In this document: in pieces, positions 1 through 64,000 of the stretch
How positions within the stretch are numbered: position 1 is the first letter of the stretch
How the letters are laid out: the number at the start of each line of letters is the position of its first letter
Virus record (IMG/VR): IMGVR_UViG_3300037156_000119
Location: 1 to 64,000 of that record
Strand: one strand, 5' to 3'
Source: a virus
Length of the DNA stretch: 64,000 nucleotides
Made by a program: the position numbers and the translations under genes
Notes under the pieces: generated by a model
The model's input: only the letters and a program-made list of their open reading frames with translations
What the model was told of the DNA's origin: nothing
Databases searched by the model: none

Positions 1-669
1 CGCAACGGTGAGATGTTGTTTCGCGTAGGGCTGCTTGCTCCGAATGCGGGGGCTTTCGTCTACCAGATGGAAGCTTCGATGCAGGTGCCGCTCATAACGC
101 AACACCTGCGCCCCGCGCCTCCCGGTCAGATTGTGGACAACCTGAATGGCGGTCGCACGCTGGTTGCGCGCGGAAACGTGCTGTACTATTCTGAGCCCTA
201 TTCGCTCGAGTTGTTCGATCTGCGCAAGAACTATACGTACCCGAGTCGGATCACGCTTGTTGTCGGGATGAACAGCGGCGCGTATGTTGGTACCGCTGAT
301 GACGTAGTGTGGATGGACGGCACCGTTCCTGAGAAGTGGACGTCGACTCCGAAGCTTTCGTATGGTGCGATTCCGGGGGCCGTCACGGTTTGCAGTAAGG
401 ATATGGTTAATGCCGGCGCCGAGGGTGGCCGCCTCATGGGTGAGAAGGGCCGGCTTGTTGCGGTCTTCGCGACTACGCGCGGGGTATGCGTGGGCGAGGA
501 TAATGGTATGATCGTGAATCTCACCCATGAGAGATTCCTCTACCCGATCCAAGACAAAGGGGCGATGCTTGTTCGTCGGCACCGCGGGTTCGTTCAGGGG
601 CTCGTGACGCTGCAAGGTGCGGAGATAGCGGACGACGCCATCCCAACATACAGGGCGGATATTCGTTAA
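1..669 (+). CDS. Head-tail structural protein, C-terminal part (5' cut by window edge)
   Basis: The reading frame is open from the first base, so the start lies outside the window; the first in-frame ATG is at 13. About 222 residues are visible. They look beta-rich, with aromatic/Gly turns, and end in a segment reading LVTLQGAEIADDAI. It precedes other virion genes on the same strand. The last gene of the window (63685 onward) is an N-terminal fragment of a similar-looking protein that follows the adaptor gene. I infer that the two are halves of one head-tail stabilisation or connector-type protein split by the window edges. The function is inferred from position only. Confidence 0.6.
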   Translation, partial: RNGEMLFRVGLLAPNAGAFVYQMEASMQVPLITQHLRPAPPGQIVDNLNGGRTLVARGNVLYYSEPYSLELFDLRKNYTYPSRITLVVGMNSGAYVGTADDVVWMDGTVPEKWTSTPKLSYGAIPGAVTVCSKDMVNAGAEGGRLMGEKGRLVAVFATTRGVCVGEDNGMIVNLTHERFLYPIQDKGAMLVRRHRGFVQGLVTLQGAEIADDAIPTYRADIR

Positions 670-671
670 TC

Positions 672-937
672 GTGGGGCTTTGTGACTCGAATGGATTTGT
701 GTGGGCGAGAGATACTGTTCCTGGTGGTAATTTCTACAAAATAGACTCTTCCACAATGACGCTGGTCGAAACAATTCCCAGGGGTGTGTATTCAACCATC
801 ATAGGAGAACCGGTTGCCGGGGTAGTTGCTGTATACGGAGCGGCGGGGGATACGTACGGCAGGATAGGAATAATGGTATAATCCAAAGCCTTGTAGCGCT
901 GCAGGGTGCAGAAACAGCAGCCAGCGCAACTTTATAA
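672..937 (+). pseudogene. Possible frameshifted duplicate of the preceding gene's C-terminal end
   Basis: A GTG-started frame runs 672-881 (69 aa) with no convincing ribosome site and stops. In another frame the next ~70 bases read NNGIIQSLVALQGAETAASA and stop at 937. That segment matches the end of the previous gene (GFVQGLVTLQGAEIADDA). The stretch is also more AT-rich than its neighbours. I read it as a decayed or frameshifted copy of a tail-end module, but two unrelated short ORFs remain possible. Confidence 0.35.
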
Positions 938-958
938 CATACCTAATAGGAGCACATC

Positions 959-1774
959 ATGACGCTTAAATACTCACCCGCATTAACCAATTTCATTGCC
1001 GAGCAAGGTTCGTGGAAAGAGTTTTTCGACGCCGGCTGCATCGAGCTCTATACCGGTTCTCAGCCCGCTACCCCCGATCTGGCTGTGACTGGCACGCTGC
1101 TGGCGACGATCACATCCAGTGCGGGCACGCGCACCGCTGAGACGCACGCTACCGGCCTCATCACGTTGAGTGGCGCCACGAGCGGGTCGGTTGACACGTT
1201 GACTCTCGCCGGTATCGACCTGATCGACGTACCTGGGCAATCCACGGTGGCCTACAACACGAGCCTGGCCCAAACAGCGACGGATGTCTGCACCCGCATC
1301 AATCGTAACCCGGCCAACACCCTCGTGGTTGCGACAACCGCTGGTGGGGTGATTATAACGCTCACCGCGACCCCCGGCCTTGGTGTTGCGCTGAATAGTA
1401 AGACGATCGCCACGACGTCGACCGGCCTCACTTCAACCGCGACATCGAACATGGGCGCGAGCACGGGCGTAGTTGGTATCGCTTCCGCGAACGGGCTTCG
1501 CATGGACTACAACGCCGCGGCGGGGATGTTTACCAAGGACCCAACGCAAACATGGTCGGGTTCCGGTGTTGGCGCGGGCACGCAAACCGCCGGCTGGTTC
1601 CGCTACAAAGGAGCGATTGCCGACGCGGGTGCGCTCGATGCTTCCGCCGTGTATCTGCGGATGGACGGTACCATTGCAACGTCCGGTGCCGATATGACCA
1701 TGACTTCCACGGCGGTAGCGAACGGGGCGCTTCAGACACTGGGCACGTTCCAGTTCACGATCCCGGCGGCGTAA
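959..1774 (+). CDS. Structural protein, unknown (271 aa)
   Basis: ATG preceded by AGGAG at a good distance. The N-terminal ~40 residues (YSPALTNFIAEQGSWKEFFD, then an ELYTGSQP segment) are followed by long Thr/Ser/Gly/Ala-rich beta-prone sequence typical of virion surface proteins. There is no catalytic motif, signal peptide or membrane helix. It is followed by a strong stem-loop and lies in the plus-strand structural operon. Likely a virion protein; its exact place is unknown. Confidence 0.6.
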   Translation: MTLKYSPALTNFIAEQGSWKEFFDAGCIELYTGSQPATPDLAVTGTLLATITSSAGTRTAETHATGLITLSGATSGSVDTLTLAGIDLIDVPGQSTVAYNTSLAQTATDVCTRINRNPANTLVVATTAGGVIITLTATPGLGVALNSKTIATTSTGLTSTATSNMGASTGVVGIASANGLRMDYNAAAGMFTKDPTQTWSGSGVGAGTQTAGWFRYKGAIADAGALDASAVYLRMDGTIATSGADMTMTSTAVANGALQTLGTFQFTIPAA

Positions 1775-1784
1775 TTACATCACA

Positions 1785-1811
1785 CTTCCGGCAGCATAGT
1801 TCTGCCGGAAG
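1785..1811 (+). terminator. Perfect 10-bp stem-loop between structural genes
   Basis: CTTCCGGCAG pairs perfectly with CTGCCGGAAG around a 7-base loop. No T-run follows, so it may be a weak terminator, an mRNA-stabilising 3' end or a processing site rather than a classical terminator. Confidence 0.5.
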
Positions 1812-1823
1812 ATAGGGTGACTT

Positions 1824-2945
1824 ATGAGTGTTAGCATTATTGGTCGTGCTCCGGCACCGTTATTGCTCGCCGGGTCGAACGGCGTCATCGCCGTCGCCCC
1901 CCGCCCTGCGCTGCTCATGGGAGCGAACGGCGTCATCGCCGTTGCTCCTGTGCCCAGCTTGGTTGCTTCAGTTATCTCCGGCGACTACATTACGTTCTCT
2001 GGGCAGGCCCCGAGTCCGATTCTGGTCGCTTCAGGTATCGTCGGCAACGTCATCACGTTCTCTGGGCAGGCCCCGAGCCCAAGACTAGAGATCGACTTCA
2101 ACGGTTTTACGGGCGTTGCTCCAGCCCCCCGTCTGGTAGCGACAGTCCTGAGTGGAACGGTGATGCGCATGGTGGCTCGCGCGCCGGTTCCCACCCTGCT
2201 CGTCACGCTCGCCAACTCGGCGGTGATATCGGTAGCGGGGGTTGCTCCGGCGCCGAGGCTATCCTCGATCCTGCTTGCGGGCAACATGCTTTCAGCGTCG
2301 TTGCGCGCGAGAGCCCCGAGGCTCATAGCCTCCGGTATTTCCGGTAACTTCGCGACGTTGATCGGCCGCGCAGCCGCCCCAAGATTGCTCGTTGTTGGCT
2401 ATCCAGTTGGTGTGCTCTCCTTCGGTGGCACTGCGCCTTCGCCCAGGCTCAATGCCCTTGCGTACGCCGCGCTGGTAGCGAGTTTCCGTACATGGGCGCT
2501 CAACATGAAGAATAAGGCGCTGACGGAATACACGACGCTCACATTCAACAGTTTCGCGGAATTTCAGGGGCAGGTTCTTGCGGCCTCAACCGACGGCGTG
2601 TTCGTTCTGGGTGGTCAGGCTCAGGACAACACCGCGCCGATCGCCGCGGTTGTGCGTGACGGCGCGATGGAGTACGACAGCAGTTTCCTGAAGCGTATCC
2701 CGCGCATATACCTTGGGCACGAGACCGATGGGGACTTGTTGTTCAAGATGATTTCCACTGAGGGCGGCCCGCGTTCGTACCTCCTTCAGTACAACGGCGC
2801 CGGGCTCCGGTCCCGCCGTATCCCGGTGGGCAAAGGTCCGAAGTCCAGATACTGGCAGTGGGAGGTTGATAACCAGAACGGATCGGACTTCACGCTGTCA
2901 AGTGTGGCGCTGTATCCAAAGACCGTGAAACGGCGGGTGATGTAA
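1824..2945 (+). CDS. Repeat-rich structural protein (373 aa)
   Basis: The N-terminal ~230 residues are about nine degenerate repeats of ~20-25 residues. Each has a Gly-Val or Phe-Ser-Gly turn followed by an AP-x-P-x-L core (for example GQAPSPILVASGI and GVAPAPRLVATVL). The last ~150 residues are non-repetitive and mixed alpha/beta. The regular spacing suggests a beta-solenoid or fibrous rod with a globular end. The stop overlaps the next start (TAATG), implying coupled translation. A virion location is inferred from the operon; no enzyme motif is seen. Confidence 0.6.
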   Translation: MSVSIIGRAPAPLLLAGSNGVIAVAPRPALLMGANGVIAVAPVPSLVASVISGDYITFSGQAPSPILVASGIVGNVITFSGQAPSPRLEIDFNGFTGVAPAPRLVATVLSGTVMRMVARAPVPTLLVTLANSAVISVAGVAPAPRLSSILLAGNMLSASLRARAPRLIASGISGNFATLIGRAAAPRLLVVGYPVGVLSFGGTAPSPRLNALAYAALVASFRTWALNMKNKALTEYTTLTFNSFAEFQGQVLAASTDGVFVLGGQAQDNTAPIAAVVRDGAMEYDSSFLKRIPRIYLGHETDGDLLFKMISTEGGPRSYLLQYNGAGLRSRRIPVGKGPKSRYWQWEVDNQNGSDFTLSSVALYPKTVKRRVM

Positions 2946-5356
2946 TGCCCTTGCAACTTGACATCGCGCCTGGTGGCGAGCAGTGGTTAGGATTTGCCAA
3001 GATTCTGCTTCGCAAGCTCAAGATGAATCTGAATAACATGGGGGTGGACTTCGGCCGCAAAGTGTTCGCTACCCCCGACGGTAACGGGCAGATCATTATT
3101 CACACCAGGCGCGATGGCGCAGATTGGTACGACTCCATCCGTATTGAGGGAGGTCTGGCGACGATTGCGATGGATAGCGGCGTGGTGGAGCTGTACGCCA
3201 ACAGCTTGGGCGACCCCAACATCTTTGTTCCTGGGCTATTGTATGAGTCTCTCGGGGTGCGAGCATACAACTTGCCGTTTATTTCGGCAGTGCCGGGATG
3301 GCGCAAGAATCCTGGGAAGGATAGTACCGGGCAAGTATCGGGCGAGATTGATGTTGGCCCATCAAAAACCATACACGTCAATATCGGCCCCACGAAAGCC
3401 GCAAACATCAAAGGCCGGGTACCGCTTGATATTCATCCCGCGGAGTCGTTTCATTCTGGAATGATCGTTGATACATCGACAACCCCGCAAGGGACAAAAG
3501 ACGACCCAGCGGATATGAATCTCGCTCTGAAAAAGGTCTGTGCAACATTTTGCCCGGCTTCTATTTTCACCGGGAAGACTCGGTTGTACGTGCAAGCCCT
3601 GTACGGAGAGCCGACTTACCCGAAGAACAAGATGGACAAAGACGGTTACATTATCTCGTCAGGTAGTGCCGTGCCATCGGTCTCGTTAGGCCCTACCGGT
3701 GGCGATAGCGCGCCTTCGTTATTGCTGCCGGCCTACGCACGTGCAACAGACACGATCGCATATGGCGCTTTAGAGTTGACCACCGGATCGGGCGTGTTCT
3801 TAGACACAGTGACGGGAAAGCACTGGCTCTTTGCAACAACGACAACTGGTGTTTTGGTTTATGCGTTGATCGCGTCGAAGGTTGGAGAGCAGATGCGGAA
3901 ATGGTTGATCACAGCGCCGGCCTCCGCCAACCCGCTTAACGATCTGGATCGGGAGCATTTGGAAGCGTATGTGCTTTCCACCTGTCGGCCTGACGTGAAG
4001 AACATGAAGTCGCTCCTCTTTGGGGCAACACTAAACGCGTGGTCTCTTGGTTATGGTTGGCACTGGAACTGGACGGGGCTTGTTGCAGACATCGTAGCGA
4101 ACGAGACGTTCTCACAGGGAACAATCAGTGGTGTTCCTTGCTATGCGATGCGTTCAACGCATAGGCGCATAACGATGACGCCGACACAAGTTCCTCCATC
4201 GACTGCCACCAATGGAGATGTGATACCCGCCACTACCACGTTTGTTGCTACCGTGAACGTCATTGAAGGGCCGGTGGACTGGTCGGTTGATCGTGTTCTG
4301 TGGTGCATAGCGGAGCCAGATTGGGGTCTTGGTTATCTGACAAAGACGACGCCGAAATTTACGAACCTATTTGCTTGTGATGCCCCGTTCTATGCTTTCT
4401 ATATCAGGGACGCGCTGAAAGTTTGCCGTGTTCAGGTTGCTGCTTACGGGGGGCAAGGGGCCTATCGGACAACTTCGGACGGTTTTGATCCCGACATGTC
4501 CACAACAGGGCCTGACGGTGGTTTTGGGGAGGATACCTACACTGCGCCGTCGTATTATGGAGCCACGTTCACTTGCGACAGCATAACGCTATCGAATCTG
4601 TTTGCGTATCGCCGTACAGAGGGCTCGCGTGATGAAATCAGCGGGAAGGCATTCACGGTTCCTGATGCACCATACCATTTCTATGCCTATACCACATCTG
4701 GATACATGGACTATGGGTACCCGTCGCTCGTTGATGGTAGTTACGCGCAGATTTATGTTCCGTACCCAGGCAGTCCGGTATACGGGATCAATTTTGACGC
4801 GAACATCATCCCCACGTTCGGCTACGCATGGGTACACAGCGACACCTCGACACAATGGCGAGGCGGCGCAATCATCGCGGTTCCGTTTATGGACTCGGAA
4901 GCCGTGTTCATGCAGGACAGCCCGTCTATGGTGATGAGCAGGACAGGGCAGCAGTCGCGTGCCTGTAGTAGCACCACATTTGGGCGTGGCACGTCGTGGT
5001 ACGCATATACCGTTGGTGTTGGTTTTACGCCGTGGATAACCCCTGTTTTGCGTTATATGAAGGATGTTGGCGCGCACACGATCGACGATACGATCACCTC
5101 CGTGCCCGACGACGTGGAGACGACGCTGCTCGAAAACCAATCCGTGCTCATCTGTCATGCCGGAACTATCCCTGCTGATCTCACGCACGGCGACTTCAGG
5201 CATTACAACAATTTTATCTATGACGACGTGGGAGACGATCTGAAGACATATTCTGGTACGAGTGTAATTTCCCCGCTGGTCTATTCGCCAACGCGCATTA
5301 CACCCGTCGGTATTGACTTCGTGCCTGTGGTGCCCGCTTTAGTCGGGTGGGTTTGA
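2945..5356 (+). CDS. Large structural protein, unknown (803 aa)
   Basis: Translationally coupled to the repeat protein (TAATG overlap). The product is long, aromatic-, Thr- and Gly-rich and beta-prone throughout, with no transmembrane helix and no recognised catalytic motif. Codon use and strand match the neighbouring virion genes. Size and position fit a tail or tail-spike-associated protein, but I do not recognise the family. Confidence 0.6.
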   Translation: MPLQLDIAPGGEQWLGFAKILLRKLKMNLNNMGVDFGRKVFATPDGNGQIIIHTRRDGADWYDSIRIEGGLATIAMDSGVVELYANSLGDPNIFVPGLLYESLGVRAYNLPFISAVPGWRKNPGKDSTGQVSGEIDVGPSKTIHVNIGPTKAANIKGRVPLDIHPAESFHSGMIVDTSTTPQGTKDDPADMNLALKKVCATFCPASIFTGKTRLYVQALYGEPTYPKNKMDKDGYIISSGSAVPSVSLGPTGGDSAPSLLLPAYARATDTIAYGALELTTGSGVFLDTVTGKHWLFATTTTGVLVYALIASKVGEQMRKWLITAPASANPLNDLDREHLEAYVLSTCRPDVKNMKSLLFGATLNAWSLGYGWHWNWTGLVADIVANETFSQGTISGVPCYAMRSTHRRITMTPTQVPPSTATNGDVIPATTTFVATVNVIEGPVDWSVDRVLWCIAEPDWGLGYLTKTTPKFTNLFACDAPFYAFYIRDALKVCRVQVAAYGGQGAYRTTSDGFDPDMSTTGPDGGFGEDTYTAPSYYGATFTCDSITLSNLFAYRRTEGSRDEISGKAFTVPDAPYHFYAYTTSGYMDYGYPSLVDGSYAQIYVPYPGSPVYGINFDANIIPTFGYAWVHSDTSTQWRGGAIIAVPFMDSEAVFMQDSPSMVMSRTGQQSRACSSTTFGRGTSWYAYTVGVGFTPWITPVLRYMKDVGAHTIDDTITSVPDDVETTLLENQSVLICHAGTIPADLTHGDFRHYNNFIYDDVGDDLKTYSGTSVISPLVYSPTRITPVGIDFVPVVPALVGWV

Positions 5357-5369
5357 TAAGGAAACTAAT

Positions 5370-7175
5370 ATGGCTGATGCTTCCAGTATTATTGCGGCGC
5401 AAGAAACTTTTGCCATGAACGCCGTGAACTTGGTGAACGCACAACTTGCGGGTATGGCCGGGTTGAATCTTTCCGTCGCTCTTCCTGACACGCCGCCTAT
5501 ATCGCTGCCTGGTTACAGCTATGATTCCACGTCTACGACCAACGCACTTCTGACGGCGCTTTTTCCCACGGTTCCCGCCATTGCCGGGATCACAACCGAG
5601 GGCGGGCCGACGTTCACGCCCGAAGTGATTGGTGATATTCCTGATCTTGCGATTGCGGATTTCTCGGAACATGCGCCAACCGTCGTGATACCATTGGCGC
5701 CTAGTTCTGCCCTGCCGAACGCTCCAACCGCGCCGACTGTCGCTGACCCAGTGATTCCTGAGTCCCCTGGAATAGTGCTTCCGCTTGCCCCGACAATTAC
5801 CGGCATTGTGATACCGCAAGCGATAGCCATTGAGATTCCGCCGTTCAGTTCGGTCGCGCCAACTTACGACCTTGTGACCCCCACCAACAGCTTCGCGTTT
5901 TTCGAGGGGATGTATACATCTATAGCACTTGACGCGCTGCAGGGGAAGTTGCTATCTGATTTGACTGCCGGCGGCTACGGGATCGAGATAGCTGATGAGT
6001 CTGCGTTGTGGGCGCGCGCGCGCGAGCGTGAAATCGAGGCTGGGCTGGCAGACGATGAAGCATTGATTACGGCCGCGGCTGGACGCGGTTGTGCACTACC
6101 TCCCGGCGATCTTACTGTGGTGCTTCAGAAGGGGCAGCAGGATATGCTGAACAAAGTGTCCAGCCTGAGTCGCGATATCGCGCTCAAGCGCGCGGACATG
6201 TACGTGGAGAACCGGAAGTTCACGATCGAGCAGGTGCGCCAGGTCGAGCAGATTCTGATTGGCTACAATAGCAGCGTCATGGAACGGTCGTTAAATGCAG
6301 CCAAGGCCGTGATGGACGTGGCGATCAAGTTGTACGACACCCAGGTCGCGGGGTTCAACGCAAGACTGGAGGCGTACAAGGCCGATACGTCGGTATTCGG
6401 AGAGCGCGTCCGTGCAGCGATGATCGGCGTTGAGCTATACAAAGGCCAAATAGAAGGGGCGAGACTCCAGGTTGACGTTCAGCGCGCGATGGTTGAAGTG
6501 TATAATGCACAGTTGAAAGGGGTGGACTCGGTTATTGGCCTTTACAAGAGCCAACTCGAGGCCGCGAATGTGCAGGTAGGAATCCAGCGGCTACGCATCG
6601 AGGCGTTCCAAGGACAGGTCTCGGCGTACGGAGAACAGGTTCGCGCGAAGGTGGCCGAGTTCAACTTATTCGAGGCGCAGATCAAGGGCGAAGTGGCAAA
6701 AGTTCAGGCGTACGAGGCTGAGGTTAGGGGGTACACGGCCACCGTGGACGGCGCGAAAGCTAAGTCCGAGATTTTGATTGCCCGGCTCCGGTCGCAAGTC
6801 GACAAGGCACAGCAAGGAGTTCAGGCGTTCAATGCCCAGGCTGAGATGTACCGCACGAACATCACAACGCAGGCGCAGGGCGTTGACGCGAATGTCCGAG
6901 TATACGGCGCGCAAGTAACGGGTGCCAGTGCTAAGGTAGGTGCCATAGCGCAAGCGATTAGTTTGGACAGGACGGAAAGGGATCTCGAGTTCAAGCGCAA
7001 CGCGACGAACGCCGACCTCGCGATCAAGTTTGCTGCTGAGACGTTGAAGGGGTTGATTGCGTCACTGAATGCTCGTGTGCAGATCAACGTGGCAGCGATA
7101 GACGCGTACAAAGGACAGGTGACAGCGGCGTTGAGTTCGGTCAATGCGCTCGCATCGGATATTAAACAGGAGTAG
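5370..7175 (+). CDS. Proline-rich/coiled-coil virion protein (601 aa)
   Basis: ATG follows AAGGAAAC. Residues ~1-165 are Pro/Thr/Ile-rich with repeated P-x-I/V-x-P steps. Residues ~250-560 are almost pure helix with heptad-like spacing and recurring Y-K-x-Q-(I/L)-E-x-A segments (YKGQIEGARLQ, YKSQLEAANVQ), typical of a long coiled coil. I recall such two-part proteins next to internal virion genes of podovirus-like phages, annotated as hypothetical. It could act as a ruler or an ejected channel-forming protein; that is inference. Confidence 0.6.
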   Translation: MADASSIIAAQETFAMNAVNLVNAQLAGMAGLNLSVALPDTPPISLPGYSYDSTSTTNALLTALFPTVPAIAGITTEGGPTFTPEVIGDIPDLAIADFSEHAPTVVIPLAPSSALPNAPTAPTVADPVIPESPGIVLPLAPTITGIVIPQAIAIEIPPFSSVAPTYDLVTPTNSFAFFEGMYTSIALDALQGKLLSDLTAGGYGIEIADESALWARAREREIEAGLADDEALITAAAGRGCALPPGDLTVVLQKGQQDMLNKVSSLSRDIALKRADMYVENRKFTIEQVRQVEQILIGYNSSVMERSLNAAKAVMDVAIKLYDTQVAGFNARLEAYKADTSVFGERVRAAMIGVELYKGQIEGARLQVDVQRAMVEVYNAQLKGVDSVIGLYKSQLEAANVQVGIQRLRIEAFQGQVSAYGEQVRAKVAEFNLFEAQIKGEVAKVQAYEAEVRGYTATVDGAKAKSEILIARLRSQVDKAQQGVQAFNAQAEMYRTNITTQAQGVDANVRVYGAQVTGASAKVGAIAQAISLDRTERDLEFKRNATNADLAIKFAAETLKGLIASLNARVQINVAAIDAYKGQVTAALSSVNALASDIKQE

Positions 7176-7180
7176 TGATC

Positions 7181-8500
7181 ATGGCCAACGACAATTTTGT
7201 GGACTACGTGAAGGGACGCGCCGCTGATTTAGCGGCACAGGTCGACACTGCACAGCGCGGGTTGGGCGCGCGCCCGATCGCGAATCGGAGGGACCCGGCA
7301 GCGCTGGCTGCGTATCCGGCTAATACCGCCGCGTGGCAGGATCGCAAGGCCAATCTTACGGGGTTGGAGCAGATGTACAATGACGCGGCTCCCGCGTCTG
7401 CTGATCTCGGCCCGGCGCGAACGGGACTGCGCACAGGATATCAGATGCCGCCTACGGGCGCGCCTGTTGGTTTGCCGTCCGTGGCACCCGCTGCCACGCC
7501 ATCCCCGGCAGGGAACTGGTTCAGTAATCTGTTCGGGAAGAGCCCTACGCCTACCGCCCCCACCGGCCCGGATGAGGCGTTTGCTCCTGGGATGAACCAA
7601 GGCTATCAGGGGTTCACGGGTGGGTACACGGCACCTGACGTGCCTGCCAGCCCGGCCCCCGACAACTTGCAGCTTGGTAATGGCAGCACGTTCATAGGCA
7701 AGAACCCCTTCGGCCCGACCCGCGAAGCGTTAGACAGTCTTCAAGCCGCTCGAGTCGCCGCCGGTGCGCGCGGTGATTTCGGCGCGGTTGCCCAATCCTA
7801 CCAAGCCAACGGTGGCGCGTTCAACGGCGCAACGGCCGCCTCGGATGCGGCGGCAAACGCGGAACGAATGCAGCAGCAAAGGGAAGCGAGTCAGCAGGAT
7901 AGGTTGAACAATGTCCAAGCGTCCTTACGCGCTGATAACGAGGCCCCCTCATGGCGCAAGTTGGGGGTCAAGGCACGAGCGAATTTGGAGAACCAGGCGA
8001 ACGTGATCCAGGGCGGCTCGAATGTGCAGGAGCAAACTCGAGCAGCGCGAGCAACTGCCGGGGCCACGAATGCCCTTGGTTGGGCCAACTATGCGCAGAA
8101 GGGGCAGCACGATCAGCAGCAGTTGCTCATCGATTCGATTCTCAAGGGGGCAGAAGCGGACAAGAACACAGCGGAGGGGGCAACGGCGCGAATGTCCGCA
8201 TCAATGGCGATGCAGCACATCATGAATGGTGGTTCTGTTGGAGAAGCCGCTGGCATTCTTCATGGCCGCCCACTGCCCGCGGACAACATCAAGGCTATTC
8301 CGAACATGACAGGGGACAAGTTGATGATGTGGGATTCGCGGCACCCCGGCGCGCCCACTCTTGAGACACCGCGACAAGTTGCTACACAACAGACTGTGAA
8401 AGACACACTTGCTGCGCACCCTGAGTTTAAAGGTGACTCCGCGAGGGCTATCCAGGCCCTTAAAGACACAGGACGATACTCGGTAACCGGGCTTAAATAA
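7181..8500 (+). CDS. Ala/Gly/Gln-rich internal-type virion protein (~439 aa)
   Basis: A GTG overlaps the upstream stop at 7175, but the ATG at 7181 has AGGAG eight bases upstream and is preferred. The protein is low in complexity (Ala, Gly, Pro, Gln, Asn) in its first two thirds and helical after ~residue 210, with no signal or membrane segment. It lies directly before the giant polyvalent protein. In podovirus-like phages such neighbours are often co-ejected internal proteins, so a similar role is plausible but unproven. Confidence 0.55.
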   Translation: MANDNFVDYVKGRAADLAAQVDTAQRGLGARPIANRRDPAALAAYPANTAAWQDRKANLTGLEQMYNDAAPASADLGPARTGLRTGYQMPPTGAPVGLPSVAPAATPSPAGNWFSNLFGKSPTPTAPTGPDEAFAPGMNQGYQGFTGGYTAPDVPASPAPDNLQLGNGSTFIGKNPFGPTREALDSLQAARVAAGARGDFGAVAQSYQANGGAFNGATAASDAAANAERMQQQREASQQDRLNNVQASLRADNEAPSWRKLGVKARANLENQANVIQGGSNVQEQTRAARATAGATNALGWANYAQKGQHDQQQLLIDSILKGAEADKNTAEGATARMSASMAMQHIMNGGSVGEAAGILHGRPLPADNIKAIPNMTGDKLMMWDSRHPGAPTLETPRQVATQQTVKDTLAAHPEFKGDSARAIQALKDTGRYSVTGLK

Positions 8501-8504
8501 AATA

Positions 8505-11500
8505 ATGGCTGTCGATCCGCTCGCGCCCGACATAGGTTTGGACGCAGCGAAACCCGCTGTAGGATTGGACCCGCTCGCTGACCCCAACGCGCCGGCCGTC
8601 CCCGGCCCCTTCAAGAAGGGCTTCGGGGCCGCTGTCGCATCCACCAAGGCAAGTCTGTATGGCGCCGGCGCGCTCGCCGCCCACGCGGTAGGAGCCACTG
8701 ATGCTGAGCAGGCGGCGCTCGCCGCGGCCGCCGAGCACAACGCGGCTTCCAGTGAGCAGTCGCAGGGTCACCAGTTGGAGGATGTCAACTGGTCGAGCGC
8801 GAAGTCAATCGCTGACCAGGCCAAGTTCGTGCTGGGTAACGCCGTGCCTACGATGGCGCTCATGGCTGGCGGCGGCGCTCTGGGTGCGGTGGCGAAGGGT
8901 TTGTTGGGTCGGTACGCTACTTCGGCGGCGGCCAAGGCGGCGCTGAGCCAAGTCCCGTTACTCGGTGCCGTGGCTCCTGACGTCGCCCTCGAAGCCGGCG
9001 GCATCTACCCTCAAGCACTGGAAGAGAAGGTCGACAACCCCGCTTTGCGCGCGGCCGGGGGCGGTGCACTCGCCGCGGCGTTCGACTTCATCCCGCTCCT
9101 CGCCGCCGAGAAGTATCTGACCGCGGCGGGCAAGGGCGGTTTCGGCGCGATGGCCAAGGGTGCACTGAAGGGCGCACCCGTTGGGTTCGGGCTTGAGGGC
9201 ACACAGGAACTGCTCCAGTCGGTTGTGGAGCGTGCGTCGGCCGGCCAGTCGCTGACTACCCCTGATGCGATCTCGGACTACGCCAACTCATTTATCGGCG
9301 GCGCGCTGCCCGGTCTACTGGGTGGCGGCGTGTTGGGCGCGCACCGCGGTATGAAGGGGCCGGCGGCTGAGACCCCGCCAGTTAATCAAACGACCGAAAC
9401 CCCGGTAGTTCCGGGGGTTCTGCCAGCCGATCTATATCAAGCGCCACCCACTGCTGCCGAGGTCGATGCCCAGCGTGCGGCGATCGTTACGCCATCTGTC
9501 CAAGAACCGCTGGCGTCCACGAATACTGGACAAACGCCAGCAGTGAACACGCCGGTTGCGCAAAATGTCGCCGAAAATGTCGCACCGCCTGCGGTGACCC
9601 CTAGCACCTTAGCGACAGATCAGGTCGCACCCGCCGCGGACGTAGCGGGGCAGCGACAGGTGGCACCCGTAAGTGAAGCGGTGACGGGACCGGAAGCTCC
9701 ATACGCTAACCAATACGCTGCGGAGGCGACGGCGAAACAACTTGAAGCCGAGACAGGCGTACCCCATCAGGTAGTTCCGCATCCGACGCTGCCCGAGCAC
9801 AGCATGATCGTGCCGCAAAATGCCGCCGAAAATGTCGCGACCCCCACAGCGACCCAGACCGCGCTGCGAGATGAGGGCATCGTTCCGACGTTGCCCAAAG
9901 AATTGTCCGGCGCGAAGCCTCGATATAGCTACGGGGACAAGCAGTTCGCCCTTAACTTTGAGAGCGACACCGATCGCGCCGCATACATAACGGCGCAGCA
10001 GAAGCCGTCGAAGCGCGACGCGTCCTATCTCAAGTTCGCTATGGATGCTACCGGCCTTAGTGCAGCGGCCGTGCGCGCACACGGCGCCACGGTGCGAGAT
10101 ACCATTAAGGGGCTTGCGAAGGGTAGCGATCCCGGCACGCTGACTGTTCCAGCGCATGACGCGCAGGAAGGGCGTACAGTAATCACGCCGTCAGAAGATG
10201 CCATTATTGGCGCGAATACCGCCGGGGAGCAACTCCACCAGCGCCCTGACGGAAGCGTTTATAGAATGCAGCAAGGGCATCCTAACTTTGGGGGTGATCT
10301 TGCGGCCGCTCCCGCCCCAGAGTCAGGTATCCCCGCCAGCGTACGAGCCATGATCCATGACACGGGCGAGACGGGTGTGCCCACTGAGGTATTACACGCC
10401 AAGACCGACGCCGCCGTGCTTAATCCAGCAGGCGTAAATCCGGCTAGTGCACAGGATAATGGGCAACCCACAGTGGGTAGTGGCACGATCACCCCCGGAA
10501 GTGGCACGATCACCCCCACAAGTGGCACGATTGCACCGAAACCCGGTAGGGGCAAAAACATAGTAACTCCGCCGGCCGAAAACAAAGTCACGGTCGGGGA
10601 CAAGATCAAGGAACTCGACTCGGGGATTGAAGCGATCGCCCGCAAGACGGTCTCGCGCGAGCCCGCGGAACTGCGCGCGCTTCAGTCCACGGTTCGGGCG
10701 ATCGCGCAGTCCGCCTTCGCGCAACCGGAAGAGAACCAGCGGGCGTTCATCGATCAGCAAGTGCGCAAGGAAAAGGTCGGCGGATCGGTCGCGAGCAAGG
10801 TTAAGAAAAGTGAAGTGGAAGACCTGATCAAGCGCATGCACGAGTCGGTGCAGGGAGCGAACGCGCAGTTTTCGAAGGGGGCGATAGAGCAGGCGCAACC
10901 AAAGTGGTGGAACGAGCCGACTGACAACGCCTTCGCACCGAAGGGGATGACGCGCGGGCAAGAGCAAATGGATTGGCTTGAGCGCCACAAGATGCCGCAA
11001 GAAGGGAGTAAATATGTGTTCTACCATGCTACTCCGGCTGCATCGGTTGGTATGCTACAGAAAGATGGGATTCGTGCAGGCAGTTATTTAGCAGCCGATC
11101 CTGAGACCGCGAAGCACCAAGCAGGACGCGATCGTGGTCTCGCGGCTAATCAAGTGCAAGTTACGAAAGTGCTTTTAAACCCATGGGAGTTCCGCCCTGG
11201 AGTGCATCCGACGTTACGTGAGGATTATAAGCCGACGAGCGAATTTAAATCTGTCGCCGCCCAAGCCCTCACCCAGCCCGAGTTCGACGCCGCTTCGCCC
11301 GAGGTACAAGGCGTCATTGTCGACCGCCGCAACGCGATCTTAGCGGCCGCGGGTCAACGACTGGCTTCGTTGATAGGCCAAGATCCCGACCTGAAAGTGC
11401 AGACGAGTGAAATGCGTCCACATGGGGGGACTAGCCATGGGGTAGCGGGCAGTTTTACACCTATTGGGGGTCTCAAGTCGATCATTTACTTTGCGACAAA

Positions 11501-14500
11501 TGCGAAAGATGTACTCGGAGTAATGGACCACGAGGCGTGGCATTATATTGAGAAGTGGAAACTCAACGCAGAAGAGCGCGCGGTTGTAGCGCGCGGGCTC
11601 GCCCCCGGTACCGCGCGGCACGCTCAGTTGATGGAGAGAGTGCAGCGATACGATCGGGAAAACAAGACGAACCTCGCAGATGAAGTGGCGTCCAAGCCGA
11701 ATGAAGCACACGCGTACGGGTTTCAGTTCTGGCGCCGGGGGGAGTTGAAGGTCGAAGGCGCGCTCCAGAAGGTGTTCGAGAAGATCCGCGCCCTCCTCGA
11801 GAGGATCGTGAACGCGGTCAACGGGCTCGGGTTCAAGTCGATCGAGGACATCTTTGACGCGCTGGACCGCGGAGAGTTCGCGGAGCGGCAGAAGATAGAG
11901 AGCCGGGCGGGTGCTTCGGAAAGTGTAGTAAGGTTGTCGAGTAGTGCCGCTCGTGCTGGTCAGATCAACACACCGGAGTTCCGTCGTGCTGGATCAGTTG
12001 TCGACGGTAGAACTGTACGTGACGGTGTACCGAATCAATCGTCTATCGCAGCGTCGTTTACAAAGTATCAAATCTTGCCGGGCGTACGTGAAGTTCCAAT
12101 GTCGGCGATGGATCAAGAATATGTGAAAGACGTGCAGAGGCGTGGCGTTGATGCGGGCACGCAAACGCTTGCCGACCAGATTAAGGAATCAGAGGAAATC
12201 TCCCCGCTAATTGTTGCCGTAGATGCAAAGGGGCTATACATCCTTGAGGGGGGTCATAGGTTCGATGCGCTGCTTAAATTGGGGGCACGGTCGTTCCCGG
12301 CGCAGGTTGTTATGGACCTAGACGATGCGAAATTCTCAGAAATAGGTATCGGTAACCTTATCCCCGATTCCGAGCGCGCGCAGTTTTCCAAGGCTACGAT
12401 GGCGAACGAGAAGGAAGTCGCGCGGGGGCTCATTCACGCCTCTAACTTTCGCTACCAAGAGGCGAAGGCGGCCGCGGACTTGATGGAACACGCCGGCTCG
12501 CCGGACAACGTGATCAAGGCCGGGTGGGGCGCGACCAAGGCCGAACTTGGAACGGGCTTCGGGCACTGGTGGGCGAAGAACATGGCCAACGGGAACCTGA
12601 TCGCGCGATTCTCCAATGGCTACAAGAACGTGTTGGGCACGTTCAACACCTTCATTCGTTACCGCGGTTCCGTGATGTCCGCCATGATGGAGAAGATCCC
12701 CACTTGGCAGAAGGCAAGTCCCGAGGACCGTAACGCGGCGTTCAAGGCGATAACAGACCGCACGCTGGCTGACATCAAGAACGGGTCGTCCGAACTAACG
12801 GACCTCAGATCCAAACTCTCGCCGAAGCAACTGAAGATGTTCGATGACGCAACAGTGATGATCGAGCATATCCTGCGCACGGAGTTCGCGTCCGACGCTG
12901 AGACCTACAAGCGCTACTTCACAACCCCCGCCGCCTACAAGGAATGGTACGACGCGCGCAACGCGTGGGTGAATACCATGGTCAATCAGGGTTACGCCCC
13001 GCTCAAACGCTATGGTGACCACACGGTGCGCGTGTTCGGCGTCGGCCATGATGGGAAGAAGATAGACACGCTGTACTCCCACTACGACAGCCCCGGCATG
13101 GCGTCGTGGGTGGCTAAGCAGTACACGGATGAACTCAAGCGCAAGGGGATCACCGCCTTGCAAGTCGAAGTAGGAACCGCGCACAAGAACGATCAGCACA
13201 CGGGTATCCCACTCCAGCAGTTCTTTGACACTGCCCGGCGCAACGGAGTGGAGATCAGCGACACGGCGCGCGAGCAGATCGTGCAGGCGCTCTCCGCCGC
13301 GGACTCCATCACCCGGAACCGTATGATGCACCGCGAGAACGTGCCGGGGTTCTCGCGAGACGGCATGCGCGTGCTGGCTGATATGGTGACGGCGTACTCG
13401 GGCAAGCTCGCCTACGCCAAGTTCGCGTCCGCGCTCGAGGCCGCGGGAACCGGCCAGCCAGTGCAGTCGGACGTCGTCAAGAACCAACAGACCGGCGTCC
13501 AGGAAGCACAGATCAGCGTCGATGATAACCACGAGAACAATCTCTGGAAGGCAGAGCAACCGCTCGACGGGTTCTATCACAACCTCGCCAACGAGATGTC
13601 GAACTTCGTGCTGGTTCCTGATCACTCCGGCGGGTGGTCTCGCCGCTCGCGCGCCATGGCGATGATGTATTTTATCGGCGGCTCGATCAGCGGCGCGATG
13701 GTGAACTCCATGAGCGTGCCGATGCTTACGGCCCCGCAACTCTCCATCCACACAGGCTCGTGGAACGCGTATTCCACGACGCTAACCTCATGGAAGGAAG
13801 CGTGGCAGCATCAGGCGGTTATGCGGGATATCGTGCGGTTACAGAACAAGGACAACGACCCGAAGAACTCTCTCGGCTCCCTTGACAAGATCGAGGGCCT
13901 GCGCGACGCGCTTCACGACGCATGGGATGTGCTGTTCGATACGGAAGTCCACCAGATCATGGGTATCGCGCAGGGGCAGATGTTCTCCCAGAGCAACACG
14001 GTGCAGAAGGCAATCGAAGTCTGGATGACCCCCTTCCGAATATCCGAGCAGATGAACCGCGTGGCCTCTTTCATCGCCGCGTACAAGGTCGGGATGCAGG
14101 ATGACTTCAAGCATCTCGATCCGAAGACCGGAGCACTGAATGGCAAGGAAGGCGCGCTGACCGGGCAGGACTTGAACAACTTCGCGCGTAACGTGGTGGA
14201 CCAGACGCAGAACAACTACAACGAAGCGAACCGCCCCGGCGCCGCGAAGAACCCGGTGTTCGCCATCATGTTCATGTTCAAGAGCTTCCCTCTGTTCATG
14301 ACCGAAGCGATCTATCTCATGCACAAGGCGAACCCGAAAGCTGCCCGTAATATGTTACTGGGCCTTACGATGATGACCGGCATCCAGGGGTTGCCGTTCG
14401 CCGAGACGATCGAGGACCTGATCGACACGATTGCGCAGGATCTCTTCGGCTCCACGTTCAACACCCGGCGCGCGATGCGAAACATGATCAAGGAAGCGAG

Positions 14501-15227
14501 CGAGGCCATCGTGGGGTATGATGCGTCCGAGCTCGTGCTGCGTGGCGTGATCAACGACATCTTCGGCATGAGCGCCTCCTCCCGCATCGGCGCGGGGGAC
14601 TTCGTGCCCGGCACCCGGCTCGGAACCGCGGACGCCGATGCAGGCCGCACGCTGACGTCCCTCCTCGGCGCGCCGGTGTCCATGGGCATCGACGTCGCCA
14701 AGAACATCGGGCCGCTTGTGCAGGGGATAGCGGGTGGGGATTGGAAGCAGGCGGCTGACGCGTTGCGGGCGGGTGGCCCCGCGGCTGTGCGGAACCTGAT
14801 CAAAGGGACCGAGCAGTTCAACAACGGTTACGCGTCGGATGCGCACGGGCAGAAGATTCTCGACGTGTCCAGCCTTGAAGCGCTGTTCCAGACGATGGGC
14901 GTCACGCCGGCGAGTTTGAACAAGATGTACCAAACTGACATGATCGACCGGCAGACCAAGGCGTTCTACACCCAGGTTCGGGCAGGCATGCAGAACAGTC
15001 TCGTGCAGGCGCTGCGGGCGGGGGACAGCGAGAAGGCGGCTGAGATCTGGTCGAACGCCACGAAGTGGGATGAGGCGAACCCGGATGAGCCCCTGCGGCT
15101 GAGTGGGGCCACGATCCGCCGGCAGATCATGCTCGGCGGCATGCCGTTGAATCAGCGCACAATGATGCTTCTCCCCCGCCAGTTGAGAGGGACGAGCGTC
15201 GCGGCCGAGGGTATGAATCAGCAGTAA
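8505..15227 (+). CDS. Giant polyvalent (probably ejected) virion protein, 2240 aa
   Basis: The largest gene in the window. Residues ~1-290 are Ala/Gly-rich with hydrophobic stretches (~105-140 and ~255-280) that could insert in membranes. Residues ~290-700 are low-complexity linkers, including three tandem copies of an SGTI(T/A)P unit near residue 665. Residues ~836-920 (YVFYHATPAAS, then GIRAGSYLAADPETA) resemble an ADP-ribosyltransferase-like fold. HEAWH at 1009-1013 is a zincin-type metalloprotease motif. Residues ~1200-1270, with EGGHRF at 1248-1253, match the core of a ParB/Srx-like nuclease domain. The last ~850 residues are a long helical region with two hydrophobic patches, as in large polyvalent proteins. 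The likely role is injection with the DNA to protect or process it in the new host. Domain calls are from motifs only. Confidence 0.7.
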   Translation: MAVDPLAPDIGLDAAKPAVGLDPLADPNAPAVPGPFKKGFGAAVASTKASLYGAGALAAHAVGATDAEQAALAAAAEHNAASSEQSQGHQLEDVNWSSAKSIADQAKFVLGNAVPTMALMAGGGALGAVAKGLLGRYATSAAAKAALSQVPLLGAVAPDVALEAGGIYPQALEEKVDNPALRAAGGGALAAAFDFIPLLAAEKYLTAAGKGGFGAMAKGALKGAPVGFGLEGTQELLQSVVERASAGQSLTTPDAISDYANSFIGGALPGLLGGGVLGAHRGMKGPAAETPPVNQTTETPVVPGVLPADLYQAPPTAAEVDAQRAAIVTPSVQEPLASTNTGQTPAVNTPVAQNVAENVAPPAVTPSTLATDQVAPAADVAGQRQVAPVSEAVTGPEAPYANQYAAEATAKQLEAETGVPHQVVPHPTLPEHSMIVPQNAAENVATPTATQTALRDEGIVPTLPKELSGAKPRYSYGDKQFALNFESDTDRAAYITAQQKPSKRDASYLKFAMDATGLSAAAVRAHGATVRDTIKGLAKGSDPGTLTVPAHDAQEGRTVITPSEDAIIGANTAGEQLHQRPDGSVYRMQQGHPNFGGDLAAAPAPESGIPASVRAMIHDTGETGVPTEVLHAKTDAAVLNPAGVNPASAQDNGQPTVGSGTITPGSGTITPTSGTIAPKPGRGKNIVTPPAENKVTVGDKIKELDSGIEAIARKTVSREPAELRALQSTVRAIAQSAFAQPEENQRAFIDQQVRKEKVGGSVASKVKKSEVEDLIKRMHESVQGANAQFSKGAIEQAQPKWWNEPTDNAFAPKGMTRGQEQMDWLERHKMPQEGSKYVFYHATPAASVGMLQKDGIRAGSYLAADPETAKHQAGRDRGLAANQVQVTKVLLNPWEFRPGVHPTLREDYKPTSEFKSVAAQALTQPEFDAASPEVQGVIVDRRNAILAAAGQRLASLIGQDPDLKVQTSEMRPHGGTSHGVAGSFTPIGGLKSIIYFATNAKDVLGVMDHEAWHYIEKWKLNAEERAVVARGLAPGTARHAQLMERVQRYDRENKTNLADEVASKPNEAHAYGFQFWRRGELKVEGALQKVFEKIRALLERIVNAVNGLGFKSIEDIFDALDRGEFAERQKIESRAGASESVVRLSSSAARAGQINTPEFRRAGSVVDGRTVRDGVPNQSSIAASFTKYQILPGVREVPMSAMDQEYVKDVQRRGVDAGTQTLADQIKESEEISPLIVAVDAKGLYILEGGHRFDALLKLGARSFPAQVVMDLDDAKFSEIGIGNLIPDSERAQFSKATMANEKEVARGLIHASNFRYQEAKAAADLMEHAGSPDNVIKAGWGATKAELGTGFGHWWAKNMANGNLIARFSNGYKNVLGTFNTFIRYRGSVMSAMMEKIPTWQKASPEDRNAAFKAITDRTLADIKNGSSELTDLRSKLSPKQLKMFDDATVMIEHILRTEFASDAETYKRYFTTPAAYKEWYDARNAWVNTMVNQGYAPLKRYGDHTVRVFGVGHDGKKIDTLYSHYDSPGMASWVAKQYTDELKRKGITALQVEVGTAHKNDQHTGIPLQQFFDTARRNGVEISDTAREQIVQALSAADSITRNRMMHRENVPGFSRDGMRVLADMVTAYSGKLAYAKFASALEAAGTGQPVQSDVVKNQQTGVQEAQISVDDNHENNLWKAEQPLDGFYHNLANEMSNFVLVPDHSGGWSRRSRAMAMMYFIGGSISGAMVNSMSVPMLTAPQLSIHTGSWNAYSTTLTSWKEAWQHQAVMRDIVRLQNKDNDPKNSLGSLDKIEGLRDALHDAWDVLFDTEVHQIMGIAQGQMFSQSNTVQKAIEVWMTPFRISEQMNRVASFIAAYKVGMQDDFKHLDPKTGALNGKEGALTGQDLNNFARNVVDQTQNNYNEANRPGAAKNPVFAIMFMFKSFPLFMTEAIYLMHKANPKAARNMLLGLTMMTGIQGLPFAETIEDLIDTIAQDLFGSTFNTRRAMRNMIKEASEAIVGYDASELVLRGVINDIFGMSASSRIGAGDFVPGTRLGTADADAGRTLTSLLGAPVSMGIDVAKNIGPLVQGIAGGDWKQAADALRAGGPAAVRNLIKGTEQFNNGYASDAHGQKILDVSSLEALFQTMGVTPASLNKMYQTDMIDRQTKAFYTQVRAGMQNSLVQALRAGDSEKAAEIWSNATKWDEANPDEPLRLSGATIRRQIMLGGMPLNQRTMMLLPRQLRGTSVAAEGMNQQ

Positions 15228-15263
15228 AATCAGGGTATACTAGAACGATAAAGGAGTATCACT

Positions 15264-15668
15264 ATGGCTCAAACTAGCTCTCTCGTCGGCACGCAACTCC
15301 GCCCGGTCTTCAAGTGCGACAGCGGGGTTGTAACCATCCCGGCCACCGGTAACACGGTTCTGGCCACCATGATTCTTCAGAACATGATTCAGAACCTGAA
15401 CGTGTCGCTCACGCCCGCAGTTCACGCGATCGATGGTTTCTTGGTGGAAGTCATGTTCCATCCTGAAGGCCCGTGGGTATCGTACACCACCGGTATTACG
15501 TCGACGCCGGCCGGCCTGATCCTAGCGGCGAGCGGCACGCTTGCCTCGCAGACCGTCGGCACGGGTTGGTTCATCATGGATGTGCGCGGACTCTACGGCG
15601 TGCAGGTGAGCGCCTCGGGTTCGGTGGATGACACCACGACGGTTCGTATCCTCGCGGGCGGGTCGTGA
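15264..15668 (+). CDS. Small structural protein (134 aa)
   Basis: ATG with AAGGAG eight bases upstream. Beta-rich and Thr/Ser/Val-rich, without membrane or catalytic motifs. Its stop overlaps the next ATG (ATGA). Size and composition suggest a minor tail or capsid-surface protein. The family is not recognised. Confidence 0.6.
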   Translation: MAQTSSLVGTQLRPVFKCDSGVVTIPATGNTVLATMILQNMIQNLNVSLTPAVHAIDGFLVEVMFHPEGPWVSYTTGITSTPAGLILAASGTLASQTVGTGWFIMDVRGLYGVQVSASGSVDDTTTVRILAGGS

Positions 15669-15820
15669 TGAGCGATCTGTCAACTCAACCAGCAGAATTG
15701 GCTTTCACAGTATCTATTACCCGTAAGGCGACGGGTAAGGTAGAAGAGTATCAACTGGTCGGCCACGTCCTGCCGGAACCCGAGCAACCCGAAACACCCC
15801 AACCTGAACCGAAGGAGTAA
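15668..15820 (+). CDS. Short acidic, Pro/Glu-tailed protein (50 aa)
   Basis: Starts inside the previous stop (ATGA) and ends in a tail of repeated PEQPETPQPEPKE-like residues. The last codons (AAGGAG) double as the ribosome site of the next gene, which supports real coupling. The first ~35 residues read as a small beta unit (VSITRKATGKVEEYQLVG). The function is unknown; it could be a chaperone or linker for its structural neighbours. Confidence 0.5.
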   Translation: MSDLSTQPAELAFTVSITRKATGKVEEYQLVGHVLPEPEQPETPQPEPKE

Positions 15821-15825
15821 TTACT

Positions 15826-16218
15826 ATGGCCGTTACCCACAGCACCACGGCGCGCGACGCCGCAACTAATGCTGTTATCGCACTGATCGGCACTTCTGCA
15901 AACCTATGTTTTCGTCTGACCGGCACGATCGGGTCTCCGGGCGCGATAGTTGCCACGCTGCCGCTGACCACCCCTACTTCGTTCGGCGCATCATCCGGCG
16001 GCACGTCGACTGCAGCGGCGATCGCGTCAGATACCAATGCGACTGGTAATGCAGGTGCGGTGGCCACAGCGTCGATTCAGACATCTGGTGCAGTAATCAT
16101 TATTCACTGTGCAGTGGCGGCTAACTCGAGCGACATCAATATGTCAAATGGCCTGACGGTTGCCGCCGGCGACACGGTTAGCTGTTCGAGCCTGACTTAC
16201 ACAGCCCTGTCCGCGTAG
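15826..16218 (+). CDS. Small structural protein (130 aa)
   Basis: ATG with AAGGAG supplied by the end of the upstream gene. Ala/Thr/Ser-rich and beta-prone, with a hydrophobic AVIIIHCAVAA stretch too short and polar-flanked for a clear membrane helix. It lies among tail-region genes and resembles decoration-type proteins in composition only. Confidence 0.55.
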   Translation: MAVTHSTTARDAATNAVIALIGTSANLCFRLTGTIGSPGAIVATLPLTTPTSFGASSGGTSTAAAIASDTNATGNAGAVATASIQTSGAVIIIHCAVAANSSDINMSNGLTVAAGDTVSCSSLTYTALSA

Positions 16219-16225
16219 TATCCGT

Positions 16226-16247
16226 AACTGGGAGGCAACTCCCGGTT
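16226..16247 (+). terminator. Stem-loop with GCAA tetraloop
   Basis: AACTGGGAG pairs with CTCCCGGTT (one G-T pair) around GCAA, a GNRA-type tetraloop. The only purine-rich ribosome-like sequence before the next gene (GGGAGG) lies inside this stem, 20 bases from the ATG, so the hairpin could lower translation of the downstream gene. No T-tract is present. Confidence 0.45.
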
Positions 16248-16255
16248 AGACTGCG

Positions 16256-17236
16256 ATGCTAGGGTTCCGCCCGCTTAGTTCGGCCCCGATCAGCGGGCCG
16301 GTCACAACGCACTTCGCAACGGGTGCGTTGGTTGGTGTTTGCGCAGTTGCTGGAACTTCTCACCGGACCCCAGTTCACGCGACATCCGGCGCGCTCGCGG
16401 GGCAAAGCGCTGCCGTTGTTGGGACGTCTCATCATGCGGCATCTCATGCCTCATCTGGTGCGTTGCCAGGGCATAGCGCGGTTGTTGCCGGAACTTCCCA
16501 TCGCACGCGCGTCCACGCGTCTCCCGGCGCGCTGGCCGGGCAAAGTTCCACGGTTGTTGGGACCGCAGTTCGCAAGGCCAAGCACGTCGATACCGGCGTG
16601 CTGGTTGGACAGAGCGCGGTAGTTGTTGGAACTTCCCACCGCACCCAACGGCACATAACTAATGGTGCGATAGCCGGAACGAGCGCCGTTGTCGGAACCG
16701 CGACGCAAGTCAAGAAGCACGCAAGCTCTGGTGTGCTGCCAGGTAAAAGCTCAGTCGTAGCAGGCACTGCGGCGCGAATCGGTCTGCATCTTCATGGCAG
16801 CAGCGGTGCGCTCGCGGGACAAAGCACAGCCGTTGGGGCCTCGCATCGCACGCGCCTTCACGCATCCCCCGGTGCGCTTGTTGGGCATGCCACAGTTGTT
16901 GGCGCGGCAGCCCGCAACCGGATACACGCGGCACTTGGTTCACTGACTGCAACTGCCGCCCTTGTCGGAGTTTCGCGTCGCATTGCAACTCATGGCACTT
17001 CAGGCTTGTTGGCGGGGGCGGGCTCGGGAGTAGCGGGCTCGACGGTATACAACGCCCACCATAATGTGCTAGGATTGTTAATAGGGCAGAACGCGGCAAT
17101 TAACGGGGTCGCTGCCCGGCCAAGCGGGTTAGCCCTTGTTTACGAAGACCTTTACAGCACCCTGCAAGACACGGGTTTGTTCGTTCGCAGTATCCCCCCC
17201 GTGTGGTACGTTCACCCCGAACATAGGCCATCATGA
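16256..17236 (+). CDS. Histidine/Gly-Ala repeat protein, tail-type (326 aa)
   Basis: About eleven degenerate repeats of ~22-24 residues fill residues ~20-285. Each reads roughly H-x-(A/T)-S-G-A-L-A-G-Q-S-A-V-V-G-T-S-H-R-T. The last ~40 residues are unique (EDLYSTLQDTGLFVRSIPPV). Regular short beta repeats with histidines at fixed spacing suggest a fibrous or solenoid virion part, possibly metal-binding. Its stop overlaps the next ATG (ATGA). No Shine-Dalgarno is well placed; see the stem-loop just upstream. Confidence 0.6.
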   Translation: MLGFRPLSSAPISGPVTTHFATGALVGVCAVAGTSHRTPVHATSGALAGQSAAVVGTSHHAASHASSGALPGHSAVVAGTSHRTRVHASPGALAGQSSTVVGTAVRKAKHVDTGVLVGQSAVVVGTSHRTQRHITNGAIAGTSAVVGTATQVKKHASSGVLPGKSSVVAGTAARIGLHLHGSSGALAGQSTAVGASHRTRLHASPGALVGHATVVGAAARNRIHAALGSLTATAALVGVSRRIATHGTSGLLAGAGSGVAGSTVYNAHHNVLGLLIGQNAAINGVAARPSGLALVYEDLYSTLQDTGLFVRSIPPVWYVHPEHRPS

Positions 17237-17844
17237 CCACTCTTTCAATCATTAAGGGCAAGACCGTTTCCCAAGTGGTACGTTGGGAGACCGAGCCTCT
17301 TGTGTACAAAACGATAACCGGAATCACCGCCGCGGGGCCGGTTGCCATTACCGCGATTGGCCACGGGCTTGTCGACGGCTGGAGAGCGGCGGTCATCTCG
17401 GTGAACGGCATGCGCCAGATCAATGCGAAGAACTGGCCGCTGCGCTCGTCCGATTTCCATAAGGTCACCAGAATATCGGCGGATGTCGTCACGTTCAATG
17501 ATGTGAGTTCGGAGTCGTTCTCAGCCTATACATCGGGGGGAAGTCTCGTGTACTGGACGCCTGCGACTCTGGCAGGGTTCACGGCCCGGATGCAAATACG
17601 AGATTATGTCGACGCGCCCGGCGTGCCGCTGGCAGACTTGACCACGGAGAATGGTGGCCTGGTTCTCGATGACACGGCAAAGACGATTACCATTTTCATC
17701 AGCGCAACCGATACGGCGGCGTATCCCTGGTTGAACGGCGTGTTCGACTTGGAGCTCGTGTCGCCGGGAGGCGTTGTATTCCAGGTGCTCCCGCTGCCGG
17801 GCGAGATCGGTATTGTAACCGCCACCGATGAAGTAACGAGATAG
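17233..17844 (+). CDS. Tail/baseplate-associated protein (203 aa)
   Basis: ATG overlaps the upstream stop. The central part ([17 protein letters not shown], then a segment ending [16 protein letters not shown]) has the pattern I associate with the small beta domain annotated as ubiquitin-activating-enzyme FCCH-like in phage tail proteins. The C-terminal half ends VDLE-type beta strands ([20 protein letters not shown]). Together these suit a tail-tip or adhesin-linking protein. The function is inferred. Confidence 0.55.
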
Positions 17845-17854
17845 GGAGCCACAA

Positions 17855-19321
17855 ATGGCGAAGATCGCAGATCGCGTCAAGGAAACTACTACTACCACAG
17901 GCACAGGCACTTACACGCTTGCTGGCGCGGTGACGGGCTTCCGAGCGTTCACATCGGCATTTTCAAACGCAGACGTAATCGAGTATGCTGTGACCGATGG
18001 TACAAACTGGGAAGTAGGGTACGGAACGTTCACCAGCTCAGGCACTACGCTCTCACGCACTTCGATACGGGCTTCTAGCAACGCCGGAGCAGCGGTAAGC
18101 TGGTCTGCCGGATCAAAAGATGTTTGGTGTAACGCGCCCGCAACTCTGCTGCCAGCAACTGGGCTGGCGACGTTCACGGGTCCTACGGTTGAACGGGCAT
18201 TCGCGCTGCCTGACGCTGCAGCCACACTACTGTATTCAGGCGGAGCGATCGGGTCGACGACGACTGGGACTACTCAGACTCCAGCCGACAACTCCACGAA
18301 GGTTGCGACGACAGCATACGTGGATAATGCGATTCTAGGGCAGGTTTTTAAAGAAGCGGTGAAATACGCTTCTATTGCAGCCCTTCCAAGCATCGTATAT
18401 GCGAACGGGTCTTCCGGGGCCGGAGCGACCCTCACGGGAGTGGCGCTCGCGGCGATAAGTTTGGACAGCGGTTCGCCTTCTGTCAACGATCGCGTGTTGA
18501 TAAAGAACCAGGCATCTACTTTCCAGAACGGGATCTACACAGTAACTGCGACCGGCTCAGGTGTCGCAGTCTTCGTTCTCACTCGTGCGCTTGATTACGA
18601 CATGATTACGGACATTAAGATTGGCGACTCCGTGTTCGTTACGGCAGGCACGACACTCTCCGCTACCACATGGGGGCAGACCTCCGCTGATGCTCCGGTC
18701 GTTGGGACCGACGCGATCACGTTCGCGCAGATCGCAGGACAAGGATCATTCACCGGCGGGAATGGAATAACTGTAACCGGGGCGTCGATTGCGGTTGACA
18801 CGTCAATAACGGTTGATAAGACTACAGCTCAGACCCTAACGAACAAGACACTTACTTCGCCGACACTAACTACACCAGCGCTAGGAATTCCTGCTTCGGG
18901 GGTGCTTACCAATTGCACCGGCCTGCCAGCGGCGGGTGTGACAAATACCGCCGTAACGCTGACAGACACTCAGACCCTCACCAACAAGCGCATCACTGCT
19001 GTTGTTGTATCAGCCGCGAGCTACACTACTGACACCGGCACGTCGCTTAGTTGGGACACCGCAGATGAATTTGTGATTACGGCGCAAGCGGGCGCGCTCA
19101 AGTTCAACAATCCAAGCGGGACTCCTACTCCGGGGCAGGTAATGATAATCAGGATCAAGGACAACGCAACAGCAAGGGCCTTAACTTGGGATACACAGTA
19201 TCGTGCGTTGGGAACGCCTCTTCCATCAACGACCGTTCTCTCGAAGACGCTTTACCTCGCACTATTTTGGAATAGCACCGATACCAAGGTTGACTTGGTA
19301 GGATCGGCGCAAGAGGCGTAA
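17855..19321 (+). CDS. Tail fibre/appendage protein (488 aa)
   Basis: ATG follows AGGGAGCC. The N-terminal ~100 residues ([20 protein letters not shown], then [16 protein letters not shown]) are a common anchor module of phage tail fibres. Residues ~135-160 carry the fibre motif [15 protein letters not shown]. The rest is Thr/Ser/Gly-rich with tandem [20 protein letters not shown]-type steps at ~315-385, usual in trimeric fibre shafts, and a globular C-terminal ~90 residues. It probably forms the receptor-binding fibre together with the two SPRY-like proteins downstream. Confidence 0.75.
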
Positions 19322-19323
19322 TC

Positions 19324-19890
19324 ATGTTGAGACGAGCGGCAATGTTGATGAGTACGCGTATAACTTACACTTACGCAACATGGAATCCGATCGACAAAGG
19401 TACGAATAACGTCTTATCTAACGGAAATCTTACAAGCACAATAGCCGGAGCAGGAAACTCCGTAAGGGCCACCGTTGGGGTTTCTTCTGGTAAATCGGTT
19501 GCGGAATTTACTATAGTGACCGCAACGGGCGCAGGTATTGAACTTGGCGTAGCCAATCTTTCAGCCAATCTTGCTAATGAGGCTGAATCTGATGCTAATT
19601 ATTGGATGTACTATGGATATAACGGAAATAAACAGAATAACAGTTCCGTTGCATATGGAGCCTCGTACACGGAAGGCGATGTCATCCGCATGGAACTCGA
19701 TAGGGGCGCAGGTTCACTCGTGTTTTTCAAAAACAATGTATCACAGGGAACCGCATTTACGGGGCTAACTGGTACTTTGTATCCGGCGCAGTCTTCTGGT
19801 TCGTCTTCAGGCAATTCAGTAACTGCAAATTTTGGATCTTCGCCGTGGGTAAATACCCCGACGGCTGGATTTGTAGGGTTCCACAACTGA
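19324..19890 (+). CDS. SPRY-like domain protein, fibre-associated (188 aa)
   Basis: Begins three bases after the fibre stop. Residues ~20-185 fit a SPRY-like beta sandwich: a TWNP start, SSGKSVAEF, EGDVIRMELDRGAGSLVFFK, then NNVSQGTAF and a LYPAQ segment. SPRY-like modules in phage tails are thought to bind receptors or glycans. It is a paralogue of the gene at 20436 but diverged in sequence and base composition (more AT). No signal peptide. Likely a separate receptor-binding or decoration subunit. Confidence 0.65.
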   Translation: MLRRAAMLMSTRITYTYATWNPIDKGTNNVLSNGNLTSTIAGAGNSVRATVGVSSGKSVAEFTIVTATGAGIELGVANLSANLANEAESDANYWMYYGYNGNKQNNSSVAYGASYTEGDVIRMELDRGAGSLVFFKNNVSQGTAFTGLTGTLYPAQSSGSSSGNSVTANFGSSPWVNTPTAGFVGFHN

Positions 19891-19899
19891 GGAAATGAA

Positions 19900-20439
19900 A
19901 TGAGCACAGACGACTGGTTCGCAGTCGGGCACTCACACGATGGTTGCGGCTACGATTTCTCTAGCCATGAACAAGGGGTACGCATAATGTGGCTCCATCC
20001 TAATCTTCAAACCATCATTCAGGACGCCGACCAGTACACGGCGCGTAACGGCACGACCTATCCCGGCAACTGGCCGAAGGCACAGATAGCTGAATTGCTG
20101 CCCGTGACCGTAGTTGCTCCTGGCAATACTCAGTTTCAGGACGCCGTTGCGAACGGTGTTGTATGGAATGTCGATCATTGGCAGCAGGCATGGACGATCA
20201 CGAATTGGGTGCAGGCTCGGATAGATGCATTCAACGCAGCGGCGGCTCAATCGACCGCTGACACATCGGACTTGTCTACGGCCAAACTCAATGCGGCAGC
20301 GGTGTTTTTGCTGAGTAACACACCAGCGACCATTAGTGCCTACGTTCAGACGAACGTTACTACGCTGGCCCAAGCGAAAAACGTGTTGGCCGATCTTGCG
20401 GTCATGGTATCCATTCTCGGAAAGCCTATGCTCAGATGA
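19900..20439 (+). CDS. Tail fibre-associated protein, possible assembly factor (179 aa)
   Basis: ATG has AGGAAATGAA upstream. An internal ATG at 19987 could give a shorter product starting MWLHPNLQTI. Residues ~30-75 contain an HPNLQTIIQDADQYTARNGT segment followed by PGNWPKAQI, and the C-terminal half is helical and Ala-rich. It lies between two SPRY-like genes and its stop overlaps the second (ATGA), so it may be a fibre chaperone or attachment protein; this is context inference. Confidence 0.5.
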   Translation: MSTDDWFAVGHSHDGCGYDFSSHEQGVRIMWLHPNLQTIIQDADQYTARNGTTYPGNWPKAQIAELLPVTVVAPGNTQFQDAVANGVVWNVDHWQQAWTITNWVQARIDAFNAAAAQSTADTSDLSTAKLNAAAVFLLSNTPATISAYVQTNVTTLAQAKNVLADLAVMVSILGKPMLR

Positions 20440-21008
20440 CTATCATCGGAAGGGCGTTGGGGTTTATGGGTGGGGTTGGTATTCCTAAGGTATACACTAC
20501 ATGGGACCCCGCAAACAAAGATGCAGGAATAACTCTGTCTGGCAGTAACCTTATCGCTACGAATGCTACTAACGACCAGGACGTTAGATCAACAATAGGG
20601 AAATCGTCTGGAAAGTGGTATTGGGAATTGACCTTCTCTGCGACTGTTGGTGTATTGGAAGGGGTGGTAAACGCTTCAGCAAGTATGTCTGCAACTTTAT
20701 CAGGCGCGAATGCCTGGGTTTACAACTCTCCAAATGGACATAGTTTTAACAACAGTGTTTATGCAGCCTATGGAGCGGCTTACGGTGCGGGAGATACCAT
20801 AGGATTAGCGCTTGACATGGACGCTGGAACCTTGACTGCATACAAAAATAATGCCAGCCAGGGCACTATGTCCACGGGACTGACAGGAACAATGTACGCT
20901 GCGCACGGTTTGGCAAGCGCATCAATTTTATCTGTTACCGCAAATTTTGGCGCAAGCGCATTTACCTATACCCCGCCAGGTGGCTACAACGCAGGACTTT
21001 ATAACTAA
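20436..21008 (+). CDS. SPRY-like domain protein, fibre-associated (190 aa)
   Basis: A second SPRY-like protein with the same order of motifs as the one at 19324: TTWDPANKDAG, IGKSSGKWYWELTF, then AGDTIGLALDMDAGTLTAYK with NNASQGTM after it, ending in VTANFGASAFTYTPPGG. It matches the family pattern better than its paralogue. ATG overlaps the upstream stop. Likely an adhesin or fibre-decorating subunit. Confidence 0.65.
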   Translation: MTIIGRALGFMGGVGIPKVYTTWDPANKDAGITLSGSNLIATNATNDQDVRSTIGKSSGKWYWELTFSATVGVLEGVVNASASMSATLSGANAWVYNSPNGHSFNNSVYAAYGAAYGAGDTIGLALDMDAGTLTAYKNNASQGTMSTGLTGTMYAAHGLASASILSVTANFGASAFTYTPPGGYNAGLYN

Positions 21009-21045
21009 ACGCCATCGCAGATTCTCCCTGCGGTTTCGACCGGGC

Positions 21046-21069
21046 GCCAGCGACGGGGCAATCGCTGGC
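21046..21069 (+). terminator. Perfect 8-bp stem-loop after the fibre cluster
   Basis: GCCAGCGA pairs with TCGCTGGC around an 8-base loop, in the 81-base gap after the second SPRY gene. It is followed by ATAAATT, not a real T-run. A terminator or RNA-stability role is possible. Confidence 0.5.
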
Positions 21070-21089
21070 ATAAATTGAAAGGATGAATC

Positions 21090-21482
21090 ATGGGTTATCC
21101 AGTAACAAAACTTAATTCCTGCGAATGCCCGCTTGCTGGAATTGGCCTGTTCGCGCTGGCAGCAGTGCCTAACGGAGATGTTCCCGGATACGACATCGGA
21201 ATCATGCAGAATATGCCCGATGGCACATGGGTCGCAGTGCTGCCGTTTCTGAAAACCGAAGTCACGAGTGATCAGGTCATGGCGGCCGGAACCGTGGCTG
21301 ATTATTTGCTGTCGCTGCTTCCTCTCGCAGAACAACGCCTTAAAGATATAACCGTTGGAGTCAAGCCGGATCAATCCGATAAATGTGCGTGCCTTGCTTA
21401 TGATCTCCCTACGTTGAAGTTCGACGAAAGCGCTTGCAAATTCTTGATGCCACCGCTACCTCTCAGACACGCACTGCCATGA
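21090..21482 (+). CDS. Hypothetical protein (130 aa)
   Basis: ATG follows GAAAGGATGAATC. Eight residues from the start is a CEC pair and near the C-terminal end a CAC pair (KCACLAYDLP), which might bind metal or form disulphides. No membrane helix. It lies between fibre and lysis genes, where accessory host-interaction genes are common. Not recognised. Confidence 0.5.
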   Translation: MGYPVTKLNSCECPLAGIGLFALAAVPNGDVPGYDIGIMQNMPDGTWVAVLPFLKTEVTSDQVMAAGTVADYLLSLLPLAEQRLKDITVGVKPDQSDKCACLAYDLPTLKFDESACKFLMPPLPLRHALP

Positions 21483-21516
21483 TTGGTAGGCTTCAATAAA
21501 CCACGGGGAGATTCCG

Positions 21517-21882
21517 ATGAATAATGAAATGGGGATGTTCATCCTACAAGGCGGTCTTGGCATAATCATGCTCTTTTTCGGAATTATCTTAAACGGATTG
21601 CGAACCGGAATAGATCGCGTAAATGTCGACCTTAAAGGACTGAACGATGCCGTGCTAGGTAAATATATGACGCGAGAGGACTCAGAAAGCAAATGGGCGT
21701 CTCACAGATCCGAAACGCAATCAGTGTGGGAAACTCACAGAGCAGAAACGCAATCAAAGTGGGACGCACAGCGCACATTGGATCACGAAATCAGGCAGTT
21801 AATTACGACGGCAATGATCGACGCTGCTAAAGCATCCGGCAAACCGTATAACTACAACGGCGAACAAGTTAAACAACCATAG
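21517..21882 (+). CDS. Small membrane-anchored coiled-coil protein (121 aa)
   Basis: ATG with GGGGAG upstream. One transmembrane helix at residues ~7-27 (FILQGGLGIIMLFFGIILNG) is followed by a charged helical tail with two near-repeats of (E/D)SKWxSHRSETQS/HRAETQSKW. Its place just before the lysis genes suggests a holin-like, antiholin-like or envelope accessory role, but the single helix is also compatible with an unrelated membrane protein. Confidence 0.5.
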   Translation: MNNEMGMFILQGGLGIIMLFFGIILNGLRTGIDRVNVDLKGLNDAVLGKYMTREDSESKWASHRSETQSVWETHRAETQSKWDAQRTLDHEIRQLITTAMIDAAKASGKPYNYNGEQVKQP

Positions 21883-21891
21883 GAGAGTGAA

Positions 21892-22473
21892 ATGGCTGTA
21901 GTGAAATTAAATATCGACGGAGTAGACTACAACTGCACGCCGAGCGGAGTAGCACCCCCTGTTGTTCCGCCCACGCCTGTTCCGCCCGCGCCACCTGTCA
22001 CGCCCCCCGCAGTCGGGTGCGGCCCTGACGAGGTGTTCGGCGGCGGCTCGGATCGCGACCTGAGCCCGCTCGAGCAGGCGCTGTGGCCGGCTGGTCAGCG
22101 TGACTTGACGGCCTCGGGGGATCTCGGCACCGCCATCCGGTTCGTCGCGAACGCCGCGAAATATCCGCTCGGCATGCAAGTGCACATCGTGGACCAAACC
22201 AATCCGGGGGTGAGCAAGCAGTTTGTGGTTAGCGCCTGCCCGCACAATTTTGACCGCCCGATAAACCAGTACGCCGACTATTTGTTTGGCGTTGTCGGAA
22301 CAATCGTTTTGCGCTTCGGCGCCGGCAGCGTGAGCAATATAGACCAGGACGTTCCGCTTGTGGCCGGGCAGACATATTACCTCAACTTTCGGGAATGGAA
22401 GGCTCCCGGCGACACCACGCCGCGGGGCACGGCCGTAACCCAAATGTGGTGGTTGCACCGGAGCGATCCGTAA
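21892..22473 (+). CDS. Hypothetical protein with Pro-rich linker (193 aa)
   Basis: ATG follows AGGAGAG. A short N-terminal strand pair is joined by a Pro/Val-rich linker (residues ~20-42) to a ~145-residue beta-rich domain with an ACPHNF motif and Gln/Tyr/Trp-rich end. No catalytic motif recognised. The stop overlaps the holin start (TAATG), so it is co-translated with the lysis cassette. It could be a virion or a fibre-tip protein. Confidence 0.5.
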   Translation: MAVVKLNIDGVDYNCTPSGVAPPVVPPTPVPPAPPVTPPAVGCGPDEVFGGGSDRDLSPLEQALWPAGQRDLTASGDLGTAIRFVANAAKYPLGMQVHIVDQTNPGVSKQFVVSACPHNFDRPINQYADYLFGVVGTIVLRFGAGSVSNIDQDVPLVAGQTYYLNFREWKAPGDTTPRGTAVTQMWWLHRSDP

Positions 22474-22841
22474 TGAGCGACGAATCCACAGCAGCACCCA
22501 TTCCTCCAGCGCCCGGCCCGATCGCCAAGGCCGTAGCAGTAGTCGCCACGGCAGAGAAGAACCAGCAGGCCCCGCGTCTGTGGCTATGGATGATCACGGC
22601 CGCGGTCCTTGCCGTACTGGTCGGGGTGATTGCCCCACAGCAGATCGGCAACGTCTTGATGAAGACCCTGCTCGTCTTCATGGCGGGCATCACCAGTTAC
22701 TTCCTCGACCGCGCGTTCTTCCTGTTCGTGGAAGTGAAGCTCGACGACACGCTACCACACGACATCATCGGAGCCGCGCGCATCGTGGCGCGCGCGCTGA
22801 TCTTCATCGGCTGTGTCATGGGATATGGGCTGGCGGTGTGA
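22473..22841 (+). CDS. Holin-like membrane protein (122 aa)
   Basis: A longer in-frame GTG lies upstream, but the ATG at 22473 overlapping the previous stop is preferred. After a ~33-residue polar start come three hydrophobic helices at about 34-53, 59-79 and 100-120, the usual layout of a three-helix holin. It sits directly before an exported transglycosylase and the spanins, so it most likely forms the inner-membrane lesion that times lysis. No sequence family is asserted. Confidence 0.7.
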   Translation: MSDESTAAPIPPAPGPIAKAVAVVATAEKNQQAPRLWLWMITAAVLAVLVGVIAPQQIGNVLMKTLLVFMAGITSYFLDRAFFLFVEVKLDDTLPHDIIGAARIVARALIFIGCVMGYGLAV

Positions 22842-23440
22842 CGCGCTGGGTATGTCTTCTTGCTGGGTTATGGGTGACGACGGCGTTTGGCGAATCCATC
22901 CCGCGCGAAGCGATGCAATACCAGCGCGATGTGATCCGCCAGACGCGAGCCGTGTGGGGGCTCGATGCACCTGTGGCGGTCTTCGCCGCCCAGATCCATC
23001 AGGAAAGCAGGTGGCGGCCGGCGGCCAAGAGCAAGTTTGCCTCGGGCCTCGCACAATTCACCCCTGATACCGCCAAGTGGATCTCAGGGGCCTACCCCCA
23101 GCAGCTCGGAAAGGCTGATCCTGGGAATCCAGCGTGGGCCATCCAAGCGCTCGCCATCTACGACAAGGAACTTTATGACAAGGTTAGTGGTCAAACCGAG
23201 TGTGATCGCATGGCGTTCGCTCTCTCGGGGTACAACTCGGGGCCGAAATGGGTGACGCGCGACAAGGAAATCGCAAGGGCAAGTGGGAAGAACCCCGAGA
23301 TATATTTCGGCAGCGTGGAGTCGGTAGTCGATTCAAGAAAGCCGGAGTACTTGAAGGAAAGTCGGGGATATCCGCCGCGGATCTTGAAAGCATTGCAGCC
23401 GATCTACACGACATGGGGCCGGATGGTGACGTGCACATAG
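22838..23440 (+). CDS. Endolysin: exported lytic transglycosylase (SLT fold), 200 aa
   Basis: The GTG at 22838 overlaps the holin stop. Starting there gives a hydrophobic N-terminus (residues 3-18) ending in AFG-ES, a signal peptide or signal-arrest sequence. The SLT-type motifs follow in order: HQESRW with catalytic Glu56, ASGLAQFTPDTAKWI (69-83) and ALSGYNSGPKWV. It would cleave peptidoglycan glycan strands in the periplasm. Export through Sec means the holin may only trigger its activation. Together with the holin and spanins it forms a complete Gram-negative lysis cassette. Confidence 0.85.
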   Translation: MTRWVCLLAGLWVTTAFGESIPREAMQYQRDVIRQTRAVWGLDAPVAVFAAQIHQESRWRPAAKSKFASGLAQFTPDTAKWISGAYPQQLGKADPGNPAWAIQALAIYDKELYDKVSGQTECDRMAFALSGYNSGPKWVTRDKEIARASGKNPEIYFGSVESVVDSRKPEYLKESRGYPPRILKALQPIYTTWGRMVTCT

Positions 23441-23449
23441 GAGATGCGG

Positions 23450-23938
23450 ATGAATAAGCAGCGAGGGATAGCGACGGCGTGGGTATACCTGCTCGTGATG
23501 GTCGGGGCGTTTGGCGGGACCTATTGGTACGCACAGCACCGGCAGGCAGCGGCCGACAAGATCGTGTACGACTCGTTTGTGAATCTGACCAAGGCCGCTG
23601 GCGAGAAGGCCCGCGCCGATGCCAGGATCACAGAAGCCAATGACAAAGCCAACAAGGAGAAGGTCGATGCTCAGAACCAACTTGCTACTGATAAGCTCAA
23701 CGCTACTATTCGCAGCCTGCGCAACGCCCGTCCCAGTGGCGGTTTTGTGCCCGCCGCCCCCGCCGGCGCCGCTCGTCCTGACCTCGCCTGTTACGACCGG
23801 ACCGAATTCAGTGCAGCGGTCGGAAGACTTGTTGATGGAGTTCGAGGAATCGCTGAAGAAAGCGCAAAAGCAACCCTAGACCTCAACTCAGCCAAGGAGT
23901 GGGCGTTGAAACCGAAGATGGACACGGAGATCAAGTGA
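23450..23938 (+). CDS. Rz: i-spanin (Rz-like), 162 aa
   Basis: Two ATGs lie at 23444 and 23450; AGGAG touches the first and is six bases from the second, so 23450 is chosen. One N-terminal transmembrane helix (residues ~8-26) is followed by a long charged periplasmic coiled coil (KAAGEKARADARITEANDKA and onward) with a Pro/Ala hinge near residue 100. This is the classic inner-membrane spanin layout. The o-spanin gene is embedded in it in another frame. The pair fuses inner and outer membranes in the last lysis step. Confidence 0.8.
   Translation: MNKQRGIATAWVYLLVMVGAFGGTYWYAQHRQAAADKIVYDSFVNLTKAAGEKARADARITEANDKANKEKVDAQNQLATDKLNATIRSLRNARPSGGFVPAAPAGAARPDLACYDRTEFSAAVGRLVDGVRGIAEESAKATLDLNSAKEWALKPKMDTEIK
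23667..23879 (+). CDS. Rz1: o-spanin (Rz1-like lipoprotein), nested in Rz, 70 aa
   Basis: Entirely inside Rz in another frame. ATG has AAGGAG seven bases upstream. The first ~18 residues are a lipoprotein signal (LLLISSTLLFAAC) with LFAAC as lipobox, so the mature protein starts at Cys18. It is followed by a Pro-rich stretch (CPPPPPAPL) and a short helix, the usual Rz1 composition. It would sit in the outer membrane and bind Rz. The nested arrangement is as in lambda. Confidence 0.85.
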   Translation: MLRTNLLLISSTLLFAACATPVPVAVLCPPPPPAPLVLTSPVTTGPNSVQRSEDLLMEFEESLKKAQKQP

Positions 23939-24009
23939 GCGTTCTTGCTCCCATTCTGTTCTTCGTGGCCATGGGATTGTTTATCCTCATGCTCTCTTGC
24001 ATGGATTAG
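23935..24009 (+). CDS. Tiny membrane peptide (24 aa), possible
   Basis: A GTG overlapping the Rz stop (GTGA) opens a 24-codon frame that is nearly all hydrophobic (VLAPILFFVAMGLFILMLSC) and ends exactly where the convergent minus-strand unit ends. A single-helix peptide at the end of a lysis cassette could modulate the holin. No separate ribosome site is seen, so chance is possible. Confidence 0.35.
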   Translation: MSVLAPILFFVAMGLFILMLSCMD

Positions 24010-24215
24010 CGCTGGCGCTCGGGCGACCGTTCTGATCCCAGATCAGACGAGTTGTAATCCCCCCGCGAGGCGACCGGGGGGCCGATAAACTCGCTGGCCG
24101 GGACCCACCGGTTCAGCAAGGCAAGCAACACTTCGGTCATGTTCTCGTTGGGTACCCCGATTTGACGCGCTTGCACCGCGACCTGCCGGCCGTGCTTGTC
24201 GGTGAATTCGATCAT
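24006..24215 (-). CDS. Hypothetical protein, last gene of the leftward unit (69 aa)
   Basis: ATG overlaps the methyltransferase stop (ATGA), implying coupled translation. The first ~45 residues look like a small soluble fold (FTDKHGRQVAVQARQIGVP); the tail is polar and basic. A GC-rich 7-bp hairpin (24059-24081) lies within the gene near the point where the two transcription units converge. The function is unknown. Confidence 0.55.
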   Translation of the reverse strand: MIEFTDKHGRQVAVQARQIGVPNENMTEVLLALLNRWVPASEFIGPPVASRGDYNSSDLGSERSPERQR

Positions 24216-25423
24216 GATTCCAGGTATGCCCTTATAAACTCTTCCGCGACCGGCGCACAGATCGCGTTACCATAGCCGCGCAGTCGTCCCACACGGTTGG
24301 TAGCCCCATTAACCAGCGGGGCAATGCCGGGTTCAACTGGCCGGCTTTTACCGTCGCGGCAGGCGATCCATTCGGCGTTGGACCAGAAGCCGTTAGTTGC
24401 ACTTGGCGGCCGAGTAGTGCTGAGATTGGTACAGTCCCCGCTTCCAGTTGCTTCGAGCAGTCCCCGTCCTTGTGGTCGCGCGTTGTCGGTGTCGCCCATG
24501 AACTCAGCCTGCTCTGGCTCGTCAGCGTGTCCGGCGTCCCCCGGTGCGCGCCCGTTGATTCCGAGTCCTCGGCGCGAGGGGTGGCCCAAGCGGAGAACTT
24601 CGCCACATGCTCCAGCGATACCGTGTGCTTCCGGCCGTCCATCGTCATACCGGTCGCGCTCATCTTGTCGATCGAGACTGACCGACCCCCGCTCGGTGTG
24701 TTCGGAGTCGGCCAACTCGCCAGGTGTAAATGCGCCATGCAATAGGGTGAGGGCCTCGGGTTCCAGTTGTGAATCGGGCATTCGTTGCTGATCATTCGCG
24801 GTTCTGTTTCTGGACTCTGGCAATCGCACTCCGTGGGGCATGTGCAGCTCAGTTGCGCCGCAGTCTGTAGATTCTCGCCCCCCTCGCCCCTCGTGCCCAC
24901 TCCGGTTGTGTTGCTCGACTTCGGACTCGGCCACGAAGTAAAGCCGCTGCCTGATGTGCGGCGCCCCGACGCCCGCAGCGCACAGATCGGTCGCCCCGAA
25001 GGCGTATCCCGCAGCTTCCATGTCAGTGTGAACAAGGTCGAGCCAAGCGAGGCCAGGTTTGCTTCCAACCTGCTCGCCAAAGATAACTGGAGGTCGGCAG
25101 ACCTCGATGAGATGGTAGTAGGCTGGCCAGAGATGCCGCTCATCATCAAACCCGCCGCCTTTGCCTGCCGCGCTGAAAGGCTGGCACGGGCAGGAGCCGG
25201 TCCAGACGGGGCGGTCGTCAGTCCATCCAGCGTTACGGAGTGCGTAACTCCAGACCCCGATGCCGGCGAAGAAGTGGCACTGGGTGTATCCGGCAAGCTC
25301 ACTTGGCCGAACGTCGCGTATGTCTCGCTCATCTACCTCTCCTGGAGCGATGTGCCCCGCCTTGATAAGTTCCCGTAGCCACGCCGCGGCGAACGGGTCG
25401 ATCTCATTATAGTATGCCGTCAC
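24212..25423 (-). CDS. DNA (cytosine-5) methyltransferase (403 aa)
   Basis: The GTG at 25423 overlaps the primase stop. C5-methyltransferase motifs appear in order: FFAGIG (motif I, 51-56), GSCPCQPFSAAG with catalytic Cys80 (IV), FGEQVGSK in place of the usual ENV (VI), APHIRQRLYFVAE (VIII, ~154-166), and GYGNAI close to the end (X). The long 165-380 segment between VIII and IX is the likely target-recognition region and is unusually polar. It probably modifies phage DNA against host restriction. Most of the gene is overlapped by a 366-codon frame on the same strand (24232-25332). Confidence 0.85.
   Translation of the reverse strand: MTAYYNEIDPFAAAWLRELIKAGHIAPGEVDERDIRDVRPSELAGYTQCHFFAGIGVWSYALRNAGWTDDRPVWTGSCPCQPFSAAGKGGGFDDERHLWPAYYHLIEVCRPPVIFGEQVGSKPGLAWLDLVHTDMEAAGYAFGATDLCAAGVGAPHIRQRLYFVAESEVEQHNRSGHEGRGGRESTDCGATELHMPHGVRLPESRNRTANDQQRMPDSQLEPEALTLLHGAFTPGELADSEHTERGSVSLDRQDERDRYDDGRPEAHGIAGACGEVLRLGHPSRRGLGINGRAPGDAGHADEPEQAEFMGDTDNARPQGRGLLEATGSGDCTNLSTTRPPSATNGFWSNAEWIACRDGKSRPVEPGIAPLVNGATNRVGRLRGYGNAICAPVAEEFIRAYLES
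24232..25332 (-). CDS. Alternate-frame ORF nested in the methyltransferase gene (366 aa)
   Basis: Same strand, different frame. It starts at an ATG with AGGAGAGG eight bases upstream and stays open for 366 codons across ~90% of the methyltransferase. It is Ser/Thr/Pro-rich and carries repeated tryptophan steps (SWPSPKSSN, SWPTPNTPS, SWATPRAED, SWATPTTRD), a CALRASGRRTSGSG segment and a NPALPRWLMGLP-type end. I recall similar W-x-T-P ORFs lying over phage cytosine methyltransferases, usually annotated as hypothetical. Whether it is translated or is a by-product of GC-rich codon use cannot be settled here. Confidence 0.4.
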   Translation of the reverse strand: MSETYATFGQVSLPDTPSATSSPASGSGVTHSVTLDGLTTAPSGPAPARASLSARQAKAAGLMMSGISGQPTTISSRSADLQLSLASRLEANLASLGSTLFTLTWKLRDTPSGRPICALRASGRRTSGSGFTSWPSPKSSNTTGVGTRGEGGENLQTAAQLSCTCPTECDCQSPETEPRMISNECPIHNWNPRPSPYCMAHLHLASWPTPNTPSGGRSVSIDKMSATGMTMDGRKHTVSLEHVAKFSAWATPRAEDSESTGAHRGTPDTLTSQSRLSSWATPTTRDHKDGDCSKQLEAGTVPISALLGRQVQLTASGPTPNGSPAATVKAGQLNPALPRWLMGLPTVWDDCAAMVTRSVRRSRKSL

Positions 25424-28215
25424 CCGAGCAGCGCTCCAAGTTCTGTGTGATCCGCTTGCACCTTCCAACACGACACCTGTCCACCAGTCAGGTCCGTCCC
25501 GCCGCCGAGCACCTTCTTGACGTCGGCCTCGAGCAGTATCCCGCGGGCCATCAGATCGTCCTTGATTTCGTTGTAGTTGTAGTGCCGCTCGTCCATGTAG
25601 TGCTTGAGGTGCTTGCGACCGATGTAGAGCAACTGGGAGTCCTTTTCGTAGCGCTGGCTCAGCGCGCGCATCGGCCGCTGGTTCAAGCCGGTGAGCCCGG
25701 CGTTCAGCCGCGTCACGGTGAGCCGCTCGCCGATGTGCTCGTTCAGGTAGTCTCCGAGGACCGCCACCGACCCGGCCATCCCTTCGGCTAAGTTGTGGCG
25801 CATGCGCCGCGTCTCGCTCTGCAGCCACGGCACGATGCGCTGGGGATCGAACTCGATCAGCCCCCACTCGCGCGCGAGCTCGCCGCCGTAGAGCGTGAGC
25901 GCGATCGCCTGGCTCCAGAAGCGCTCCTTGTCGTCCATCTGGAACCGGGCCTCGGCCTCCTCCACCACGGTCTTGAGCTTAGACCGTATCGCATCCTGAT
26001 GGTTCACGAGTCCCTCGATATATTTCTCGCCAGCCAGCCCGTAGTTTTCCTGCACGGCGGCTGGGATGATTTTTGATATTGGCCCGAACTCGCGCGCCTT
26101 GGGGAACCGGAACTCGAACAGGCGCAGGCCCTCAGCCTCGGCATTGGCCTTCTCGAGTTGCAGCTTCGACTGTAGGGAGTCGTTGGTCGAGGTCACGAAG
26201 ATGGTTGCCCACTCAGCCCCCTCGCGTAGTGAGTAGTCCTGCCGCATGCTGTCCCGTCCCTTGCCCGTCGGAATCATGTAGATCAGATCCCGCAGTTCCT
26301 TGGGTGCGATGGTGCTGGCCTCATCCATGTAGGCGGGCAGCGAGAAGTGCGCGCCCAGCCGCTGGATACGCGCGAGTTGGGTGTTGTCCCGCTTGATCCA
26401 CCCAGCATCCGGGTGGCCGTAGACTGAAGACATGAACATGCCCATCGTGGACTTGCCGGCGCCCGAGTCGCCCAGCGCGCAGACGGTGAACCCTTGGCGG
26501 CCGGCGAGCTTCAGGAGTGGGGCGGCGAAGGCAAGCAGGAGCATGAAGGCGTGGGGCTCAAACTTCGGGTTGTCCAGCACGCTCGTCAGCGCGCGCCACG
26601 CATCGAGCGACCCGCGGGAGTGGAAGGGCTTGAGGAAGCCTTCAGTGCCGTGGCTGAACCCCGCCTGGACAACTTCATCCTTGCGGTAGAGCTTGTCGCC
26701 CAGCACGAACTCAGTGTTGTTCTCCTTCCACCCTTGGGAGCGAAAGAGTTTACGCATCTTGGAGTCGGCGCTGATCTTCCTGATGTAGTAGTCTCCGTAC
26801 ATGGCTATTTTTCCTCGGACGAGAGGCCGGATATGGTTGTCTCTAAGGGCAGATTCGAACTCCACTGGTCGAGCCAGCAACGAGGAACGTAGTACACACT
26901 CCTTCCATCCTTCGTTTGGGAGGAAATGACGCCAGCGAGTTGTTTCGTATCCGAGTTGCTCGTCGTAGGCAAGCTCAACAGGGTAAAGGTCATATTCATA
27001 AATTTTGTGCGTTATCCCATCTTCTTCGATGTAGATCCCGCCTTCCGCGCCGCGGGTGAAGGGTGCTGGGGGAACTGGTATGGTAAGCTGGACCAGCTTA
27101 TCGGCGATTCGGACTTCGACGACCGGCGCCGGCGCGCTGGTGATTTGGGTGCCAAGCTGGGCGGGGCTGGATATTTTGCCTTTGAACGGGCAACTATCGC
27201 ATCCCGCAGGATTGCGAGACTCGAACGTAGCGCACAGAGTCGGACCAAGATTCTGTCCTCTAACCTGCGCGATCTTCCGGTTCGTCTCTCCTTCGGTATA
27301 GCCTTCATAGCCTTTACTCCATTCATGAATTAACGCGTCGCCTTCGACCGAGTGGCAGAGGAGTTGGATCGCGGCGTACCAGTGGGGTTCAGATACTTGC
27401 CCACGGGTGTCACGAACGGCCCGAAGTTGGGCACATCGTTCAGCGACTTTTTGACCGCTGCACGGCGGGAAGCTTGACTTGACCGCGAGGTCTTGGTTGA
27501 TGGTTTCCGTTTTGGCTTCGACTTGCCGGACGGCTTCGGGGGGTTTGATGCCCGCATCACTAAGTCCACGAAGCACAATCCCATTGAAAGTGGCAAAATC
27601 CAGTGGCACGCTCTCGCCGATGAGTTCCACGGGTCTAGGTACGCTGGCGTTCTTTCGATTAGTCGTCCCAACTGGTCGCAAAACTCTTGCTGAGTCAGAG
27701 GTACAGGCAGGGTCGCTTTTGAATCCGAGTTTCGCGCTGAGTTGCTTGAGTCCTTCGGCTGTTGCTTTCCATGCTTCGGGTTGGATTTCATTATTTAGTG
27801 TCCAGTAAATATGAACGCCGCCGCCGCTAGAGATTACCATCGGCATTGGCAGTTGGGTTTCACCCAAGAACTCGATCAGCCCATCGATCGCCGCTTCCTG
27901 AGACTCGAACTTCTTCTCGTTGCCGGGTTCGACGTCGAGGTCCATCCAGAAGCACTTAAGCGACCGCACGTTTTTACGTACCCGAACCTGATGCCACACT
28001 TCACCGTTCGGCCGGACAGTTTCAACATCGCGACTTTGGAACGTGGCGCAGGCGTGGTACGTCGGCACGCCCTGCTTGTCAAACTCGAGCGCATAGTTGG
28101 CCGCCTCTTGGATCGATTCGCAGACCTGGTGCCGAAACCCCTTCGGGGTCAACCGGGCGATGATGTACAGACCCGTCGGTGGCCAAATCTTGCGCAGAAA
28201 CTCTACTGTATCCAC
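25420..28215 (-). CDS. DNA primase/helicase: PrimPol-like domain plus DUF927-like ATPase (931 aa)
   Basis: The N-terminal ~210 residues match an archaeo-eukaryotic primase fold: FWMDLDVE (metal-binding D92/D94), ISSGGGVHIYW (128-138) and SDSARVLRPVGTTNRK (173-188). The middle holds a Cys cluster (NPAGCDSCPFKG). The C-terminal half is a P-loop ATPase with GDSGAGKST at 582-590, an acidic PAYMDEAST segment and an arginine-rich sensor region, as in DUF927-type phage helicases. It should prime and unwind at the fork, serving the family A polymerase at 39897. It heads the replication module by position. Confidence 0.85.
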   Translation of the reverse strand: MDTVEFLRKIWPPTGLYIIARLTPKGFRHQVCESIQEAANYALEFDKQGVPTYHACATFQSRDVETVRPNGEVWHQVRVRKNVRSLKCFWMDLDVEPGNEKKFESQEAAIDGLIEFLGETQLPMPMVISSGGGVHIYWTLNNEIQPEAWKATAEGLKQLSAKLGFKSDPACTSDSARVLRPVGTTNRKNASVPRPVELIGESVPLDFATFNGIVLRGLSDAGIKPPEAVRQVEAKTETINQDLAVKSSFPPCSGQKVAERCAQLRAVRDTRGQVSEPHWYAAIQLLCHSVEGDALIHEWSKGYEGYTEGETNRKIAQVRGQNLGPTLCATFESRNPAGCDSCPFKGKISSPAQLGTQITSAPAPVVEVRIADKLVQLTIPVPPAPFTRGAEGGIYIEEDGITHKIYEYDLYPVELAYDEQLGYETTRWRHFLPNEGWKECVLRSSLLARPVEFESALRDNHIRPLVRGKIAMYGDYYIRKISADSKMRKLFRSQGWKENNTEFVLGDKLYRKDEVVQAGFSHGTEGFLKPFHSRGSLDAWRALTSVLDNPKFEPHAFMLLLAFAAPLLKLAGRQGFTVCALGDSGAGKSTMGMFMSSVYGHPDAGWIKRDNTQLARIQRLGAHFSLPAYMDEASTIAPKELRDLIYMIPTGKGRDSMRQDYSLREGAEWATIFVTSTNDSLQSKLQLEKANAEAEGLRLFEFRFPKAREFGPISKIIPAAVQENYGLAGEKYIEGLVNHQDAIRSKLKTVVEEAEARFQMDDKERFWSQAIALTLYGGELAREWGLIEFDPQRIVPWLQSETRRMRHNLAEGMAGSVAVLGDYLNEHIGERLTVTRLNAGLTGLNQRPMRALSQRYEKDSQLLYIGRKHLKHYMDERHYNYNEIKDDLMARGILLEADVKKVLGGGTDLTGGQVSCWKVQADHTELGALLG

Positions 28216-28224
28216 CGACCCCTT

Positions 28225-28503
28225 TCAGTGCGGCGCCGGTTTCAAAGCCTGCAAAGTCCCCGCCATCTTTTCAACCCACTTCGCGCGAGCCTCCTTGGAC
28301 ATCGCGCGCAGAGGTAGCTTCCCATGGTCGACCCCCACACAGAGAGCTGTGGTGATCAATGCGGCCTGCCGCCGGGCGTGCGTGCTGTAGAGCGGCTCGC
28401 CGTGCTTCGACCAGTACCAGATCATCGGCTTGCTCACCCCGTAGAGTTTGGCGAGCTCCACTTGGGTGAGTTTCGACTCGGCGAGGACGCGCTTGAAGGT
28501 CAC
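28225..28503 (-). CDS. Helix-turn-helix protein, Cro/XRE-like (92 aa)
   Basis: The GTG at 28503 overlaps the upstream stop. Residues ~8-30 (LTQVELAKLYGVSKPMIWYW) form a Cro-like helix-turn-helix. A helical tail follows. It lies just upstream of the primase gene in the same unit. Likely a transcriptional regulator or DNA-binding accessory of replication. There is no lysogeny context, so a cI-type role is unlikely. Confidence 0.65.
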   Translation of the reverse strand: MTFKRVLAESKLTQVELAKLYGVSKPMIWYWSKHGEPLYSTHARRQAALITTALCVGVDHGKLPLRAMSKEARAKWVEKMAGTLQALKPAPH

Positions 28504-28796
28504 TTTGCTACCACCTTCCCCGACGTCGCAGGTTCCCAATCGAGGTTCAACTGGCCGGCGAGGCGCATTGCTTCGAAGATTTGGGCCGGAGTGGCGACGC
28601 GACGATGCCCGAAGCAACCACGGCTTTCACCGATGGGCACCTCCATCGCATTGAGTATATGCCGCGCACCACGATCCATTCGCAAGCCAGTGGCGTCCAT
28701 ATCGCCATCGGGGTCGGGGTCAGCCTTTTTGAGTAGGTATTCGATTGCCTCGACCCCGAGCTTCACCCGCTCCCACTCTTTGCGATTAACCCACAT
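28500..28796 (-). CDS. Hypothetical protein (98 aa)
   Basis: ATG at 28796 overlaps the end of the previous gene by a few codons; the stop overlaps the next GTG. Mixed alpha/beta and acidic, with a DPDPDGDMDATGL loop that could bind a metal. No family recognised. It is part of a tight run of small genes between the primase and the 29079 gene. Confidence 0.5.
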   Translation of the reverse strand: MWVNRKEWERVKLGVEAIEYLLKKADPDPDGDMDATGLRMDRGARHILNAMEVPIGESRGCFGHRRVATPAQIFEAMRLAGQLNLDWEPATSGKVVAK

Positions 28797-29082
28797 GACC
28801 GTCCTCCTTATCCAGTTCGGCGATCAGGGCGTCGGCGAGCCCGACCGCGCGCAAGGCTACCTTGAATGCTTGGTAATTGGTGTCGGCGGCCTCACCTGCC
28901 ATTATCCCCTGCATCGCCGCCGTCGCCGCTTCGAACCGGCGGTCGATGATAGGCTCGAACTGGACCGCTGGCTCGTCTGCGCCCTCAATCAGAAGCACAT
29001 TGTATCCGAGCGCGCGGGCTGCGTCGTACGAACCTGGTACGCATTTATCCGAGTTGAGAATGATAGTTCGCAAACGTATCAT
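28786..29082 (-). CDS. Hypothetical protein (98 aa)
   Basis: ATG at 29082 overlaps the stop of the 29079 gene (ATGA). Begins MIRLRTIILNSDKCVPGSYD and continues as a mixed fold with a helical C-terminus (AFKVALRAVGLADALIAELD). It overlaps the next start by ~11 bases. The function is unknown. Confidence 0.5.
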   Translation of the reverse strand: MIRLRTIILNSDKCVPGSYDAARALGYNVLLIEGADEPAVQFEPIIDRRFEAATAAMQGIMAGEAADTNYQAFKVALRAVGLADALIAELDKEDGHVG

Positions 29083-30581
29083 GCCGGCTTCCCGAACGAC
29101 GCGAGTCGCGCCTTGAGTTTATCCGCAAGGCTCGCCCCGGCCGCCGTTACCGCGGCGGTGGGCTGAGCGGGTGGAGCGGCAGTGGTAGTGGCACCGAAGC
29201 CCGCGGTTACAGGCCCGGAAGTAGTCGGGACCGGTGGCGCGAACGGGGCCGCAGTGGATAGCAGCGTACCATTGGGGGCAAGATACTCGCCCGCGATGGG
29301 GGCCACAGCGGACGCAGGCAGCACCCCCGCCGCGACGGGCGGCATCGCTTGGGTAGGTTCCGTCGTGGGCGCCAAAACATGCGCCGCTGTGGCTTTCGTT
29401 GTTGCCGGGAACTGGGCGAGCAACGCCTTCCCGACTTCTGAATTCACGCCCTGCGCTTCCACGATGGCGCGCACACCCGGCGGGAGATGGCTTAGATCGA
29501 CCTCCGCCGTGTTAGTTCCCTGCTTCGCCGCATCCATCTCGGCGCGGGTGCGGCGGTGGCGCTTGGGGGGTTCGGCGGCGGGTGTGCTGAGACCACCCGT
29601 TGCGTTTACCGCCACGGCTACGTGTGACGGCTGGCTGCCGAAGTCCGCAGCAGTAGCCAGAATGGTGGGTGGCGCGGCCGACGCGCCGAAGCTCGCAGCC
29701 TCGGGCGGGAACACGACGCCCGTTGGCTGGGTCGCGGCCGCCGGTGTGAGGGCCTGTACGGGCGCTACCGAAACAGGTGCGTGCACCGGGGCTGCGATTG
29801 ATAGAACTGGAGCGGGTGCTGGCAGCGCGGGCGCCACGCTCACACGCGACTGAGCCACGATCACCTTGACGTCAACACCCTGCGCCCGCTGCTTCGCTTG
29901 TGCCGCTTCCTCATCAGTCAGGAACCGGTTGAACGCGAAGTTGAGCACGCCGTTCTTCGTGGCGTCGAACGTGATGTTCGTGACGACCTCATTGATGGGG
30001 TAGTTCCGCCCAGTCAGATCCAGCACGTACTTGCCCCAGTTGGTGAGCGAGCCCGGAGAGATGGACAAGCCGAGGGCCTTGTATGCCAGATTGGACGAGG
30101 GGAGAATCGCGAGCTGCTTCATGTCAGCGCATGCCTTGATCTCCTTGCCGGAGAGCTTGCTGATCTTCGAGCCCCATGCGTTCTGCTTGCACGTTGCACA
30201 CACGGGGGACTGCTTCTCCACGATGTGCGCGTCGGGTGTCACGCCATTGGATGACGTGCAGGTGGGTGCATCAGCGCTGCCTTCTTCGAAGTCGCCCTTG
30301 TAGTACGCCTTGGAAACTGCGGGGTTCCACGCGATGACGGCGGCCTGGAGACACATGAGCGGGGTCGATGGCGCACCGTCGGTGCCGGGGACCATGTAGG
30401 TCTTCATCTCCCCGCCCTCTTTCTCATGGAACTTGTTGGCCTTGATGGAGATAGTGGGGAACCCACCGACACGGATACCACCCGCGGCTTCCGCGTTGGC
30501 TGCCGCTATTGCTGCAGCAGCTTCGGGGGTTTGCAGGCGAGCGGGTACTGCGACTTGCTGTAGCGCTACTTCATTTGCCAT
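29079..30581 (-). CDS. Candidate ssDNA-binding or replication protein with Cys cluster (500 aa)
   Basis: ATG has AGGAGGCATCAA upstream. Residues ~35-225 look like one globular domain with a C-...-CATC-...-C arrangement (CTSSNG, then VCATCKQN and KACAD), suggesting a zinc site. Residues ~225-480 are an Ala/Pro/Val low-complexity region containing a KRHRRTR basic patch, and the last ~25 residues are a Leu/Lys helix. High expression signals and its place among replication genes fit a single-strand-binding protein with a disordered tail. I do not recognise a definite family. Confidence 0.45.
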   Translation of the reverse strand: MANEVALQQVAVPARLQTPEAAAAIAAANAEAAGGIRVGGFPTISIKANKFHEKEGGEMKTYMVPGTDGAPSTPLMCLQAAVIAWNPAVSKAYYKGDFEEGSADAPTCTSSNGVTPDAHIVEKQSPVCATCKQNAWGSKISKLSGKEIKACADMKQLAILPSSNLAYKALGLSISPGSLTNWGKYVLDLTGRNYPINEVVTNITFDATKNGVLNFAFNRFLTDEEAAQAKQRAQGVDVKVIVAQSRVSVAPALPAPAPVLSIAAPVHAPVSVAPVQALTPAAATQPTGVVFPPEAASFGASAAPPTILATAADFGSQPSHVAVAVNATGGLSTPAAEPPKRHRRTRAEMDAAKQGTNTAEVDLSHLPPGVRAIVEAQGVNSEVGKALLAQFPATTKATAAHVLAPTTEPTQAMPPVAAGVLPASAVAPIAGEYLAPNGTLLSTAAPFAPPVPTTSGPVTAGFGATTTAAPPAQPTAAVTAAGASLADKLKARLASFGKPA

Positions 30582-30798
30582 TTGATGCCTCCTTAGTTAG
30601 AAATGCAGATGCTGCGTCTATAATGGCGTTCCAATCTGAGGCAAGAATCTTTAATTTGCCGTACTTGAACTCCATGTAGGTATTGGGGGCGGCGCGAAGT
30701 TCCGTTAGCATCTCCTGCAATGCAATAGGCTCTACACTCTCGCGCGTTATAATTGATGTTGGGTGGGGGGAACCATGTATCATCCAGTTACCGCTCAT
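30571..30798 (-). CDS. Hypothetical protein (75 aa)
   Basis: An ATG lies further upstream at 30816, but the one at 30798 overlaps the preceding stop (ATGA) and has GGGGGAAGG before it, so it is preferred. A small soluble protein with a helical C-terminus (SDWNAIIDAASAFLTK). It ends 11 bases into the 29079 gene. Unknown function. Confidence 0.5.
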   Translation of the reverse strand: MSGNWMIHGSPHPTSIITRESVEPIALQEMLTELRAAPNTYMEFKYGKLKILASDWNAIIDAASAFLTKEASNGK

Positions 30799-31196
30799 GC
30801 CTTCCCCCTCCGCCACGCGAGCACTTTGCGCGACTCATACGAGACGCCGGGCGGCGGCGCGTTGGTAGTCTCGATGATCTCCTTGACGTGCGTCTTGTTC
30901 GCCGCGTGGTTGAGCAGTTCGAAGTCGCCGGTTGCCTGGACGTAGGCAATGAACTCGTCCCAGTTGCCCATCTTCACTGAGTCCTGCGTTGTAAAATACG
31001 TCATGTTCCCGTTCTCGATCTTCACTGACTGCTCGCCCGACTGAATCATGGAGTCGGCTACGAAGCGTTCGCACAGAACCAGTTCCTCCTGCAACGGCGC
31101 GAGCTCAGCCTTGTGCCGGCCTTGAATGATCGTGATCTGCTCGTCCAGTTCGAAGCGGCGGGCAATGACTTCACTGCGGTTGAGTTCTTCTGCCAT
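30795..31196 (-). CDS. Hypothetical replication-module protein (133 aa)
   Basis: ATG with a very strong AGGAGG upstream. The N-terminal half is a helix with AELAPLQEELVL-type heptads. The C-terminal half (TYFTTQDSVKMGNWDEFIAY, then TGDFELLNHAANKTHVKE) recalls small proteins I have seen beside phage single-strand-binding and recombination genes. No catalytic residues stand out. Probably a DNA-replication accessory; that is inference. Confidence 0.5.
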   Translation of the reverse strand: MAEELNRSEVIARRFELDEQITIIQGRHKAELAPLQEELVLCERFVADSMIQSGEQSVKIENGNMTYFTTQDSVKMGNWDEFIAYVQATGDFELLNHAANKTHVKEIIETTNAPPPGVSYESRKVLAWRRGKA

Positions 31197-31228
31197 GTTG
31201 CCTCCTGTGAAAGTATGACGCTAAATTT

Positions 31229-31726
31229 TTAACTAAGTTCCTTGTGGCGGTAAAAATGAGCGGGGGTTGTAAGCGCCCTCGATACTTCCCAGCCAGCATG
31301 AAGGCGTGCCCAAAGCAAATGTCTGGATATACCCACACGATGCGCCCACTCGGAGGTGCACAAAGTCTCTCCACGATAGGTTATCCGTACATTCGCTCGG
31401 GTATTTTGGCGCTGTTCCTGCGGCGTCGCCCACCGGCAATTATCTTTCGAATATCCACGGTCGTTTTCTCGGCGGTCAAGACTCTTGCCCGCGGGTGCAT
31501 CCCCCATGTCAGCCAAGAAGTTTTCAAACTTGGCCCATCGTGCGCACACAGTGATGCCGCGGCCGCCGTAATTTGCATATGCCTGATGCTTTGGATTTGA
31601 ACAGCGAGCGTGCATGCTGCCCCATACACGGTAGATTTTCGGAATGCACCCGCGAGGTGTGAACCCGTGCTTTTTATTAACCGTATGCCCAGACTCAAAC
31701 CACCCCGCATTTCGCAATTGGGTCAT
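31229..31726 (-). CDS. HNH homing-type endonuclease (165 aa)
   Basis: The central motif NYGGRGITVCARW, followed by FLADMGDAPAGKSLDR and NCRWATPQEQRQNTR, is the signature of free-standing phage HNH/AP2-type homing endonucleases. The C-terminal ~45 residues (WAHRVGISRHLLWARL) form a helix-turn-helix for DNA recognition. Its start overlaps the stop of the helicase gene (ATGA). It lies between replication genes, like the two other homing nucleases here. Probably a selfish element that cleaves unoccupied relatives. Confidence 0.8.
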   Translation of the reverse strand: MTQLRNAGWFESGHTVNKKHGFTPRGCIPKIYRVWGSMHARCSNPKHQAYANYGGRGITVCARWAKFENFLADMGDAPAGKSLDRRENDRGYSKDNCRWATPQEQRQNTRANVRITYRGETLCTSEWAHRVGISRHLLWARLHAGWEVSRALTTPAHFYRHKELS

Positions 31727-33309
31727 ATCAATTCCTCCTTGCTCTCTACCATGGATAAGAGCAAGCCCTGAGAGTTCTGGCGCTCGATCAAACGGCGATA
31801 CATTTTTCTCTCAACCGCGCTGCCGGCCAGGTTGATGATGCACGCAGTGTATTTTTGCCCAGGGCGAGTGATGCGCCCGCACGCTTGAGAATAGGTATCG
31901 TTCGAGTCGATAGCGGTCCACCACACGATGGTTGACGCGGCGACGAGGGTCAGTCCGTGGGCCATCGTGCCGGGGTGGGCCACGATGATCTCGAGGGGGC
32001 TACGCACATCTTCGAACCGGGAGAAGACCTCATTTCGCTCCTTAACTGGAGTGTCCCCAGTAATGATCGCGGTCTCCCAGTGCTTGCTAAGTTCTCGCGC
32101 GATCATGGAAGTCATCGCCGTGAAGGGGACAAATACTAAAAGTTTACCACCGGCCTCATCAACAATTTCCATAAGCGTCTCGAGGCGAGAGCCGGTGTCA
32201 ATCTCGTGCGGGGCGCCGCTCGTGTCATAAACCGTACCCCCCGCGATTTGCAATAATTTACTCAGGGCGATCCCAGCATTCAGGGCAGTTATTTTTGCAC
32301 CCTCAATTTCGGTGTACAGTTCTCTCGAAACGTCCTTGTAGTGCTTCTTCTGATCCGCGGAGAGTTCCACGTCTCGAGTCTGGAAAGTGCAGGGCGGAAG
32401 ATCCACGCACTCGGAACGCTTGAATCGAATCGCGGGGCGCATGGCTTTGTACACGATGTCTGTCGCCTCCGGCCGCGGAGTCCATGTGTACAAACTTTGA
32501 TGCTCCATTACAAGATTGCGCCACATCGTAAAAAACTTCGGTACAGTCGTCGGGGTAACAAGCACGCACTGAGCGTACGGGTCTTCAGGGGAGTTCGGCA
32601 TGGGGGCGCCAGTCATCCCACACACCCACGGAATGGGGGTGCCCTTTGTGGGGTATATCAGCCGATCGAGGGCTTTCCATTTGGCGGTCTGCTTGTTTCG
32701 GTAAACCGCCAGCTCGTCTATTATCAGGGCGTCGATGTCAGGACGTGCCGCGAGTTCCTTTTGAATGACACCGAGCCCGTCGTGGTTGATGATGTAAAAG
32801 TCAGCGGGTTCCGCAAGCAGCCGGCGACGCCGTTCTGCCGAGCCATGAAGCACACGAAAAGTCCGGTGGGGGAAGTGCACGAACAACGTGTCTCCCCATA
32901 CCCGTTCCAATGTGGACAATGGGGCGGCAACAAGCACGTGGCGCGCTACGCCGGCTTCAAGAAGGTAGTCGTAAGCCCACAACACGCTGGCCGTCTTAGA
33001 AGTTCCGATATCGTTTAAGACGTAGCAGTGCGGATTCTTTGTGACGAACTCAGCAGTCTCTAGTTGATGCGAGAAAGGGGCCTTGTACCGAGTTTTATCC
33101 CGCGGCCACCGGTAGTAGTAAAGTATAGGTGAAGGCGCGTCGATGCGAAGGTAGGTCTGAAGTCGCATGACCTCATCTATTCCGTGCGGCATGCCGACAT
33201 GCGTGGGGTCGAGCAGGAAGGCGGAAGGGATCTTCTGCAGCATGAGCCACGGGTCTGCGGTCTCGACGATCATCCCGCGTTCTTCGGGATAGACTTGCAC
33301 TTGACTCAC
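31723..33309 (-). CDS. SF2 (SNF2/DEAD-like) helicase (528 aa)
   Basis: The GTG at 33309 overlaps the upstream stop; an internal ATG (33276) is less well placed. SF2 motifs: HQLETAEFV (Q-like), NDIGTSKTAS (motif I, 99-108, an atypical P-loop), VAAPLSTLERVW (Ia), IIDELAVYRNK (II, DELA), MTGAPMPN (III), GTMAHGLTL (V) and QACGRITRPGQK (VI). The order is that of SNF2-type phage helicases. It would act as an ATP-driven translocase in replication or recombination with the nucleases upstream in the unit. Confidence 0.8.
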   Translation of the reverse strand: MSQVQVYPEERGMIVETADPWLMLQKIPSAFLLDPTHVGMPHGIDEVMRLQTYLRIDAPSPILYYYRWPRDKTRYKAPFSHQLETAEFVTKNPHCYVLNDIGTSKTASVLWAYDYLLEAGVARHVLVAAPLSTLERVWGDTLFVHFPHRTFRVLHGSAERRRRLLAEPADFYIINHDGLGVIQKELAARPDIDALIIDELAVYRNKQTAKWKALDRLIYPTKGTPIPWVCGMTGAPMPNSPEDPYAQCVLVTPTTVPKFFTMWRNLVMEHQSLYTWTPRPEATDIVYKAMRPAIRFKRSECVDLPPCTFQTRDVELSADQKKHYKDVSRELYTEIEGAKITALNAGIALSKLLQIAGGTVYDTSGAPHEIDTGSRLETLMEIVDEAGGKLLVFVPFTAMTSMIARELSKHWETAIITGDTPVKERNEVFSRFEDVRSPLEIIVAHPGTMAHGLTLVAASTIVWWTAIDSNDTYSQACGRITRPGQKYTACIINLAGSAVERKMYRRLIERQNSQGLLLSMVESKEELI

Positions 33310-33527
33310 AGCTTCCCCCGCTCCTTCAACTCTTGGCAATCACGGCACCGCACCTTGCCCATCTTCAGCCGGGCTCTAGGGATCTCCACACCGCAATGAT
33401 CCTCACAGCAATGGCACCCATCAAACCGTGGGTCCCTTTCAGGCCCGCACTTACCCCGCGCCGCGGCTTCGTACGCTGCAGCAAGAGCTTCGATGGTTGG
33501 CGCGGCGTTGTCGGCGAGGTCGCTCAT
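33306..33527 (-). CDS. DksA/TraR-type C4 zinc-finger protein (73 aa)
   Basis: ATG at 33527 lies inside TAATG at the end of the previous gene, with AGGAAAC upstream. The C-terminal half has the pattern C-x2-C (CHCCEDHCG), then EIPRARLKM and VRCRDCQELKERG, close to the TraR/DksA zinc finger. Such short proteins bind RNA polymerase in the secondary channel or act as small regulators. The coiled-coil tip acids of full DksA are missing, as in TraR-size members. Confidence 0.7.
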   Translation of the reverse strand: MSDLADNAAPTIEALAAAYEAAARGKCGPERDPRFDGCHCCEDHCGVEIPRARLKMGKVRCRDCQELKERGKL

Positions 33528-34102
33528 TATAGTTTCCTGAAGATTGTTATAACTCTGAATCGGTGGTTCGTGCTCTTGACCATCCCGATCACAGCTTCCA
33601 TCGCGAACTGATCCTTGCGGTACATCGGAAGCACTTGATCGAGCCACACAACATGAGCGTTGGATGGCAGCCGCGCGCCTAAGTTCCGCATCGCGATGTT
33701 TCTTTTTACCATCGTGGTCTGGTAGTGCTCACAGTCCTCGACGGAGTAGGGTGGGTCGGCGAGGACAAGATCGACCACATGAAGGGGGACCAGTTCCATG
33801 GTTTGCGCGTCATCCACATAATCGGGGGCGGTGTCCATGTTTATGTCGACTGTCAACCCAGGGAACACCGCCTTGTCGACCCTACCGCTAAAGAGGTGGA
33901 GCGGCATTTCCTTATCTGGGAACAGCGCCTTAATCCGTTTCAAGTACCCCGCGGGGTACCCGCCGTAGTACTCCGACTTCACACGGTAGTCGTTGCCCAT
34001 GATCCAAGTCCCGACCACACGACCGTCACCCCCGACGAAAAGGGCTTCTGGGAAGCCCGTTTCTCTCGCGTAGTTTGCAATGCGTTCAGGCCATGTTAGC
34101 AA
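33527..34102 (-). CDS. Putative DNA adenine methyltransferase-like protein (191 aa)
   Basis: The main motif is VLADPPYS (~117-124), the DPPY catalytic motif IV of amino-methyltransferases. A downstream MRNLGARLPSNAHVVWLDQV segment fits the following strand. A clear AdoMet-binding FxGxG motif is not seen, although LHLFSGRV (~68-75) lies where it would be expected and may stand in for it. It may modify phage DNA or be a specialised variant. The stop overlaps the next start. Confidence 0.6.
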   Translation of the reverse strand: MLTWPERIANYARETGFPEALFVGGDGRVVGTWIMGNDYRVKSEYYGGYPAGYLKRIKALFPDKEMPLHLFSGRVDKAVFPGLTVDINMDTAPDYVDDAQTMELVPLHVVDLVLADPPYSVEDCEHYQTTMVKRNIAMRNLGARLPSNAHVVWLDQVLPMYRKDQFAMEAVIGMVKSTNHRFRVITIFRKL

Positions 34103-34464
34103 TGGGTACTCCTGAGCACTTCAATCTGGTGATCCAGTTGCTCCAAGTCCTCCGCCCCGTCGCACACGATTGAGAGGCCGCCAGCCTCGCGCACGCGCTC
34201 CATGAACAAGACTTGGTGCTTGCTCATGCCCCGATCCTTCTCCCCGCGGCGGCCGGGGCGCTTCGCTTCAATCGTTACAGCGAGGTTCACAAGCTTGCCG
34301 ACCATCGCGGGAGTGACGATCACTGGGATGCCGCCAACCGAGTCGTGGATGCCATGCTCCCCCATGCCGTTCTGAATCGGGGAGAACCGCCAGCCTCTGC
34401 GGTTAAAGAACCAGTTCTTGACCAGCACCTTGACGTCGGCTTCGCTTTCGGGTGGGCGTTTCAT
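34096..34464 (-). CDS. VRR-NUC domain nuclease (122 aa)
   Basis: Although the frame is open further upstream, the ATG at 34464 has GGAAGAGGAA before it and overlaps the previous stop. The family pattern is visible: SEADVKVLVKNWF, GEHGIHDSVGGIPV (metal-binding Asp), VTIEAKRPGRRGE (E-x-K) and MSKHQVLFMERVREAGG. VRR-NUC proteins of this size act as structure-specific nucleases, here probably resolving replication or recombination intermediates with the SF2 helicase. Confidence 0.8.
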   Translation of the reverse strand: MKRPPESEADVKVLVKNWFFNRRGWRFSPIQNGMGEHGIHDSVGGIPVIVTPAMVGKLVNLAVTIEAKRPGRRGEKDRGMSKHQVLFMERVREAGGLSIVCDGAEDLEQLDHQIEVLRSTHC

Positions 34465-34697
34465 TTCTTCCTCTTTCCAATTATGCTGCCCGACGCCAGC
34501 ACGATAAAAGTCGTGTGGGGGAACGCGCACCGGCGTTGTTCTGCCATCTGGTCCCTTCTCTCTGGCATGCAGTCGGTGCAATAGTTCCGCCAGTTCCTGT
34601 GATTATTTTTCACCCGCATCCGATACTCATCCCACTGCGCTTTCGACCGGAAGCAGCGAGGGGGGTTCGCTGGCAGCCTTGGGATACTACCCACCAT
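34461..34697 (-). CDS. Hypothetical basic protein with CxxC (78 aa)
   Basis: Stop overlaps the VRR-NUC start (ATGA) and the start lies inside the nuclease gene's last codons. Rich in Arg/Lys, with NYCTDCMPERRDQM as a possible zinc knuckle half-site. Probably nucleic-acid binding. No family recognised. Confidence 0.5.
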   Translation of the reverse strand: MVGSIPRLPANPPRCFRSKAQWDEYRMRVKNNHRNWRNYCTDCMPERRDQMAEQRRCAFPHTTFIVLASGSIIGKRKK

Positions 34698-35391
34698 ACG
34701 GACCGGCTGCTTCCTTACACAACCCCGCCCGGTTCACACCACACCACTTGCAAGTCGCCTTCCCGCGCTTCGGCTCCGCTGGCCAGTGATTGGTTTTGAA
34801 CGCCACCTGGAGCCGCTCTACGTCGGGGATGAACGTCTGCCACATATCGGGCAGTTCCCGGCGGTGGTAGGTCGAGTCCGAAGTGAAGCCGGCCTTCAAC
34901 CAGATATAGCTCGTGTCGAATGTATTGACCTCAGGAAATTGGTGGAAACCCACCGCCGCAAATAATCTAAGTTGGTCTTCGTCTATGAATACCTTCCCAT
35001 TTTTCCAGTCACCTAAAAAACCTCGCTCGCCATTGATGATGGCTACGTCATAGATAACCCGCACCCACGCTGTATCCCAGTCCATGTAGCCGCAAGGCTT
35101 GAACGCTTGATTCAGGGCAAGTTTCATCTGCGTCAGTTTCGTACCGGGTGCCGCAAGCACGGCCTGGGCCATCGGTTCGTAGGGCGCGAACTTCGCAGGC
35201 AGCGGTGTCCCTTTTCCGATACGCGCAGTAAGTGCACCATCAACCTCATTACCGTCTGCCATTGCTTGTGACGTAACAAATTCAACACGATCGGGATGGC
35301 CCTTCTTCGGCACATTCTGATGGTAAAAGGCTTTCGGACAATCCTTCCAGACTTTTAACCTCGAATAACTCCACGCGATAAAGTCAGACAC
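34687..35391 (-). CDS. PD-(D/E)XK exonuclease, RecB/Cas4-like (234 aa)
   Basis: The GTG at 35391 overlaps the upstream HNH gene's end. WSYSRLKVWKDCPKAFYH at the N-terminus is the typical opening helix of RecB-family phage nucleases; FLGDWKNGK (D-x-K) with the preceding Asp of IYDVAIINGE forms the PD-(D/E)XK core. The C-terminal CKWCGVNRAGLC cluster, with the N-terminal Cys, resembles an iron-sulphur site as in Cas4/AddB nucleases. Likely a 5'-3' exonuclease in recombination or host DNA degradation. Confidence 0.75.
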   Translation of the reverse strand: MSDFIAWSYSRLKVWKDCPKAFYHQNVPKKGHPDRVEFVTSQAMADGNEVDGALTARIGKGTPLPAKFAPYEPMAQAVLAAPGTKLTQMKLALNQAFKPCGYMDWDTAWVRVIYDVAIINGERGFLGDWKNGKVFIDEDQLRLFAAVGFHQFPEVNTFDTSYIWLKAGFTSDSTYHRRELPDMWQTFIPDVERLQVAFKTNHWPAEPKRGKATCKWCGVNRAGLCKEAAGPYGG

Positions 35392-35983
35392 GCTCTCCCT
35401 CCCACATATCAGGCCAGTGCCGGTTACCCTTCGCGACGTTTTCGACGCCGGGCAACACCTCAAGGTTGTAGTGGGTATGCAACCCACATACCAACGGGTG
35501 CCTCAACGGTACCTGGTGATCAACATGCCACGGCGACCCGGTTGCTTTTGTTTTAATCGCGGCAAGCGCGTAAAACTCACCGATCGCGATGTGATTGGTC
35601 CATGAGGGGGTAGCACGCATTTTCACTGCCCGACGTTTGGCGGAGTCCGCACAACGCGATGCGGGGTTTGCTTTACTCCATTTAGAACAGGTTACTTTTC
35701 TGTTTTCTGGATGAGCCGCGCGCCATGTATCCCATATTGCCCTACGTTGCTCAGGGTGCGCAAGTAGCCAAGCGTTGATAGCTTCTTTGTTGCGTTCGGG
35801 ATTGTTCTTCCTCCATTCAGCGCTTCGCTTGTGAGAGCAAAAAATACAATCCGTGCCTCGCTCCTTTGCACTGCCGCATACCCCGCAATGTAGCAGAAAC
35901 GGGTATGCTGGACGTGGCCCGACGAATGCGCGCGCTGCTTTAGACGCGCGACGACACAGCCCAACATGGTTGTGCTTTTTCAT
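35384..35983 (-). CDS. HNH endonuclease, homing type (199 aa)
   Basis: The start at ATG 35983 is one of several; the frame extends to 36058. Residues ~40-60 carry a zinc-type CGVCGSAKERGTDCIFC cluster. The middle is a basic helix with repeated NPERN/HPEQRR steps. The C-terminal HNH core is WHVDHQVPLRHPLVCGLH with HYNLEVLPGVENVAKGN. This architecture is common in free-standing phage HNH nucleases. It sits upstream of, and overlaps, the RecB-like nuclease gene. Confidence 0.75.
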   Translation of the reverse strand: MKKHNHVGLCRRASKAARAFVGPRPAYPFLLHCGVCGSAKERGTDCIFCSHKRSAEWRKNNPERNKEAINAWLLAHPEQRRAIWDTWRAAHPENRKVTCSKWSKANPASRCADSAKRRAVKMRATPSWTNHIAIGEFYALAAIKTKATGSPWHVDHQVPLRHPLVCGLHTHYNLEVLPGVENVAKGNRHWPDMWEGERV

Positions 35984-35993
35984 TGCAACACGC

Positions 35994-36095
35994 TCATTGG
36001 TTTTCCTCATCCCGCAGGGCAAATAGCGCGCCAAGGAGATCGAAGTCACTGAAGTCACTCACCGCGAACTCCAATGAATAGAAGTAGGCGCTCAT
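35994..36095 (-). CDS. Short acidic peptide (33 aa), possible
   Basis: ATG at 36095 overlaps the metallophosphoesterase stop (ATGA). The peptide begins MSAYFYSLEFAVSDFSDFDL and ends with DEENQ. Coupling supports translation, but it may be a remnant trimmed by insertion of the HNH gene that follows 10 bases later. Confidence 0.4.
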   Translation of the reverse strand: MSAYFYSLEFAVSDFSDFDLLGALFALRDEENQ

Positions 36096-37312
36096 TTCGG
36101 CACGCTCACCCACGCGGTCTTGGTTGCCTCGCGCACGCGGTCCACGTATACCGGCATGCGGTAGGTTATCCCGTACTTGGGATGAGTTAGCCACAGCGCT
36201 TGCTGCGGCGTTTCGAACGGGAACCCGGAGTTGTAAGCGTACTCATCATACCCCTTGAGCGATCCATTTACAATTAACCGCCCGAGGTGGGTGTACTGAT
36301 GCCAATGACCGATCAGCATGGTATCGTAGTCCATGTCGACCTGTGTGTTACGGCTCCGTGTTCGATGATCCCCGCGGATAACTGGCCCGAGGAAACCAAT
36401 GATGCCATCCCCCCCACGGAATTGGTCCCCGTGCTGGAGCCAGTACCGATGACCGTAGATGCGATAGTAGGCGGCGATGCCGTCGGGGATATAAAACTGA
36501 ATGCGCGCATCATCCTCGAAGTGCTTAGCAAGGAACCGGTAGAGCAGCCAGTCGAACGATGTCGCGTGCCGGTCCTTCATCCAGATCTTACGCGTGTCCC
36601 GGCCGTGGTTGCCAGTGACGCAGGGCAGGAATACGTGTCCGAACCGATCCGCAACCGCGCCGATCACGCCTACCATCACGCCGTAGAGATCAAGGATGGT
36701 TGGCATCGTGTTGAGTTCGTTCGTCGCTGTGAGTTCCTCATGGATGTTCCCTGAGATCATGTCACCACCCAGAGGCATCACGATGCCAGGGTAGTTCATC
36801 TTGGGAGATATGATCTCCAGCAAGTGGAACGCTGACGCGATCGTGTTTTCCATGCGATCGTGCGCGATCCGCAGGTTGAACTTATTCACGTTGTTGATCT
36901 GGGAGGGCTTCACGACCTCGCCCCAGTGCAGGTCTGAAACGAAGAGAGTGGGTACGCCCGGTGCTGAGTCCCGCTTGCGGGGTTCCACGAGCCACGGTGG
37001 AGTATCCAGTTCCTCCACCTTGTAGGCCATCTCGCCCACGATGCTCTTGACCACCTCGAGTTCGTCGTCGTGCTTCAGCGCGGCCTTGGCCTCGGTCTCG
37101 AGTAGTTTGATCTTGGCCTTCAGCCGGCGGGGACTGTCTTCGGCCTCAATAGTCGAGACGAGCCCGAGTTGCTTTGCCCGTTCATACCCGAACCGGACGG
37201 ATTCGCGTGACTTCTTGGATTGCCGCGCCGCGTTGAGGACAGAGCCATACTTCGCTACGAGGTCGGCGGCTTCCTGCGCGCGTTCGCATTGCTGCTCTTT
37301 GGTATATGCCAT
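36092..37312 (-). CDS. Calcineurin-type metallophosphoesterase (406 aa)
   Basis: ATG at 37312 lies in TAATG with the previous stop. Residues ~1-50 contain a helix-turn-helix-like stretch (KYGSVLNAARQSKKSRESVR). The catalytic domain shows FVSDLHWGE (D127/H129), PLGGDMISG (181-187), TGNHGRDT (233-240), YWLQHGDQ and IGHWHQYTHLG, a complete binuclear metal site. Such proteins can be nucleases or phosphatases. Within this module a DNA-directed Mre11-like or DNA-end role is plausible; substrate unknown. Confidence 0.75.
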   Translation of the reverse strand: MAYTKEQQCERAQEAADLVAKYGSVLNAARQSKKSRESVRFGYERAKQLGLVSTIEAEDSPRRLKAKIKLLETEAKAALKHDDELEVVKSIVGEMAYKVEELDTPPWLVEPRKRDSAPGVPTLFVSDLHWGEVVKPSQINNVNKFNLRIAHDRMENTIASAFHLLEIISPKMNYPGIVMPLGGDMISGNIHEELTATNELNTMPTILDLYGVMVGVIGAVADRFGHVFLPCVTGNHGRDTRKIWMKDRHATSFDWLLYRFLAKHFEDDARIQFYIPDGIAAYYRIYGHRYWLQHGDQFRGGDGIIGFLGPVIRGDHRTRSRNTQVDMDYDTMLIGHWHQYTHLGRLIVNGSLKGYDEYAYNSGFPFETPQQALWLTHPKYGITYRMPVYVDRVREATKTAWVSVPK

Positions 37313-37860
37313 TAGCTTCCTTTCGTTAGGTAGCTGTACCGGGCGAGAAACTCTCGCCGCGCTGTTTCTGGACCCCACGGAACTAGGGGTTCTTCGGCTG
37401 GCTCAATCCCAGTGAGGCAGTCCCATGTGTCATCTGGATTCCACGCCATAAAATCCCGGCGCTCGGTTGCGAGCGCTACAAGATCGGCGTGCTTAACGGC
37501 CCATGGGAGGGCCCAAGGAACCCCGAAGCGTTCGCGGACTGCTTTTTCGACGGCCTTCTCCACACCGTGGTAGTCCGGTAAAAGCATTTTCAGGGGGGTT
37601 GAAACGTCGCCTATGAACGCCTCGTGCGCATCATGCAGCAGCCCTTCGAGCGCGTAGTGCTGCGGAACAAGTGTAGATACCAGAACGGAGTGTTGTGCCA
37701 CACTGTAAAAATCGGGCGTGTGCCCCGCGAAGCGGCACACCTTGGATAGTGCGCCCGCAATATCACCAACTGTAAATTTGGATGTTTCCGGCGACAAGAA
37801 GTAAAACTTGTTCCCCGTAACCGTGAGTATGTAGGGGCTGGCGAGGTAGGTGTAGGTCAT
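37312..37860 (-). CDS. HD-domain phosphohydrolase (182 aa)
   Basis: The start at ATG 37860 overlaps the exonuclease stop (ATGA). Residues ~50-80 carry the HD signature: SVAQHSVLV with the first His, then LLHDAHEAFIGDVSTPLK, with a later conserved Asp (KHADLVALATERRD). It resembles the YfbR-like 5'-deoxynucleotidase or nucleotide pyrophosphohydrolase group in size and motif spacing. A role in the dNTP pool or in removing host nucleotides fits its place beside a dNMP kinase. Confidence 0.75.
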   Translation of the reverse strand: MTYTYLASPYILTVTGNKFYFLSPETSKFTVGDIAGALSKVCRFAGHTPDFYSVAQHSVLVSTLVPQHYALEGLLHDAHEAFIGDVSTPLKMLLPDYHGVEKAVEKAVRERFGVPWALPWAVKHADLVALATERRDFMAWNPDDTWDCLTGIEPAEEPLVPWGPETARREFLARYSYLTKGS

Positions 37861-38444
37861 AATCCAAGGGCCTTCCAAACCTTCTGAAGATGCAGCGCTT
37901 GGGCAATCGCATCGTCCAGCGCGTTGTGCGCGGTGCCATATTTCTCGAACGGGACTTGAGGCGCGAGGTTCTTGACGGTCCGGTAGCACTTGTCGGTACG
38001 GAAGGACCACGGGCACCTGAGCCCGCACGCCTTGTAGGCCGACCGGATGATCACGTTGTCGAACGTGGCGCCGTTGCCCCAGACCGCGACATCGAACCCC
38101 GACGCCCGCGAGACCTCGCTTATTGACATCAGGCTCTGCAACCACTCCCGAAATTTGAGCAGCGCTGTGGGCAATAACTGCGTATTATCCCCACAGAATG
38201 TAGACTTTCGAGCGGCGTCGGACTGCTGCATCCACCACAAGATAGTGCTCACGTCGATGTCGAGCCCGGCACCCATAGATGATTGCAGAGCGACTTGGCA
38301 GTAGAACTTGTTCGTTATAGGCGTATCAGGATTTCCTGACCCGCGGCTTGCGCCCGCCGGGTCAAACTCACACGCGCCGATCGCCACTATGGCCGCACGG
38401 TTCCCGTTGCCCATCGTTTCGAGGTCAAGCATTACGTGTTTCAT
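37857..38444 (-). CDS. 3'-5' exonuclease, DnaQ-like DEDD (195 aa)
   Basis: ATG has GGAGAGCAA before it. DEDD motifs: MLDLETMG (Exo I, D7/E9), WGNGATFDNVII (Exo II, Asp) and HNALDDAIAQA (Exo III, H...D). The size fits a free-standing phage exonuclease. Since the polymerase at 39897 has its own exonuclease motifs, this enzyme may work on RNA primers, recombination ends or host DNA. Tightly packed with the HD protein. Confidence 0.8.
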   Translation of the reverse strand: MKHVMLDLETMGNGNRAAIVAIGACEFDPAGASRGSGNPDTPITNKFYCQVALQSSMGAGLDIDVSTILWWMQQSDAARKSTFCGDNTQLLPTALLKFREWLQSLMSISEVSRASGFDVAVWGNGATFDNVIIRSAYKACGLRCPWSFRTDKCYRTVKNLAPQVPFEKYGTAHNALDDAIAQALHLQKVWKALGL

Positions 38445-38452
38445 TTGCTCTC

Positions 38453-39277
38453 CTATTCGTCCACATCGTCAAATATACTACGGGACCCGTCGGCGTTGCA
38501 GAGCATCTTGTGTCCATCGGGTTGGGTAGAGTAATACTGCCCGCCGGGTAGTTTCTCCGGTCGCTCATCCGGTAACATCGGCTCACACCGCACGACCTTG
38601 TGGTCCCCGCTCATCAGCCAGTCAACACCCTCGCACAACTTGGCGAGCGTGTCGTTGTTCCATATCTCCCGCTCACCTTCCAGCACGGGCAAGGGGTTTT
38701 CAGACTGGTGGGCATTGACCTGCGGGGCGGCGTCTCTTCTTATGTGCCAGATGTTACCGATGAACGGGAACTCGGGCATGTCGTTGCCCTTGATCCACCG
38801 CCTCTCGTTCTCGAACCTCACCGTCGGGTTCACGAAGCACTGCGGTCGCTGCTCGGGGTATCTGCTCTGGGTAGTCCATAACCACTGTTCTGCCTTCTTC
38901 ACCCAGTAGTCCGGGTCCTGTGCGCGGCGGTATTCGGTGTCCCATTTTTGTAGTATGAAACGTGGGGACTGCGGGAGTGCGGCGTTCCCTGCGTAGGTGC
39001 CAGTGCCCCATGATAGGGTATCTGCGGCATCTCGCAGTACAATCTCGATGAACGGGCCATCGTGCATGCACTTGTTCAGGGCTAACTGTTCAGTTGGGAT
39101 CTCTTTCGTCGCCGCATCCCGCAGCAACGACTGGTCTTCCAACCCGTACGCTTCCTGCACTTCGTCGTAGAGCGCCGAGGAAAAAGCAAATTTCGTAAAT
39201 CCATAACGCTCGACGAGATAATCTGCCACGCTGTCCTTGCCAGACCTCGCTGGCCCTGCAAGACCCAAAATAATCAT
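38453..39277 (-). CDS. Deoxynucleoside monophosphate kinase (274 aa)
   Basis: P-loop at residues 6-16 (LAGPARSGKDS), followed by the FTKFAFSSALYDEV lid-side helix of T4/T5-type dNMP kinases. The central WGTGTYAGN and DPDYWVKKAEQWL segments match the substrate-binding half of that family. It would phosphorylate dNMPs from host DNA breakdown for phage synthesis. ATG overlaps the GIY-YIG stop. The C-terminal ~70 residues are polar and may be an extension. Confidence 0.75.
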   Translation of the reverse strand: MIILGLAGPARSGKDSVADYLVERYGFTKFAFSSALYDEVQEAYGLEDQSLLRDAATKEIPTEQLALNKCMHDGPFIEIVLRDAADTLSWGTGTYAGNAALPQSPRFILQKWDTEYRRAQDPDYWVKKAEQWLWTTQSRYPEQRPQCFVNPTVRFENERRWIKGNDMPEFPFIGNIWHIRRDAAPQVNAHQSENPLPVLEGEREIWNNDTLAKLCEGVDWLMSGDHKVVRCEPMLPDERPEKLPGGQYYSTQPDGHKMLCNADGSRSIFDDVDE

Positions 39278-39906
39278 GCTGTCGCCCTTCGTAATAGGTT
39301 AGCCGCCTTTTTCGCAGCCGAGATGTGTGCTCGATGTTCTGTAGTTTGTGGGCCGAGTTTTGGCGCGTTCGGACGCCTTCGCCCTCGATTCGCGGCGCCT
39401 ATTTTAGCGCGATGCTCAGCAGAATGGGGGCCTTGTTTAATGCCTGTCCGTGCTTTGGAAATCTTCACCCTGACAGCAAGAGGCAAGAATTTTCCCGTGT
39501 TACCTTTTCCAATATTCGCGCGGTGCACTGCCGGCAGTTTCTTACCAAGCAGTTTTTTATTCCCCATGCACGCTTTAGACATCTTGGCTCGCGTTTCAGG
39601 AGAGCGCTTAATCCCCAACACAGAGCCTGCCGCGGGCGCGAGGTTGTATTCCGGTTTACGGGCGTCCATCCATGCCTGCTCGAAGAAAGTCAAATGCTCG
39701 GGAGCACATCGCCCAAGTTCGTGGAACTTGAAAGCAGACTCTCCGTACAAATTCCATGCGGATTGCAGATGCTTACTATGGTGCACCCCCTTGTGCAGTT
39801 GGATGGTATGCAGTCTCCATCGCTTTACAAAATCGACCGCTTGCCCAATGTACCGCTTCCCATTCGCGGTGTTCAGGATCTCGTAGATGCCGGAGACTAC
39901 TTGCAC
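39274..39906 (-). CDS. GIY-YIG homing endonuclease with NUMOD3 repeats (210 aa)
   Basis: The GTG at 39906 overlaps the end of the DNA polymerase gene. SGIYEILNTANGKRYIGQA (residues ~5-23) is the GIY-YIG signature, with the catalytic Arg in RWRLH and the Glu in FFEQAWMD. The C-terminal half holds three or four NUMOD3-type helices (SPETRAKMSKACMG, SAEHRAKIGAANRG). It is inserted directly behind the polymerase, the favourite neighbourhood of phage homing endonucleases. Confidence 0.85.
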   Translation of the reverse strand: MQVVSGIYEILNTANGKRYIGQAVDFVKRWRLHTIQLHKGVHHSKHLQSAWNLYGESAFKFHELGRCAPEHLTFFEQAWMDARKPEYNLAPAAGSVLGIKRSPETRAKMSKACMGNKKLLGKKLPAVHRANIGKGNTGKFLPLAVRVKISKARTGIKQGPHSAEHRAKIGAANRGRRRPNAPKLGPQTTEHRAHISAAKKAANLLRRATA

Positions 39907-41966
39907 TGCGCGTAGACCTTTCCAATGCCGCCTTCGGCCGCCAAGGGGAGCCCCGGTGCCCACGAAGGGGTGGTTGACATAGTTCTGACCATGAATTGCA
40001 GAGTAAGTTCCGCAACATCTTCAGGAACCACTACAACAACCTCATCGTGAGTCATCAAAGCGGGTTTGCAAAGCTCGGCAATCTGAAGCATTTGCTGGCC
40101 CACTGCAATGCGGTGAAGACACTGCACTATGTTCTCGACAAGCAGGCTGCCGTATATTTTTGAACGAGAACGCCCGTCAAAGTAAGACGCATTTCCATCT
40201 TCATCGCGTGATACTCCGCGGTAATTGAGTGGGAGTCCATTAGGCATCCATATGCGCTCTTTGCTGGTGCGGAGCATGTTACCAGCTCCGAATACTAGCT
40301 CCTGTCCTGTGATCATAGCGTCGATGACTGGGCCGCCGAGGAAGTCCCAAAACAGGGGGATGGCAGCGTAGCGCGCGCGATACCTTTGAACAAGGGCCTC
40401 AGTAACTATGCAGTGGATCACTCGATCGGAGAACTCTAGTCGCGATGGCATCTCGTTCACCCGCGCGATTTTCTTGGGGCTGTTCAGGAAACGGGAGGGG
40501 TCAATCCCCATCGCATCCATATCAGCCTGCTTAAACTGCACGGGTGCGCCACCAAGTGCGCCCTTCAACAATTCGGTGGCTGATTTGTAATATCCCGAAC
40601 CGAAGCCGTAAGAGAGAATTCCGACTTTGCCGACGTGCCCCGCGATCTTGTCTGTCTTCACATTCTTGCGGTCAACTGGACGCCCATAAACAGTGGACGC
40701 AAATTCAGAGTAAACATCGCGGCCGGCGCGAAAGGCTTCAACGAGATCGTTTTGCCCGCACAGATGGGCAAGTATTCGTGCTTCACCCTGCGCAGAGTCC
40801 GCTGCGACGATCATGTGACCGGGGGGAGCCTGAATAGATTCTTTGATCGCGGCCATTTCGGGGCGGTTGTCGTTCTGCCCACTCAGATTTTGCCAGTTTG
40901 ATTTGTCTCCGCCAGACCAGCGCATCGTATGTGCACCGCAGTATTTTAGGTACACTGGCATTTTTCCTCGGGCCGCGCAGTGCGCGAATCTTTGAGCTCG
41001 CGTCTCAATGATCGTCGATTTAACCGACAAGCGGGCCTCGGCGAGCGTGCGCACGATCTCGTCCTCGTCCTCAACCAGCGCCTGCATTTCTGGGTCGGTT
41101 TTTGCAAAGGCATAAATCTGCTCGTTGGTCGTAGGGCTCGTCTTGGTCGGCGGCTCGACCCCAATGCCGCGCAGGATGGCGGCGAACTTCTCGCTAGAAC
41201 TGAAGGGCTTTTTGTCGACACCGGTGCCGTCGCACGACTTACACCATAGAGCGTTATCGTCTGGGTTGGCACCATCGAACAAATCGGTTCGCATACCCGA
41301 TCCATTACACCCCTGACACGCGTACCCCAACCGACTCAGAAGTTCGCGCTTCCGAGCACGTTCCGAGTCCACCGCGCCCTCCAGTTTCGCTACGTCACCG
41401 ACGAACACGGGCTCGGTGAACATTCTGATCGTAAGGTCGATCAGTTTCAGCTCATCATTCGAGAACTCCGGCAGCCACTTCATGGCGAGTTTGTAGGTTC
41501 CCTCCGAGTCGCCGCAGCAATACGCGCCGTAGTCGTGGATCTCGTCGCGCGTGAAGTCCTTCAGGTGCTTGCCTTTGGCGTAGGTAATGAACTTGCCCTT
41601 CTCACCAAAACCATGCCGGGGTAGAAGCATGGCGAGGCTGTTACCCGCCTTCGGGCCGTCCATTACTCTCGCCATGCTGAGAGTATCGATGAACAGCGCC
41701 GGCCGCACACCGTAATGCCAGTTGAGAATTGCGCCGTCGAAGTGCGCGTGATGGTGGATCACCGCGGTATTGGCCCAGTCGATCTCTTCGCGGATGAACT
41801 TCTCCATCCGATCGGGGAGGAGCCAGAAAGGTTTCGAGTCGTCAAACTTGAACGACGCCATGATGGCTTCGAAGCGCGGGTCCCGGATATAGCTCTCCGT
41901 GGTCATACTGTCCAAGGTGTAGTCCTGGGCGTAGTACGATTCGAAGTCGAGCGTGAGGAAGTCCAT
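39897..41966 (-). CDS. Family A DNA polymerase with 3'-5' exonuclease domain (689 aa)
   Basis: Exonuclease motifs: TLDFES (D7/E9), HAHFDGAIL (~74-81) and YGAYCCGDSEGTY (~146-158). Polymerase motif A is ADSAQGEAR with metal-binding Asp390 in place of the usual DYSQIELR, motif B is the HVGKVGILSYGFG region, and motif C is MTHDEVVV. Between exonuclease and palm, residues 217-249 hold two CxxCxGxG units (CQGCNGSG, CKSCDGTG), as in DnaJ zinc modules. It is the replicative polymerase, working with the PrimPol/helicase at 25420. A GIY-YIG gene abuts its 3' end. Confidence 0.9.
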   Translation of the reverse strand: MDFLTLDFESYYAQDYTLDSMTTESYIRDPRFEAIMASFKFDDSKPFWLLPDRMEKFIREEIDWANTAVIHHHAHFDGAILNWHYGVRPALFIDTLSMARVMDGPKAGNSLAMLLPRHGFGEKGKFITYAKGKHLKDFTRDEIHDYGAYCCGDSEGTYKLAMKWLPEFSNDELKLIDLTIRMFTEPVFVGDVAKLEGAVDSERARKRELLSRLGYACQGCNGSGMRTDLFDGANPDDNALWCKSCDGTGVDKKPFSSSEKFAAILRGIGVEPPTKTSPTTNEQIYAFAKTDPEMQALVEDEDEIVRTLAEARLSVKSTIIETRAQRFAHCAARGKMPVYLKYCGAHTMRWSGGDKSNWQNLSGQNDNRPEMAAIKESIQAPPGHMIVAADSAQGEARILAHLCGQNDLVEAFRAGRDVYSEFASTVYGRPVDRKNVKTDKIAGHVGKVGILSYGFGSGYYKSATELLKGALGGAPVQFKQADMDAMGIDPSRFLNSPKKIARVNEMPSRLEFSDRVIHCIVTEALVQRYRARYAAIPLFWDFLGGPVIDAMITGQELVFGAGNMLRTSKERIWMPNGLPLNYRGVSRDEDGNASYFDGRSRSKIYGSLLVENIVQCLHRIAVGQQMLQIAELCKPALMTHDEVVVVVPEDVAELTLQFMVRTMSTTPSWAPGLPLAAEGGIGKVYAQCK

Positions 41967-42169
41967 TACTTAGTTGCGCAAAGGGCCAAAAATTGTGGCC
42001 GAACGAGTTCTTTCAACTGCGCTGCAAACTCAGGGTTTTCGTATTGGTGCGTCCATGTGGAACTGCCCGTTAGCTCATCGCCCAATTTCTGTATGTCCGC
42101 AAAGGGGCCACAAAGAGTACCCATGAACGTCCCGATCACCGCTGCTTGTTTTCGCGTAAGTTTGCCCAT
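41966..42169 (-). CDS. Conserved-type small phage protein (67 aa)
   Basis: ATG at 42169 has GGGGGCGGA upstream; the frame is open further. LTRKQAAVIGTFMGTLCGPF and TWTHQYENPEFAAQLKELV give a pattern I associate with short phage proteins of unknown function encoded beside replication genes. The stop overlaps the polymerase start (TAATG), so it may be a polymerase-coupled accessory. Confidence 0.55.
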   Translation of the reverse strand: MGKLTRKQAAVIGTFMGTLCGPFADIQKLGDELTGSSTWTHQYENPEFAAQLKELVRPQFLALCATK

Positions 42170-42177
42170 TCCGCCCC

Positions 42178-42537
42178 CTAAAAGAAAAACGCCTTGACGT
42201 CCCACCCGTGGATCTCGCACACGACGCGTGCGGTAGTTCGAAACTTGGCGTTGTGATGGGAGTGGGCGTGGTCGAGTTTACAGTTGTACTGCCAAAGATG
42301 AATCATCTCGTGCGCCACGACTTTGAGTAGCGTGATGGTCTGCCCCACCCCTGCCTCGCTCACACTGATACAGTGGTTCCCTGCGTCGCACTTGTGCCAC
42401 CCGTGTAGCGTCGGGTCCCGCACCACTCGGAACTCGATGCCTTCCGCCTCGGGGAGCTTCCACCCTTTGAACGGCGGGCACTCGCGCAGGAAATCATACG
42501 CGGCGGCGAGCATGTGGGGGGTGAGGGGCAGGCTCAT
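42178..42537 (-). CDS. SprT-like zinc metalloprotease (119 aa)
   Basis: ATG at 42537 overlaps the next upstream stop (ATGA). The metal site is VVAHEMIHLWQY (HExxH) with a third His in HHNAKFRTTAR, as in SprT/SPRTN proteins. SPRTN-type enzymes cut proteins cross-linked to DNA; in a phage it may clear host proteins or be repurposed. The rest of the protein is a short alpha/beta frame. Its position next to the polymerase fits a DNA role. Confidence 0.75.
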   Translation of the reverse strand: MSLPLTPHMLAAAYDFLRECPPFKGWKLPEAEGIEFRVVRDPTLHGWHKCDAGNHCISVSEAGVGQTITLLKVVAHEMIHLWQYNCKLDHAHSHHNAKFRTTARVVCEIHGWDVKAFFF

Positions 42538-42707
42538 GGCACCGGAGGGTAATTGTGAAGGATAGGCCAGTCGTGACACCCTCTAAGTTCAGTCATCTCC
42601 GCCTGAGTGAGTGCGCGTTGGACTAGCATATTGGGCGCGAGGTCGGGCTCGGTAGGGGGTGACCCAGAGAAAATGCGGATGTACCCCACAATCTGATCCT
42701 CGCTCAT
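42534..42707 (-). CDS. Hypothetical protein (57 aa)
   Basis: ATG at 42707 overlaps the previous stop (ATGA) with GGGAGGTTATTGCA upstream. Short and soluble, with MLVQRALTQAEMTELRG as a helix. Not recognised; coupling with the metalloprotease gene downstream suggests co-expression. Confidence 0.5.
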   Translation of the reverse strand: MSEDQIVGYIRIFSGSPPTEPDLAPNMLVQRALTQAEMTELRGCHDWPILHNYPPVP

Positions 42708-42922
42708 TGCAATAACCTCCCATAAACCGTGCAGTACCCCTGATCCACGCAATACTGCGCGGCGAAGAAAAACTCAGGTGAGAGCCGGTGAATCATTCCG
42801 GTTTCGAGCACGTCCTGCATGAGCAGGACCGTTTCGGTCAGGTCGAGCTTGCCGTCGAGAAAGTCCTGCAGTCGCTGCGGGGCGATGGGTTGCTGAAAGG
42901 TGAGTTGGTAATTAGAGATCAT
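42704..42922 (-). CDS. Hypothetical small phage protein (72 aa)
   Basis: ATG overlaps the upstream stop (ATGA). Helical, with APQRLQDFLDGKLDLTETVL and FFFAAQYCVDQGYCTVYG; the latter resembles small phage proteins found in early regions. Function unknown. Confidence 0.55.
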   Translation of the reverse strand: MISNYQLTFQQPIAPQRLQDFLDGKLDLTETVLLMQDVLETGMIHRLSPEFFFAAQYCVDQGYCTVYGRLLQ

Positions 42923-43251
42923 GCTAGGGACTCCAACTGTCTGCGCATCTCAATCTCAGCCTTGAGTTTCGCGAACTCTCGCTCGGCGGCTAATGCACGG
43001 TCAAGCGCTTGCTTATGGCATTCACGTTCCTGCCAGAATATTTTTTCCGAGTTGGAAACCTCGGACTCTAATTGCTTGATTCGAGCAGCCGTGGCAGGCT
43101 GTGCAGATGAAAACAGAATCTGGCGCAGTCTGACGAGTTCGCGTTGCAGGTCAATAGCGGCGATGGCTTGATCGGCCACCGCTTCGTCCAGCTTCGCGCC
43201 AATAGCTTTCCGTTCTTCTTCATCCACTGAGGGGACGTATAGTTCGCTCAT
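42919..43251 (-). CDS. Coiled-coil protein (110 aa)
   Basis: ATG at 43251 overlaps the previous stop. Almost wholly helical, with heptad patterns (IDLQRELVRLRQIL, LESEVSNSEKIFWQ, AAEREFAKLKAEIEM). No enzyme motif. Could dimerise and bind a partner; unknown. Confidence 0.55.
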   Translation of the reverse strand: MSELYVPSVDEEERKAIGAKLDEAVADQAIAAIDLQRELVRLRQILFSSAQPATAARIKQLESEVSNSEKIFWQERECHKQALDRALAAEREFAKLKAEIEMRRQLESLA

Positions 43252-43460
43252 ACCGCCCTCACTTCCGCCTGCAGCCGCGCGAACACCCGGTCGAGCCCCT
43301 CCGCACGCTCCGTCTTCTTCATCTCATGGTAGACCGCGCGGGGCGAGCCGGGTTTCAGGAGGGCGGTGTTTCGGTTTCCTTGAGTTGTCACGTACTGCAC
43401 GGGCGGGAACCCCTTGGGCGCACACGCTGCGCGGATCGCCTTGCACTTCTTCGTGTTCAT
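43248..43460 (-). CDS. Hypothetical basic protein (70 aa)
   Basis: ATG at 43460 overlaps the previous stop; GGAAGAGGAAAA upstream supports it. Basic, with a Cys pair in KKCKAIRAACAPKG. May bind nucleic acid. Unknown. Confidence 0.5.
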   Translation of the reverse strand: MNTKKCKAIRAACAPKGFPPVQYVTTQGNRNTALLKPGSPRAVYHEMKKTERAEGLDRVFARLQAEVRAV

Positions 43461-43633
43461 TTTTCCTCTTCCACTGGGTCCGGCAGCTCGTCCGCCGGGG
43501 ATTGATTACGCTTGGCTCTGGGCCACCTCCACCTTACCGCCTCGGTCCAGTCCTTAGCACCAGGTATGTAGAACCCCGCCGGCTCTGTTTTGTCCGGCTG
43601 CTCGGCTCGAAGATATTGGCTTAGGAATGTCAT
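43457..43633 (-). CDS. Hypothetical small protein (58 aa)
   Basis: An ATG-started frame of 58 codons (begins MTFLSQYLRAEQPD) whose stop overlaps the next ATG. Pro/Trp-rich middle (AVRWRWPRAKR) and an acidic tail (DELPDPVEEEK). Its own ribosome site is weak, but it fills an otherwise empty gap and is coupled downstream. Confidence 0.45.
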   Translation of the reverse strand: MTFLSQYLRAEQPDKTEPAGFYIPGAKDWTEAVRWRWPRAKRNQSPADELPDPVEEEK

Positions 43634-43651
43634 GCTGCTAGGTCTGACCTG

Positions 43652-44062
43652 TCACTTCCGTGAAAGTTCCCGATAAAAGTTATGCCCCCCAACCCGCGCC
43701 ACTTCCACGAACTTCCACTTCCAATACGCCCGGCCGTTCGCGTCGAAGTGCGTGGCGCCGTGGATCGAGTCGGGGCTGAAGGCAGCGAACTGGGCGGCCC
43801 AGAGCGCCGTCGCCCAAGCCCGAGGCTCAGTCTTCACCCCCTGCCATGAGAACTGGCTGCGGCGCTGCACTTCCGCGCAGATTTTAGACGGATCGCGGCC
43901 GGCGCGGTTGAGCACGACATGGGCTACCGCGACCTGGCCCTTGATGGGCTCGCCGCGCGCCTCGTGATACACGACGCTGGCGAGGCAGATCAGGGCTTCG
44001 GCTATCAGGGCAACTTCTTCCCGCACCGGACGCAAAGAATAACGCGCCGTACGCCGTTCCAA
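43652..44062 (-). CDS. SleB-like cell wall hydrolase (136 aa; start uncertain)
   Basis: The longest frame begins with TTG at 44062; a GTG at 44026 is an alternative. Neither has a good ribosome site, and the upstream peptide gene (44005-44121) overlaps, so translation may be coupled. The core VYHEARGEPIKGQVAVAHVV, then NRAG, QRRSQFSW and the THFDANGRAYWKW...VGGHNFYR end match the SleB/CwlJ hydrolase family; the Glu of YHEARG is catalytic. It cleaves peptidoglycan. Unusually, it is far from the lysis cassette and on the other strand. Confidence 0.7.
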   Translation of the reverse strand: MERRTARYSLRPVREEVALIAEALICLASVVYHEARGEPIKGQVAVAHVVLNRAGRDPSKICAEVQRRSQFSWQGVKTEPRAWATALWAAQFAAFSPDSIHGATHFDANGRAYWKWKFVEVARVGGHNFYRELSRK

Positions 44063-44121
44063 AACGGGGCAGGGACATGCCGCTTATAATACCAGCACTG
44101 AAGGGCTTTGATGATGCTCAT
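44005..44121 (-). CDS. Short zinc-knuckle-like peptide (38 aa)
   Basis: ATG at 44121 overlaps the upstream stop (ATGA) and the frame overlaps the start of the SleB-like gene. The product is basic, with CWYYKRHVPAP and a CVRCGKKLP end, i.e. a CxxC with an upstream Cys. Compatible with a small metal-binding protein. Confidence 0.45.
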   Translation of the reverse strand: MSIIKALQCWYYKRHVPAPFWNGVRRVILCVRCGKKLP

Positions 44122-44345
44122 GACTGCACCCTAACGCACTTCCACGCCTCACCGATCGCCGCGTAGTGCTGGCAAACCTTGAGCGCCTGGTCAACGGGCA
44201 GGGAGCGAACGGCGGCAGGTATCGGCGGGATTTGCAGCTCGGAGCAGGGCGCCGGCAGTTGAGAATCCCGCGCCGTGCCGTCAACCAGCACGCCCGCGGC
44301 GAAGGACAGCACGCCAGCCACGAGTAGGGCTTGAAAGCGGCTCAT
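44118..44345 (-). CDS. Small exported or membrane-anchored protein (75 aa)
   Basis: ATG with GGGGGAACT upstream. Residues ~5-24 (ALLVAGVLSFAAGVLVDG) are a signal peptide or anchor. The rest has three Cys that could form disulphides in the periplasm (PCSELQ, VCQHYA, KCVRV). It resembles small Rz1-like or envelope-targeted early proteins by layout only. Linked to the SleB-like gene downstream, so both may act at the envelope. Confidence 0.5.
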   Translation of the reverse strand: MSRFQALLVAGVLSFAAGVLVDGTARDSQLPAPCSELQIPPIPAAVRSLPVDQALKVCQHYAAIGEAWKCVRVQS

Positions 44346-44542
44346 AGTTCCCCCCGTTCGGTGCGATGCAAGCGAGTGCTCATGTGGCGTTGCGCGCCTT
44401 TTACGCTGGATATAGCGAGCCGTATGCGCGCCACGGTTTTTGTTGCGCCGGCATGTTTGGCCGCGTCGAGCGCATCACGGAGCATTTCATGCGCGTGGTC
44501 CAACTCATCAGCCTCATACTGCCCTGCAGGTTTGAGTTTCAT
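44342..44542 (-). CDS. Helical basic protein (66 aa)
   Basis: ATG at 44542 overlaps the previous stop. One long helix pair (ADELDHAHEMLRDALDAAKH, then KTVARIRLAISSVKGAQRH). No motif. Unknown. Confidence 0.5.
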   Translation of the reverse strand: MKLKPAGQYEADELDHAHEMLRDALDAAKHAGATKTVARIRLAISSVKGAQRHMSTRLHRTERGEL

Positions 44543-44874
44543 AGTTCCTCCTCTATGTCAGGACGGGGCTTGCCGCGTATTGCGCGGGTGGGCGGGTCTT
44601 GCCATCCATTGTCGCTCGACCACGCTGCGTCTTCGGCCTCATTCTTCGCCCGCAGTTCCGCCTCCCATGCCTCTGCCGCCCGGCCGTCTTCCAGCCCATC
44701 ATTATACGCCCCCGCAAGCAGGGCGGATACCTGGATCAGGTCGAGCACCAAGTGGCCGAATTGATGCGTACCATGCCTCTTGAATACTTCCTCACCCCGC
44801 CGCATGCCAAACTCGGCCGCGGCGTCGGATAAGTCAGGATTACCGAATTTCAGGTCTTCGATTTTCACAGCCAT
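44539..44874 (-). CDS. Hypothetical protein (111 aa)
   Basis: ATG at 44874 lies just before the end of the upstream gene, which it overlaps. Helical with a hydrophobic stretch FGHLVLDLIQVSALLAGAY too polar at its ends for a sure membrane helix. The tail is acidic (RPDIEEEL). Unknown. Confidence 0.5.
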   Translation of the reverse strand: MAVKIEDLKFGNPDLSDAAAEFGMRRGEEVFKRHGTHQFGHLVLDLIQVSALLAGAYNDGLEDGRAAEAWEAELRAKNEAEDAAWSSDNGWQDPPTRAIRGKPRPDIEEEL

Positions 44875-45083
44875 AAGTCCCCCGTTTCGTTCATTGCGGC
44901 AGCGAAGCAAAGGTAGAGGCAGCGAATATCACGATGGTCGTCGTGTTGCCACGAATCCGCCATGTCGCTCGTTAGTTCCAAGCGTAACGGCATTTCCCCG
45001 ACGCGCTCTAGCGCGCCGTACGCGTCGCCGTTCATTAGGCCCGCTTCCGCCGCGACCAAGAGCTTTTTCGTTCTCGCTTTCAT
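44865..45083 (-). CDS. Hypothetical protein (72 aa)
   Basis: ATG at 45083 overlaps the previous stop and has GGAGGTGGC upstream. Begins MKARTKKLLVAAEAG; the C-terminal half has a HDDHRDIRCLYLCFAAAM segment. Unknown. Confidence 0.5.
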   Translation of the reverse strand: MKARTKKLLVAAEAGLMNGDAYGALERVGEMPLRLELTSDMADSWQHDDHRDIRCLYLCFAAAMNETGDLWL

Positions 45084-45271
45084 GCCGCCACCTCCACAGA
45101 CCACTCGGCATCACCGATTACGTCCACGATTTCAGACTTGCAATGGTCGCCCCACTCGCCCGAGTCCCATTGCTCGCAGCCCTCGGTCATGGCCGCTTCT
45201 TCGTTCTCGGCGTCCACGGTGATCCACTCCACTTCCGTGTACGTCGTTGTTCTCTGCACGTCGTATCTCAT
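45080..45271 (-). CDS. Acidic early-type protein (63 aa)
   Basis: ATG with AGAAGGGAAGTGAA upstream. Strongly acidic, with a TYTEVEWITVDAENEEAA start typical of small phage proteins that read as single-domain beta-alpha units, ending VIGDAEWSVEVAA. No known function. Confidence 0.55.
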   Translation of the reverse strand: MRYDVQRTTTYTEVEWITVDAENEEAAMTEGCEQWDSGEWGDHCKSEIVDVIGDAEWSVEVAA

Positions 45272-45272
45272 T

Positions 45273-45545
45273 TCACTTCCCTTCTAGGTAGTTTTCGATT
45301 GACCTGCTGCTACACTGAATCCCGAGCGCTTTGCACGTCGCCCGGAACGCTCTTATGTTCAACCAGTAGTGAGCTATAGAATCCACTCCGTATAACTCAA
45401 GCCGCTCACACATCGCGGCCGCCGTGGATAGCGCGTAGTCTTCCACGCTCTCATCCTTGGCGAGCGGGTGTGGCCCTGGCCCGAGCACGGTAATAAGCGC
45501 GGGGGCGTACGCGTCGATGAAGGCAGCGAGGCGGGCGGGGTTCAC
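45273..45545 (-). CDS. Hypothetical protein (90 aa)
   Basis: The GTG at 45545 overlaps the previous stop (GTGA). The frame upstream of this GTG stays open but reads through the low-complexity repeat of another gene, so it is rejected. The protein is helical (LAAFIDAYAPALITVLG, then EDYALSTAAAMCERLELYG). Unknown. Confidence 0.5.
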   Translation of the reverse strand: MNPARLAAFIDAYAPALITVLGPGPHPLAKDESVEDYALSTAAAMCERLELYGVDSIAHYWLNIRAFRATCKALGIQCSSRSIENYLEGK

Positions 45546-45763
45546 GATGAACTTCCCCCTTTCCTCGCGCGCCGCTTCACCCGCTCCGCTTCGGCCGCAG
45601 GGCGCCGGTCGGCCCCGAGGTCTCCCCCCTTGAAGAGCCACATCATCGAGGACAAGAGCCAGTCCAGCGAGTCGTCGCGGGGCTTGGGCGGTAGGGCGAC
45701 GCACAGGGCGGGAGGGGGCTTGATACCCATCAGCCCCTTGAGCTTGCCGAATGAGAGTTTCAT
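45542..45763 (-). CDS. Hypothetical basic protein (73 aa)
   Basis: ATG at 45763 overlaps the stop of the repeat protein (ATGA). Begins MKLSFGKLKGLMGIKPPPAL; a WLLSSMMWLFKGG stretch is amphipathic; the tail is Arg/Lys-rich. Unknown; possibly nucleic-acid or membrane associating. Confidence 0.5.
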   Translation of the reverse strand: MKLSFGKLKGLMGIKPPPALCVALPPKPRDDSLDWLLSSMMWLFKGGDLGADRRPAAEAERVKRRARKGGSSS

Positions 45764-46383
45764 AGAAAATCCTCAAAACACTCATAAACCAGTTGTGTAA
45801 ATTCGCTCCGGGCTGCGCTCCAAGTTGCGCTCCGGGCTGCGCTCCAGGCTGCGCTCCGGGCTGCGCTCCAGGCTGCGCTCTCGGCTGCGCTCCAGGCTGC
45901 GCTCCGGGCCGCGCTCCGGGCCGCGCTCCAGGCCACACTCTCGGCCGCACTCTCGGCCGCGCTCCAGGCCACACTCTCGGCCGCGCTCCGGGCCGCGCTT
46001 TTTGTATTTTTTTCCCCAGTCATTAGCCAGTCAAGAACAATCTGATCTGGCACCCCTTGCCAGTTATCCAAGCAACTGACCGCTTGCATGCGCGCAAAGT
46101 AACCACATAACTCTGTTGCATCCATCCGGGCAATAATCCGGCGCCGATGGCACACCAGCTTATCATCCTGTTCGGCCTCGATTTGGCCCACTTCAACTAG
46201 GCAAAGAGTCGCGCCGGGCGCGTATTGGAGCGCGTCAAACGGCTCGCGGCTCGCGTGCAGTCCCGATTTGCACATCACGCACTTGCCGGGAAACTCAAGC
46301 CACTCGCCGTCTTTTGGAATTGGAGAACCATCGCGCAAAGTTTCACCTACAAAGTGCCAAGCTAATTGTCTCTTCGGTTTCAT
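45760..46383 (-). CDS. Phage protein with Ser-Ala-Ala tandem repeat tail (207 aa)
   Basis: Residues ~1-125 form a conserved-looking domain (AWHFVGETLRDGSPIP, then KSGLHASREPFDALQYAPGA and KLVCHRRRIIARMD) that I recall from many phages with unknown function. Residues ~128-192 are about sixteen SAAR/SAAW/SAAE four-residue units encoded by a 12-base tandem repeat, followed by a short end (LVYECFEDFL). The tail would form a helix with one face of Arg, Glu or Trp. ATG has no strong site but is coupled to the upstream stop. Confidence 0.65.
   Translation of the reverse strand: MKPKRQLAWHFVGETLRDGSPIPKDGEWLEFPGKCVMCKSGLHASREPFDALQYAPGATLCLVEVGQIEAEQDDKLVCHRRRIIARMDATELCGYFARMQAVSCLDNWQGVPDQIVLDWLMTGEKNTKSAARSAAESVAWSAAESAAESVAWSAARSAARSAAWSAAESAAWSAARSAAWSAARSATWSAARSEFTQLVYECFEDFL
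45809..46004 (-). repeat. 12-bp tandem repeat, about 16 units
   Basis: Units of GCTGCGCTCCGG on the plus strand, varying at a few positions (A/G, and AGGCCAC or TCTCGGC variants). They keep the reading frame of the gene at 45760 and code for Ser-Ala-Ala-X on the minus strand. Copy number is likely to vary between isolates by slippage. Confidence 0.85.
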
Positions 46384-46532
46384 TCCATCACCTGCCTTTC
46401 TAAGTGGTCGTCAATCTCCCCCTGCCGCGCGAGGACTTCCGCGAGGTCGGGGTCGAATGGTTCGGGTTGAGTTTCGTAGCGCCGGTCGAAGCTGGCGGCG
46501 AGCGGGTTGCGGTAGTCCAGGGAGTAGTCCAT
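46380..46532 (-). CDS. Hypothetical acidic protein (50 aa)
   Basis: ATG at 46532 overlaps the previous stop and its own stop overlaps the next ATG (ATGA), so it is a fully coupled link in the operon. Begins MDYSLDYRNPLAASFDRRYE and ends in a charged helix (VLARQGEIDDHLERQVME). Unknown. Confidence 0.5.
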   Translation of the reverse strand: MDYSLDYRNPLAASFDRRYETQPEPFDPDLAEVLARQGEIDDHLERQVME

Positions 46533-47056
46533 CACCGCACCCAGTACGTTACGCCGTCAAACTCCACGGCGGTATAGTCTTGCTGCAGTTCATCGGCGGC
46601 CTTTTCCCAGTCGATACAGGTAAAGGGCCATGTAAGCGGCTTGTTGTGGCCGCCCGTGTACCCGAGGTCTTCCGCTAGTTCCTGCGCGTAGTCCTCGAAG
46701 TATGAATCAGCGATTAACGTGGCCCCATACTTCCAATCAGGGCAGTAGCCCTCGGCTTCTTCCTGCAGGGCTTCGAGGGCTTTCAGCTCGGCAATTTCCT
46801 TATGGATTGCCTCATACGGGCAACGTCCGCTCGGCGTTGGAGTACTGCCGGATATTAGGGCGTCATTCCACTCCTTATCGCAGTTCCCGCATGTAGCGGT
46901 CTCAACCACTACTGTGCCATTATCGTCACGCTGCGCGGTTGCCCCGTTGTCCTCACTGATTTCCGCGCCGTTGATTTCCTCTTGCAGTTCCTCAATCCGC
47001 GCTATCACGTCGCGCGAGTCGATCAGGTCATCTCGGTTGCTTATGGTTTTGCTCAT
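46532..47056 (-). CDS. Early-type acidic protein (174 aa)
   Basis: ATG has AAGGAGTAACACA before it. Residues ~52-82 carry Cys pairs (ATCGNCDKEWND, then SGRCPYEA), a possible zinc site. The C-terminal ~55 residues (SYFEDYAQELAEDLGYTGG, then WPFTCIDWEKAADELQQDYT) end in a VEFDGVTYWVR strand, a pattern I recall from proteins of unknown function in phage early regions. An anti-host or antirestriction role can be imagined from its acidity, without direct evidence. Confidence 0.6.
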   Translation of the reverse strand: MSKTISNRDDLIDSRDVIARIEELQEEINGAEISEDNGATAQRDDNGTVVVETATCGNCDKEWNDALISGSTPTPSGRCPYEAIHKEIAELKALEALQEEAEGYCPDWKYGATLIADSYFEDYAQELAEDLGYTGGHNKPLTWPFTCIDWEKAADELQQDYTAVEFDGVTYWVR

Positions 47057-47085
47057 TGTGTTACTCCTTGGTTGGATTAGTCCTG

Positions 47086-47478
47086 CTATTGTGGTACGCC
47101 AAAACCTGATTCTCTTCCGCCCATTGTGTTGTAGTGCCCGCTCGGCAGGTGAATGTGAACGGTGCAGCCCCGAGGATCACCCCCTAACTTCACCTTGACA
47201 CCGAACGCGGCGCAAAGTTCCGTTATGCGCTTGCTGGTTCGCTCCTGCCGCACTTCCAAGCGGTTCTGCCACTCGTTAATAAGCTCGCCGGCGCGTGGAT
47301 AGGGTATCTGGTGGATGTAATCTCCCGGCCCGTTGCACTCTTCCACTGCGAGGGCACCGTGCGTTTTGGCGTGGCGTAGCAGGGAGTTACAGAACGCCGT
47401 AACTTCCCATAGTGGCTTGGCTGGAAACTCCCGCGCTATCAAGGCGTGAAGCTCTTGGCGTTCGCGTTGGGTGCTCAT
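47086..47478 (-). CDS. Hypothetical protein (130 aa)
   Basis: ATG overlaps the upstream stop. The N-terminal ~60 residues are helical (LHALIAREFPAKPLWEVTAF and onward) and the C-terminal part has a beta unit CTVHIHLPSG before a polar end. Resembles small phage accessory proteins; not recognised. Confidence 0.5.
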   Translation of the reverse strand: MSTQRERQELHALIAREFPAKPLWEVTAFCNSLLRHAKTHGALAVEECNGPGDYIHQIPYPRAGELINEWQNRLEVRQERTSKRITELCAAFGVKVKLGGDPRGCTVHIHLPSGHYNTMGGRESGFGVPQ

Positions 47479-47711
47479 TGGGTAGCCTCTTTGATTGCCG
47501 CGTTAATAGCGGCGCAGGTTAGTTCAAGGTTAAAGCGGTCGCTGTTACGGATTGACTTAGGAAAATACGGGCGCGCGATAGGTATCAACTTCGCTGCCGC
47601 TTCCAACGCCGCGAGCATTGCCGGCGCCGCCTTGTTCAATCGCTCGCGTGCTATGTCACGCTGCCGCTGCACTTCCGCCAGCTTCGCGGCCGGGCTTGTG
47701 GTGTCTGCCAT
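47475..47711 (-). CDS. Helical hypothetical protein (78 aa)
   Basis: ATG touches the previous stop. Helical (KLAEVQRQRDIARERLNKA, then MLAALEAAAKLI) and ending in a helix FNLELTCAAINAAIKEATQ. Unknown. Confidence 0.5.
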   Translation of the reverse strand: MADTTSPAAKLAEVQRQRDIARERLNKAAPAMLAALEAAAKLIPIARPYFPKSIRNSDRFNLELTCAAINAAIKEATQ

Positions 47712-47983
47712 TAGAAAATCTCCACAATGGTTTGTTTACCCGCATGGCACACGTAGCACGTGCCGGCGTTGGAGTAGCAGGCACAATACACCCGATACCA
47801 GCGGCTTGACCCCGGCAACTGTACCATGTAGCTTGTCGGGAGTTTAGAACCATACCCGCTTTGCGACCGCAGGCGCCTTACTCCCGCCTGTCTCACGCTG
47901 GTACCTTCGCGGGCGAATTCAAATCGCTTAAACATGCCGACGCGTGGCCCTTCCGTTTCGCGTTCCCAGTGTAGGGCGGCCAT
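47711..47983 (-). CDS. Hypothetical Cys-containing basic protein (90 aa)
   Basis: ATG at 47983 lies in TAATG with the previous stop. A basic middle (VRRLRSQSGYG) is followed by WYRVYCACYSNAGTCYVCHAG, four Cys that could hold a metal. Possibly nucleic-acid binding; unknown. Confidence 0.5.
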   Translation of the reverse strand: MAALHWERETEGPRVGMFKRFEFAREGTSVRQAGVRRLRSQSGYGSKLPTSYMVQLPGSSRWYRVYCACYSNAGTCYVCHAGKQTIVEIF

Positions 47984-48186
47984 TATTGCACCCCGCACGC
48001 AGTAAGAAAGCGCGAACGGTTAAACTCCGAATTGTCGGCGGCATACACGTCCGCGAGTTTGCGCGCCACAGTGTCCAGCAGATAGTTATCCCCACTCATA
48101 CCGCGCGTGCCTGTCTGTACATGCACTGGCGGCCGCGTGCCGTTGATAATCGCTGCAATCGCTATATAGTCTTTTTTGCTGCTCAT
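47983..48186 (-). CDS. Hypothetical protein (67 aa)
   Basis: ATG preceded by AAAATATC, the same leader as the gene at 49879. Short alpha/beta unit (KKDYIAIAAIINGTRPP, then LLDTVARKLADVYAADN and FNRSRFLTACGV). Resembles small phage early proteins of unknown function that look like a fragment of a helix-hairpin. Confidence 0.55.
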   Translation of the reverse strand: MSSKKDYIAIAAIINGTRPPVHVQTGTRGMSGDNYLLDTVARKLADVYAADNSEFNRSRFLTACGVQ

Positions 48187-48208
48187 GATATTTTGGTCCT
48201 TCCGTTAT

Positions 48209-48247
48209 GTGGCGTAATTGCCACTTGTCGGCGCCCTCCGCGGCGCC
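48209..48247 (-). promoter_or_regulatory. Two adjacent hairpins in a 74-base gap
   Basis: GTGGC-GTAATT-GCCAC (48209-48224) and a GGCGCC pair around six bases (48230-48247) lie between the genes at 48261 and 47983. They could be a transcription pause, terminator or RNA processing element in this otherwise gapless run. No T-run follows on the minus strand. Confidence 0.35.
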
Positions 48248-48260
48248 GGGTAAGTGGGAA

Positions 48261-48626
48261 CTACTCGTACTTGACGCCGCGCCGCTCCTGCAGCTCTACC
48301 CAATCCCCCCAGCTTGTGATTATCCACTTGTCGCGCTGGTAATCGTACAGGAGCGTGGTAGTGTACGTGTCGCCCAGATTGATATATGCCGCGTCCGGGT
48401 TAGGCGGCGCGAAGTTAGGCGGGATAACTTCCGTGCCGTACCCTTCGAGCGCTTCATTCAACGCGGTTTCCATTTCGTACTGTGCGCCAGGTGGATGATA
48501 GCAAGCCGCGCGTAACTTCCGCACGCTCGCGTAACTTCCAAGTGGTATGGCGCTGGTCAGGGTGGCGCGCAACACTGCGCCCTTGCCGGGAAACGCCGCT
48601 TCGAGCGCTTTGCGTGAGGGTATCAT
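48261..48626 (-). CDS. Hypothetical protein (121 aa)
   Basis: ATG at 48626 overlaps the previous stop (ATGA). Residues ~1-25 are helical (RKALEAAFPGKGAVLRATL); the end has a beta unit (INLGDTYTTTLLYDYQ) and a Trp-rich segment (KWIITSWGDWVELQERR). Unknown. Confidence 0.5.
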   Translation of the reverse strand: MIPSRKALEAAFPGKGAVLRATLTSAIPLGSYASVRKLRAACYHPPGAQYEMETALNEALEGYGTEVIPPNFAPPNPDAAYINLGDTYTTTLLYDYQRDKWIITSWGDWVELQERRGVKYE

Positions 48627-49216
48627 AGCGGACACCTTGCGGCTAGGACTTCGTTCTTCGCGCGCCGTACGACTTCCGGCGCCCAGTAGTCGGCGCTGCG
48701 CTTTGCCTCTTCCATGGCGTACTCGTCGCCGATAAAGCCCCAGCACGACTCTAGCTCTTCACCGTCGGCGCCCTCGATGATGTACCCGTAGCACTCACCG
48801 TTACACCAGCTCGAGTACGCATCAACCGAGCACTGCAGCCCCTTCAGTACGGCCGCGCGGCGTTTCGCGGTCAAGACCTTGCCACCTTGCCACTCTAGCG
48901 CCGTCTTGCGCGTGCAGTACACGTACCCCGACTGGCCCGAGTCCCACGGGCAACTGAAGGGATTACCCTCCTCGGCTTTGATGATAACCCCGCCGTGTTC
49001 GTACACGTACACTGGCAAGCCGATCAATTCACCCGCTTGGATCTTGCGCGCTACTTCCTCATGTTCCTCTTGATCTAACGGGGTGTTGCCGTACTGTGAC
49101 CGGGCATCGGCGCGGTAGGTGACAAAAACCACGCCTGCATCGTTGTCAAGCGGGTTCTCACAGTCTTGATCTTGTTCCAGTCGAATGGTCAAGCCTTTAT
49201 ACTGTTCGCGTTCCAT
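48623..49216 (-). CDS. Conserved-type phage early protein (197 aa)
   Basis: ATG with AAAAGGAGTTTCAAAAC upstream. Begins REQYKGLTIRLEQDQDCENP; the middle (YVYEHGGVIIKAEEGNPFSC with PWDSGQSGY after it) and the end (GYIIEGADGEELESCWGFIG) recur, as I recall, in proteins of unknown function from many phage early regions. Acidic and soluble, with several Cys. Its leader region holds a hairpin and a five-codon ORF. Confidence 0.65.
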   Translation of the reverse strand: MEREQYKGLTIRLEQDQDCENPLDNDAGVVFVTYRADARSQYGNTPLDQEEHEEVARKIQAGELIGLPVYVYEHGGVIIKAEEGNPFSCPWDSGQSGYVYCTRKTALEWQGGKVLTAKRRAAVLKGLQCSVDAYSSWCNGECYGYIIEGADGEELESCWGFIGDEYAMEEAKRSADYWAPEVVRRAKNEVLAARCPL

Positions 49217-49260
49217 GTTTTGAAACTCCTTTTGTGATTAGACTACGGTAACACTTCCAA

Positions 49261-49305
49261 GTAAGCCCGAGGGCTTACCTTGAGGCGCTATTTGATCGGT
49301 CGCAT
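49261..49305 (-). promoter_or_regulatory. Possible leader ORF and hairpin upstream of the 48623 gene
   Basis: On the minus strand a strong AGGAGGTAAAC is followed by a five-codon frame ATG CGA CCG ATC AAA TAG (49305-49288). Ten bases later comes a perfect 8-bp hairpin GTAAGCCC-GA-GGGCTTAC (49261-49278), before the real ribosome site. The order leader peptide, hairpin, gene suggests translational coupling or attenuation. Confidence 0.35.
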
Positions 49306-49345
49306 GTTTACCTCCTGTAATTGGCTTGCGGGTAACACTTCCACG

Positions 49346-49371
49346 CATGGCGCCGATGCTCTAGCGCCATG
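49346..49371 (-). promoter_or_regulatory. 8-bp stem-loop in the 254-base gap
   Basis: CATGGCGC pairs with GCGCCATG around ten bases. Together with the leader ORF and hairpin nearby it is the only structure I see in 49217-49470, a gap between early genes that may house a promoter or terminator. Confidence 0.35.
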
Positions 49372-49470
49372 GATTGAAATGCTAGTGTATTGTCGTGTGG
49401 CTCCTTTCAATTAGTCCAGCGAAATGAATCAACAAGTAACCAAGATACCGGATGGTACGTGTTAGGCGTG

Positions 49471-49673
49471 TCATAGTGTCACACGTTGCGCTAAGGCTTG
49501 GCTGATTTGACCATCGCGCGCCAAGCTGTCCACATAATCGACAAAAGTACAGCGCACCGTCGCGCAGTGCTCGTTCTGCCGTTTCGAGCGTATGCCAGCT
49601 TCCCCGCCTGATGATCGAAACTTGGGTGCGCTTCCCAGAATGCCGCGCGTACCTGTGCCTGTGTGGTCATCAT
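49471..49673 (-). pseudogene. Small early gene broken by a 1-base frameshift (~67 aa when joined)
   Basis: The ATG at 49673 (after GGAGGTAGC) opens TQAQVRAAFWEAHPSFDHQA and runs to 49491 in a frame that becomes nonsense. From an AAA run (49582-49584) the -1 frame reads KRQNEHCATVRCTFVDYVDS, then LARDGQISQALAQRVTL, and stops at 49471. Joined, the two halves give the layout of a common small phage early protein (FW.HP start, AFVDYVD..L.R.GQIS.ALA end). A missing A, a real mutation or programmed slippage would explain it. Confidence 0.6.
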
Positions 49674-49876
49674 GCTACCTCCTTGACCGGGTAGACAGTA
49701 CTGATCTGCACATCCCGCGCGCTGATACCACGGCGCGCGGCATAACACGCGACCGTATGCGCGATGGTGCGCACGTCCGCGAGCGTGTCAACCGTCTGAG
49801 AGTGCCAATGGTTAGGGCGTGGGTCAGAGAGTGTCACGCGCGCCGTGTTGCTCGAATCCAGTATAGTGAATTGCAT
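49670..49876 (-). CDS. Hypothetical protein (68 aa)
   Basis: ATG after GCGAGGTGTAGCC; the stop overlaps the next start. Beta-alpha unit (FTILDSSNTARVTLSDP, then ADVRTIAHTVACYAARRGIS). Unknown; resembles small early proteins. Confidence 0.5.
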   Translation of the reverse strand: MQFTILDSSNTARVTLSDPRPNHWHSQTVDTLADVRTIAHTVACYAARRGISARDVQISTVYPVKEVA

Positions 49877-49878
49877 GG

Positions 49879-50163
49879 CTACACCTCGCTTTCTTCGCTG
49901 TACTCTTCATACTCTGATTCAAGCGCACTCCATGCGGCGTCAAGCGCTTTTTTGTCCTTGTAGTACGTGCCGCCAACAAAGCCGTTGTTATCTTCATAGA
50001 TGATAACGTGAAAAGGCCCGCGCCCACGGATAGCGCCTGACCATTTGCCGTACCAGCCAAAGCTTTCACACTCTCCAAGCTGGTCGTTGCACCATTCCGA
50101 GTTCTCGGAAATGTAGCGAGTGGCGTACAGCTCACCTTCATACTTGCCTAGCGCGGTAATCAT
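49879..50163 (-). CDS. Acidic early-type protein (94 aa)
   Basis: ATG preceded by AAGGGTAAAATATC. Contains YEGELYATRYISENSEWCN and RGPFHVIIYEDNNGFVGGTY, and ends in a run of Glu (ESEYEEYSEESEV). The acidic tail may mimic nucleic acid, but no family is recognised. Confidence 0.55.
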   Translation of the reverse strand: MITALGKYEGELYATRYISENSEWCNDQLGECESFGWYGKWSGAIRGRGPFHVIIYEDNNGFVGGTYYKDKKALDAAWSALESEYEEYSEESEV

Positions 50164-50215
50164 GATATTTTACCCTTGCTGTTTGGTTTATCGGATGTTC
50201 AATTAGACTGTAGCA

Positions 50216-50308
50216 CTATCCGTACCAGCGCGAGCGCTCTACCCACAGATCAACGCGCTTTCTTTCCAGTTGCGAGCGATTCTCAAGTGTGTTGATAGCG
50301 GTTCTCAT
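50216..50308 (-). CDS. Short basic peptide (30 aa), possible
   Basis: An ATG at 50308 opens 30 codons (starts MRTAINTLENRSQLERKRVD) in the 264-base gap between 49879 and 50428. The ribosome site is weak (AGGCAACCAA). It may be real, since the region is otherwise empty, but chance is likely enough. Confidence 0.3.
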   Translation of the reverse strand: MRTAINTLENRSQLERKRVDLWVERSRWYG

Positions 50309-50312
50309 TTGG

Positions 50313-50331
50313 TTGCCTATTATTTAGGCAA
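50313..50331 (-). promoter_or_regulatory. 7-bp hairpin TTGCCTA/TAGGCAA
   Basis: TTGCCTA-TTATT-TAGGCAA, five bases upstream of the possible short ORF at 50308. Could be an operator, or a terminator of the first early transcript: it follows the first gene of the leftward unit, but no T-run follows. Confidence 0.4.
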
Positions 50332-50427
50332 TACCAGCATTATCAATGAGATAGCACACGTGCCATTTTGATTGCGTACGCCGCTGCGTGTCACATTGTG
50401 CCGTGAAATGTACCTAGCGATTGCAGG

Positions 50428-50907
50428 TTACTGATTAGATGGTAATTGTGAAGCTGCCGCGCGCATGGCGTCACGATATTGATGCCATTGGGCGCCATGG
50501 AGTTTGATAGCGGTTGCTTGACATACCTTGCAGTACGCCTGGCGGCCATCTGGCATGCGCGCGCTGAAATAGTACTCACTGGTAGGCTTGCGATGCCAGC
50601 AAGCGCTGCAGCGCTTGCCAGTGTCACGGTTAGCGGTCAGGCGCGCGACAACGCGCTCGGACTTGCGCTTGATCCTGTTGTCGATTAAGACCTGTGCGCG
50701 CTGCACTGACTTGTTCTGATAATGGCGCGCGGTTATATCGCGCTGTATGGATTGCCCAGTAGCGTACGACATAGTCGCTATCTCAACAGGCGTTCGTACT
50801 TCACAGAACATGCATATCGGCAGTAGTTTACGCTCAACAAGCCGGATTTGGGTTAGCGCCGAACGCAGTTCGCCACAACATATACACTTAATATCAGGGT
50901 TTGACAC
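50428..50907 (-). CDS. Double zinc-ribbon protein, first gene of leftward unit (159 aa)
   Basis: GTG at 50907 with AAGGA eight bases upstream. Two Cys clusters: residues ~8-35 (CICCGEL, then LPICMFCEVRTP) and ~100-130 (KRCSACWHRKP, then AYCKVCQATA), each a C-x2-C pair of pairs. Between them lies a basic helix (QVLIDNRIKRKSERVVARL). As the first gene downstream of the divergent control region it is a candidate early regulator that binds DNA or RNA polymerase. A degenerate HNH nuclease is the main alternative; no His-Asn-His core is obvious. Confidence 0.6.
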   Translation of the reverse strand: MSNPDIKCICCGELRSALTQIRLVERKLLPICMFCEVRTPVEIATMSYATGQSIQRDITARHYQNKSVQRAQVLIDNRIKRKSERVVARLTANRDTGKRCSACWHRKPTSEYYFSARMPDGRQAYCKVCQATAIKLHGAQWHQYRDAMRAAASQLPSNQ

Positions 50908-50955
50908 CGTTGTATTCCTTATGTTGATAGAGGTTTAGAGAAAGTTTGACCCCAC

Positions 50956-51322
50956 TACAAGAATTAAGTTCAGTATATATCCTAGTACTATCCGTTATAG
51001 TTAGTGCGTGAGGGATACCAGTGCTCGTGGTAAGTGCATGGCGCATAACGGATAGCGCGAGGTGCTATCTTATTAGGTTGATAATCACCCCGAAAAAGAC
51101 ATGAGTCGCTTTCTTTCCGAAAAACACACGTGCACGCACGCGCGTCGTTAAGAAAAAGTAATAGATGTACCTATACTAAATAGTACTAGTATAATAAACC
51201 TAATAAGGATAGTATAGCGCTAAACGCTTTCCTTTTCAATGGGTTACGCTGCCCTTTGGTATCCCTCTCGCGCTATATATACGGATATGGAGGGGTATAT
51301 GATACACATGCTAATTCTTGTA
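50956..51322. repeat. Divergent control region: two diverged inverted copies of a ~125-bp element
   Basis: The 780 bases between 50908 and 51686 have no long gene and are AT-rich in the first half. Read outward from the centre, the left copy (51079 down to 50956) and the right copy (51197 up to 51322) share three exact 11-mers, AACCTAATAAG, TGGTATCCCTC and TAATTCTTGTA. Their spacing is 59/60 and 54/55 bases. Between the last two blocks both have ACGGATA and a TATA-like box (TATACT on the left, TATGAT on the right) that could be a -10 element, without a convincing -35. Likely promoters or an origin. Confidence 0.7.
50988..51055. promoter_or_regulatory. CTATCCGTTAT inverted pair, candidate operator
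   Basis: CTATCCGTTAT (50988-50998) and its exact complement ATAACGGATAG (51045-51055) lie inside the left copy of the duplicated element. The core ACTATCCGT also occurs at 50215-50223 after the first leftward gene, and a partial ACGGATA lies in the right copy. It could be a regulator-binding site shared by several promoters. Confidence 0.4.
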
Positions 51323-51644
51323 ATGACTTGCTAAATCATATTCTTTTTAGTTTATAGCCGCTTTGCGACCGCCAGCGCGACCGCTAAATCGTGTAGTGAC
51401 TAGCGCTGAGGGTTAAACTCCTTAAAACCGCGCTCGACACGTTAAACGGCAGGCGTGATGCGCTAACCAACGCTAATGGTTATCATTACGGCGCTCGACA
51501 ACGCGAATGAGAAGCATTCTTATCTGTAGACCTGGCGAGGGGCTTGGGGGGTAAGCTGCGAGGGGGGTGGGCGTTCGTAGCCCCTCGCGCACACCGCCAG
51601 CCATGTTCCAGCCAAACTAAAAATCTAGTCACTAGAAATTTAGT
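51323..51644. other. Gene-free leader of the rightward unit with repeats
   Basis: Holds no ORF I believe. Visible are a GCGCTCGACA direct repeat (about 51434 and 51491), a GCGAGGGG direct repeat (51535-51542, 51558-51565) whose second copy can pair with CCCCTCGC (51581-51588), and a near-palindrome AAATCTAGTCACTAGAAATTT at 51621-51641. It may be untranslated leader, an operator region or part of an origin. Confidence 0.45.
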
Positions 51645-51664
51645 CGGGGGGTTGACGCCCCCCG
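51645..51664 (+). terminator. Strong GC hairpin before the packaging genes
   Basis: CGGGGGG-TTGACG-CCCCCCG, a perfect 7-bp stem ending 23 bases before the first rightward gene. It lacks a T-run. It may be an attenuator or antitermination site for the late operon, or protect the mRNA 5' end. Confidence 0.5.
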
Positions 51665-51686
51665 CCATCCGTGAGATGATGAAATT

Positions 51687-51845
51687 ATGAACTTCAAAAA
51701 CCTAAAGCTACGAGGCGGCCCGCGCGCATTACGCCGAGCGCTCAGCGACGCGCGCCCGACCTCGAACTCACGTGCTGTTGCGAGGGCCGGCGCGGCAGCA
51801 GGACGACATATAAAACGAATGCTGGCTGACCCAACCAAGCCATGA
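51687..51845 (+). CDS. Short basic protein (52 aa)
   Basis: An ATG-started frame of 52 codons with stop overlapping the next ATG (ATGA). Very Arg/Ala-rich (begins MNFKNLKLRGGPRALRRAL; then GAAAGRHIKRML). Likely nucleic-acid binding; first gene of the rightward unit. The ribosome site is weak, so the start is uncertain. Confidence 0.5.
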   Translation: MNFKNLKLRGGPRALRRALSDARPTSNSRAVARAGAAAGRHIKRMLADPTKP

Positions 51846-52105
51846 ACCCCCTCACCCCCTCGCAGGTCGACACCATCCGCGCGCACCTAGCGCGCCGCAT
51901 GACCGCCACGCAGTCCGCCCGCGAACTTGGTGTGAGGAAGGACACGGTGCTCAAGTATCGTCGGCAGATCAGTCCGCTCTACACACCCAGGTGTGAATGT
52001 GGCCGGCCGATCACTCATGCGGGGCAGTGCACGGCGCGCACTATGAAGTTCAACATACCTCACATCATAGGCGCCCGCATCATTCACGGGTACGCGCATG
52101 GGTGA
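51842..52105 (+). CDS. Helix-turn-helix protein with Cys knuckle (87 aa)
   Basis: ATG overlaps the upstream stop. Residues ~18-40 (MTATQSARELGVRKDTVLKY) are a resolvase/sigma-like helix-turn-helix. Residues ~50-65 hold CECGRPITHAGQC, a possible zinc knuckle. Its stop overlaps the next start. It may recognise packaging DNA (a terminase accessory) or regulate late transcription. Confidence 0.6.
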   Translation: MNPLTPSQVDTIRAHLARRMTATQSARELGVRKDTVLKYRRQISPLYTPRCECGRPITHAGQCTARTMKFNIPHIIGARIIHGYAHG

Positions 52106-52664
52106 AGACCTGATTCTCGAACCGAGGGCGATCACACTGGAAACCGTGCGCGCACATAAGGACGCGGACATCGATCTCCAACTCACCGCTGCGCAGCAGC
52201 AGGCCCAGCGCATGCTCGCCGTGCCGGGGCTCTACAAGACATCCCTCGAGCAGATGGCGTGCGAACTGGCGCTGGAAGTGGAAGAGCCGGGCATCATCTT
52301 CGCACGCTACGGCTACACGGACGAGACCGCGGTGGGGCTTCTCGAGACCCCCGGCTTCGCGTCGACGCTCGAAAGGATCTCGAAGGAGGTTAGAGAATCG
52401 GGCCTGTCGTTCAAGACCAAAGCTCGAGCACAGGCTGAGCAGTTGCTGGCCACCTCATTTGAGATCGCAACTGACCCGCAGCAAAACACCGCGGTGCGCG
52501 CCGACCTTGTGAAATGGACTTGCAAAATGGCCGGCTACGAACCGAAGACCAACGACGAGAAGGGTGCAGGCAACGGCGGCCTGAACCTTAGCATCACGTT
52601 TGCGGGACAAGCACCACAGGTAGTTACTCATCAACCACTAACCATCGAAGGAGAATCAGCATGA
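52098..52664 (+). CDS. Candidate terminase small subunit (188 aa)
   Basis: Residues ~40-150 are helical and contain IIFARYGYTDETAVGLLETP, FASTLERISKEVRESGLSF, then KARAQAEQLLATSFEIATD, a layout I associate with small-terminase-like proteins encoded a few genes before the large terminase in podovirus-like phages. The C-terminus is Gly/Thr/Val-rich. It would bind the packaging site. There is no decisive motif; a regulatory role remains possible. Confidence 0.55.
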   Translation: MGEDLILEPRAITLETVRAHKDADIDLQLTAAQQQAQRMLAVPGLYKTSLEQMACELALEVEEPGIIFARYGYTDETAVGLLETPGFASTLERISKEVRESGLSFKTKARAQAEQLLATSFEIATDPQQNTAVRADLVKWTCKMAGYEPKTNDEKGAGNGGLNLSITFAGQAPQVVTHQPLTIEGESA

Positions 52665-53131
52665 TATCCATAGCACAGATTGAGCAGGACATCAAAGACG
52701 AGTTCGCGCACTTGCAAGCCACAGCGAAGCAGGACTTCACGGCGCTGCGCACGAAACTGCAGTCGTTGTTCTCGCACCCCGCGGTCGTGGTCGCGGCACA
52801 GAACCCGGTACTGAACCCCTCGCCGCCGATCGTAGTTCAGCCCGCGGATCGGGTGCTGCCCCCGTTCAGCTCCACACCCCCGGCGCAGAACAGTTCCACG
52901 CCGCACGTGGTAGTGGACCCGGTGGTGCCCCCGTACAGTTCCACGCCGCTCGTTGTACCGCAGGTATACCCGAACGTACCCTACTCGAACGTGGTAATGC
53001 CGGCGTCGGTAACTACTCCCCTCATCGTCACGTCGACACCGGGCGTCGTTACGACGTCTCCCGCGCCGGTAGCCACATCTCCCGCGCCCGTCATTACGCC
53101 CACCCCCGGTGGCACGATGACAGGGGACTAG
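52661..53131 (+). CDS. Pro/Ser/Thr/Val-rich protein (156 aa)
   Basis: ATG overlaps the previous stop (ATGA). The N-terminal ~40 residues are an acidic helix (IAQIEQDIKDEFAHLQATAK); the rest is a disordered Pro/Val/Ser/Thr tail with PPFSSTPP and TSPAPVATSPAPVITPTPGG steps. Perhaps a linker or assembly aid in the packaging/head module. Not recognised. Confidence 0.5.
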   Translation: MISIAQIEQDIKDEFAHLQATAKQDFTALRTKLQSLFSHPAVVVAAQNPVLNPSPPIVVQPADRVLPPFSSTPPAQNSSTPHVVVDPVVPPYSSTPLVVPQVYPNVPYSNVVMPASVTTPLIVTSTPGVVTTSPAPVATSPAPVITPTPGGTMTGD

Positions 53132-53134
53132 CAT

Positions 53135-53365
53135 ATGGCCCACCTACCCGCACGGCCGTCAGGCGACGAACCCAAGGCAGCCCACGCCCAGCGGCATCGC
53201 TGGCGACAGCTTGAAGTGCGGGCGCACGCGCATGCCCAGGCGATCATCGCGAAGCGCCGCGCGGCCGGCCAGTCCGCCGGCTTCGCGGACTTCGTGAACA
53301 GCAACAAGACTCTGGTTGTCCTTGCGATAGCAGTCCTCGCTGGCACCCTCTGGGTCGTTCTGTAA
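53135..53365 (+). CDS. Small membrane-tail protein (76 aa)
   Basis: Four bases after the preceding stop. The first ~50 residues are basic and His/Ala-rich (HAHAQAIIAKRRAAG); the C-terminus is one transmembrane helix (LVVLAIAVLAGTLWVVL). A tail-anchored phage membrane protein; role unknown. Confidence 0.5.
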   Translation: MAHLPARPSGDEPKAAHAQRHRWRQLEVRAHAHAQAIIAKRRAAGQSAGFADFVNSNKTLVVLAIAVLAGTLWVVL

Positions 53366-53375
53366 AGGAGTAATC

Positions 53376-53561
53376 ATGGCAGGCAACTGGATGAAAGCAG
53401 CCTTCGGCGCGCACCCCGGCAAGTTCACGGCCAAGGCGAAGGCCGTGGGCAAGTCGACTCAGGAGTTCGCCGCGGAGAAGAAGCACGCCGGCGGAACGCT
53501 CGGTAAAGAGGCGGCGCTTGCGGCTCGGGCGAAGCATGGGTTCGGAGCGAGGGGGAGATGA
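53376..53561 (+). CDS. Small basic protein (61 aa)
   Basis: ATG follows AAAGGAGTAATC. Lys/Ala/Gly-rich and unstructured-looking (GAHPGKFTAKAKAVGKST, then KKHAGGTLGKEAALAAR) with an ending GFGARGR that parallels the ending GFGAKGKKK of the gene at 53728. Possibly a DNA-associated virion protein or packaging aid. Confidence 0.55.
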   Translation: MAGNWMKAAFGAHPGKFTAKAKAVGKSTQEFAAEKKHAGGTLGKEAALAARAKHGFGARGR

Positions 53562-53731
53562 TGAAATCCGCAGCGATCGTGACAATCAAGCAACCCGGCG
53601 CGCTGACGAAGCAAGGGCGCATTGATCTCGCCCGATGGCTTCGGAAACAAGCATCAAACTTATTGCGCTATGGGCAGATGTATGTGGATAAGGGTAGTTT
53701 CCAAGCACGGTATACTTACTTGGAGCGATGA
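53558..53731 (+). CDS. Small basic protein (57 aa)
   Basis: Two successive ATGs (53558, 53561) after GGGGGAG; either start is possible. Contains IKQPGALTKQGRIDLARWLR, a helix with basic face, and ends in YLER with a stop that overlaps the next ATG. Part of a run of tiny coupled genes. Unknown. Confidence 0.5.
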   Translation: MMKSAAIVTIKQPGALTKQGRIDLARWLRKQASNLLRYGQMYVDKGSFQARYTYLER

Positions 53732-53916
53732 GCATGCCTTGGACCCCCCAGCAGTTCAAAGCCAAACATAACAAAAAGCTTGGGCTTGGCGCCGCCAAGC
53801 ACGCGGCCGCCCAGGCGACTGCGATGATGCAGCATGGAGTTCCTGAAGGGGAGGCAATTGCAGTTGCAAATAAATACGCGAACAAGGGGTTCGGCGCGAA
53901 GGGGAAGAAGAAGTGA
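53728..53916 (+). CDS. Small Ala/Lys-rich phage protein (62 aa)
   Basis: ATG overlaps the previous stop. Residues ~5-60 (MPWTPQQFKAKHNKKLG, then AAAQATAMMQHGVPEGEAIA) resemble short phage/plasmid proteins with a KHNK...A.A.....G.(P/S)EGEAI pattern and unknown function. Ends in a lysine run. Probably nucleic-acid associated. Confidence 0.55.
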   Translation: MSMPWTPQQFKAKHNKKLGLGAAKHAAAQATAMMQHGVPEGEAIAVANKYANKGFGAKGKKK

Positions 53917-54092
53917 AGAAGAAGTTCCGCAAGCTCGCAGATGGAGAACTATCAGGCCCGAGTCAACTGCGAAAGAACGGAACCTACGTGCATCGGTTGA
54001 AGTGCTGCGACTGCGGGCTCGTGCATCTGATGCAGTACACGATCACAAAGTCGAAGGCGCTCCGGTTCAGAGCGTGGAGGGAAAAGAAATGA
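53913..54092 (+). CDS. Small zinc-binding-type basic protein (59 aa)
   Basis: GTG overlaps the previous stop (GTGA). KKKFRKLADG at the start, then a CCDCGLVH knuckle with His, and a basic end. Matches the general look of short phage zinc proteins. Its stop overlaps the next ATG. Confidence 0.5.
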   Translation: MKKKFRKLADGELSGPSQLRKNGTYVHRLKCCDCGLVHLMQYTITKSKALRFRAWREKK

Positions 54093-54430
54093 GCGACGGA
54101 GATATCTGGCTAGAGTTCGGTCCCTGCGCGAAGGGGGAAGGAACGAGCGCCCGCGTCATGGTACACCCACGCTGCTTCGACGGCCCAGCGATGGCCGCCC
54201 TATCCGCATACCTCGAGTCGGATCGTAAGTGGGACTTTGCGAATGGCGGCGAAGCAAGTGGGCCACCCGGCCAACTCACCATCGGCCCGCTCGGCACCCA
54301 CCACCGTCGCGAGCTCGTGCGGGCCGTTGAGCAGAAAGATGAGTGGACGACGTACGCCCGCATGGACGGCTCGCAGTTCAAGCACCGCAAGGGCACGCCC
54401 GCACCGAAGCATGGACCGGAGGCAGCATGA
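54089..54430 (+). CDS. Hypothetical protein (113 aa)
   Basis: The frame is open upstream to 53834, but the ATG at 54089 overlapping the preceding stop (ATGA) is taken as start. An alpha/beta protein (VMVHPRCFDGPAMAALSAYL), ending in a polar tail. No recognised motif. Directly precedes the terminase module. Confidence 0.5.
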   Translation: MSDGDIWLEFGPCAKGEGTSARVMVHPRCFDGPAMAALSAYLESDRKWDFANGGEASGPPGQLTIGPLGTHHRRELVRAVEQKDEWTTYARMDGSQFKHRKGTPAPKHGPEAA

Positions 54431-54714
54431 GTGATTGGAGAGACGCGCGTTGGCAAGACGCACAGACCGGCAGGATGCTCGGCCGCATCGCCGCGCTCGA
54501 GAAGCGCGTGCAGGAACTGGAGGGGCGCGCTTTAGACGCGCGGGTTAGCGTTTTGGAAAATGCGCAATTATGGAAACCGCCCGTCAACGCGATAGGGAAG
54601 TTCATAGACGAGCAGCAACCGTTGCCGCCCGAATTCCGCAAAGTGCTGAACGACAATTACTGGGAGTTGCTGGAGGGTTCTGATCTTCCCCACCCTCCGC
54701 TCAGCCCGCACTGA
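54427..54714 (+). CDS. Coiled-coil protein before the terminase (95 aa)
   Basis: ATG overlaps the upstream stop (ATGA). Residues ~15-50 form a coiled coil (MLGRIAALEKRVQELEGRAL). The rest is Pro-rich, and the stop overlaps the terminase start. Its position could fit a terminase partner. Confidence 0.5.
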   Translation: MSDWRDARWQDAQTGRMLGRIAALEKRVQELEGRALDARVSVLENAQLWKPPVNAIGKFIDEQQPLPPEFRKVLNDNYWELLEGSDLPHPPLSPH

Positions 54715-56183
54715 TGGATCTCAATGTCAAATTCCCGCCGGTTGTCTCGGCGTACATGCAGAGCAACGCGAGGCACCGGTTCATCCTCGGCCCCTTCGGC
54801 TCCGGTAAGTCCGTCGGGTCAATGGTCGACATTCCTCGCCGCGCGGCCGCCCAACGCCCATCCACGTCAAGTGGCAAGCGTAAAAGCCGCTTTGCAGTCG
54901 TTCGCAACACGATGCCCCAACTTCGTGACACCACTATGAAAACGTGGTTCGATTATTTTCCAAACGGTTCGCTCGGCTACTACCGCGAGACGGGGAAAAC
55001 GTACTTCATCAAGCAGGGCGATGTGGATTGCGAGGTTGTGTTCCGCGCGCTGGACGATGCACAGGACGTGGAGAACCTGTTGTCCGTGGAATATACCGGC
55101 GCGTATTTCAACGAGTTCAAAGACACCACTCGGGTGATCATGGAGGCGATGGACGGTCGCATCGGCCGCTACCCGAAGATGGATGAGGGCGGCTGTTCGT
55201 GGGAGGGTATTTGGGGAGACTCAAACTTCCCCGAAGAGGGGACGTATTGGAACTGGATGCTGGAGGGGATGAACCCCAACGACGGAAAAACAAAGCGGCC
55301 AGACGACCCGGATTTTCAGGTGTTCAAGCAGCCCGCTGCCATGCTGAAGCAACTCGACGGCACGTACCTTCCGAACCCACTGGCTGAGAACGTGGATCAC
55401 TTGCCGAAGGGGTATTATGATCGGCTTGTAGTGGGGAAGACGGACGATTTCATCCGCACTTTTGTGCTCTGCGAGTACGGTCGGTCGCATGGTGGCAAGC
55501 CGGTGCATCCGATGTTTGACCGCGGTACGCACATAGCGAAGGGCCTCATCCTCCCGAACAAGAATGATATGCTGCTTGTCTCCGCAGACTTCGGGCTGAC
55601 GCCGGCGATCGCGCTGAAGCAGCAGAACGCGTTCGGACAGGTGCTCACGTTGGACGAGATCGTGACGTTCGGGATGGGGATCGAGCGTGCGATAGATGAA
55701 AAACTTTTACCGTTGATGCGGAAGAAGTATGATGGATTCGATTGTTTTGTTACCGGAGACCCGAGTGGAAGCTCTGGGTCGGACGCGGACGAGACTTCAT
55801 GCGCGGATGTCTTTCGGAGATATGCGCGCAAAGGTCTCGGAAAGGTTAAGTTTGCGTGGTCCAATAACCCTGTGCACCGACAGGGGGCGACGGATCATTT
55901 CCTCTCACGTCTGGGGGACTACGGTCGTCCGATGTACCAAGTCTCCCCTCAATGTGAGTGGCTGATCCAAGCGATGAGCGGTAAGTACCAGTTCAAGAAG
56001 TTCAAGGACGGCCGCGAGTCTTCTGAGGTTGAGAAGAATGATTGGTCGCATATTGGCGAAGCGAGCGAGTACGGCGACATGTACTACGAACGCGGCGGTC
56101 GGCGCAAAGCCGAGAACAAAGAGCGCGCGCTGATGGGAACCGCGCCGCCCACGACCCGCAACATCTACAATACACCGCGCTAG
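54714..56183 (+). CDS. terL: Terminase large subunit (489 aa)
   Basis: ATPase motifs: GPFGSGKS (Walker A, 26-33), an AVVRNTMPQLRDTTM (Q/adenine region) and LLSVEYTGAYFNEF (Walker B plus catalytic Glu). Nuclease motifs: LLVSADFGLTPA (first metal Asp, ~290) and CFVTGDPSGSSGSD (second Asp). It translocates DNA into the prohead and cuts it. The start overlaps the upstream stop. The order terminase, portal, scaffold, capsid that follows is the usual one. Its packaging type (headful or cos) cannot be read from the sequence. Confidence 0.9.
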   Translation: MDLNVKFPPVVSAYMQSNARHRFILGPFGSGKSVGSMVDIPRRAAAQRPSTSSGKRKSRFAVVRNTMPQLRDTTMKTWFDYFPNGSLGYYRETGKTYFIKQGDVDCEVVFRALDDAQDVENLLSVEYTGAYFNEFKDTTRVIMEAMDGRIGRYPKMDEGGCSWEGIWGDSNFPEEGTYWNWMLEGMNPNDGKTKRPDDPDFQVFKQPAAMLKQLDGTYLPNPLAENVDHLPKGYYDRLVVGKTDDFIRTFVLCEYGRSHGGKPVHPMFDRGTHIAKGLILPNKNDMLLVSADFGLTPAIALKQQNAFGQVLTLDEIVTFGMGIERAIDEKLLPLMRKKYDGFDCFVTGDPSGSSGSDADETSCADVFRRYARKGLGKVKFAWSNNPVHRQGATDHFLSRLGDYGRPMYQVSPQCEWLIQAMSGKYQFKKFKDGRESSEVEKNDWSHIGEASEYGDMYYERGGRRKAENKERALMGTAPPTTRNIYNTPR

Positions 56184-56194
56184 GGGAGAAGACC

Positions 56195-58249
56195 ATGGAC
56201 ATTATTACACAACCGCCCGTTTTGGACGCGGAGAAGTTGCAGGTATTTGGCGACCGCTTGTTCAGTTTGTACGGAACGCACAAGACGGATCGCAAGGCGG
56301 CCGAAGAACAGTGGCTTCGCAACCTGCGCCAGTTCCGCGGAATTTACGACCCAGAAATCATCATCCCATCCGACCGCTCACGAGCGTACCCGAAGCTCAC
56401 ACGCTGGATCGTCATCGGCACGGTGGCGCGGCTGATGCAAATGTTGTTCCCGTCTACTGAGAAGAACTACGGCATCAAAGCCTCTCCGCTCCCCGACATC
56501 TCTGTTGAGGCGTTGCAGAAAGTTCTTGATGATCTCGTTGCTCAAGCCTCGCAAGCGCAACAGATCCCGCCCGAGCAGGTGGTGCTGGATGACGACGCCA
56601 TCATAAAGGCCGTGTTCGCTACCGCTTCGGACAAGGCCGCGCGCATGGAGACGAAGCTGGACGACGACCTGTTGCAGATGGAGTACATCACGTTGATTCG
56701 CAGGATGGTGTTCAGCGCGGTGGTGTACAACGTCGGTGTGCTCGCCGGCCCGTACCACACGAAGGATACCGTCGTGAAGTGGCAGAAGAACCAGTTCACC
56801 AGCAAATACGAAGCGACGATGGTCGACAAATACAAGCCGATGTTCGAGTTCGTCCCCGTGTGGGAGTGGTTTCCCGACATGACGGCGAAGACGCTCGATA
56901 AACAGGACGGCACGTTCCGTCGGCACGTCATGACGCGGGAAGAAGTGGAAGCGCTTGCCCTGCGTCCCGACTTCCTCGCGCCGCAGATCCTGGAATGGCT
57001 GCGCAAAAATGAGTCGGGTAACTTTCAATCGCTGTGGTTCGAGACGCAACTGAAAGGGGAACCCAAGAGCGATCGCAAATACGCGCAGCGCGAGGGCCGC
57101 AAGTACGAAGTGATTTCGTACTGGGGCAACGTAACTGGGCACGAACTGCGCGCTTCAGGCGCGACGGTGAGTGACGCCGACCTCGGCCGTAGCTTCCACG
57201 CGAACTCGTGGATGATCGACAATGTGGTGATCAAGGCGAAGCTCGCGCCGCTCGGCCCGATCCCGCAGTACCATACATTCATGTTCGAGGAAGACGATTT
57301 GTCATTGCTTGGTAACGGGCAGTGCGATGTGATTCGCGATTCGCAAATGGGAGCGTGTGAAGTTACGCGCGCCGCGCTTGACAACGCCTCGGTGATTGGC
57401 CCGATGGCCATCATGAACGACGACATCATGGCGCCGGGCCAGGATCTGAGCATACGGAAGCACGCGACGTTCCATGTGGAGTCGCTTTCTGGAAACCAGA
57501 ACCTAAGTTCTGCGGTAGCCAACCTCAGTATCGACAGTCACATACCTGACCTCCTCGCGTTGCGCGCGGTATTTATTGAGTCCGCGGGCAAGGAGTCCGG
57601 CCTGCCGCCCCCGTCTTTGGGGGATGTCTCGGGTGGTGGGTCCGAGGCGCTTCGAACGCAGCGCAACGCGAGCATGTTTCTCGGCGCCGCGGCGCTCCCC
57701 GTCCGGGACACGGTGCGCAACTTCGACACGTTCACAATCTCTGCGATGAACGCGCTCGTCGCGTGGAACATGAAGTATGACCCGGACCCTGCCCGCGACG
57801 GGGATCATAACGTGATTGCGCGTGGGTCGACCAGTTTGATCGCGAAGGAAGTTCTGTCTCTCGCGCTCGACACGTTCCGGCAGACGGTGACGCCGGATGA
57901 GCAGCCGCACATCAAGTCTCGGAAATTGCTCGAGGAACGCATGAAGGCGCACGACCTGCCCGTCTCGGAAATTCTAGAAGATGAGGACAAGGCAAACGCA
58001 ATGATCAAAGCCCAGCAGGACGCGCAGCAGGCACAGGTTGCGTTGCAAGAAGGGCTCGTGCGCGCGCAGGTCGAAGAGATCCTGACCAACGCGATGCAGA
58101 ACGTAGCGAAGGCGAAGAAGGCTGACGCGTCGATCACCGCAGACAACTTCGAGCTGATCGTGCAGGCGATCCACGGCGGGCTCAGGCTCGAGAACGACGC
58201 TGCGAAGATCGAGGCCGACAAGAACAAACTGAAAGGACCGGCGAAATGA
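56195..58249 (+). CDS. Portal protein (684 aa)
   Basis: The frame is open to 56042, but the ATG at 56195, after GGGGAGAAGACC, is the right start. Large helical protein, with early LRNLRQFRGIYDPEI, YPKLTRWIVIGTVARLM and FPSTEKNYGIKASPLPD segments, a central beta-rich region with a VPVWEWFPDMTAKT-type stem, and a helical C-terminus (KAKKADASITADNFELIVQA). Follows the large terminase and precedes a scaffold, so it is the dodecameric DNA-entry portal of a podovirus-like head. Confidence 0.85.
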   Translation: MDIITQPPVLDAEKLQVFGDRLFSLYGTHKTDRKAAEEQWLRNLRQFRGIYDPEIIIPSDRSRAYPKLTRWIVIGTVARLMQMLFPSTEKNYGIKASPLPDISVEALQKVLDDLVAQASQAQQIPPEQVVLDDDAIIKAVFATASDKAARMETKLDDDLLQMEYITLIRRMVFSAVVYNVGVLAGPYHTKDTVVKWQKNQFTSKYEATMVDKYKPMFEFVPVWEWFPDMTAKTLDKQDGTFRRHVMTREEVEALALRPDFLAPQILEWLRKNESGNFQSLWFETQLKGEPKSDRKYAQREGRKYEVISYWGNVTGHELRASGATVSDADLGRSFHANSWMIDNVVIKAKLAPLGPIPQYHTFMFEEDDLSLLGNGQCDVIRDSQMGACEVTRAALDNASVIGPMAIMNDDIMAPGQDLSIRKHATFHVESLSGNQNLSSAVANLSIDSHIPDLLALRAVFIESAGKESGLPPPSLGDVSGGGSEALRTQRNASMFLGAAALPVRDTVRNFDTFTISAMNALVAWNMKYDPDPARDGDHNVIARGSTSLIAKEVLSLALDTFRQTVTPDEQPHIKSRKLLEERMKAHDLPVSEILEDEDKANAMIKAQQDAQQAQVALQEGLVRAQVEEILTNAMQNVAKAKKADASITADNFELIVQAIHGGLRLENDAAKIEADKNKLKGPAK

Positions 58250-58479
58250 GCATAAGCAAGCCCGAGACGTTTGCGCAGGAGACCACGATATTCCAGCTTC
58301 GTGGTGAGGTTGGGCTCCAGAACCTGCGGCAGTGGCTGTGGGAGCGGTGCGAGAATAGTTCATGGACAAACATGGAAGGGGACGACCTCGTGCGAGAGCA
58401 AGGGGAAATCCGGGCGTATAAGCGCTTGATCAAGATGATTGATGTGGGACCGACAATTAAAGCTAAAGGGAGTGCGTAA
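58246..58479 (+). CDS. Small protein between portal and scaffold (77 aa)
   Basis: ATG overlaps the portal stop (ATGA) and the stop overlaps the scaffold start. Short and helical (EVGLQNLRQWLWERCENSSW, then LVREQGEIRAYKRLI). Small helical proteins of unknown function occur here in many N4-gp56 type phages. Perhaps a head-assembly helper. Confidence 0.6.
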   Translation: MSISKPETFAQETTIFQLRGEVGLQNLRQWLWERCENSSWTNMEGDDLVREQGEIRAYKRLIKMIDVGPTIKAKGSA

Positions 58480-59471
58480 TGGTTAATGAAGTGGTGGGGG
58501 AAGACTATGATGCGATGTTCGCAGAAGCAGCAGCGGCGGCAGAAGCGACCGAGACAGGGATAGCGCCGCCCGCGCCGCCGGAGCCTGTCGTTGTTCCGCC
58601 GCCCGCGCCGCCGGAGCCCGTTGTCCCTCCGCCCGCGCCGCCGGAGCCCGTCGTAGTTGCTCCGGTAACGCCGCCCGCGCCGCCGGAGGCCGTCGTTGTC
58701 CCGCCGACCCCACCGGTCACCCCACCGGTCACCCCACCAGTCGCTCCGGTGCCCGCGCCGCCTGTCGCCGCCCCAGTGCCGGTTCCCGTGCCGGTTCCCG
58801 TGCCGGTTCCCGTGCCGGTTCCCGCGCCCGTCGAAACCCCCGAACAAAAGACGCAACGCGAGGCGTTCGAAGAGTCGATCAAGGCGTACACTCCCTCGGA
58901 TCAGGAGAAAGCATCGCTTGAGAAGATGAAAGTCGACTACCCCGAGCTCGCCATGGCAGTGGACTCTTTGCTGAAGTCCAGAGAGCGGGAAGTCAACGCG
59001 AGGGTATACAACACGGCTTTATCATTGTATGATCAAATGAATAGGCGTATAACTCCTGTCGAACAGGGATTTAATGAAGATTCGCTTGAGCGGCACTTGG
59101 AACGGATCGAAGCGAAGCACCCGGACTACGAACAAGTCCGACCGCTGCTCGAGCCGTGGATCGCCGCAAAAGACTCATTGGATCGGCCTGGTTTAGAGCA
59201 GGCGTTCAAGGAAGGACGCACGAGTGACGTTATCAAGTTGGTTGACCGCTTCAAAGCAGAGACCAGGCCCCCAGTTTCAACCCCAGCCCCGGTGCTGGCT
59301 CCTGTGCTTGCTCCAGTCTCGCCCCCCGCGCCCGTGAGACCGACCGACGCCGACAGTTTATTGCCCGTGAGCGGGCGCCGCACGACACCGGTGCCGGCTG
59401 GCTCGGTTGATAAAAATGATTTTGACGGGGCCTTTGCTGAAGCTGCAGCATTGGCTGACGGTGAACGATGA
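58479..59471 (+). CDS. Scaffolding protein, Pro-rich (330 aa)
   Basis: Located between portal and capsid. N-terminal motif EDYDAMFAEAAAAAE (8-22), then ~90 residues of PPAPPEPVVV and PVPVPVP repeats, then a helical, charged core (~120-280; FEESIKAYTPSDQEKASLEK and later helices), another Pro-rich stretch and a C-terminal FDGAFAEAAALAD end. Acidic, unfolded-looking ends around a helix are usual for scaffolds. The same FAEAAA end occurs in the protein at 62033. Confidence 0.75.
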   Translation: MVNEVVGEDYDAMFAEAAAAAEATETGIAPPAPPEPVVVPPPAPPEPVVPPPAPPEPVVVAPVTPPAPPEAVVVPPTPPVTPPVTPPVAPVPAPPVAAPVPVPVPVPVPVPVPVPAPVETPEQKTQREAFEESIKAYTPSDQEKASLEKMKVDYPELAMAVDSLLKSREREVNARVYNTALSLYDQMNRRITPVEQGFNEDSLERHLERIEAKHPDYEQVRPLLEPWIAAKDSLDRPGLEQAFKEGRTSDVIKLVDRFKAETRPPVSTPAPVLAPVLAPVSPPAPVRPTDADSLLPVSGRRTTPVPAGSVDKNDFDGAFAEAAALADGER

Positions 59472-59503
59472 TGCAGCGCCCACAACTTTAGGAGTCCCCT
59501 CAC

Positions 59504-60407
59504 ATGAGCGTCCTTTTCCAAACTTGCAATTGCCGCCTCGCAGATCGATCTGCCCACCAAGCGTTTGTTTCACACCTTGCTGGGGGTTGATACCATCACG
59601 GCTCTCGGTTCTACGTACGCTAATGCTGTGGCTTTGACCGCGGGCAGGAACCTAGTTCTCGCCGCCGATGGCGCTGTTGGCGTGATGTTGCCGCCCGGCG
59701 AAGTCGGCATGACGGTCACGGTGGTCAATACCGTCGCGGCTTCGGCTCTCCTGGTGTACCCAAACACGGGCGGCCAGATCAACGCGCTGACTGTGACCAC
59801 ACAGGCGTTTTCACAAAGTGCTGGCTCGACCGCAGTTTATAGTTGCGATGTTGGCGGCGCGGCTGCTCACTGGTATGTCTCGGCCAATAATCTGACAGGA
59901 ACGGCTACATCAGCGTCCCAGACGGAGCTGAATACGTTGGCCGGCGCGGGAACCGGTGGCACGGTCGTGGCAAGCAAAGCGCAGATCGCTGACGCAAACC
60001 AAAATCTGGGTGCGGTAAAGGCCACATCCCTTTCTGTCGGTACTTCTGGTTCGGAGACGGCGTTTACGACACCGGTGCCCATGCTTTACATCAGCACTAT
60101 CGTAACTGACGGCGCGGCGTTCACCGCTGATCGCGCGTATCAGGTGGTGGATATCAAAGGACGCACGACTGTCGCGGCCACCACGGCCGCGTCGCTCACG
60201 TTCTGGAAGGTTGGATCTGCGACGGCGATGTCCGCTGGCACGCAGGTGAGCACGGGATCGTTCAACCTTGCGACTACCGCTGATATCACAACTACGGTCG
60301 GCATTACTGCGACTACTTTGGCGGCGGGTGACAGCCTCGGTTGGACACTGGCCGGCACCCCGACGGCTGCTGTCGGAAGTATCACGTTCAACATTAAGCC
60401 GGTGTAA
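59504..60407 (+). pseudogene. Head-region structural gene with a 1-base frameshift (~300 aa when joined)
   Basis: The ATG at 59504 has TAGGAGTCCCCTCAC before it but its frame stops after 28 codons. In another frame the same DNA reads SKLAIAASQIDLPTKRLFHT and continues without break to 60407 (later LLGVDTITALG and AVALTAGRNLVLAAD). Removing one T from a TTTT run (59514-59517) joins MSVL to SKLAIAAS, giving a normal decoration/head-fibre-type protein with a Gly/Thr-rich beta body. Sequencing indel, true mutation or a +1 slip are all possible. TTG at 59565 is the alternative start. Confidence 0.65.
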
Positions 60408-60429
60408 GAAATTTAACGACTACCATGTT

Positions 60430-60448
60430 GGACCCCATAGCAGGGTCC
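60430..60448 (+). terminator. Stem-loop in the 90-base gap before the capsid gene
   Basis: GGACCC-CATAGCA-GGGTCC. No T-run. It may protect or set apart the highly expressed capsid message. The gap may also hold a promoter, but I see no convincing -10/-35. Confidence 0.4.
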
Positions 60449-60496
60449 GCTAGGGCAAAAAGCGAAATACATTCATAACCTTAGAAGGATGCTGCT

Positions 60497-61501
60497 ATGA
60501 CTATTCCTGTCCAAACATACAACGAACTATCCCCGCGTGTCCAGGCGTACGCGATCGCGCCACTTCTCAAACGGCACGACGCCGCGATGGTGTTCGAGAA
60601 ATTCGGCCAGACCTATGTGCTGCCGAACCACTCATCCATCGTCGCCAAGTTCCGTCGGTACGAGGCGCTGCCTCTTGCCATCACGGCACTCGTTGAAGGT
60701 GTGACTCCGAGCGGCAACAAGCCGACGTACACCGACTACACCGCGACGCTGGCCGAGTACGGGCAGTTCATCCCATACACCGGCTTCATGCTCGACACCC
60801 ACCAGGACCCGATCCTCAAGGAATACGGTTCTCTGTGCGTGCAGCAAGCCGCGGAGTCGATGGAGACCATTCGCTACAACGTCCTGAAGGGCGGGAGCCA
60901 AGTCGGCTACGCCAACGGCACGCGCGCGACGGTGAACACACCCATCAGCCTGGCCGCGCAACGCGTGGCGACCGCCGCGTTGTGGCGTCAGCGCGGGTTG
61001 TATCTCACCGAGGTTGTGAGCTCGAGCCCGTCGTTCCGCACGGAGCCGATCGAAGCTGCGTTCGTGGCCGTGTGCCATCCCGACGTCTCGAACGACATCC
61101 GCAATATGCAAGGGTTCATCTCGGTCAAGCAGTACGCGGCTAACACCAAGCCGTGGGCCAATGAAATCGGCGCGGTTGATGACGTGCGTTACGTGCGTTC
61201 AATCCTGGCGGCGCCGTTCGCCGGCAGTGGTTCAGTCGGCGGTGCCAAGGGCGCGATGCGCGCGATCGGTGATGGCGTTCATGCCGACGTGTACCCGGTG
61301 CTCTACATCAGCAAGGATGCCTACGGCATTGTGCCGCTGAAGGGTTCCAGCGCGATGAGTTTGATTGCGCACAATCCCGGAAGTTCGGGCGTGGCTGACC
61401 CGATCAACCAGCGCGGCACGCTCGGCTGGAAGACTGCGACGACGAGTGTCATCCTCAATGACAATTGGATTTATCGTCTTGAAGTTGCGGTGACTGCGTA
61501 A
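60497..61501 (+). CDS. Major capsid protein, N4-gp56 family (334 aa)
   Basis: ATG after AGAAGGATGCTGCT. The N-terminus (LKRHDAAMVFEKFGQTYVLP, then SIVAKFRRYEALPLA), the central GQFIPYTGFMLDTHQDPILK and TIRYNVLKGGSQV, and the late SSAMSLIAHNPGSSGVADP are typical of the N4-gp56 capsid family, an HK97-fold shell subunit. Position after portal and scaffold agrees. UUCG-loop hairpins flank its 3' end, fitting a highly expressed gene. Confidence 0.9.
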   Translation: MTIPVQTYNELSPRVQAYAIAPLLKRHDAAMVFEKFGQTYVLPNHSSIVAKFRRYEALPLAITALVEGVTPSGNKPTYTDYTATLAEYGQFIPYTGFMLDTHQDPILKEYGSLCVQQAAESMETIRYNVLKGGSQVGYANGTRATVNTPISLAAQRVATAALWRQRGLYLTEVVSSSPSFRTEPIEAAFVAVCHPDVSNDIRNMQGFISVKQYAANTKPWANEIGAVDDVRYVRSILAAPFAGSGSVGGAKGAMRAIGDGVHADVYPVLYISKDAYGIVPLKGSSAMSLIAHNPGSSGVADPINQRGTLGWKTATTSVILNDNWIYRLEVAVTA

Positions 61502-61510
61502 TCAAACGGC

Positions 61511-61528
61511 GGGGGGCTTCGGCCCCCT
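61511..61528 (+). terminator. GC-rich hairpin with TTCG tetraloop after the capsid gene
   Basis: GGGGGC-TTCG-GCCCCC, starting about ten bases after the capsid stop; the TTCG loop on a C-G pair is the hyperstable UUCG tetraloop. No T-tract follows, so partial termination or mRNA stabilisation is more likely than full termination. Confidence 0.6.
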
Positions 61529-61555
61529 CCACTGAACCCTTTCAAGGAGATTTAA

Positions 61556-61978
61556 ATGACCACACCCACCGCAAACATCAGCCACACCGATTCTCTTCAC
61601 GTCCAGCGGGTCACGGGATGGATTATCCCGGCCACCGTCGCAACGGACGTGTCTACGACCACCAACGCATCGTTCTCGTCCAGCGTTTTGACGCTCACAC
61701 TCGGGTTCGCCCCGAAGCATATCTTGCTAATCAATACGACTTCTGGCAGCCAGCAAGAGTGGTTCGAAGGCATGACCTCTACCCAGTGCATTGAAACTAT
61801 CACCAACGGTTCGCCGTCGCTTGAAACCGACGTGTTCACTGTGACCGTCGGCGACGCAGCCGGGGGCTCGAATGGTGGCGGCGGTACTGCTGATAGTACT
61901 CCGGCCGGCATCATCACGGTTCAGGCTGATATCCTCATCATCGCCGCGCAAACGACGATCTGGATCGTTGAAGGCTAA
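61556..61978 (+). CDS. Capsid-associated protein (140 aa)
   Basis: ATG after AAGGAGATTTAA. Beta-rich and Thr/Val/Ile-rich, with TLTLGFAPKHILLINTTSG and a Gly-rich GGSNGGGGTAD loop. Its place directly after the major capsid protein suits a capsid decoration or head-completion protein. No catalytic residues. Confidence 0.6.
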   Translation: MTTPTANISHTDSLHVQRVTGWIIPATVATDVSTTTNASFSSSVLTLTLGFAPKHILLINTTSGSQQEWFEGMTSTQCIETITNGSPSLETDVFTVTVGDAAGGSNGGGGTADSTPAGIITVQADILIIAAQTTIWIVEG

Positions 61979-61988
61979 TCAGGGAGTG

Positions 61989-62014
61989 CCCCTCGCCGGC
62001 TTCGGTCGGCGGGG
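61989..62014 (+). terminator. Second TTCG-loop hairpin
   Basis: CGCCGGC-TTCG-GTCGGCG with extra outer C-G pairs and one bulged T. The same loop as the hairpin after the capsid gene, suggesting a common role in the messages for head proteins. Confidence 0.5.
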
Positions 62015-62032
62015 TAGATGAAGAGGCTGAGC

Positions 62033-62299
62033 ATGAGCGATTGCTGCATCAAGGTTGAGATCCTCGACGCCGGGTACGAAGTAGAAGTGCCCGACTTCGC
62101 TGAGATGGCCAAGAAGACTGCCACTGCGAAGAAGGCGGCTGGTGACATGGCACCCTCGCTCTACATGGGCGATTGCACTAAAGAGTACGCGTGCAAGACG
62201 GTTGCCGAAGTTCTGAAGCTTGTTCGCACGGCGCTCGAGAGCGCGCCCGCGGGTGAGTTTGACGCGGCCTTCGCGGAAGCGGCGGCCGAAACTGATTAA
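62033..62299 (+). CDS. Small acidic protein sharing the scaffold's FAEAAA end (88 aa)
   Basis: An ATG at 62018 is possible, but the one at 62033 has GAAGAGG seven bases upstream. Contains SDCCIKVEILDAGYEVEVPD, a Lys/Ala helix and an end GEFDAAFAEAAAETD that matches both ends of the scaffold protein (DAMFAEAAA and DGAFAEAAA). Possibly competes with or mimics the scaffold for a capsid site. Confidence 0.6.
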   Translation: MSDCCIKVEILDAGYEVEVPDFAEMAKKTATAKKAAGDMAPSLYMGDCTKEYACKTVAEVLKLVRTALESAPAGEFDAAFAEAAAETD

Positions 62300-62311
62300 C
62301 CAGGAGGTCGC

Positions 62312-62830
62312 ATGAACGAAAATGCAGGGTTTGGCGCACCGGTTGAAGGTGCCGTAGAAACCGAAGAACAACGTATCGCGCGGCTGCGCGCGCAAGCGAC
62401 GCAGATCGCCGCCCAGCAGTCCGACGCCGAGATGCTGGCGGCGTTCGTGATCGAGGAAAAGGCGAAGAAGCGCGAAGAGGTGCTGCCTACCGATCTGAGC
62501 GGCTGGCCGGCCGACTACGACAAGGTGGAAATTTATGAAGATCAGGATGTGAACGCCCTGCCATGGGTTCCGCTAGGGCTAAATGGCTATACACTCAGGG
62601 CGCCGCGTGGAAGAGAGATCATTCTCCCGCATGTGTACGTGACGGAATGCCTGGAGCACGCGGTGAGTTCTACCTGCACTCAAAGCGCCGGAGGGCTGAT
62701 CATTCGTGACAGACGGCGTTTTCCTTTTCAGTTCAAAGGGAAGGCCACGCCCACTGAATATAAAGATTTTATGGCCGGCGAACGCGCGCTGGCGGCCCAG
62801 CAACTGCAGACCATGGCCATGGCCGCGTAA
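62312..62830 (+). CDS. Head-region protein (172 aa)
   Basis: ATG after CCAGGAGGTCGC. The first ~55 residues are a charged helix (RIARLRAQATQIAAQQSDAE); the middle is an alpha/beta domain (DYDKVEIYEDQDVNALPWVP, then LNGYTLRAPRGREI), ending in a basic and Ala-rich helix. Found between capsid and adaptor genes; role unknown. Confidence 0.55.
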   Translation: MNENAGFGAPVEGAVETEEQRIARLRAQATQIAAQQSDAEMLAAFVIEEKAKKREEVLPTDLSGWPADYDKVEIYEDQDVNALPWVPLGLNGYTLRAPRGREIILPHVYVTECLEHAVSSTCTQSAGGLIIRDRRRFPFQFKGKATPTEYKDFMAGERALAAQQLQTMAMAA

Positions 62831-62841
62831 AGGTGTGAGCA

Positions 62842-63594
62842 TTGGTACTCAGCGAACTCCTCGATTACGTCGCCTCAGTATACCTCGATGATCGCACCGA
62901 TCTCGTAGACGGCGACCCCGACGAACTCTGGTCCGATGCGACCATAGTTCGTTTTCTGGCAGAAGGCGAGCGCATCATCTGCCGGCGCGCGTGGTCCATC
63001 ATCGAGTACGGCGTCGCGCCCGCTGGCGTGATCACGCTTCAAACTGGCAAGATTCTCTACCCCCTGCATCCGTCAGTGCTCCGTGTGTACGATTTAACGC
63101 CTGCCACGCAGGACGGTCCATTGGGCCGATGGAGCGATCTCGGGCTGCGCGACCCCACGCCGCCTTCCGCCGACGCGTTCGACCGCGGTGAGGCTGCGAG
63201 TTTAGCCGGTGCGGGGAACAACCCCCCAGGTGCGTCAATTGCGTTCGCGACGGATTCGGGCACGCGCGCCTTCCGCGTATGGCCCGCGCCATCGCTCACC
63301 GAGAATGGGGTGCAATTGTACTTGCGTGTCGCGCGCATGCCGATCAACGCACTGTCGTTGGATAATCTCGACAAGTCGCCCGAGATCCCCGAGGAGCAAC
63401 ACATGGCCCTGGCGGACTACGCCGCGGCCCGGTGTCTCTTGCTCCCCAACGTGGACTCTGACCAAAAGGCTGAAGGGCGCCTCTTGCTCGCCGACTTCCA
63501 TCGTCAGGTGCTCGAGTTCCGTCAGGATCGCCAACGTGCCGAACGCGATAATTCCCGCTGGGCGTTTTCTTCTGCAACTTCGGTGCTCCGATAA
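62842..63594 (+). CDS. Adaptor/head-tail connector-type protein (250 aa)
   Basis: A TTG start is forced by an in-frame stop just upstream; AAAGG lies nine bases before it. The N-terminal LSELLDYVASVYLDD, then DELWSDATIVRFLAEGERI resembles the helical start of small phage adaptor proteins; the long C-terminal part ends in helices (HMALADYAAARCLLL, then LLLADFHRQVLEFRQDR). By order (capsid, then adaptor, then stabilisation gene) it likely caps the portal. Confidence in the exact family is moderate. Confidence 0.65.
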   Translation: MVLSELLDYVASVYLDDRTDLVDGDPDELWSDATIVRFLAEGERIICRRAWSIIEYGVAPAGVITLQTGKILYPLHPSVLRVYDLTPATQDGPLGRWSDLGLRDPTPPSADAFDRGEAASLAGAGNNPPGASIAFATDSGTRAFRVWPAPSLTENGVQLYLRVARMPINALSLDNLDKSPEIPEEQHMALADYAAARCLLLPNVDSDQKAEGRLLLADFHRQVLEFRQDRQRAERDNSRWAFSSATSVLR

Positions 63595-63598
63595 GTTT

Positions 63599-63685
63599 AT
63601 GGGTGAGCGTTTTTATCCGACCGTCTCGCAGTCCCCCCTCCGGTTGCGGACGGTTGCGGCTCGCCCACTTTTCATGGTGCAGTGA
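63599..63685 (+). CDS. Tiny basic peptide (28 aa), possible
   Basis: An ATG frame of 28 codons (starts MGERFYPTVSQSPLRLRTVA) in the gap between the adaptor and the last gene, with stop overlapping the next ATG (TGATG). Could be a real coupled leader or chance. Confidence 0.35.
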   Translation: MGERFYPTVSQSPLRLRTVAARPLFMVQ

Positions 63686-64000
63686 TGCCTCTGGACCCAA
63701 AAGAAGGTCTCGCAGAGCACTCCCAGTTTCTCGGTCTGCGCAACACGGTGCCGAGCGATCGGTTCGGGCTCGGGGATCTCGAAGCCGCTTCGAACGTGGA
63801 TATTGACGATTCGGGGCGCGTCACGCGGCGCAAGGGTTACAGCGTCCCGGTGGTTATTGGGATGTGCAAATCATTATGGAGCGACGGTACGACGGCGTTG
63901 GCGGTGCGGAGCGAGACCAACCTGGTCCAGATTCAGCCTGACTTTTCTGTCACTACGTTGCGTTCGAATTTGGCACCTGTGCTTGACATGGCGTATACCG
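63685..64000 (+). CDS. Head-tail stabilisation-type protein, N-terminal part (cut by window end)
   Basis: ATG overlaps the preceding stop (TGATG). 105 residues are visible: GLAEHSQFLGLRNTVPSDRF, then GLGDLEAASNVDIDDSGRVT and RRKGYSVPVV. This N-terminus, with LRNT.PS.RF...DL..A.NVD.D..G...RR.GY, is one I know from head-tail or tail-knob structural proteins of podovirus-like phages. The C-terminal half is probably the open frame at bases 1-669. Confidence 0.7.
   Translation, partial: MPLDPKEGLAEHSQFLGLRNTVPSDRFGLGDLEAASNVDIDDSGRVTRRKGYSVPVVIGMCKSLWSDGTTALAVRSETNLVQIQPDFSVTTLRSNLAPVLDMAYT

Follow-up and report, generated by a model that had tools for sequence, protein, structure and literature searches.

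Mirror-image arms around the least stable DNA of a 64-kb phage genome mark a probable replication origin

The region at 50.95-51.33 kb of the DNA analysed here (the window: 64,000 nucleotides of a 64,251-bp virus record, which has no end repeats) is probably the replication origin of this phage. In the mechanism that we propose, two diverged inverted arms would carry candidate sites for a phage-encoded initiator, the host bending protein IHF would help to fold the arms, and melting would begin between them, where the DNA is the least stable of the genome. A PrimPol-DUF927 helicase encoded at 25.4-28.2 kb is the probable initiator; its C-terminal domain may bind the arms, perhaps with one helicase ring on each; two outward-facing helicases loaded in this way could then replicate the genome bidirectionally, as proposed for SaPI/PICI islands. 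An earlier note on this DNA had read the arms either as a duplicated promoter or control element, one for each divergent unit, or as an origin-like structure. The second option is supported: a melting element separates the arms, IHF sites and repeated words particular to each phage occur with them, an initiator-type Rep is encoded, and the architecture is conserved. The idea of one promoter per copy is not supported by the comparison with relatives outlined below. For most uncultured phages no replication origin is known, and the region provides a concrete, testable candidate for a phage family which includes a cultured Pseudomonas phage.

The region divides a leftward unit, whose first gene encodes an endonuclease VII-like protein (50428-50907, minus strand), from a rightward unit comprising a conserved gene in the small-terminase position (52098-52664, plus strand), shortly upstream of the large terminase, and the portal. 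The same left and right genes flank the region in the relatives L001, L012, L015, L036 and L119, the last of which (G006:C8, 65.8 kb) was assigned by binning to a Gallionella MAG, which hints at the host group. Elsewhere, the window encodes a 2240-residue late-module protein (8505-15227), which lacks a Pfam match and whose C-terminal part matches phrog_11358, of unknown function, and two adjoining low-complexity ORFs (45273-46383) built of short repeated units of the PGAQ and AWSAARSAA types.

The left arm (50953-51085) reads outward on the minus strand, and the right arm (51191-51325) outward on the plus strand. As the earlier note had claimed, three 11-base blocks occur exactly once in each orientation: AACCTAATAAG at 51069-51079 (minus) and 51197-51207 (plus), the latter inside weak tandem 9-mers AGTATAATA AACCTAATA AGGATAGTA; TGGTATCCCTC at 51010-51020 (minus) and 51257-51267 (plus); and TAATTCTTGTA at 50956-50966 (minus) and 51312-51322 (plus). 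All are exact matches at the positions given there, the spacings of 59/60 and 54/55 bases between blocks are as described, and both copies share ACGGATA. The likeness extends beyond the blocks, as local alignment of the right arm with the reverse-complemented left arm runs end to end with a score of 40, against a mean of 11.4 (sd 1.8) and a maximum of 21 among 1000 dinucleotide-shuffled arm pairs, which bears out the contention that the resemblance exceeds chance. When the same test was slid along the entire record, the mirror point at 51180-51190 gave the top inverted pair, with the runner-up at 24.5. The rest of the window contains no block match with fewer than two mismatches.

Among relatives, fetched using terminase and portal, the plan of the region is kept and its letters are not. 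The blocks of the window, used as a search key, found no conserved copies, so that the sequence search which the earlier note had proposed would by itself have meant that the element is not conserved. The architecture is conserved: two diverged inverted arms are present in 11 relatives, among them Rollin, a cultured Pseudomonas phage with arms at 138-335 and 629-830, mostly between the same divergent gene blocks, and in L001 and L004 they occupy the same place with unrelated sequences. Across the 12 phages, left-right arm scores within a genome range from 22.5 to 42, and scores between genomes average 13.2 with a highest value of 34 among three related right arms, such that arms, with few exceptions, resemble their own partner more than the arms of other genomes. 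Dinucleotide shuffles reached the observed arm score in 0 of 500 trials for 11 of the 12 regions and in 2 of 500 for the remaining one, although it was the arm scan itself that supplied three of the regions (L027, L068 and L089), a selection that favours them. Further, the arm score is below the genome-wide maximum in G002 and G006, and a mirrored-arm scan over all loci also yields coding repeats and hairpins (L096, L044-L049), and thus cannot stand alone. Strong mirrored arms are absent from the least stable spot of the distant relatives G005 and G009, so that the plan could be confined to closer relatives; weak ones surround that spot in the Rhizobium phage RHph_TM3_14A, and no such region was seen in G004, whose record is probably incomplete there. 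The divergence of the copies is what would be expected of an old inverted duplication without present function, but retention of the same plan in relatives despite unrelated arm sequences leaves this reading scarcely plausible.

A candidate DNA unwinding element lies between the arms at 51171-51210: in a nearest-neighbour stability scan no other 40 bp of the 64,251-bp record are less stable, and a 60-bp stretch there has a z of 5.1 for instability. AT-rich intergenic DNA is common. The record-wide least stable 40 bp and 80 bp both lie between the arms in each of the six large records which hold the region, the window's own included (G000, G001, G002, G003, G006 and Rollin). The 40-bp minimum in these six lies 41-80 bp to the right of the mirror centre in the direction of the terminase, after allowing for the reversed storage of G001. 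Beside the melting element, on the right inner side, a 9-bp tandem period has a mean z of 2.8 over the 12 regions, and the runner-up period, at a z of 1.4, is its double. The AT-skew minimum falls 60-1242 bp from the centre in five of five genomes, a measure confounded by gene direction, which skew tracks. GC skew was discarded as proof of an origin, given the same confounding and a minimum near the arms in only three of five genomes.

Short words repeated in mirrored fashion are a further attribute of the arms, and are found in L001, L004, L012, L027, L068 and Rollin. TTGCATA occurs eight times in the Rollin region and once elsewhere in 61 kb, and mirrored arrays of nine CGCCTTA in L068 and nine CGTCTA in L027 consist of words which are rare elsewhere in those genomes; TAGACCA in L012 and GTGATAG in L001 are likewise phage-specific. 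The words of the window itself are weak, with a best p of about 1e-6 which is equalled by random stretches of the same genome. We rejected word enrichment as sole evidence, as a p of 1e-9 or lower can arise in 600-bp stretches taken at random from the genomes of the window and of Rollin; word counts are therefore not decisive alone.

IHF sites are concentrated around the melting element. Counted up to 350 bp from the least stable spot, 13 records contain 14 exact consensus sites (WATCAANNNNTTR), where 0.47 were expected from local composition, a rate 85 times that elsewhere; the site occurs just 0-4 times per large record. Exact pairs, facing outward with one site per arm, are present in G002, G006 and L012, and single exact sites in G003, L015, L027 and Rollin. 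The window has no exact site, its sole near match being TTTCAATGGGTTA (51234-51246, plus strand), in the right arm and one mismatch from consensus, at the place where several relatives carry an exact site; its iteron and IHF signals are the weakest of the set. RHph_TM3_14A played no part in the discovery of this pattern, and the only two IHF-consensus sites of its genome flank the least stable spot. These face inward (near 19442 and 19760), as does a pair in L031 (4257-4522), the opposite of the arrangement in nearer relatives.

IHF sites beside repeats could also denote a pac- or cos-like packaging site, bound by the small terminase together with IHF; lambda cosB combines the same two ingredients, and the region lies upstream of, and next to, the gene in the small-terminase position. 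Packaging needs one direction, however, and would leave both the mirror symmetry and the genome-wide melting minimum without a reason. Moreover, the records, which lack end repeats, end elsewhere (in late genes here, and in a terminase gene in G002), and we regard packaging as very improbable.

The position of the region between divergent units invites a transcriptional interpretation, in which a phage activator or repressor on the mirrored arms, with bending by IHF, would balance the two units. Near-consensus sigma-70 promoters do flank the region in relatives, and an 87-residue ORF with weak similarity to DNA-binding proteins comes next on the right. In several relatives the leftward promoter sits on the outer margin of the left arm, roughly 150-255 bp away from the centre, and the rightward promoter lies 414-745 bp from the centre, far past the right arm. 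The rightward unit of the window has a sigma-70-like promoter (TTGACG-17-GATGAT; 51652-51680, plus strand) outside the arms at the same place as in relatives, and no strong leftward promoter was found in the window by sigma-70 score. About five 28-bp tandem repeats occupy the gap between right arm and rightward promoter in L012 (6150-6300), and different GC-rich repeats fill that gap in other relatives. As the promoters are asymmetric about arms which are themselves symmetric, the copies do not represent one promoter each, and we rejected that candidate, no promoter being found at a matching place in each copy. The genome-wide stability minimum, too, is between the arms and away from the promoters, and neither the arm blocks nor the main words form clusters elsewhere. 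Transcriptional control appears rather unlikely. No phage RNA polymerase was detected among the scanned proteins, which represent part of the genes.

The outward reading of inverted copies into two long units also recalls HK022 put and lambda nut, related inverted copies of which lie in two divergent early units, and would place RNA-level antitermination sites in each of the long transcripts. In the window, folding of the two copies is marginally better than that of shuffled sequences (z about -1.85), but in L001 and L004 it is no better (z -0.1 to +1.8), and the arm copies have no Rfam match. Unlike put and nut, they have no conserved RNA fold, and the rightward promoter is downstream of the right arm, so that the rightward transcript would not contain that arm. 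We rejected a put- or nut-like element on these grounds, and find antitermination barely credible. Even collectively, the readings other than an origin and transcriptional control are quite unlikely.

As to what might bind the blocks, for which the earlier note had suggested a host or phage activator, the best reading is a phage-encoded protein acting as a putative replication initiator. The candidate Rep (25420-28215, minus strand; 931 residues) combines a PrimPol (AEP) domain, a DUF927 helicase and a SaPI-Rep-like C-terminal domain, according to profile and predicted-structure matches. Its profile matches include SCCmec Cch (5dgk, 6.7e-21) and SaPI Rep (8tch, 3.9e-17). The structure model has low overall confidence, with a weak middle and good ends, and it is the ends which match: residues 1-225 with PrimPol 6zp9 (Z 16.3, rmsd 2.5, 171 aligned), and residues 812-930 with both the C-terminal domain of SaPIbov1 Rep (8tch 452-557; Z 10.5, rmsd 2.5, 96 aligned) and the DNA-binding relaxosome protein 5vfx (Z 10.1, rmsd 2.6, 91 aligned). 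All seven of the large or complete records that were searched encode Rep, and the four in which it was not found are fragments of 18-43 kb. Conservation among relatives is lowest in the C-terminal part, which lends weak support to a domain that reads changing sites. A protein of RHph_TM3_14A annotated as 'putative integrase' (MN988472.1, L125:12239-15322) is 24.5% identical to the window's Rep, 94% of which the alignment covers, and judging from sequence this annotation is probably wrong.

The candidate origin bears a likeness to E. coli oriC, which likewise combines oppositely oriented initiator arrays with a melting element and a site for IHF; oriC uses the nearly universal DnaA boxes, whereas the words here differ per phage. 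The closer parallel is with phage-inducible islands, whose origins place two iteron sets around an AT-rich region (PMC6092414, PMC7581432). As in SaPI/PICI origins (SaPIbov1 Rep, PDB 8tch; E. coli PICIs), two sets of short repeats surround an AT-rich melting region, in that the arms flank the least stable stretch in six of six large records with the region, albeit with weak words in the window; the iteron words are specific to each element; and the element itself encodes a candidate initiator of the SaPI/Cch kind, a self-loading DUF927-type helicase whose C-terminal domain is related as well. Cch, which carries DUF927, is related to SaPIbov1 Rep, and Cch2 binds iterons via its C-terminal domain (PMC7581432). 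The helicase of SCCmec Cch is homologous to that described here, but belongs to a staphylococcal cassette, and the site bound by Cch2 consists of just three direct-repeat iterons. In contrast to SaPI/PICI elements, these are tailed phages of about 64 kb, their sets are long mirror-image arms with IHF sites, and the primase is fused to the helicase, as also in some PICIs; DUF927 domains joined to primases are known from mobile elements (PMC5862659). The SaPI/PICI origin is immediately 3' of rep, whereas here it would lie about 23 kb away between divergent units, and rep is also far from the arms in G001, G002, G006 and Rollin. The layout would work like a PICI-type origin, with membership of that class incomplete since adjacency to rep is lacking. 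More tentatively, and at somewhat less than even confidence, we suggest that the whole tailed-phage family uses such an origin, with two IHF-bent mirror-image initiator arrays and one melting element, in which words turn over quickly under a constant layout, a co-evolving Rep maintaining their similarity inside each genome. The paired arms offer a natural set for studying the joint change of initiator and site, and the comparison links this phage family to an initiator type known chiefly from work on staphylococcal islands; if the family-wide proposal is true, it could point to shared ancestry of phage and phage-satellite replicons.
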